Assembly (NCBI GenBank): GCA_016176845.1
Contig: JACOWJ010000020.1
Location: 1-25,369, forward strand
Length of the DNA: 25,369 nucleotides
From: Nitrospinota bacterium
GTDB lineage: Bacteria > 2-12-FULL-45-22 > JACOWJ01
Direction: 5' to 3'
Position numbers and translations under genes: made by a program. The notes beneath the pieces were generated by a model that did no database searches, was not told where the DNA came from, and saw only the letters and a list, made by a program, of their open reading frames with translations. Below are positions 1-25,369 of the stretch, one piece after another. Position 1 is the first letter of the stretch, and every line of letters starts with the position of its first letter.

Positions 1-32
1 CTGCCCCTCTGCCCCTCCGCCCCTCCGCCCCT
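1..32. repeat. 8-bp tandem repeat in the priA linker region
   Basis: Four near-identical 8-base units of the form C(T/C)GCCCCT run from the window edge to base 32. The unit is not a multiple of three, yet the priA frame stays open through it and gives a proline- and alanine-rich stretch. It lies where PriA proteins have the linker between the DNA-binding part and the helicase. More units may exist upstream. Confidence 0.7.
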
Positions 33-1689
33 CGGCTCCCCTCCCATGCCTCACGTGCTCAATCCCGATCAGGCCAGGGCACTGGAGGAGATTGGGCAGG
101 CCCTGGCCAGCGGCCGCTTTGCCCCCTTCCTCCTGCACGGCGTCACCGGTAGCGGCAAGACAGAGGTCTACCTGCAGGCCATGGCCCAAACCCTGGCATT
201 AAGCCGGCAGGCCCTCTTGCTGGTCCCGGAGATCGCCCTCACCCCTCAGCTGGTCGAGCGGATTCGCGGTCGCTTTGGGGAGAGGTTGGCAGTGTTCCAC
301 AGCGGCCTGAGCCCTGCGCACCGGCTGGCCCAATGGAGGCGGATCCGGGAGGGGCAGGTGGAGATCGCCGTGGGTGCACGTTCGGCGATCTTCGCCCCTT
401 TCGAGAAACTGGGGCTGATCGTGATCGACGAGGAGCACGAGTCCTCTTACAAACAGGGGGAGGGCCCGCGCTACCACGCCCGCGATGTCAGCCTCATGCG
501 GGGGAAGCTCACGGGGGCAACGGTCATCCTGGGCTCGGCCACCCCCTCCCTCGAGTCCTTCCACAATGCCCTGAGCGGGAAATATCGCTACCTGAGGCTT
601 CCTCAGCGGGTAGAGGGGAGGCCCCTGCCCCGAGTCCGGTTGATCGACATGCGAGAAGAGCGGGATGAGCGCGGCCGTCGGCCCATCCTTTCCCATCCCC
701 TCCAGGAGGCCATGGGGGTGCGGCTGGACCGGGGAGAGCAGGTCTTGCTCTTCCTCAATCGTCGAGGCTTCGCCGCCTTCATCCAGTGCATGGACTGCGG
801 CTTCATCTTCCAGTGCCCCCATTGCGACCTTTCCCTGACCTATCACCGGGCGGAGCAGCTCCTCAAGTGCCATTATTGCGGGGAGAAGCAGCAGTTGGCT
901 GACCTCTGCCCGCAGTGCCGGGGGACACGGCTCTTCCCCTTCGGCCTGGGGACCCAGAAGATCGAAAAGGAGGTGCGGAAGGCCTTCCCTCCGGCCCGCA
1001 TCGCCCGGATGGACCTCGATGTCGCCCAGCGGGGCCCCACGGCGATCCTGGAGATCCTTCAAGGGTTGAGAGCGCAGCAGATCGACGTCCTGATCGGCAC
1101 CCAGATGATCGCTAAGGGGCATGATTACCCGGGAATCACGCTGGTGGGGGTGATCTCGGCGGAGTCCTCCTTGAACATCCCCGACTTCCGGGCTGCCGAG
1201 AGGACCTTCCAACTCATCACGCAAGTGGCGGGCCGGGCGGGCCGGGGAGCGACCCCCGGCGAAGTGCTCATCCAAACCCATACACCTCATCACTACGCCC
1301 TTTGCTGCGCCATGGAGCACGATTACGCCCGTTTTTACTCCCAGGAGGCCACCTTCCGCCAGCGGTTGAACTACCCCCCTTATTCCAGGGCCATCGCCCT
1401 GATCATCGAATCCCCCAACGAGGCCGAAGGGGAGAAGGCCGCCAGTTTCCTCGGGGATCTCCTCAGACGCGAGGCCCGTTCCCGGAAAGTGAAGATGCTG
1501 GGACCCGAAAGGGCAATCCTGGGCAAGCTCAGAAACCTTTACCGTTGGCAGGTCTGGTTCACTGGGTCCGACTCCCGACTCCTCCATCAGGTGGTGCAGG
1601 AAGGGATGAAGAGCTACCGCCAAACGCCCGCTTTTTCCAAGACAGTCCAGATTCATATTGATGTAGATCCTCTGGATCTGCTATATTGA
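1..1689 (+). CDS. priA: Primosomal protein N' (PriA helicase), 5' end outside window
   Basis: PriA is the superfamily 2 DNA helicase that recognises stalled forks and reloads the replisome. The frame is open from base 1. The first internal ATG (46) has no purine-rich SD, so the visible 547 residues from that ATG are best read as the helicase part of a longer protein whose N-terminal DNA-binding domain lies upstream (the family is usually about 700-800 aa). Counting from 46, Walker A GVTGSGKT is at 32-39 and DEEH at 128-131. The zinc-binding insert has eight cysteines (C248, C251, C257, C260, C275, C278, C288, C291), and motif VI QVAGRAGRG starts at 393. The proline-rich linker before residue 1 is encoded by a short tandem repeat. 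It is followed by def after a 92-base gap. Identification is secure; only the true start is unknown. Confidence 0.96.
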   Translation: MPLCPSAPPPLGSPPMPHVLNPDQARALEEIGQALASGRFAPFLLHGVTGSGKTEVYLQAMAQTLALSRQALLLVPEIALTPQLVERIRGRFGERLAVFHSGLSPAHRLAQWRRIREGQVEIAVGARSAIFAPFEKLGLIVIDEEHESSYKQGEGPRYHARDVSLMRGKLTGATVILGSATPSLESFHNALSGKYRYLRLPQRVEGRPLPRVRLIDMREERDERGRRPILSHPLQEAMGVRLDRGEQVLLFLNRRGFAAFIQCMDCGFIFQCPHCDLSLTYHRAEQLLKCHYCGEKQQLADLCPQCRGTRLFPFGLGTQKIEKEVRKAFPPARIARMDLDVAQRGPTAILEILQGLRAQQIDVLIGTQMIAKGHDYPGITLVGVISAESSLNIPDFRAAERTFQLITQVAGRAGRGATPGEVLIQTHTPHHYALCCAMEHDYARFYSQEATFRQRLNYPPYSRAIALIIESPNEAEGEKAASFLGDLLRREARSRKVKMLGPERAILGKLRNLYRWQVWFTGSDSRLLHQVVQEGMKSYRQTPAFSKTVQIHIDVDPLDLLY

Positions 1690-1781
1690 AGAAGAAGTCA
1701 GAATTCAGGAGAAAGGAGACAGAATTTTCCCCCTCCCATGCTGACTCCTGATCCATGACTACTTGAACGAGGAGATGTAGT

Positions 1782-2294
1782 ATGCCTCTGTTGGATATCG
1801 TGACTTACCCCGATCCCATCTTGCGGAGAAAGGCGCTTCCGGTCACACAGTGGGACGATCACCTTCAGACCTTGATCAACGATATGATCCTGACCATGTA
1901 CGCAGCGCCCGGGATTGGCCTGGCAGCCCCACAGGTGGGGGTCTCGTCCCGCCTCTTCGTCACCGACATCAGCTCGGGCCGCCGTCCTCAAGATCTCATC
2001 GTGCTCATCAACCCGGAGATCCTTTCCATGGAGGGAGAGATCGAGGAGCTCGAGGGCTGCCTAAGCGTTCCAGGGTTCCAGGAGAAGATATCGCGGGCCG
2101 CGAGGGTGACGATCAAAGGGGTAACTCGTCGAGGAGAAGAGATCATCCTTACCGGAGAAGACCTCCTGGCCAGGGCCTTTCAGCACGAGATGGATCACCT
2201 GGAGGGGAAGTTATTTTTCGATCGTTTGGGAAAGATCAAGCGGGACCTGTTGAAAGGCAAGCTACGAAGGGCCGAAGGGGTGAGAGGCCGGTAA
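1782..2294 (+). CDS. def: Peptide deformylase
   Basis: Def removes the formyl group from the N-terminal methionine of nascent proteins, using a metal held by one cysteine and two histidines. All three family motifs are present in the 170-residue protein: GIGLAAPQ at 44-51, EGCLS at 91-95 (C93 metal ligand) and QHEMDH at 134-139 (H135 and H139 ligands, E136 catalytic). Length is normal for the family. The ATG at 1782 is supported by GAGGAG a few bases upstream. The 92-base gap after priA contains a weak TCAGGAG/CTCCTGA inverted repeat (1705-1711 and 1745-1751) and nothing else I can identify. Def and Fmt (downstream) form the usual formyl-Met pair. A repeat element starts right after the stop codon. 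Confidence 0.97.
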   Translation: MPLLDIVTYPDPILRRKALPVTQWDDHLQTLINDMILTMYAAPGIGLAAPQVGVSSRLFVTDISSGRRPQDLIVLINPEILSMEGEIEELEGCLSVPGFQEKISRAARVTIKGVTRRGEEIILTGEDLLARAFQHEMDHLEGKLFFDRLGKIKRDLLKGKLRRAEGVRGR

Positions 2295-2295
2295 G

Positions 2296-2347
2296 CGCCC
2301 CTGCGGGGCGAATTGAAAATTGAAAATTAGAAATTGGAAATTTGAAC
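2296..2347. repeat. Interspersed repeat type I: small GC hairpin plus AATTGAAAATT run (def-fmt spacer copy)
   Basis: The element begins one base after the def stop with arms CGCCCC (2296-2301) and GGGGCG (2305-2310). It continues as a low-complexity AT-rich run built from GAATTGAAAATT and GAAATTGGAAATTTG. The same order, hairpin and then this run, recurs inside carB (18126-18208). The run alone recurs at the carB 3' end (20107-20140). It is not a classical terminator because no T-run follows the hairpin. Confidence 0.75.
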
Positions 2348-2360
2348 CGAAAATAGCCCC

Positions 2361-2399
2361 GGCCCATTTTCATGGGCTCGGGCGCCCGGAGGGGCATGG
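2361..2399 (-). repeat. Interspersed repeat type II (inverted copy) directly upstream of fmt
   Basis: Bases 2361-2399 match, in reverse complement, the left half of the longer element at 20664-20764. The shared core is CCATTTTCATGGGCT. The copy ends just before the fmt start, and its GGAGGGG stretch (2388-2394) is the only plausible SD for fmt. Confidence 0.6.
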
Positions 2400-2402
2400 G
2401 GG

Positions 2403-3341
2403 ATGGGGATGAAAATGATTTTCATGGGGACCTCTTCATTCGCCCGTCCCTCCCTGCAAGCCTTGGTAGACGCCGGCCATGAGGTCGCGGCAGTGGTGAC
2501 CCAGCCCGATAAGCCTCAGGGGCGAGGCCAGAAGCTGGCCCCTCCGCCGGTCAAGGAGCTGGCCAGGTCTTTGGGCCTGCCGGTGCTGCAGCCCACCAAG
2601 ATCCGGGAAGAGGGGGCGATCCAAGCCCTGAGGGCCCTTGAGCCAGAGCTGGCGGTGGTCGTGGCTTACGGCCAGCTCTTGCCCAAGGCGGTCCTGGAGC
2701 TCCCCGCTCGTGGCTGTATGAACCTCCATGGTTCCCTCCTGCCCCAATACCGGGGGGCTGCGCCGATCGCCTGGGCCATCTTGAAGGGGGAAAAGGAGAC
2801 GGGGGTTACCACCATGCTGATCGCGGAGGCCATGGACTCCGGACCGGTCCTCCTTCAAGAGTCGACGCCCATCCGGGAGGAGGATACGGCGGGCAGCCTG
2901 CACGACCGATTGGCCGAGATCGGCGCCCGCCTGCTGGTGAAAACGGTTGCAGAATTTGGCGGGGGCCGACTCCTTCCCCGGCCCCAGGATCATGAAAAGG
3001 CCACGTACGCCCCTAAACTGCAGAAGTCCGACGGCCTGATCGACTGGGGCCGATCGTGCCGCCAGATTTATAACCAGATCCGCGGCCTCGATCCCTGGCC
3101 GGGGGCTTATACCTGCTTGAAGGGAGAGGTGCTGAAGATCTGGTCCGCCCGGCCGGTTGAGGAGGCCCGTGGAGGGGAGGCCGGAGAGGTCCTCTCGGAG
3201 GATGACTTGGGAATCCTGGTGCAGGCAGGGGAGGGCGCCCTGCTCGTTCGGGAGCTCCAGCCGGAGAATCGTCGCCGGATGAGGACCAAGGAGTACCTGG
3301 CCGGCCACCCTTTGCCGCCCAGAGCTCGCTTTGGGGAGTAA
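2403..3341 (+). CDS. fmt: Methionyl-tRNA formyltransferase
   Basis: Fmt transfers a formyl group from 10-formyl-tetrahydrofolate to the amino group of Met-tRNA(fMet), giving the initiator tRNA. The 312-residue product has the normal length and domain order: an N-terminal formyltransferase Rossmann domain (about 1-205) and a C-terminal OB-like tRNA-binding domain (about 210-305). The catalytic triad is visible as N107, H109 and D145, with the SLLP signature at 111-114. The start is either the ATG at 2403 (used here; GGAGGGG lies about nine bases upstream) or the ATG at 2409. Both lie at the edge of an interspersed repeat, so upstream sequence conservation cannot settle it. It lies between def and rsmB. 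Confidence 0.97.
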   Translation: MGMKMIFMGTSSFARPSLQALVDAGHEVAAVVTQPDKPQGRGQKLAPPPVKELARSLGLPVLQPTKIREEGAIQALRALEPELAVVVAYGQLLPKAVLELPARGCMNLHGSLLPQYRGAAPIAWAILKGEKETGVTTMLIAEAMDSGPVLLQESTPIREEDTAGSLHDRLAEIGARLLVKTVAEFGGGRLLPRPQDHEKATYAPKLQKSDGLIDWGRSCRQIYNQIRGLDPWPGAYTCLKGEVLKIWSARPVEEARGGEAGEVLSEDDLGILVQAGEGALLVRELQPENRRRMRTKEYLAGHPLPPRARFGE

Positions 3342-3342
3342 A

Positions 3343-3403
3343 TAGCTCATGGCTCATAGTTCATAGCAAAAGCTTTGAGCTATGAGCCATGAGCCATGAG
3401 CTA
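3343..3403. repeat. Long imperfect hairpin between fmt and rsmB
   Basis: Two 24-base arms (3343-3366 and 3380-3403) are complementary at 22 positions, with one further G-T wobble. They read TAGCTCATGGCTCATAG on the left and CTATGAGCCATGAGC on the right. The loop contains an extra CAAA/TTTG pairing. There is no T-run after it. It ends five bases before the rsmB start, so in RNA it would sit over the rsmB ribosome binding region. Confidence 0.85.
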
Positions 3404-3408
3404 AGTTC

Positions 3409-4788
3409 ATGGAACCTCAGGGAACGAAGACGAAGACCGCCCGGGCCTATGCCTTGGAGCTGCTCCATCGCGTAGAGACTCAGCGGAAGTACGCGGCCCC
3501 CTTATTAAACCGGCTGTTAGAGCGGGAGGAGATCTCGCCGCCGGACAAGGGGTTGATCCACGAGCTGGTGTATGGGGTCTTGCGCTGGCGGAATCGGTTG
3601 GATTGGATCATCGGAAGCTGTGCCAGCCGGCCCATGGAGGAGATGACCTCTTGGATTCGAAACATCCTGCGGCTGGGAGTTTATCAGCTCACTTTCACCC
3701 AAAAGATCCCGCCGGCCGCAGCCGTCCATGAGTCGGTGAGCCTGGCCCACCGGTATGGCCACCAGGGGACCGCCGCTTTCGTGAACGCCATCTTGCGGGA
3801 GGTGCAGCGTCGCGGAGGAGCCGTGGCCTTCCCCGACGCACAGAAGGAGCCGAGCCAATTCATTGCAACCTATTACTCTCATCCGCAATGGCTGATGGAA
3901 CGCTGGCTCGCCCGGTACGGGCTCGATCTGACCGTCGAGATTTGCCAGGCCAACAACTCCCCGCCGCCCCTCACCATCCGGATCAATACCCTCCGGACCA
4001 CCCGGGAGCCCTTGAAGGAGGCCCTGATCGAAGAAGGGGCGGCAGTAAAAGAGTGTGCCCTGTCCCCCGAAGGCCTGAGAATCCTCCTTCCCGTGCCCAT
4101 CCCTCGGCTTTCCTCCTTCCAGCGGGGTTGGTTTCAGGTCCAGGACGAGAGCTCGATCCTGATGGGACACCTGTTAGCCCCTCAACCCGGGCAGCGAATA
4201 TTGGATGCCTGCGCCGGCCTGGGTGGCAAGGCTACGCACCTGGCCCAGCAGATGGGCGATCGGGGAGAGGTCCTGGCCCTGGATATCAACCCCAAGAAGC
4301 TGGCCGGACTGGAGGAGAACTGCCGGCGGGTGGGCGTGACGATCGTCCGAGGATGTCTGGGAGATGCGACCCACCTGGAGACGGAAATCGGAATGTTCGA
4401 TGCCCTGCTGGTGGATGCCCCTTGCTCCAACCTGGGCGTGATCCGGCGGCACCCAGAGATTCGCTGGCTCAAAGAGGAGTCAGATATTCACCGTCTCCAG
4501 GAGTTACAGCTCCGGTTGCTGGCAGGGGTCGCAGACCATCTGATCCCCGGAGGGGTCCTGCTCTACTGCACATGCAGCTTTGAGCCCGAGGAGACCGAGG
4601 AGGTCGTCCAGCGGTTCCTGAAAGGGCATCCCCAATTTGCGCTGGAGGATCCTCGCCCCCATCTGCCCAACGGGGCCGAAGGGCTGGTGACCGAAGAAGG
4701 CTATTTCGTCTCCCTGCCTTCTCTGCCTTACTCCATGGATGGGTTTTTCGCAGCCAGAATGAAAAGGGGAAACAGGCTATCGGGCTGA
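3409..4788 (+). CDS. rsmB: 16S rRNA (cytosine-967-C5)-methyltransferase RsmB
   Basis: RsmB (Sun/Fmu) methylates C5 of cytosine 967 of 16S rRNA using SAM. The 459-residue protein has the two expected parts: a NusB-like helical RNA-binding domain (about 8-145) and a Rossmann methyltransferase domain (about 175-455). The SAM loop DACAGLGGKA is at 266-275. DAPCS at 336-340 carries C339, and TCS at 388-390 carries C389, the expected pair of catalytic cysteines. Length is close to the E. coli enzyme. The ATG at 3409 has only a weak SD, and a large hairpin ends just before it, which could reduce translation (inference). The next gene starts 28 bases after the stop with a strong SD, which suggests one transcript. 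Confidence 0.96.
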   Translation: MEPQGTKTKTARAYALELLHRVETQRKYAAPLLNRLLEREEISPPDKGLIHELVYGVLRWRNRLDWIIGSCASRPMEEMTSWIRNILRLGVYQLTFTQKIPPAAAVHESVSLAHRYGHQGTAAFVNAILREVQRRGGAVAFPDAQKEPSQFIATYYSHPQWLMERWLARYGLDLTVEICQANNSPPPLTIRINTLRTTREPLKEALIEEGAAVKECALSPEGLRILLPVPIPRLSSFQRGWFQVQDESSILMGHLLAPQPGQRILDACAGLGGKATHLAQQMGDRGEVLALDINPKKLAGLEENCRRVGVTIVRGCLGDATHLETEIGMFDALLVDAPCSNLGVIRRHPEIRWLKEESDIHRLQELQLRLLAGVADHLIPGGVLLYCTCSFEPEETEEVVQRFLKGHPQFALEDPRPHLPNGAEGLVTEEGYFVSLPSLPYSMDGFFAARMKRGNRLSG

Positions 4789-4816
4789 AAAAATCGGTAG
4801 GAGGTGAAGGACTTAA

Positions 4817-5587
4817 ATGCCCCAAGCGCTCAAGATAACGGCCTTGATGGTGGTCACGTTCATCATTGCGGGCCTGAGCGGGTTTCTGGCCATGAAGTTT
4901 GTCATCGGAGGAGGAGCAGTCAGGGTCCCTGATCTGGTGGGCAAGGAGCTCAAGGAGGCCGGACAGCTCTTGGAGGAGCAAGGCCTTCGCCTGAAAGTAG
5001 AAGGACGGGATTATCATCCCCTGACCCCCAAGGATCACATTATCCTCCAGCGGCCAGAGGCCAATGCAACCTTCAAGGAGGATCGAGAGGTCAAGGTGGT
5101 GGTCAGCATGGGCCAGCAGCGGATCTACCTCCCCGATCTGAAAGGGGAGAAGCTCCAGCGGGCCCAGCTCATCCTCCAGCAGAACAGCCTTTCCCTCCAG
5201 GAGGTCGTCAGGATCCATTCCGATCGATATCCGGCTGGGGTGATCATCTCCCAAACCCCTCTCCCCCGGCAAGAGGTCCCGACCGGCGCCCGCATCAAGC
5301 TGCTGGTCAGCCAAGGGAAACGGCGAGATGGCTATTACCTGCCGGACTTTACGGGCAAAGGGATGGAAGAGGCCAAGGAGATCACTAGCGGCTTGGGGCT
5401 AAATCCGGGCCTCATCGAGTACGAGGAATCTCCCGCATCTCCCCCGGGAACCGTGATCCGACAAACCCCCCCTTCGGGCTCCCGGGTGGCTCCAGGGGAG
5501 ACGATCCACTTCGTGGTAGCCCAGAGTGGGGCTGGTGTTCCCGAAAGCGGCAAGGGAGAGACCCTAGAGAGAACCATCAAACCATAG
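4817..5587 (+). CDS. Membrane-anchored protein with three PASTA domains
   Basis: The 256-residue protein has one N-terminal transmembrane helix (about 6-30) followed by three PASTA repeats at about 36-98, 104-166 and 174-236. Each opens with a VPDL, LPDL or LPDF motif and closes with a V-V/L-V-S/A-Q/M strand. PASTA domains bind muropeptides or beta-lactams in Ser/Thr kinases and some penicillin-binding proteins. Here there is no kinase or transpeptidase domain, so the protein is a stand-alone envelope protein, predicted N-in with the repeats in the periplasm. The ATG at 4817 is fixed by TAGGAGGTGA (4798-4807). Its position between rsmB and rpe is the usual slot in deltaproteobacterial genomes (from memory). 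The precise function is not known to me. Confidence 0.9.
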   Translation: MPQALKITALMVVTFIIAGLSGFLAMKFVIGGGAVRVPDLVGKELKEAGQLLEEQGLRLKVEGRDYHPLTPKDHIILQRPEANATFKEDREVKVVVSMGQQRIYLPDLKGEKLQRAQLILQQNSLSLQEVVRIHSDRYPAGVIISQTPLPRQEVPTGARIKLLVSQGKRRDGYYLPDFTGKGMEEAKEITSGLGLNPGLIEYEESPASPPGTVIRQTPPSGSRVAPGETIHFVVAQSGAGVPESGKGETLERTIKP

Positions 5588-5599
5588 AGGGAAGTAAGG

Positions 5600-6253
5600 A
5601 TGATCAAGATTGCCCCCTCCATTCTATCCGCAGATTTTAGCCAGCTGGGGCAGGAGGTCGCAGAAGTTGAGAAGGCTGGCGCCGACATGATTCATATCGA
5701 CGTGATGGATGGCCATTTCGTTCCCAACATTACCATCGGCCCGATGATTGTGGAAGCGGTGCGAAAGGTCACCCAGCTCCCTTTGGACGTCCACCTGATG
5801 ATCGCCGACCCGGACCGTTTCCTGGCTGAGTTCGCCCGGGCAGGCGCGGATATCCTGACGGTCCATGTGGAGGCCTGTCGTCATTTGCATCGCACCCTTC
5901 AAGAGATCAAGCGCCTGAAGGTCAGGGCGGGGATCGCGCTGAACCCTGCCACCTCCCTGGCCAGCGTGGAGGAGGTCCTCCCCGAGGCGGATATGATCGT
6001 CCTGATGTCGGTCAATCCCGGCTTTGGAGGACAGCGTTTTATCCCTTCGGTGCTGCCAAAGATCGGCCGCTTGCTGGAGATCCTGGAGGCCCAGGGGCTT
6101 CAAAAGGAGATCGAGGTCGATGGCGGGGTCAACCTGGAGAATAGCCGCGAGATTCTCCAGGCTGGGACCACCATCCTGGTGGCAGGTACCGCGGTCTTCC
6201 GTAGCCCAGACTACCGGGATACGATCTCTCGATTGAGGGATAGGGCCGTTTGA
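5600..6253 (+). CDS. rpe: Ribulose-phosphate 3-epimerase
   Basis: Rpe interconverts D-ribulose 5-phosphate and D-xylulose 5-phosphate in the pentose phosphate pathway. The 217-residue TIM barrel has normal length. Metal-binding and catalytic residues are all in place: H32 and D34 in HIDVMDGHF, H65 in DVHLMI, and D174 in EVDGGVN. The phosphate-binding NPGFGGQ loop is at 139-145. The ATG at 5600 follows GAGGGAAG, only 12 bases after the PASTA gene, so the two are probably co-transcribed. The stretch after the stop has a short CCGG/CCGG stem followed by T6 (about 6264-6284). That could act as a weak terminator before the ffh promoter. Confidence 0.97.
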   Translation: MIKIAPSILSADFSQLGQEVAEVEKAGADMIHIDVMDGHFVPNITIGPMIVEAVRKVTQLPLDVHLMIADPDRFLAEFARAGADILTVHVEACRHLHRTLQEIKRLKVRAGIALNPATSLASVEEVLPEADMIVLMSVNPGFGGQRFIPSVLPKIGRLLEILEAQGLQKEIEVDGGVNLENSREILQAGTTILVAGTAVFRSPDYRDTISRLRDRAV

Positions 6254-6285
6254 CGCTCTAGAGACCGGTTTCTCCGGATTTTTTC

Positions 6286-6317
6286 TTGACAAGCACCTCT
6301 AAATCGATTAATACTAT
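6286..6317 (+). promoter_or_regulatory. Candidate sigma-70 promoter for the ffh operon
   Basis: A perfect -35 box TTGACA lies at 6286-6291. The -10 is less clear: AATACT at 6310 (18-base spacer) and TACTAT at 6312 (20-base spacer) both match four of six consensus bases. It sits 20 to 35 bases after the end of rpe and about 130 bases before ffh, in an AT-rich pocket, and is followed by a repeat element in the leader. Confidence 0.55.
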
Positions 6318-6353
6318 CTGCGGGTTTGAGCCTTGTGGATTGGATCTTGGGTC

Positions 6354-6434
6354 TTTAAATTAGGGGACAGGGAACAGGGGACAGGGTCCCAATAATCTGT
6401 ACCCTAAAAATGGAAATTCCTGCGATCAAGTTAG
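6354..6434. repeat. Interspersed repeat type III in the ffh leader
   Basis: The left end is 26 bases identical to carB 18232-18257 (TTTAAATTAGGGGACAGG...). The right end is AAATTCCT (6414-6421) plus CGATCAAGTTAG (6423-6434), also found at carB 18318-18325 and 18329-18340. The interior differs between copies but contains a small hairpin in each (here AGGGT 6383-6387 with ACCCT 6401-6405). The right end abuts the SD of ffh. Confidence 0.8.
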
Positions 6435-6444
6435 GAGATAGAGA

Positions 6445-7776
6445 TTGTTTGAGGGACTGACCACCCGGTTGGAGGGTATCTTTAAGAAGCTGCGCGCCCG
6501 GGGGAAGCTCAAGGAAGAAGATGTCACCGAAGCCCTCAAAGAGGTCCGACTGGCCCTGCTCGAGGCCGATGTCAACTACAAGGTGGTCAAGCGTTTCGTC
6601 GAAAAGGTGAAGGAAAGGGCGGTAGGCCAGGAGGTCTTGCAGAGCCTGACGCCAGGGCAACAGGTCATCAAGATCGTCAAGGAAGAGCTCACTGCCCTCA
6701 TGGGAGGTGCTCACAGCGACCTGAATCTGGGTCCCTACTCCCCTTATATCATCATCCTGGTGGGGATTCAGGGATCGGGCAAGACGACCACATCCGCCAA
6801 GCTGGCTTACAAATTCAAAAGCGAAGGCCACAGCCCCCTCCTGGTAGCGACCGATATCCGACGTCCGGCCGCCATCGAGCAGTTGGAGATCCTGGGCCGA
6901 CAGATCGGCGTGGAAGTCTTCAAGGGAGAAGATAAGAAGGACCCAGTGGCGGTCTGCCGCAAGGCGATCGAGCGGGCCAAGCTGGCGAATCATCGGGTGG
7001 TCCTCATCGATACGGCCGGCCGGCTCCATATCGATGAGGAACTGATGGAGGAGTTGGCCACCCTCAAAGAGCAGATCCATCCCCATGAGATCTTGCTCGT
7101 GGCGGATGCCATGACCGGCCAGGATGCGGTCAACCTGGCCTCTACCTTCCATGAGCGGCTGGGGATCGATGGCATCATCCTCACCAAAATGGAGGGCGAT
7201 GCCCGGGGCGGAGCGGCCCTCTCCATCCGGGAGGTCACGGGAAAGCCGATCAAGTACGTTGGGGTGGGCGAGAAACTGGACCGGCTGGAGCCCTTCCATC
7301 CGGAGCGGATGGCCTCCCAAATCCTGGGAATGGGGGATATCCTTTCCCTGATCGAGAAGGCCGAGAAGGCCATTTCCACGGAAAAGGCCCTGGAAATGGA
7401 GCGAAAGGTCCGGGAGGAAAGCTTTACCCTGGAAGACTTCAAGGATCAGCTCCAACAGATCAAACAGATGGGGCCTCTGGAGCAGCTCTTGGGGATGATC
7501 CCGGGCATGAAAGGGATCAAAGGGCTGCAGGTGGATGAGAAGGAGCTGGTGAAGATCGAGGCCATGATCAACTCCATGACGCCCCGGGAGCGCCGGGATT
7601 ACACTCTGATCAATGGCAGCCGCCGCCGGAGGATCGCAAGCGGCAGCGGCACCACGGTCCAGGACATCAATCGGCTCTTGAAGCAGTTTGCTCAAACGCG
7701 CAAGCTGATGAAGATGATGATGGTCTCGGAAGGGAAGAAAGGGAAAGGATTCCCGAGAAAAAGACTATTTCCTTAG
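6445..7776 (+). CDS. ffh: Signal recognition particle protein Ffh (SRP54)
   Basis: Ffh binds signal sequences and SRP RNA and, with FtsY, delivers nascent membrane and exported proteins to the translocon. The 443-residue protein has the N domain (1-90) and the G domain, with GIQGSGKT at 107-114, DTAGR at 189-193 and TKMEGDARGG at 247-256. A methionine-rich M domain follows (about 300-430). The start is TTG at 6445, supported by TTAGGAGAT (6431-6439) seven bases upstream and by the family N-terminus MFEGL. Eleven bases separate its stop from rpsP, whose SD begins inside the ffh stop region, so the two are translationally close. It heads the operon ffh-rpsP-khpA-rimM-trmD-rplS. Confidence 0.97.
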   Translation: MFEGLTTRLEGIFKKLRARGKLKEEDVTEALKEVRLALLEADVNYKVVKRFVEKVKERAVGQEVLQSLTPGQQVIKIVKEELTALMGGAHSDLNLGPYSPYIIILVGIQGSGKTTTSAKLAYKFKSEGHSPLLVATDIRRPAAIEQLEILGRQIGVEVFKGEDKKDPVAVCRKAIERAKLANHRVVLIDTAGRLHIDEELMEELATLKEQIHPHEILLVADAMTGQDAVNLASTFHERLGIDGIILTKMEGDARGGAALSIREVTGKPIKYVGVGEKLDRLEPFHPERMASQILGMGDILSLIEKAEKAISTEKALEMERKVREESFTLEDFKDQLQQIKQMGPLEQLLGMIPGMKGIKGLQVDEKELVKIEAMINSMTPRERRDYTLINGSRRRRIASGSGTTVQDINRLLKQFAQTRKLMKMMMVSEGKKGKGFPRKRLFP

Positions 7777-7787
7777 GGAGGTGAAAA

Positions 7788-8093
7788 TTGGTAAGGATCC
7801 GATTAACGCGGGCCGGCGCCAAAAAGAGGCCCTTCTACCGGGTGATCGTAACGGATTCTCGGAGGCCGCGAGAGGGACAATTCTTAGACATCTTGGGCAT
7901 CTATGACCCAATGCAAGAGCCGGCTCTGGTCAGGATCGATCCGGAAAGGGCGGCCTTGTGGCTAGGCCGAGGGGCGCAGTTATCCGATACGGTCAAGAGC
8001 CTCTTTTCCAAGGTCGGCATCACCCGAACACCTTCCTCTCCCCCCAAGGAGCAGGAGGGGGAGCAACCATTTGGGAGAGAGATTCATCGATAG
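7788..8093 (+). CDS. rpsP: 30S ribosomal protein bS16
   Basis: bS16 is a small-subunit assembly protein. The 101-residue product opens with the family signature (V-R-I-R-L-T-R-A-G-A-K-K-R-P-F-Y-R) and keeps the R-x-F-L-D-x-L-G-x-Y-x-P block near residues 30-43. The start is TTG at 7788, four bases after a near-perfect SD AGGGAGGTGA (7775-7784). No other in-frame start fits the conserved N-terminus. About 20 residues at the C-terminus (proline- and glutamate-rich, from about residue 80) exceed the family core and look like a disordered tail. Adjacent genes are ffh and khpA, as in many bacteria. Confidence 0.96.
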   Translation: MVRIRLTRAGAKKRPFYRVIVTDSRRPREGQFLDILGIYDPMQEPALVRIDPERAALWLGRGAQLSDTVKSLFSKVGITRTPSSPPKEQEGEQPFGREIHR

Positions 8094-8178
8094 AGAAGTG
8101 GCTATTATGAGAGTTCCAGAGGGGCAGGGAGCAGAGCCGTTTCCTGGCGGTCTAAGCCTGTTTCAATAGAGGATAGCC

Positions 8179-8415
8179 ATGACAATGAAAGAGCTGGTTG
8201 TGTATATTGCCAAGGCGCTGGTGGATTTTCCCGATGAGGTCGAGGTGATTGAAGTGGTAGGCGAGAAGACCACGGTTCTCGAGCTGCGGGTAGCTCGTGA
8301 GGATCTGGGCAAGGTCATCGGCAAGCAGGGGAGGACAGCCAGGGCTCTGCGGACGATCCTGAACGCTGCCGCCACCAAGGTGAAAAAGAGGGCTGTGCTG
8401 GAGATCCTGGAATAG
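8179..8415 (+). CDS. khpA: KH-domain RNA-binding protein KhpA (YlqC family)
   Basis: The 78-residue protein is a single KH domain. The GxxG loop is in VIGKQGRTA (about residues 48-56), followed by the helix [14 protein letters not shown]. KhpA proteins bind RNA, often with KhpB/Jag, and are usually encoded between rpsP and rimM, exactly as here. The ATG at 8179 follows GAGGAT. The 85 bases before it contain no further gene that I can support. Confidence 0.93.
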
Positions 8416-8492
8416 GGCTCCTGCGTTTGGCGTATAGGACCACCTGGGGAAAAGGCTGCTAAGTCAAGACTTTGGCTGCTTCCGGAAGGTTT

Positions 8493-9014
8493 ATGGAAGA
8501 CCGTGAAGAGCTTATTGCTGTGGGCAAGGTGGTTAAACCCCAAGGGATCAAAGGGGAGGTAAGGGTCCTCCCGCTCCTGGAACAGCTGGAAGAGTATGCC
8601 CGGCTGGATGCGGTTTACATCGCCCACGAGGGGTCGGAAGCGGCCCATTATCGGGTGGAAGCGGTGAGGAGGAAAGGACGCATCCTCGTCTTCCGTTTGA
8701 GCGCCTGTAGCTCGCTGGAGGCCGCCCAGCGATTGGTGGGGGGGACCGTTGCGATCCCTCGCAGCGAGCTGAAGGATTTGCCTCCGGACCATTACTATTC
8801 GTTCGAGATCGAGGGGTTGGAGGTCGTAAGCGAAGAGGGACATTACTTCGGAAAGGTGGTGGAGATCTTTCCGACGGGCAGCAACGACGTCTATGTCGTG
8901 AGGGCGGACACCCGAGAGCTCCTCGTGCCGGCTATCCACCAGGTAATTACCGAGATCGACCTGAAAGAGGGGAGGATCGTCATCCGGCCCATGGAGGGGT
9001 TGTTCGAAGAGTAA
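8493..9014 (+). CDS. rimM: Ribosome maturation factor RimM
   Basis: RimM binds ribosomal protein uS19 and helps 16S rRNA processing and 30S head maturation. It has an N-terminal RimM barrel (V-G-K-V-V-K-P-Q-G-I-K-G-E-V) and a C-terminal PRC-barrel with YYSFEIEGLEV and LLVPAIHQVI. The ATG at 8493 gives 173 residues, the usual size; GGAAGG lies three bases upstream, which is close. An in-frame TTG at 8472 would add seven residues but has a poorly spaced SD. The family signature usually reads HG where this protein has QG (PQGIKGE), a tolerated variant. It lies between khpA and trmD in the standard order. Confidence 0.94.
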   Translation: MEDREELIAVGKVVKPQGIKGEVRVLPLLEQLEEYARLDAVYIAHEGSEAAHYRVEAVRRKGRILVFRLSACSSLEAAQRLVGGTVAIPRSELKDLPPDHYYSFEIEGLEVVSEEGHYFGKVVEIFPTGSNDVYVVRADTRELLVPAIHQVITEIDLKEGRIVIRPMEGLFEE

Positions 9015-9046
9015 GTAACCCAAGTTGTAACCTATTCGGAAATCAT

Positions 9047-9814
9047 ATGGAATTTCATGTAGCGACCCTTTTCCCCGAGATGTTCGATTCACCCCTCAAG
9101 GCCAGCCTCTTAAAGAAGGCCCAAGAGAAAGGCATTCTGCGGATCATCGTCCATAACTTGCGAGATTACGGCCTGGGCCGGCATAAGGTGGCCGATGATT
9201 ACTCCTATGGCGGCGGGGGCGGGATGGTGATGCGAATCGAGCCCATTGCGGAGGCGATCGAGGCCGTCCAGACCCAGGAGGGGAGGGGACGGGTGATCTT
9301 GATGAGCCCGCAAGGGCGGCTATTCCACCAGGATATGGCCAAGGAGCTCGTCCGAGAAGAGCGCTTGATCCTGATTTGTGGCCATTACGAGGGGGTGGAT
9401 GAACGGGTCACCTCCTTTGCGGATGAGGAGATCTCCATCGGAGATTATGTGCTCACAGGCGGGGAGCTGCCGGCATTAGTGGTCATCGATGCGGTCGCCC
9501 GTTTAATCCCGGGGGTCGTTGGATGTAGCGGCTCGGTAGAGGAGGATTCCTTCTATCATCCTTTTCTGGATTATCCTCACTACACGCGACCTTATGAATT
9601 CAGAGGGTTAAAAGTACCCGAAATCTTGCTTTCAGGCAACCACGAGGCCATCCGGCGTTGGCGTCGAAAGGAGGCCTTGAGGAGAACCTACCAGAGACGG
9701 CCGGAGTTGATCCGGGTAAGCGCCCTCTCCCGCGAAGACCGGGCCCTGTTGGACGAGGGCATAGGAGGGGTTAGGGATATGGGATTAAATGGTTTGGGAA
9801 TCGAGGCTGGGTGA
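9047..9814 (+). CDS. trmD: tRNA (guanine-37-N1)-methyltransferase TrmD
   Basis: TrmD methylates G37 next to the anticodon, preventing +1 frameshifts, using SAM bound in a trefoil-knot (SPOUT) fold. The 255-residue protein has all hallmarks: SPQGRLF at 87-93, GHYEGVDERV at 112-121, GDYVLTGGE at 132-140 and the EEDSF loop at 163-167 containing the expected catalytic aspartate. The ATG at 9047 has only a weak upstream purine stretch (CGGAAATC). rimM ends 32 bases before it. The last 12 codons or so overlap one arm of an inverted repeat whose other arm lies near the rplS SD. Confidence 0.97.
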   Translation: MEFHVATLFPEMFDSPLKASLLKKAQEKGILRIIVHNLRDYGLGRHKVADDYSYGGGGGMVMRIEPIAEAIEAVQTQEGRGRVILMSPQGRLFHQDMAKELVREERLILICGHYEGVDERVTSFADEEISIGDYVLTGGELPALVVIDAVARLIPGVVGCSGSVEEDSFYHPFLDYPHYTRPYEFRGLKVPEILLSGNHEAIRRWRRKEALRRTYQRRPELIRVSALSREDRALLDEGIGGVRDMGLNGLGIEAG

Positions 9815-9848
9815 AGGGTAGGAGGGTTCTACTAACCCCTAACCCCTC
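9765..9848. repeat. 12-bp inverted repeat across the trmD end and rplS leader
   Basis: GAGGGGTTAGGG (9765-9776, inside trmD) is perfectly complementary to CCCTAACCCCTC (9837-9848). The second arm lies just before the rplS SD (GAAGGAG). The 60-base loop makes it a long-range pairing at best. The right side also looks like short direct repeats of CTAACCCCTAACCCC. Confidence 0.6.
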
Positions 9849-9868
9849 TAGAGAAGGAGACCCAAAGG

Positions 9869-10237
9869 ATGAGGGTTCTGGATCTCATCGAAAAGGAACA
9901 GATGAGGCAGGATATCCCCCCCTTTAAGGCCGGCGACACCGTGAAGGTATATGCCCGGATCAGAGAGGGGGACAAGGAAAGGGTACAGGTCTTCGAGGGC
10001 GCCGTGATCGCCAGGAAGAACGGGGGTCCTTATGAAACCTTTACCGTACGTAAGATCTCTTATGGGGTGGGGGTGGAGCGCATCTTTCCCCTTCATTCTC
10101 CCAAAATTGACAAGATCGAGGTGATACGGATCGGACAGGTTCGGCGGGCCAAACTTTACTACCTTCGGGGCAAGAAGGGAAAGGCGGCCAGGATCAAAGA
10201 GGTCCGAAGAGAGGCTCAGACTACAAAAAGGCCATGA
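9869..10237 (+). CDS. rplS: 50S ribosomal protein bL19
   Basis: bL19 sits at the 30S-50S interface. The 122-residue product matches the family along its length: F-K-A-G-D-T-V-K-V near residue 20, then [13 protein letters not shown], the [17 protein letters not shown] block and the [21 protein letters not shown]-terminal signature. The ATG at 9869 follows GAAGGAG. The stop overlaps the start of the next gene by four bases (ATGA), which implies translational coupling. Confidence 0.97.
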
Positions 10238-10734
10238 GATCGCGTTTCGACCTTAAAAAGGCCCTCCGCTACATCCTGAATCTGGAAGATACTCCTCATC
10301 AGATCGCTCTGGGATTCGCCCTGGGCGTCTTCATTGCTTTCTCTCCTCTGATGGGTCTTCATACGGTCAGTGCCCTGGCCCTGGCGGCGATGCTGAGAAC
10401 GAGCAGCCTGGCCATCCTGACGGGGACTTTGGTGAATAACCCATGGACCATAGCCTTCGTATACGGCGGCAGCCTTTACGTAGGCCGGTGGGTCCTTCGG
10501 GATGGGGGACCGATCCTGTCCCTCCCTCATGGGGGGGATCTCCTCATACAAGGGGTATGGGAAGCAGCCAAAGGCAATCTCCTTCCCTTCCTGGTGGGAA
10601 CGTCGCTGTTGGGCGCGATCATGGCCCTCTTATCCTATCTCATCTTGTACCCGTTAGCCCGATGCTATGCCATCAAGAGATATCCAGGTGGAGCTTTGGC
10701 CCCCATCGATCAAGATCATCTTGGATCTGTGTGA
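10234..10734 (+). CDS. DUF2062 family membrane protein
   Basis: The 166-residue protein resembles DUF2062 proteins. It has a short basic N-terminus, then [18 protein letters not shown] and M-G-L-H-T, then a second membrane segment with [17 protein letters not shown], and a final long hydrophobic helix (about 120-145). About three to four membrane segments are predicted. The molecular function of the family is not established. It overlaps rplS by ATGA, so it is translated from the same mRNA and takes a slot where other genomes often have rnhB (from memory). A small GCCGC/GCGGC hairpin (10735-10749) starts right at its stop codon but lacks a T-run. Confidence 0.85.
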
Positions 10735-10919
10735 GCCGCAAATCGCGGCCCCTATGGCGGGTTGCGAGGGAACTGCTGAGTTTTCAAGACTCGCGATTCG
10801 CAAGGCACAATCCCTGGGGATCCGGTAGCTTGGATGAAGAGTAAACCCCCTTTGGACAGCGATCCTTTACAATCCGTTGGTCCTCCCTTTGGATTGGAAT
10901 GGCAAGGGGGGTTCTTTCA

Positions 10920-12197
10920 ATGATGATCGAGTTGCCACTGATACTGGGGTTGCTGCTGCTGTCGGCCTTCTTTTCCGGCTCGGAGGCTGCCCTTTTCTCC
11001 TTGGGCCATTGGCGGCTCAAACAGTTGGAAGAGAAGGAGCATCCGAGGGTCAAGACGATCATCTCTCTTTTATCGCAGCCCAGGCGCCTCATCCTTTCCC
11101 TTCTCATCGGCAACGAGCTGGTCAATGTGGCGGCCTCGGCCTTGGTGGCCTCCATCTTTATCGAATATCTCGGATATTCCTCGAGATGGCTGGCCATTGC
11201 GATCATGACCCCCCTGCTGTTGATCTTCGGCGAGATCACCCCCAAAGTGATCGCCGTGAAAGACCCCGTGAAATTCTCCGGCTGGGTAGCGTCCCCCCTA
11301 CATCTTTTCGTAAGCGTCGTCACTCCCTTGCGGATCATCTTTAAGTGGATCGCTGAGGGAATCATCTTCTTACTGCGCGGCCAGGCTCCCGCCCAAAGTA
11401 ACATCATCCGGCAGGACGAGTTTCGCACACTGGTGGAGGTCGGAGAAAAGGAAGGGGTCCTGGAGGCCTCCGAGCGAGAGCTGATCCAGAATGTCTTCGA
11501 ATTTGGGGATACCCCCGTCTCGGAGGTCATGACCCCTCGAACCGATATCTTCTGTCTTTCCTCCGACCTGACGTTGGAGGAGGTCCTGGAGGAGATCCGG
11601 CGCACCCCTTATTCGCGCATCCCCGTCTACCAGGAAACCAACAAGGACAACATCATCGGGATCCTTTATGCCAAGGAGCTGTTGATCCCGGAGAAGGTCA
11701 GGGACCGATGGGAAGACAAAGCGAGCCTGCGGAGCTTCCTCCGCCCTCCCTACTTCATCCCCTGGAGCAAAAAGGCCCTGGACCTGTTCAAAGACTTCCA
11801 GAAGCGAAAGACCCATCTGGCGATCGTGGTGGACGAGTATGGGGGTATCGCCGGGTTGGTGACCATGGAGGACCTGATGGGGCTGCTGTTTGGCGAGATG
11901 GAGGACGAGTACGACATCCCCGAGCATCTCTTTCAGGAGTTGGGAGAGGATACTTATCTGGTATCGGCCCGCTTATCCATCGAGGAGTTTAGCAAACGGG
12001 TGGGGGTAGAGCTCCCCCAGGAAGAAGACCTGGAGACCGTGGGCGGCCTGGTCTTCAGCCTGTTTGGCCGTCTCCCTCAGGCCGGAGAATCGGTCTCCCG
12101 GGACAATTTCACCTTCGTCGTCGAGGAGATCGAAGGGACTCGCATCCAAAAGATCCGGGTTACCCAGACAGGGACCACTGGGCGGGAGGGCAGTTGA
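10920..12197 (+). CDS. CNNM/CBS/CorC-type membrane protein (first of two)
   Basis: This is a transmembrane protein of the CNNM (DUF21)-CBS-CorC family, linked in characterised members to magnesium or other divalent cation transport and efflux. With the ATG at 10920, chosen for AAGGGGGG about nine bases upstream, it has 425 residues. The CNNM domain (about 1-180) has FFSGSEAALFSL and the conserved GEITPK. A tandem CBS pair (about 195-315) follows, with EVMTPRTDIF and AIVVDEYGGIAGLVTMEDL, then a CorC/HlyC C-terminal domain (about 330-415). An ATG at 10899 would add seven residues but lacks an SD. The second copy starts about 40 bases downstream. Substrate cannot be read from sequence, and older 'hemolysin' names are not supported. 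Confidence 0.9.
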   Translation: MMIELPLILGLLLLSAFFSGSEAALFSLGHWRLKQLEEKEHPRVKTIISLLSQPRRLILSLLIGNELVNVAASALVASIFIEYLGYSSRWLAIAIMTPLLLIFGEITPKVIAVKDPVKFSGWVASPLHLFVSVVTPLRIIFKWIAEGIIFLLRGQAPAQSNIIRQDEFRTLVEVGEKEGVLEASERELIQNVFEFGDTPVSEVMTPRTDIFCLSSDLTLEEVLEEIRRTPYSRIPVYQETNKDNIIGILYAKELLIPEKVRDRWEDKASLRSFLRPPYFIPWSKKALDLFKDFQKRKTHLAIVVDEYGGIAGLVTMEDLMGLLFGEMEDEYDIPEHLFQELGEDTYLVSARLSIEEFSKRVGVELPQEEDLETVGGLVFSLFGRLPQAGESVSRDNFTFVVEEIEGTRIQKIRVTQTGTTGREGS

Positions 12198-12236
12198 CAG
12201 CCTGGCCGATCCCTGATCCCCGATCCCTATAAAGGG

Positions 12237-13550
12237 GTGAATGAGGTTTTGGACCTTACGACCTCTCTGATCATCATCGCTATCGGCTTCCTGGTAGAGG
12301 CATGGTTCTCGGGCTCCGAGATCGCCCTGGTGGCCGCCGATCGGATCAAGTTGCGTCACCAGGCCGACTCCGGCTCCCGAGCCGCCCAGATGATCCTGCA
12401 GTTTCTCGATCGGCCGGACTGGCTGCTGGCCACGGTGATCTTCTGCCATAACCTGGCCTTCGTGACGAACGTGACCCTCGCCACGGCCCTGCTGATCTAT
12501 TTCTATGGGGAAGACACCGGGGAGCTGCTCGCCATGGCCCTGGTCTCTCCAGCGCTGCTCGTTCTGGCGGAGATGGTCCCCAAGAGCATCTTCCAGGAGA
12601 AGGCCGACCGGATCGCCCCGGTCGCCATCTACGTGGTCCTGGTGGCCTCCCGGCTGTTCTACCCCGTGATCTTCGTCCTGGCTCGACTCGTCTCCCTCTT
12701 CCAGCGTGTCCTGGGCACCGCGGAGGAGAAGCGCGTTCCTTTTGTCACCAAAGAGGAGCTGGACCTCATCATACAGATGACCGACAGGGAAAGCGAGGTG
12801 GAGCCTGAGGAAAAACAGATGATCCACCGCATCTTCTCCTTTGCCGATACCGCCGTCAAGGAGGCAATGGTCCCCCTGGTGGAGGTGGTCGCGGCCGAGG
12901 AGACGGACACGGTGGAGGAGGTGATCCGGAAGATGCTGGAAAGGGGCTTCTCCACCATCTCCATCTACCATGAAGAGATCCACAACATCGTGGGGATCGT
13001 CAGCACCTTCGACCTGCTCTACGTGAAGGACCGGCAGCAGCCCGTCTCGGCCTTCATGCGCCCGGCACACTACGTGCCGGAGCAGATGCGGGTCGATCAC
13101 CTCCTCAAGGAGATGCAACAGAAGCGGATCCACATGGCAGTCGTGGTGGACGAGTACGGGGGCAGCGTGGGCATCGTCACCGTCGAAGACTTGCTGGAGG
13201 AGGTTGTGGGGGAGATCGAGGACGAATACGACCCGAGCCGGGAGCTTTACGAACAGCTGCCCGACGGGGGCTACCTGATCGATGCGCGGATGGAGGTCGA
13301 CGCGATCAACGAGCAGTTGGGGCTGGAGATCCCCGAGGGCGACTACGAGACGCTGGGCGGCTTCGTCATCCATTACCTGCAACGGATCCCCGAGGAGGGT
13401 AAGACCTTCCAATACGACGACCTGGTTTTCACCATCGCCTCGGCCACCAACAAGCGGGTGGAGGAGGTAAAGATCAGCAAGATCGAGGAGCCCGAGGGCT
13501 CCGAGCCGCTCGACGGATCGGATCAGACTACCAGCATGGCATCCCCATAG
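12237..13550 (+). CDS. CNNM/CBS/CorC-type membrane protein (second of two)
   Basis: A paralogue of the preceding gene with the same architecture. The CNNM domain (about 1-185) has [16 protein letters not shown] and [18 protein letters not shown] pair follows (about 200-320) with [10 protein letters not shown] and [22 protein letters not shown], then a CorC domain (about 335-420). It has 437 residues from the GTG at 12237. The purine stretch AAAGG directly abuts that GTG, so the in-frame TTG at 12249, with AAGGGGTGA eight bases upstream, is an equally good start. It is likely co-transcribed with its neighbour. Its last 28 bases overlap the 3' end of queA on the other strand. Confidence 0.9.
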
Positions 13551-14596
13551 CTGTAAAACCGGTACCTCTGGCGGATGGCCTCCTCGTAAGCCCGAAGGAC
13601 AAGATCCCGGCCGGTAAAGGCATAGACCAGGGCCAGGAGGGTAGAGCGCGGCAGGTGGAAGTTAGTCAACAGGCCATCGATCACCTGGAAGCGATAGCCG
13701 GGAAGGATGAAGAGGTCGGTCCAGCCGCTGAGGGGACCGATCTCACTCCCCGCGCCGTCGCGCGCTACGCCCGAAAACCCTCCCTGGCCGGCGGCACTCT
13801 CCAGGGCCCGGGTCGCCGTGGTGCCTACCGCGATCACCCGTCGCCCTTCCCTTTTCGCCCGGGCCACCCCTTCCCTCACCGGGGCCTCCAGGCGATAATA
13901 CTCCGCCTCCAGCCGGTGATCCTCCACCCGGGGAGCACACAGGGGCAGAAAGGTGCCGGACCCCACGTGAAGCGTAAGGAAGTGGACCTCTGCCCCTTTT
14001 TGCCGGGCCTGATCGAGCAGCTGTGGGGTGAAATGCAGTCCGGCGGTGGGGGCGGCCACGGCCCCCACGTTTCGGGCATAGACCGTCTGATACCGCTCGG
14101 CATCCGCTGCTCCGGGCCCGAGCTCCCTTTTGATGTACGGGGGAAGGGGGACCTGGCCGTAGAGGGCCAGTTTCTCCTCCACCGCTCCCCCCGTAACGGA
14201 AAAGGCCACCTGCCTCCGCCCGCGCTCTCCCCCGCCGATCACCCGGCCCACCAGGTCCCCCTGGCCGAAGGCGATCTCGACCCCTACCGGGACCCGCTTC
14301 CCCGGCCGGACGAGGACCTCCCAGCAGCCATCGGAACCCTCCTTGAGCAGCAGCAGCTCCACCCGGGCCAACCCGGGGATCTTCCGCCCTACGAGCCGGG
14401 CGGGAAAAACCCGGGTGTCGTTCAGGACCAACAGGTCTCCCTCCCGCAGGTATCCGGGCAACCGGTGAAAGCGCTCATGCTCCATGGAGCCATCCCGGCG
14501 GTTTAGGACAATCAGGCGAGAGTCCTCCCGATGGGGTGCGGGAACCTGGGCGATTAATTCTGTAGGGAAGGGGTAATCCAGCTCTTCGATATCCAT
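13523..14596 (-). CDS. queA: tRNA preQ1(34) S-adenosylmethionine ribosyltransferase-isomerase QueA
   Basis: QueA transfers and isomerises the ribosyl group of SAM onto preQ1-tRNA, giving epoxyqueuosine at the wobble position. The 357-residue product from the ATG at 14596 matches the E. coli length (356). Conserved blocks include VLNDTRVFPARL near residue 60, APTAGLHFT, LHVGSGTF, AVGTTATRALE and the C-terminal VIDGLLTNFHLPRSTLL. An in-frame TTG at 14620 would add eight residues, but GGAAAGAG just before the ATG at 14596 favours the shorter form. The gene is divergent from purE and convergent with the second CNNM gene, overlapping its end by 28 bases. No tgt lies next to it here. Confidence 0.96.
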   Translation of the reverse strand: MDIEELDYPFPTELIAQVPAPHREDSRLIVLNRRDGSMEHERFHRLPGYLREGDLLVLNDTRVFPARLVGRKIPGLARVELLLLKEGSDGCWEVLVRPGKRVPVGVEIAFGQGDLVGRVIGGGERGRRQVAFSVTGGAVEEKLALYGQVPLPPYIKRELGPGAADAERYQTVYARNVGAVAAPTAGLHFTPQLLDQARQKGAEVHFLTLHVGSGTFLPLCAPRVEDHRLEAEYYRLEAPVREGVARAKREGRRVIAVGTTATRALESAAGQGGFSGVARDGAGSEIGPLSGWTDLFILPGYRFQVIDGLLTNFHLPRSTLLALVYAFTGRDLVLRAYEEAIRQRYRFYSYGDAMLVV

Positions 14597-14632
14597 GATC
14601 TCTTTCCAGTAGCGTGTCAATCCGCCATTTCC

Positions 14633-14707
14633 CTTGGGACACCCAAGCGCATGAAAAGGGCCTGTGAGGCTCCCTCTCCCTTCGGGGGAGAGGGTTGGGG
14701 TGAGGGG
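14633..14707. repeat. Interspersed repeat type II between queA and purE
   Basis: This copy shares, at nearly the same length, the order found at 20698-20764: CACCCAAGC-N-CATGAAAA, then a hairpin CCCTCTCCC (14672-14680) with GGGAGAGGG (14686-14694), then TTGGGGTGAGGGG. The left flank forms an additional CTTGGG-ACA-CCCAAG hairpin (14633-14647). Both copies sit 50 to 20 bases upstream of a good promoter. The CCCTCTCCC...TTGGGGTGAGGGG form is a palindromic repeat I know from many unrelated genomes. Confidence 0.8.
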
Positions 14708-14757
14708 TTATTTAGAGGAGTTGAGGCCTGACGGGCAGGGCAAACCTTCCGAATTCC

Positions 14758-14786
14758 TTGACGGTACCCCCAAGGCAGGATATAAT
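14758..14786 (+). promoter_or_regulatory. Sigma-70 promoter for purE
   Basis: TTGACG (14758-14763), a 17-base spacer and a perfect TATAAT (14781-14786). It predicts a transcript start near 14793 and a leader of about 57 bases before the purE TTG start. This is the best-formed promoter in the window. It excludes longer purE start choices, which would lie upstream of the transcript. Confidence 0.85.
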
Positions 14787-14849
14787 TCAGCTGCGCCGGG
14801 TGGCGATCGATTGAGGAGTTGTTTTCGGATCTCGGAGGAGGACGAAGCC

Positions 14850-15371
14850 TTGGAATGCGAATCACCCATCGTGGGCGTGATCATGGGGAGCCCTTCCGAT
14901 TTGCCCGTGATGGAAGAGGCCACTGTCATGCTAGACTCCCTGGAGATTCCTTACGAGAACTTCTTGACCTCCGCCCATCGCTCTCCCCGGCGGACCTTCG
15001 AGTATGCCCGCACGGCTCGCCAAAGGGGGCTTCAGGTCCTGATCGTGGGGGCTGGCGGAGCCGCGCATCTGGCGGGTGTCATCGCGGCCGAGACGACCCT
15101 CCCCGTAATCGGCGTACCCATCGATTCCTCCCCCCTGAAGGGATGGGATGCCCTGCTCTCCATGGTGCAGATGCCGGGAGGGGTCCCGGTAGCCACCATG
15201 GCGGTGGGCAAGACGGGGGCCAAGAACGCCGCCATCTTTGCCGCCCAAATCCTGTCCCTCTCCTGCGAGGAAAAGGCCCGAAAGCTCTCCTCCTTCAAAG
15301 AGGGGCTGGCCCGCCAGGTGGAGGAACAGGGGGGAGAGATCGAGAAAAGGCCCCCCCGGCGCAACGCGTAG
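14850..15371 (+). CDS. purE: N5-carboxyaminoimidazole ribonucleotide mutase PurE
   Basis: PurE rearranges N5-CAIR to CAIR in de novo purine synthesis. The start is set to the TTG at 14850. GGAGGAGG (14834-14841) lies eight bases upstream, the promoter starts transcription near 14793, and the product then has 173 residues, typical of class I PurE. Motifs counted from there: GSPSD at 13-17, SAHRSP at 41-46 (H43 catalytic) and GAGGAAHL at 67-74, with the MPGGVPVATMAVG loop near 108-120. An open frame extends upstream to 14664, but it translates the repeat and the promoter and is not coding. No purK is adjacent. The following gene begins 39 bases later. Confidence 0.96.
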   Translation: MECESPIVGVIMGSPSDLPVMEEATVMLDSLEIPYENFLTSAHRSPRRTFEYARTARQRGLQVLIVGAGGAAHLAGVIAAETTLPVIGVPIDSSPLKGWDALLSMVQMPGGVPVATMAVGKTGAKNAAIFAAQILSLSCEEKARKLSSFKEGLARQVEEQGGEIEKRPPRRNA

Positions 15372-15410
15372 GAGCGACAGCGAGAGGTCAAAAACGAAGG
15401 CGCTATCCTC

Positions 15411-16055
15411 ATGACCCCGATCATCCCCATCGACCCGCATCGGCCCGATCCCGATCGCGTGCGAGAGGCCGCGGCAGCCATCCGGGCCGGAAAGCTGGTG
15501 GTTTTGCCCACGGATACCCTGTATGGCCTGGGGGCCAATGCCCTGGACGAGAAGGCGGTCGAGAAGGTTTATCAGGTCAAGCGAAGGCGGTTATCGAAGC
15601 CGCTGTTGATCTTCATCGGGGAAGAGGAAGAGCTGCATGAGCTCATCGAGGCCTTGCCCCCTCTGGCCGAGAGGCTCATGCGGGCCTTCTGGCCTGGCCC
15701 GCTCACCCTGGTCTTTCCTGCCTCTTCCCGCTTGCCCCGGGTCCTATTGGGGGACACCTCGGACATCGCCATCCGTCTGCCCGCCCTGCCCCTGATCCGG
15801 TCGCTGGTCCGAGAGGCGGGGGTCCCCATTACTGGTACCAGCGCCAATCTGTCCGATCGCCCCACCCCGCCCACGGCCCAGGGGGTCCTGCAGGAGCTGG
15901 GGGAGGGGGTCGATCTCCTGCTGGATGGGGGACCCTGTACGAGCCAGATGGGCTCCACCCTGATTGACCTCACGCAAACGCCTCCTCAATTGCTGCGGGA
16001 GGGGGAGATCCCGCGAGCGGCCATCGAAGAGCTGATCGGGCCTTTAAAGGGGTGA
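15411..16055 (+). CDS. L-threonylcarbamoyladenylate synthase (TsaC/YrdC/Sua5 family)
   Basis: This enzyme makes threonylcarbamoyl-AMP from threonine, bicarbonate and ATP, the first step of the t6A37 tRNA modification. The 214-residue protein is a single YrdC domain without the extra Sua5 C-terminal domain, so it is TsaC-like in size. The KxR...SxN signature is present: K57-R58-R59 followed by S144-A145-N146. PTDTLYGLG at 33-41 and WPGPLTLVF near 94-102 are also conserved. The ATG at 15411 fits the family N-terminus. It follows purE and precedes the hicB-like gene by seven bases, so an AT-rich insertion sits immediately behind it. Confidence 0.93.
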   Translation: MTPIIPIDPHRPDPDRVREAAAAIRAGKLVVLPTDTLYGLGANALDEKAVEKVYQVKRRRLSKPLLIFIGEEEELHELIEALPPLAERLMRAFWPGPLTLVFPASSRLPRVLLGDTSDIAIRLPALPLIRSLVREAGVPITGTSANLSDRPTPPTAQGVLQELGEGVDLLLDGGPCTSQMGSTLIDLTQTPPQLLREGEIPRAAIEELIGPLKG

Positions 16056-16062
16056 AAAATTT

Positions 16063-16329
16063 ATGGATTTTTATACGGTCGTGTTCAGAAAAAGCGATCA
16101 TCATTGGGTGGCTTTGTGTTTGGAAAACGGGTTAGTAGGGCAAGCAGGCACAAAAGAGATAGCATTCGAAAAATTGAAAGAAGCTATTGTTTCTTTTGAG
16201 GAAGTTAGAAAAGAAGAAGAAAATATTCATTGCGCACCTATATCTATAAAGGAGCTCCATGAATTTCTTACCATAGAGAGGACAGACCCTATTTCAGAAT
16301 CGTTTGAGCTCAGGGCTCTCTATGCCTAA
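16063..16329 (+). CDS. hicB: HicB-like antitoxin
   Basis: The 88-residue product looks like a HicB antitoxin. It has an N-terminal partial RNase H-like fold (YTVVFRKSDHHWVALCLENG, then GQAGTKEIAFEKLKEAI) and a short C-terminal tail. I see no clear ribbon-helix-helix or HTH DNA-binding motif. It overlaps the hicA-like gene by eight bases, so the pair is translationally coupled. The order is antitoxin before toxin, opposite to the classic hicA-hicB order but known in part of the family. The ATG at 16063 follows AAGGGGTGA at the end of tsaC. Base composition is clearly AT-richer than both flanks, which suggests acquisition by transfer. Assignment rests on the fold pattern and the partner gene. 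Confidence 0.75.
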   Translation: MDFYTVVFRKSDHHWVALCLENGLVGQAGTKEIAFEKLKEAIVSFEEVRKEEENIHCAPISIKELHEFLTIERTDPISESFELRALYA

Positions 16330-16561
16330 GAATGTTCCTTCTTTAAAACCAAAAGAGCTTATCAGGCTGTTAGAGCATGCAGGCTGCGAATTTTATAGAG
16401 AAGGAAAGGGAGACCACCGGCTATATGTCCGTTATGTTGGAGATAAGAAAAGAGTAGTTCCTATTGACATGGGAGAAGTAGAATTATCAACTGCTTACGT
16501 GATACGAATTTTCCGACAATTTGGTTTTACCGACCATGAAATAGAAAAGATCCTGGAATAA
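16322..16561 (+). CDS. hicA: HicA-like mRNA interferase toxin
   Basis: HicA toxins are small dsRBD-fold RNases that cleave mRNA and need a conserved histidine. This 79-residue protein has the typical order [25 protein letters not shown] (H32 as the candidate catalytic residue), and a C-terminal helix ending D-H-E-I-E-K-I-L. The ATG at 16322 lies inside the last codons of the hicB-like gene (eight-base overlap). A TTG at 16304 would add only six residues. The stop TAA (16559-16561) overlaps an ATG at 16561 that is in frame with carB, so the module is wedged tightly between tsaC and carB. It is AT-rich like its partner. Confidence 0.82.
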
Positions 16562-16608
16562 TGCTGCAAAACGTGGGGGGAATGCCCCGCGAAAATGGAG
16601 AAAGATCG

Positions 16609-19600
16609 TTGCCCAAAAGAAGAGATATCCAGAAGATCCTCCTGATCGGTTCCGGGCCCATTGTCATCGGCCAGGCCTGCGAGTTTGACTACTCCGGCAC
16701 CCAAGCCTGCAAGGCCCTCAGGGAGGAGGGCTACCAGGTGGTCCTGATCAACAGCAATCCCGCCACCATCATGACCGACCCCGAGATGGCCGATCGCACT
16801 TACATCGAGCCGCTGACCCCCGATATGCTGGAGCGGGTGATCGACCGGGAGCGGCCGGACGCCCTGTTGCCGACCGTGGGAGGACAAACCGCCCTCAACC
16901 TGGCCGTGAGGTTGGCCGAGGGGGGGATGCTGGACCGCTATGGGGTGGAGCTGATCGGGGCCAAGCTGGAAGCCATCAAGAAGGCCGAGGATCGTGGGCT
17001 CTTCAAGGCGGCGATGGAGCGCATCTCCCTGGAGCTCCCCCAGAGCGGCTATGCCCACTCCACCGCCGAGGCCTGGCAGGTCCTTCCAGAAATCGGCTTT
17101 CCCGTGATCATCCGGCCCTCCTTCACGTTGGGAGGCACGGGCGGAAATATCGCTTACAACCGGCAAGAGTTCCAGGACTATATCGAATGGGGGCTGCAGG
17201 CCAGCCCCATCGGAGAGATCCTGATCGAGGAGTCCGTGATCGGCTGGAAGGAGTTCGAGTTGGAGGTGATGCGGGACCTGAAGGACAACGTGGTCATCAT
17301 CTGCTCCATCGAGAACTTCGACCCCATGGGGGTCCACACGGGCGATAGCATCACGGTCGCCCCTGCCCAGACCCTCAGCGACAAAGAGTACCAGATCATG
17401 AGGAATGCCGCCATCGCCATCATCCGTGAGATCGGGGTGGAGACGGGCGGCTCAAACATCCAGTTCGCCGTCGATCCATGCAGCGGCCGCCTGGTGGTCA
17501 TCGAGATGAATCCCCGGGTGTCGCGCAGCTCGGCCCTGGCCTCCAAGGCCACCGGATTTCCCATCGCCAAGATCGCTGCCAAACTGGCCGTGGGCTACAC
17601 CCTGGACGAGATCCCCAACGATATCACCCGGGAGACCCCGGCCTCCTTCGAGCCCACCATCGACTACTGTGTAGTCAAGTTCCCCCGCTTCGCCTTCGAG
17701 AAGTTCCCCCAGGCCGATCAGACGCTCACCACCCAGATGAAATCGGTGGGAGAGGTGATGGCGATCGGCCGGACCTTCAAGGAGGCCCTCCAGAAGGCGA
17801 TCCGCTCCCTGGAGATCGACCGCTATGGTTTGGAGACCCCGACGGCTCTCCAGGGCCTCTCTGCCGAGAAGAAGGCCGAGTTGCTGCGGGAGGGGCTGCG
17901 GGTCCCCAACTGGGAGCGGGTCTGGCACATCGCCGAGGCCTTCCGCAGCGGCTGGGAGGTGGAACGCATCCATGAGCTCACGGGAATCGATCCATGGTTC
18001 CTCCACAACATCCGGGAGATCGTCGAGATGGAGGAGCAATTGGGATCTGCAGATAGCCGCCAGCTTGTAATGGCCTATCTGGAAGCTCCTCCCATCTCCG
18101 CTCTTCAGGCCGGAGAGGCCCCTGACGCCCCCTTCGGGGGCGAATCGGAAATTGAAGATGGCAAATTGGAAATTGGAAATTTGCACTTTCCAATTTCCAA
18201 TTTGCCATGGAGCGAAGCGACCCGGGAGGATTTTAAATTAGGGGACAGGGAACAGGGAATAGGGTATAGGAACTCCCCCCTATCTCTTGCTCATGGTCCC
18301 GCATTCATCGAAAAAGAAAATTCCTATACGATCAAGTTAGCGATCCGGGAAGCCAAGGAGTACGGCTTCTCCGACCGCCGCCTGGCCGGGCTCTGGGGGG
18401 TCCGGGAGGGAGAGGTGCGCAAGCTCCGAGAGGCGGCAGGAATCCGCGCCACTTTCAACCGGGTGGATACCTGCGCGGCCGAGTTTGAAGCCTACACCCC
18501 TTACCTCTATTCCACGTATGAGCGGGAGTGCGAGGCCCGGCCCACCGATCGGAAAAAGATCGTCATCCTGGGAGGAGGACCCAACCGGATCGGCCAGGGG
18601 ATCGAGTTCGACTACTGCTGCGTCCACGCGGCTTACGCCCTGAAGGAGCTCGGCTATGAGACCCTCATGGTCAACTGCAATCCGGAGACCGTCAGCACCG
18701 ATTACGACACCTCCGATCGGCTGTACTTCGAGCCCCTGACGCTGGAGGATGTCCTGAACATCGTCTCGGTCGAGCGACCCGAAGGGGTGATCGTCCAGTT
18801 CGGAGGGCAGACCCCTTTGAAGCTGGCCGTTCCCCTGGAGCGAGCCGGGGTAAGGATCCTGGGGACCTCCCCCGACAGCATCGACCGGGCTGAGGACCGC
18901 CAGCGCTTCAAACTGCTGCTGGAAAAGCTGGGCTTGCGCCAGCCCGAAAGCGGCACGGCCCTCTCTTTCGAGGCGGCCCGGGAGATCGCCAAGAGAATCG
19001 GCTACCCGGTCCTGGTCCGCCCCTCCTACGTCCTGGGGGGAAGGGCCATGGAGATCGTCCACGAGGAGGTCGGCCTGGAGAAATACATGGCCCGGGCGGT
19101 AACCGCCTCTCCGGAACACCCCGTCCTGATCGACAAGTTCCTCCAGGATGCCATCGAGGTCGATGTGGATGCCATCGCGGACACGGAGCGGGTGGTGATC
19201 GGGGGAATCATGGAGCATATCGAGGAGGCGGGGATCCACTCCGGCGACAGCGCCTGTTCACTTCCGCCCTATTCCCTGTCGGCCGATCTAATCGACCAGA
19301 TGCGGGAGCAGACCCATCTCCTGGCCCGAGAGCTGGGGGTCATCGGCCTGATCAACATCCAGTTCGCCATTCAGAAACAAGAAGTCTACATCCTGGAGGT
19401 CAACCCGCGGGCCTCACGCACCATCCCCTTCGTCAGCAAGGCGATCGGGGTGCCCCTGGCGAAGCTGGCCGCCAAGGTGATGGCGGGGGTGACCCTGGAG
19501 AGGCTGGGCTTGACCGAGGAGAAGAGGATCCAGCACATTGCCGTCAAGGAAGCCGTCTTCCCCTTCATCAAGTTTCCGGGGGTGGACACCCTGCTGGGGC

Positions 19601-20127
19601 CCGAAATGAAATCGACCGGAGAGGTGATGGGAATCGATTGGGGCTTCGGCCAGGCCTTCGCCAAATCCCAGCTTTGCACCGATGGGGGGCTGCCCCAGGG
19701 AGGAATCGTCTTCATCAGCGTCAAGGACGAGGACAAGCCGGCGGCCGTCGAAATCGCCCGGCAGTTGGTGGCGTTGGGCTTCGAGATCGTGGCCACCCGT
19801 GGCACCGCCGCACATTTAAGGGCCGCAGGGATCGAGGTCCAAACGGTCCTCAAGGTGATCGAAGGACGGCCCAACATCGTCGATCGGATCAAGAACGGGG
19901 AGATCTCGTTGGTCATCAACACCCCGAGCGGTCGAGATTCTCAGCGGGACTCCTACAGCATTCGCCGGGCCGCGCTGGTCCATCACCTCCCTTATTGCAC
20001 CACCATCCCGGGCTCCTTCGCCGCAGCTCAAGGCATCAAGGCGGTCCTGGAGGGAAAGCTGGCGGTCCTCTCTCTCCAAGAATACCACCGGCATGCTGCG
20101 AATGCCGAATTGAAAATTGAAAATTGA
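16609..20127 (+). CDS. carB: Carbamoyl-phosphate synthase large subunit with large repeat-derived insert
   Basis: CarB makes carbamoyl phosphate from bicarbonate, glutamine-derived ammonia and two ATP, for pyrimidine and arginine synthesis. Both ATP-grasp halves are intact, with [17 protein letters not shown] near the N-terminus and [15 protein letters not shown] in the second half. A C-terminal MGS-like allosteric domain starts near [11 protein letters not shown]. The start is set at the TTG at 16609 (GGAG eight bases upstream; P-K-R-x-D-I-Q-K-I-L is the family N-terminus), giving 1172 residues. The in-frame ATGs at 16561 and 16582 lack a well-spaced SD. This is about 100 more than E. coli CarB (1073). 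The excess lies between MEEQL and [11 protein letters not shown] (residues 479-578), in the oligomerisation region, and is encoded by interspersed repeats. The last residues (AELKIEN) also come from a repeat. There is no carA nearby. Confidence 0.95.
18126..18208. repeat. Interspersed repeat type I inside carB, with a 22-bp perfect hairpin
   Basis: This copy has the same layout as the def-fmt spacer element: a CGCCCCC/GGGGGCG hairpin (18126-18132 and 18136-18142), then the GGAAATTG-type run. Here the run folds into a perfect 22-base stem (18158-18179 with 18187-18208, beginning ATGGCAAATTGG) around a seven-base loop. It is read in frame as part of CarB (about residues 506-533). Confidence 0.88.
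18232..18340. repeat. Interspersed repeat type III inside carB
   Basis: The left 26 bases (18232-18257) are identical to the ffh leader element at 6354-6379. The right end repeats AAATTCCT (18318-18325) and CGATCAAGTTAG (18329-18340). The interior is longer and different but again carries a small hairpin, ATAGG (18266-18270) with CCTAT (18279-18283). It encodes about residues 542-577 of CarB without a stop codon. Confidence 0.85.
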
Positions 20128-20140
20128 AAATTTTAAAATG
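20107..20140. repeat. AATTGAAAATT run at the carB end and next gene's start
   Basis: Three or more tandem ATTGAAAA units starting GAATTGAAAATTGAAAATT, identical in their first 19 bases to 2310-2328. They contain the carB stop codon (20125-20127) and the bases just before the ATG of the following gene. They are followed by a CTCGC-GAA-GCGAG hairpin (20153-20165), mirroring the hairpin-plus-run layout of the other copies. Confidence 0.75.
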
Positions 20141-20380
20141 GAAGGAACTACTCTCGCGAAGCGAGTCGCCGTCTTTCCCACCACCCACCAAACCCTCCAG
20201 GCCGAAAAGCTGCTCAAGGGTAACGGAATCAAGGTCAGGCCGGTGCTCAAGCCGCGCCGGATCGCCACCGAGTGTGGCATGGCCCTGGAGTTTGACGCCG
20301 CCGAAGAGGAGACGATCGTTCGTCTCTGCCAGGAGCGAAAGCTGGCGCTGGTGGGGATCTATCCGGTCGAGGGCTCATAA
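20138..20380 (+). CDS. DUF3343 family protein (putative Se/S carrier-like)
   Basis: An 80-residue protein resembling DUF3343, a small family described as putative selenium/sulfur carrier-like. Visible features are the VAVFPTTHQTLQAEKLLKG helix-strand start, V-R-P-V-L-K-P-R-R-I-A-T-E-C-G-M-A-L with the conserved CG pair near residue 47, and a D-A-A-E-E-E-T-I helix. The ATG at 20138 is ten bases after the carB stop and has no SD because the upstream bases are an AT repeat, so expression may depend on coupling to carB. An in-frame TTG at 20117 also lacks an SD. No selenium metabolism gene is nearby, so the role stays open. Confidence 0.75.
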   Translation: MEGTTLAKRVAVFPTTHQTLQAEKLLKGNGIKVRPVLKPRRIATECGMALEFDAAEEETIVRLCQERKLALVGIYPVEGS

Positions 20381-20663
20381 GCTCTCTCCTCCTGCGTTTT
20401 TCGTGCGCTCTCCAGCGGATCTACCCCCGGCGTTGCGTCAAACGGAGGGGGCCATGATCTTGGACCTGTGGAAAACTTTCCCCTGATCCGACCCCTTAGA
20501 CCCAAACGGGAGGGACCCGATCTCTCATTCGTAACCCACTGAAATACAAAGTTTTTCCCCCTCTTCCCTTCTTTCCCTTCCCCTTTCTTTCGCCCGAGGG
20601 CGGAGTAGAAGGAGATTTAGGATGAATTTTATGCACAATTTTTCCACAGTCCTGGGCCCTTGG
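20381..20663. other. Non-coding stretch with scattered DnaA-box-like sites
   Basis: About 280 bases without a supportable gene. There is a long pyrimidine-rich run (about 20545-20592). It contains one perfect match to TTATNCACA (20629-20637), a TTTTCCACA one mismatch from the DnaA box (20640-20648), and the same nonamer on the other strand (TGTGGAAAA, 20467-20475). I see no AT-rich unwinding element or 13-mer array, so an origin is not supported. Confidence 0.35.
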
Positions 20664-20764
20664 CATTTTCATGCTCATCCACCATGCGCCCCTGAAGCAC
20701 CCAAGCCCATGAAAATGGCTTACGACACTCCCTCTCCCCTTGGGGAGAGGGTTGGGGTGAGGGG
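20664..20764. repeat. Interspersed repeat type II upstream of the Fnr-like gene
   Basis: Two nested hairpins. CATTTTCATG (20664-20673) pairs with CATGAAAATG (20708-20717), and CCCTCTCCCC (20730-20739) pairs with GGGGAGAGGG (20742-20751). TTGGGGTGAGGGG follows. The right 67 bases match the copy at 14640-14707. The left part, reversed, matches 2361-2399. It ends 18 bases before a promoter -35 box. Confidence 0.85.
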
Positions 20765-20782
20765 ACATTTTCGTATCAAACC

Positions 20783-20811
20783 TTGACGAAATCCCCCCTT
20801 TTCGCTAAACT
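20783..20811 (+). promoter_or_regulatory. Candidate sigma-70 promoter for the Crp/Fnr gene
   Basis: TTGACG (20783-20788), a 17-base spacer and TAAACT (20806-20811, four of six -10 bases). It predicts a leader of about 58 bases. The leader holds a hairpin AAGCCGC...GCGGTTT (about 20833-20854) and ends in the strong SD TGGAGGTAAG (20858-20867). No full Fnr box (TTGAT-N4-ATCAA) is visible nearby, though ATCAA occurs at 20775-20779. Confidence 0.6.
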
Positions 20812-20875
20812 CTTGAACAATACGAGTAAAAAAAGCCGCTTGGGAGGGCGGTTTCTGTGGAGGTAAGATAGGCCC

Positions 20876-21568
20876 ATGGATTCTCAATGTCAGATCTGCA
20901 CGGCTAGAGGGAGCACCATCTTCTCCGACCTTGCCCCAGAGGACCTGCGGCGGGTTGGCAAGTTGCTCCGTCTTCACCGGTACAAGAGACACCAAGTCAT
21001 CTTCATGGAAGGGGACGTAGGTCACTCGATTTATCTCATCAAGGGTGGGGCCGTGAAGATCTCCCGGGCCCTGATGGATGGCCGAGAGCAGAGCCTGAGG
21101 ATCCTCGGACCAGGGGATATCCTGGGCTGGGAGGCCTTGTTCGAAGAGGGATACAACGTGACCGCGGAAAGCCTTTGGGAATCGGAGATCTGCTCCATTG
21201 CCCAGGGCGACCTGGCCAGGCTCTTGGCAGCCCACCCCATCATCAATTGGAAGGTGTTGAAGGCCCTCTTCAGCGAATTGATGAAGGCCCAGGAGAAGAT
21301 CCTGGACTTGGGACTGAAGAACGCCCGGGAAAGGGTGGCCACGCTGCTGCTTTCCATCCCCCAGCCCTGCTGCCGCCAAGAGCTCAAAGGCCAAAAACAT
21401 CCCTTTTCCTTATCTCGCCGCGAGATCTCGGAGCTGATCGGGATCGCCCAGGAGACCGTCAGCCGGGTCCTGAGCGAATTGCGCCAGGACGAGATCATCG
21501 AGCTCCAGGGCCGGGATATCCTGATCTTGGACCGGCAAAGGCTGGGAGAGCTGGCCGGCCTATTGTAG
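20876..21568 (+). CDS. Crp/Fnr family transcriptional regulator
   Basis: A 230-residue regulator with a cyclic-nucleotide-binding-like sensor domain (about 14-125), a dimer helix (about 126-155) and a Crp-type winged HTH (about 155-230). The recognition helix carries E193, S196 and R197 (ETVSR), the residues by which E. coli FNR reads TTGAT, so an FNR-like target site is predicted. The N-terminus has a C5-x-x-C8 pair, and C106 lies in the sensor, but the full four-cysteine FNR pattern is not present. A [4Fe-4S] sensor is therefore uncertain; redox or other ligand sensing is possible. The ATG at 20876 is fixed by TGGAGGTAAG and an in-frame stop at 20864. Its 3' end overlaps rsmG (opposite strand) by nine bases. 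Confidence 0.9.
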   Translation: MDSQCQICTARGSTIFSDLAPEDLRRVGKLLRLHRYKRHQVIFMEGDVGHSIYLIKGGAVKISRALMDGREQSLRILGPGDILGWEALFEEGYNVTAESLWESEICSIAQGDLARLLAAHPIINWKVLKALFSELMKAQEKILDLGLKNARERVATLLLSIPQPCCRQELKGQKHPFSLSRREISELIGIAQETVSRVLSELRQDEIIELQGRDILILDRQRLGELAGLL

Positions 21569-22318
21569 TAATGAATGCAATGAAGCAGTGCCTACGCCGT
21601 TTTTTTTTACCACCAGCAGGTTGAACCTTGTGCCCTTTGGCGGCAACTCGACGGGGATCACCTTCTCCATCCGGGCCTGATAATCGGCCAGGGCCCGGGC
21701 TGCGGCCTGGCCCTCTTCCTCCACCTCCTCCCCCTTTTGGACGACCAGGCTTCCGCCGACCTTGAGCAAAGGGAGAGAAAAGGGGATGACCTTCCCCACC
21801 TTTCCAACGGCGCGGCAGAGGATCAGGTCAAAACTGCCCAGATAATTCCCTTCTCGGATTAACGCCTCAGAACGTTGGGCCTCGTAACGGACCCCCTCCA
21901 ACCCCAAGATCCGGCCGATATGCTTCAGGAAAGCCGCCTTTTTCTGGCTGGCCTCGATCAGCGTAAGGCAAATCTCCGGGCGGTAGATCTTGATGGGCAG
22001 CCCGGGAAAGCCGGCCCCAGCCCCCAGGTCCGCCACTTCCAGGCCGGGGGCCGGCTCGAAGGCGCGCAAGAAGGCCAGCGAGCCCAAAAAATGTTTCGCG
22101 ATGATCTCCTCCTCCCGTCGCAGGGAGGTGAGGTTGATCCTTTGGTTCCACTTGAGCAGCTCCCTCAGGTAGACCAGGAGCTGCTCTTTTTGCCCCATCT
22201 CCAAAGGGAAACCCGCCAATTTGAACCAATCCCAGGGGTTCCCTGCGATAACCGAATTGTGCCGTAAACCGACATGATCAAGCAAAGTTGACCACTCCCG
22301 GGCATAAAAAAGAACCAT
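21560..22318 (-). CDS. rsmG: 16S rRNA (guanine-527-N7)-methyltransferase RsmG
   Basis: RsmG (GidB) methylates N7 of G527 in 16S rRNA; loss gives low-level streptomycin resistance in many bacteria. From the ATG at 22318 the product has 252 residues, about 40 more than usual. The SAM loop DLGAGAGFPGLP is at 97-108, and KWNQRINLTSLR near 56-67 is the typical N-terminal motif. The first 30 or so residues come from an interspersed repeat (22264-22346) and are not conserved. An alternative TTG start near 22285 with GGGAG upstream is plausible. Near the C-terminus a T9 run (21600-21608, + strand) is a potential slippage site, and the last residues overlap the Fnr-like gene. No mnmG or parAB is adjacent in this window. 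Confidence 0.93.
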   Translation of the reverse strand: MVLFYAREWSTLLDHVGLRHNSVIAGNPWDWFKLAGFPLEMGQKEQLLVYLRELLKWNQRINLTSLRREEEIIAKHFLGSLAFLRAFEPAPGLEVADLGAGAGFPGLPIKIYRPEICLTLIEASQKKAAFLKHIGRILGLEGVRYEAQRSEALIREGNYLGSFDLILCRAVGKVGKVIPFSLPLLKVGGSLVVQKGEEVEEEGQAAARALADYQARMEKVIPVELPPKGTRFNLLVVKKNGVGTASLHSLLQ

Positions 22319-22346
22319 CGATAGACTTGGGCATTTTCACGGTAAA
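22264..22346. repeat. Interspersed repeat type IV, copy 1 (over the rsmG 5' end)
   Basis: About 80 bases running from AAACCGACATG to ATTTTCACGGTAAAA, similar along their whole length to 22775-22857, with the two ends nearly identical and the middle diverged. It covers the first part of the rsmG frame. Confidence 0.7.
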
Positions 22347-23012
22347 AATTCCCCCGACCCCGGCCTAAAGCCACTCCCCTGCCATCGACGTTACCAGACC
22401 ATCGCTGGACCCATCAAAGCCCGGCCTTTCCCTCTTTGTAACCGGCCAATACCCTAAAACCCAGTTTTAGTAAGCCTTTCCTGCGATTTTCAGGATTTCG
22501 GTATGACCATCTTTAACGATACTTGGCCATGTCGGTTTCAAGAAGACATGATCCCTTTCTCCGAGAGAGGCGTCGGGGGTGAGGTGGGGCCCTCCCCGGG
22601 CTACCCAGGCTGGGTCAGAATGGACATAGAAAAGATTGTATCCCCAGAAGGGAAGAGAAGCAAGCTGCCTTTTTGAGCCCCTATCCCTTACATGGGCAAT
22701 GAGGCCACAGCGCCGATTTGTGCTCTCTAGACGAACACCCCCGCAAGCGGCCTCTCAAGCCCAATCCACAAAAGCAGAAACCGACATGGCCAACCCAAGT
22801 TGGCCGCCTCCGCGAATGAAAATGGGCCTACAAGAGCCCTTGGTATTTTCACGGTAAAACCTTTGTCTGAGCGGCAGGGTGTTGGAGCGTACCCGCTTCC
22901 CACGAAGCCTGGCGGTTTTGCATCGGCAGGGGAAGCTTAAATGAGAGTTGAGCCAATGAGAGAACACGACTAAAAATATGCGAATTGTCCGATTTTTCGC
23001 ATTTTACAACCA
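22319..23012. other. Repeat-rich non-coding region between rsmG and intI
   Basis: No supportable gene. Open frames at 22636-22857 (+) and 22755-22967 (-) run through repeats and show no protein-like pattern. Contents: the end of repeat IV copy 1, a 16-base inverted fragment of it (TGGCCATGTCGGTTTC, 22525-22540), repeat IV copy 2 (22775-22857) and a small ATGCGAA/TTCGCAT hairpin (22978-23002) just before the intI promoter. Confidence 0.7.
22775..22857. repeat. Interspersed repeat type IV, copy 2
   Basis: Starts GAAACCGACATGGCCA (exact inverse of 22525-22540) and ends TATTTTCACGGTAAAA. Its right half can fold as GAAAAT-GGGC...GCCC...ATTTTC. It shares the pattern TTGG-ATTTTCA with repeat type II, so the two families may be related. 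Confidence 0.7.
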
Positions 23013-23041
23013 TTGACAAAAAGTTTTAAAAAGAGTAATCT
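23013..23041 (+). promoter_or_regulatory. Candidate promoter upstream of intI
   Basis: A perfect -35 TTGACA (23013-23018) with TAATCT (23036-23041) after 17 bases; the -10 is weak (three of six). The surrounding 60 bases are distinctly AT-rich. The predicted start is near 23048, right at the base of the first leader stem. No LexA-type palindrome of the kind described for mobile integrons is visible over it. Confidence 0.5.
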
Positions 23042-23044
23042 CAA

Positions 23045-23169
23045 TTCAGGTCGGAAAATCATGGGTCAAAGCGAACATTGCCTCTTGCCGACTCTGGATC
23101 GAGACAGCCGAGCTACCGAGTGTGCCATCGTTAAAGGTCACATCAAAGTGGGTCGGCTTTTTTATTTTT
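23045..23169 (+). ncRNA. Structured leader or small RNA ending in an intrinsic terminator, upstream of intI
   Basis: Two stems follow the predicted transcript start. Stem 1 pairs TTCAGGTCGG (23045-23054) with CCGACTCTGGA (23088-23098), with one bulge. Stem 2 is described separately as a terminator. Together they would give an RNA of about 120 bases, ending 92 bases before the intI start. It contains a 36-codon frame (ATG 23061 to TAG 23171) that passes through the terminator, so a leader-peptide attenuator is one option; an independent small RNA is another. I do not recognise a known riboswitch. The call is structural inference only. Confidence 0.4.
23106..23169 (+). terminator. Intrinsic-terminator-like hairpin in the intI leader
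   Basis: AGCCGA (23106-23111) pairs with TCGGCT (23153-23158). Inside it CTAC pairs with GTGG, and TGTGCC (23121-23126) pairs with GG-T-CACA (23136-23142) with one bulged base. A T6-A-T5 run follows immediately (23158-23169). This is the strongest terminator-like structure in the window, and it points toward intI. Confidence 0.7.
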
Positions 23170-23261
23170 AGGTGTACGGAAGCTTATTGGGGCAAATTTT
23201 CTCTGCGGAGCAACGCTTCCCTGGCGTCCATTCGGCCGCAAGGATGCAAGGACCCACGATC

Positions 23262-24230
23262 ATGGCAGACAGAAACCCCAAACTCCTTGACCAGGTGCGC
23301 CAGGTCATTCGGACCAGGCATTACAGCATCCGAACCGAAGAGGCTTACGTGCATTGGATTAAAAGGTTCGTTCTTTTCCACCACAAACGTCACCCGAAGG
23401 AAATGGGAGCCGAGGAGGTAAACCGGTTTTTATCGGATCTGGCCGTAAAGCAAAATGTGGCCGCATCCACCCAAAACCAGGCCTTGAGCGCTATTTTGTT
23501 TCTTTACCAGGAGGTCCTCAAGCAGGAGATCGGCTGGCTCGGCGATCTCATACGTGCTCAAAAGCCGAAAAAGTTGCCCGTCGTCTTTACCCGAGAAGAG
23601 GTCAAATCTGTCCTGAACTGCTTATCCGACATCAACCGGCTCATGGCAAATCTCCTGTACGGTTCCGGGCTTCGGCTGATGGAGTGCCTCCGCTTGCGGG
23701 TGAAGGATATCGACTTCTCCTACAATCAAATCGTGGTCCGGGATGGCAAAGGCGAAAAGGACCGGGTGACCATGCTGCCCCTTAGCCTGAAAGATCCTTT
23801 GCAGCGACATTTGAAGGAGGTAAAAAAGCTCCATCAAAAAGATTTGAACGATGGGTTTGGGGACGTATACCTGCCCTATGCCCTGGAGAGAAAATATCCC
23901 AATGCCTGCCGCGAATGGGCCTGGCAATACGTCTTCCCCTCTTTAAAACGTTCGATTGACCCTCGCAGTGGAATCGAAAGGCGACATCACCTGGGTAAAG
24001 AGGTTTTGCAGCGGGCAGTGAAAGAGGCAATCTGGAAGGCAGGCATCCATAAGGCCGCGAGCTGCCACACCTTCCGCCACTCTTTTGCCACGCATTTGCT
24101 TGAGGCGGGCTATGATATCCGTACTGTCCAGGAGTTACTGGGCCATAAGGATGTCAGTACGACCATGATTTACACCCACGTTCTAAATCGAGGAGGAAAG
24201 GGTGTCCAGAGCCCGGCTGACCTGTTGTAG
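23262..24230 (+). CDS. intI: Integron-type tyrosine recombinase IntI
   Basis: Integron integrases recombine attC cassette sites with attI. With the ATG at 23262 (AAGGAC nine bases upstream) the protein has 322 residues, close to class 1 IntI. The N-terminal SAM-like core-binding domain is at about 5-90. Catalytic residues: R138 in GSGLRLME, K163 in DGKGEKDR, H269 and R272 in [12 protein letters not shown]295 in [10 protein letters not shown], and the nucleophile Y304. The integron-specific insert is present (about 195-225, with ALERKYP at 207-213, and DPRSG at 233-237), which separates it from XerC/D. The frame extends upstream to a GTG at 23172 that lacks an SD. It points the same way as the following AT-rich gene. 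Functionally complete as far as residues show; no canonical attC array is seen in the window. Confidence 0.93.
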
Positions 24231-24275
24231 TTCCGATCTTCGGCGTCAGGCATCACGAAGCGCTGTCGATTGGTT

Positions 24276-24284
24276 CCAACGTTA
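24276..24284. repeat. CCAACGTTA: left boundary repeat of the AT-rich gene
   Basis: CCAACGTTA here is the exact inverse of TAACGTTGG at 24955-24963. Its AACGTTA core is also a direct repeat of 24946-24952. Base composition changes from GC-rich to AT-rich right after it. A G^TTA step as in integron core sites is present, but the full GTTRRRY pattern is not. Confidence 0.5.
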
Positions 24285-24302
24285 CCAAGGAATAGCAGGA
24301 AA

Positions 24303-24953
24303 ATGACTAAAAAATCGAACATAATCAAGTTCCCTGAGAATCGCTTAAAATCAAGTGCGTCGCATCATGAATATTATAATGAATACGATGACTTTGAAGA
24401 AGAATGGGAAATAGCTCATGAGTTGAGGGAGAAAGAAGATTATCCTGCTTTAGTAAAATACTGTAAACAAAGAGCGAAGAGATTTCCTAATAACCCATAT
24501 GTTCAGTACGATCTAGGAGAAGCTTATGTTCTAAATGGAGAATATGAGAAAGCGATTAATTTTATTTCTGGACATCATAGAAAACAACCATACAACATAG
24601 ATTTTCAGTATGTTATTTTGGATGCGCTATTTGCCTTGGGTAAAAATGAAGATGATTTTGATTGGACACAGAAACCCGTGATTTTGAGAATGTCAAATGA
24701 CATTCTGAACGATTGCTACGAATTCCTTAAATCGAAAAGAAAGCCTCGGTATTTATTTGAAATACATACAGAATTTGTTACGAAAGGCTATTTACTTTTT
24801 ACGGAGGAGGATTTATTAAAAGCGTTGTTGGAGGATAGCAGGTTTATTGTTGATAACACCAGTTCCAATCTCTCGGCAGAGGTGCAAGTAGTACGGAAAG
24901 GGAAGCAAGAAAAGAAAATAACACCAAATGTATGTACTAAATACAAACGTTAG
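24303..24953 (+). CDS. AT-rich TPR-like hypothetical protein
   Basis: A 216-residue protein from the ATG at 24303 (AGGA just upstream; an in-frame TTG at 24270 would add 11 residues). It is strongly acidic at the start (N-E-Y-D-D-F-E-E-E-W-E-I). It then shows TPR-like helical pairs: Y-P-A-L-V-K-Y-C-K-Q-R-A-K-R-F-P, N-P-Y-V-Q-Y-D-L-G-E-A-Y-V-L-N-G-E-Y-E-K-A-I and a third weaker pair near 95-115. The C-terminal half has no motif I recognise and the tail is lysine-rich. No signal peptide or membrane segment. Codon and base use are far more AT-rich than the flanks, and the gene is bounded by short AACGTTA repeats just downstream of intI, so it looks acquired, possibly as a cassette. A scaffold or interaction role is only a guess from the TPRs. 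Confidence 0.8.
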   Translation: MTKKSNIIKFPENRLKSSASHHEYYNEYDDFEEEWEIAHELREKEDYPALVKYCKQRAKRFPNNPYVQYDLGEAYVLNGEYEKAINFISGHHRKQPYNIDFQYVILDALFALGKNEDDFDWTQKPVILRMSNDILNDCYEFLKSKRKPRYLFEIHTEFVTKGYLLFTEEDLLKALLEDSRFIVDNTSSNLSAEVQVVRKGKQEKKITPNVCTKYKR

Positions 24954-24963
24954 ATAACGTTGG
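24946..24963. repeat. Palindrome AACGTTA-GA-TAACGTT at the end of the TPR-like gene
   Basis: A perfect 7-base inverted repeat with a two-base spacer (24946-24961), containing the stop codon of the gene. CGTTAGAT resembles the R' core of integron attC sites (GTTAGRY-like), but no L' and L'' boxes of a standard attC can be found at the usual distances. The last nine bases (24955-24963) mirror 24276-24284. Confidence 0.65.
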
Positions 24964-24970
24964 CATAGTT

Positions 24971-25124
24971 TGGGGTGTCCAAAAAGGCCCAAAATTATCC
25001 CGATTCGTTTCCTGGTTTTTGGCCCTCATGAAATCCTCCGGAGCCAAGATGTGGCAACTGCTAAAGTCGAAAACTTGGGGGTCCAAAAACCGGGAAAGGT
25101 TTCCGAGCCAATTTGGACGCCCCA
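24971..25124. repeat. Four alternating copies of a GGGG-GTCCAAAAA motif forming nested hairpins
   Basis: Outer arms TGGGGTGTCCAAA (24971-24983) and TTTGGACGCCCCA (25112-25124) match at 12 of 13 bases. Inner arms TTTCCTGGTTTTTGGCCC (25008-25025) and the region 25078-25097 (GGGTCCAAAAACCGGGAAA) match over about 16 bases with one mismatch and one bulge. The outer-left and inner-right motifs are also direct repeats. The whole block could fold as a large cruciform and contains no gene. Confidence 0.75.
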
Positions 25125-25203
25125 GGTATAGTTTACCCTCGTAATTTCGATGTGTTCATCTTGAGTACATTGATATGTATGAGGGTGTATATTTTTGGAT
25201 ATT

Positions 25204-25369
25204 ATGAAAACCAGATTAAATTTAAAACCCGGCCAAAGAGGCACTAAAAAACTGGTTGCACAATACGGGGAGCGCCTTATTTGTGTCCGGTATCGGTACG
25301 ATGAGGAAAAAAAGAGGAGATTAAAGACAGTTGAATTGATTATTGAGGAAACCGATTGGGAACCTTCAA
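25204..25369 (+). CDS. Small conserved hypothetical protein, 3' end outside window
   Basis: An ATG at 25204 opens a frame that runs off the window after 55 codons. The start M-K-T-R-L-N-L-K-P-G-Q-R-G-T-K-K-L-V and the block ICVRYRYDEEKKRRLKTVEL look like a small basic protein that I recall, unnamed, from many environmental proteobacterial genomes, often in accessory DNA. No catalytic motif is visible. The upstream TTTGGATATT is a weak SD. It follows the alternating-repeat block by about 80 bases. The family memory is not verifiable here. Confidence 0.6.
   Translation, partial: MKTRLNLKPGQRGTKKLVAQYGERLICVRYRYDEEKKRRLKTVELIIEETDWEPS

Follow-up and report, generated by a model that had tools for sequence, protein, structure and literature searches.

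In-frame dispersed repeats in the hinge of the carbamoyl-phosphate synthase large subunit of a Nitrospinota bacterium

In a 25,369-nt stretch of a Nitrospinota genome (hereafter, the window), the gene carB carries in its hinge 221 nt of repeat-derived DNA (~18121–18341, ~73 codons), tiled by two repeat families, A and B. This in-frame, palindromic, REP/MITE-like pair is very probably a passenger in a permissive loop of CarB, corresponding to residues 478–489 of the E. coli protein. Copies of the repeats throughout the genome, the lack of the insert in a relative from the same order, and its predicted disorder all support in-frame invasion by repeats. A repeat insert in the CarB hinge had been proposed by a sequence-only reading of the window; its existence was confirmed, and the interpretation given to it is supported by the analysis below.

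The carB gene and its hinge

We annotated carB, encoding the large subunit of carbamoyl-phosphate synthase, at 16609–20127 on the plus strand, using Pfam, phmmer, and NF003671. The gene is contained in a single open frame of 1188 codons with no stops (16561–20127); the mechanical ORF begins at 16561, while the start codon is probably the TTG at 16609 (MPKRRDIQ). CarB scored 1722.6 bits against the equivalog model NF003671 (cut-off 599), and the Pfam domains comprised CPSase_L_D1 and D2, each found twice, D3, and MGS, so the set of elements characteristic of the family is complete: two preATP-grasp/ATP-grasp units plus the oligomerisation and MGS domains. Judged by its sequence, the protein is the large subunit of glutamine-dependent carbamoyl-phosphate synthase. 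No second, normal carB was found in the source genome (61 contigs, estimated to be 68% complete). Directly 5′ of carB lies a small HicA-like ORF (16325–16562), whose TAA overlaps the ATG at 16561; it had no NCBIfam matches at 1e-10.

The hinge, measured from DPWFL to GFSD, is 129 aa long, compared to the median of 41 aa in a survey of 88 sequences, in which the query was entered twice. The next-longest hinges are those of L010 (89 aa), L016 (71 aa), and L094 (70 aa), while an apparently long hinge in L103 was an artefact of anchoring and was left aside. The excess is 90 aa relative to the same-order genome G001 (39 aa) and 78 aa relative to G032 (51 aa). In the phmmer alignment, query residues 496 and 595 correspond to E. 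coli residues 478 and 489, respectively, leaving 98 residues between them versus approximately 10 in E. coli, in line with the earlier count of 100 versus about a dozen. The open frame likewise bears out the claim that the insert introduces neither a stop nor a frameshift. As the match to PF02787 ends at profile position 56 of 80, the insert lies inside the oligomerisation domain, as had been suggested, and off the exact boundary of the two synthetase halves, where it had been placed.

The AlphaFold2 model of the full-length protein, built with 42 sequences, had the mean pLDDT of 83.5 and pTM of 0.85. Values of pLDDT below 50 were observed solely at residues 499–523 and 525–564 (DNA positions 18100–18297) and at the last five residues; the helix resumes at residue 565 and runs on into the native IREAKE helix. 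Structure modelling, which had been suggested as a check, thus predicts a disordered insert within an otherwise normal, well-folded enzyme.

Repeat families and their copies in the genome

Searched against its own genome (1.53 Mb), the 300-nt segment at 18043–18342 gave 51 matches at E ≤ 1e-3. Dispersed copies of two of its parts, 18121–18225 and 18229–18341, agree with the earlier description of the insert as a composite of two repeat families. Family A (18121–18225, plus strand) consists of a GC-rich hairpin, CGCCCCC-TTC-GGGGGCG (18126–18142), an array of GGAAATT heptads forming a perfect inverted repeat of 22 bp (18158–18208, with the arms at 18158–18179 and 18187–18208), and the end GGAGCGAAGCGACC. 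We found nine copies spanning most of the query in the sampled stretches of the genome. The predicted RNA fold of the copy in carB has the energy of −51.7 kcal/mol, with z = −6.0 relative to shuffled sequences. Family B (18229–18341, plus strand) is built of GGGGACA/GGGAACA heptads; its middle varies, and its 3′ end, AAAAGGAAATTCCTATACGATCAAGTTAG, is conserved. It is represented by 18 copies spanning most of the query in the sampled stretches, and eight aligned copies have the mean column identity of 76%. Many family B copies carry a similar short direct repeat (AArTTAG) at either end of the element. Palindromic structure is clear in family A and weak in family B. A search of 16000–20300 against Rfam yielded no relevant family; a sub-threshold match of the palindrome to a microRNA family was taken as a chance one.

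The preceding part of the hinge (18043–18120, plus strand), delimited by own-genome comparison and the codon map, has no repeat match and is lineage-specific; the segment 18036–18121 matched nothing but itself in the sampled repeat-rich stretches of the genome. By its sequence, this non-repeat remainder is an ordinary lineage-specific loop, and part of the added length is growth of the native loop. Hence, of the 85–90 residues earlier attributed to repeats, approximately 73 are indeed repeat-derived, whereas 18043–18120 is unique.

Both additional copies earlier reported in the window were recovered, the second being shorter than claimed. A family A-type copy is located just 3′ of the def stop codon (2295–2346, plus strand; 79% identity over 52 nt). 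Between rpe and ffh, only the head of family B is shared (6354–6387, plus strand; 94% over 34 nt). In addition, an A-type heptad array (20106–20143, plus strand) provides the last residues of CarB (NAELKIEN) and its stop codon. The window also contains an integron integrase (23172–24230; TIGR02249, 506 bits), with 82-nt direct repeats, possible recombination sites, upstream of it at 22266 and 22778.

Genome-wide, the heptad pattern AATTGGAAATTGGAAA had 353 matches with at most three mismatches versus eight for the reversed control. For GGGGACAGGGAACAGGG, the respective numbers at three mismatches were 159 and 123, and this control is uninformative, as the motif resembles its own reverse; hence the assignment of family B rests on the copies found by BLAST. 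In the sampled 344 kb, there were 109 repeat arrays, few of them inside conserved proteins and most apparently intergenic, as expected if selection removes nearly all insertions into coding regions.

We searched for further in-frame cases in the stretches of the genome around repeat matches. DnaE (L150:4325–8143, contig C14) has two repeat-derived in-frame inserts, both absent from six relatives. The loop in its PHP domain is 67 aa long versus 31–33 aa in the six relatives (approximately 34 additional residues), reads RGAGEQKSKGAGEQGSKGAEE, and originates from an array similar to AGCAGGGG. The loop in the finger domain, 94 aa versus 36 aa in all six relatives (58 additional residues), reads GELEIENCKLQIEN...FQFSIFNLQSSI and is derived from the arms of family A. 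At L173:876–3941 (C31), two M16 peptidase units (YfmH/YfmF-like) are encoded by one ORF with a linker composed of A- and B-type repeats, which may mark a gene fusion. In a GlcD/GlpC-like fused flavoprotein (L166:1618–4800, C4), the cysteine-rich domain is preceded by a heptad insert in frame, KIGNWKLEIGNWK, and a protein of the inositol-phosphatase family (L186) is a shorter and weaker case. Repeat-bearing ORFs in L141, L142, L145, L174, and L132 look antisense or spurious and were not counted, nor were CdsA, a LutA-like protein, and others in which the repeats are found near the N-terminus alone and the start codon is uncertain; a pattern match in IF-2 (L133) was due to chance.

Origin of the insert and alternative explanations

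Within this barely sampled phylum, the comparison involves one other genome, G001, from the same order. The two halves of its CarB are 81% and 76% identical to the query, and with a hinge of 39 aa it has no insert at this site; alignment with relatives had been suggested earlier as a check. The insert therefore either arose after the split from G001 or was lost in the relative, insertion on the lineage of the window being, from sequence comparison, the simpler scenario. The insert is also absent from every other CarB examined. In G054, the ORF for the N-terminal half of CarB ends at a position corresponding to query residue ~497, and the C-terminal half is on another contig, which makes it plausible that changes of length are tolerated at this site of the hinge. 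This agrees with the earlier suggestion that the insert is tolerated because it coincides with a natural break point.

We suggest that families A and B, non-coding and normally intergenic, would have come to lie side by side inside carB, having landed on the surface of the oligomerisation domain, in a loop where changes in length are tolerated. The surviving version would be one that is in frame and free of stops, yielding full-length CarB with ~73 extra disordered residues, which would be kept as a neutral passenger that does not harm folding. Neutrality seems most likely, and the insert is presumably translated as part of CarB. Mobilisation of the repeats or recombination seems a better explanation of their arrival than local growth, and template switching or recombination between copies appears as possible as transposition. 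No Y1/RAYT transposase (PF01797) was found in the source genome at its 68% completeness, and the domain is present in G001, G060, and G061.

The two families differ in how easily they can be accommodated in a coding sequence. With a 7-nt unit, an array runs through each of the three phases once per 21 nt, and so the GGAAATT array is stop-free in any frame on both strands, reading GNWKLEI or NFQFPIS. Among the family A copies, one of which is the selected copy in CarB, 22 of 54 frames are stop-free, compared to 13% in shuffled sequences, while for family B the fraction is no better than in shuffles (17 of 108 frames versus 14%). Thus family A is easily absorbed in frame, while family B needed luck and selection.

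It is very unlikely that a short-read assembler joined two fragments of carB via repeats, adding or collapsing repeat DNA. Repeats are classic assembly break points, and the assembly is both fragmented and incomplete; still, the two halves of carB match those of the relative in the right order and frame, the repeat copies are individually diverged, and two more cases are seen at another locus, in DnaE. Moreover, the longest exact match between the insert and any sampled repeat is 27 nt, too short to make a mis-join likely. Expression as two half-proteins, with hairpins halting or restarting translation or transcription, could be suggested by the strong hairpins at 18126–18142 and 18158–18208 and by the separate ORFs for the CarB halves in G054, broken at the same residue. 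Given that the frame has no stop codons and shows no demonstrated internal start accompanied by a ribosome site, we regard it as highly improbable.

The insert could also have been recruited to regulate CarB by affecting oligomerisation, partner binding, or, via the 22-bp hairpin, mRNA structure. Its position in the oligomerisation domain, the strong RNA fold of the family A copy, and the recurrence of repeats in CarB linkers across phyla are consistent with such a role, which nevertheless seems quite unlikely, as the sequence is unrelated in each lineage, the insert is predicted to be disordered, and unrelated proteins of the same genome carry similar inserts. That the added length could be a conserved domain common to the lineage and unrelated to intergenic repeats is extremely improbable, and we found nothing in its favour. 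Some CarB proteins do have long non-repetitive hinges, as in L010 (Phycisphaerales), whose 89-aa hinge is single-copy in its own genome and was rejected as a repeat case, so that length alone does not imply repeats. The insert in the window, however, shares DNA-level identity with intergenic copies and is missing from G001 and all other examined CarB proteins.

Known elements and CarB linkers of other lineages

The occurrence of Rickettsia palindromic elements (RPEs) within coding sequences has been described (Ogata 2000, 2002; reviewed in PMC10969869), and R. conorii DnaE is one in-frame repeat target according to PMC3733652. The passenger repeats in CarB resemble RPEs in being short, palindromic, dispersed repeats found in frame in unrelated, often essential proteins with the gene retained: they are dispersed in their own genome mostly outside conserved genes, occur in frame in the conserved CarB and DnaE, and are absent from relatives. 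By description, they are set apart from RPEs by the organism, the composite structure of two heptad-array families, and CarB as the target. Intragenic REPs tagged with GTAG or CGTC encode 20–82 aa within ORFs, with a location in linkers or loops suggested, and GTAG repeats inside genes are most numerous in the Verrucomicrobium O. terrae (PMC3733652). A GTAG REP is a stem-loop of 20–40 bp bearing the tag at one of its ends; by inspection, neither GTAG nor CTAC occurs in 18121–18341. Bacterial MITEs and ERIC are small non-autonomous elements that can lengthen an ORF or break it up in frame (PMC10969869). The repeats in CarB are likewise small elements fused in frame with an ORF, but they carry no demonstrated terminal inverted repeats with target duplication, and many family B copies have AArTTAG direct repeats at their ends. 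The split carB of G054 is similar in having a tolerated break at the corresponding point of the protein, whereas here the chain is lengthened and unbroken.

In-frame palindromic repeats in proteins are thus already known, from Rickettsia (PMC10969869) and from the intragenic REPs treated in PMC3733652; together with the two inserts in DnaE and the others in the same genome, this calls for caution in describing the case as uncommon, as had been done earlier. The word “carbamoyl” is absent from the main text of PMC3733652, and a literature search combining carbamoyl-phosphate synthase with repeat terms found nothing. The apparently new features are the heptad-based elements, CarB as an essential target, and recurrence at CarB linkers.

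In Poribacterium L045, both CarB linkers (1156–1245 and 1366–1458) contain GGAATTC arrays, reading as IRNSEFGMRN; the motif occurs 32 times in the genome versus none for the reversed control. In Verrucomicrobium L016, the same hinge of CarB (near 4593–4757) contains a palindrome matched 64 times across that genome, which may belong to the GTAG/CGTC REP-type family. CarB of G001 (L158, C67) has a repeat-like sequence, FAEPALRPVQGRRARDD, in its other linker, with two further copies in the genome, three in all. As these sequences are unlike each other and unlike those in the window, we take them as independent events. The hinge KSKIKIKIKIK of L058 (Omnitrophota) is repetitive in look and was left out of the count; on this contig (3004–9655), two complete carB genes that differ from each other come after carA, and it is the first of them that has this lysine/isoleucine-repeat hinge. 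CarB was the protein looked at first, and so these cases establish no enrichment over other proteins.

Conversion of non-coding repeats into protein within an essential enzyme shows how disordered segments can be gained without gene loss. The published examples considered above come from Rickettsia and certain genomes rich in REPs; to these we add a single genome with one case in CarB and two in its replicative polymerase, and repeats in the CarB linkers of four lineages. This makes CarB a good test protein for how frequent such insertions are and whether they go beyond tolerance. On a more far-reaching reading, which we consider unlikely, the dispersed repeats native to each genome would land time after time, in different phyla, in the two CarB linkers flanking the oligomerisation domain, and in some lineages the repeat-coded hinge would have come to modulate the enzyme. 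If this were true, repeats that are otherwise intergenic would remodel essential enzymes again and again.
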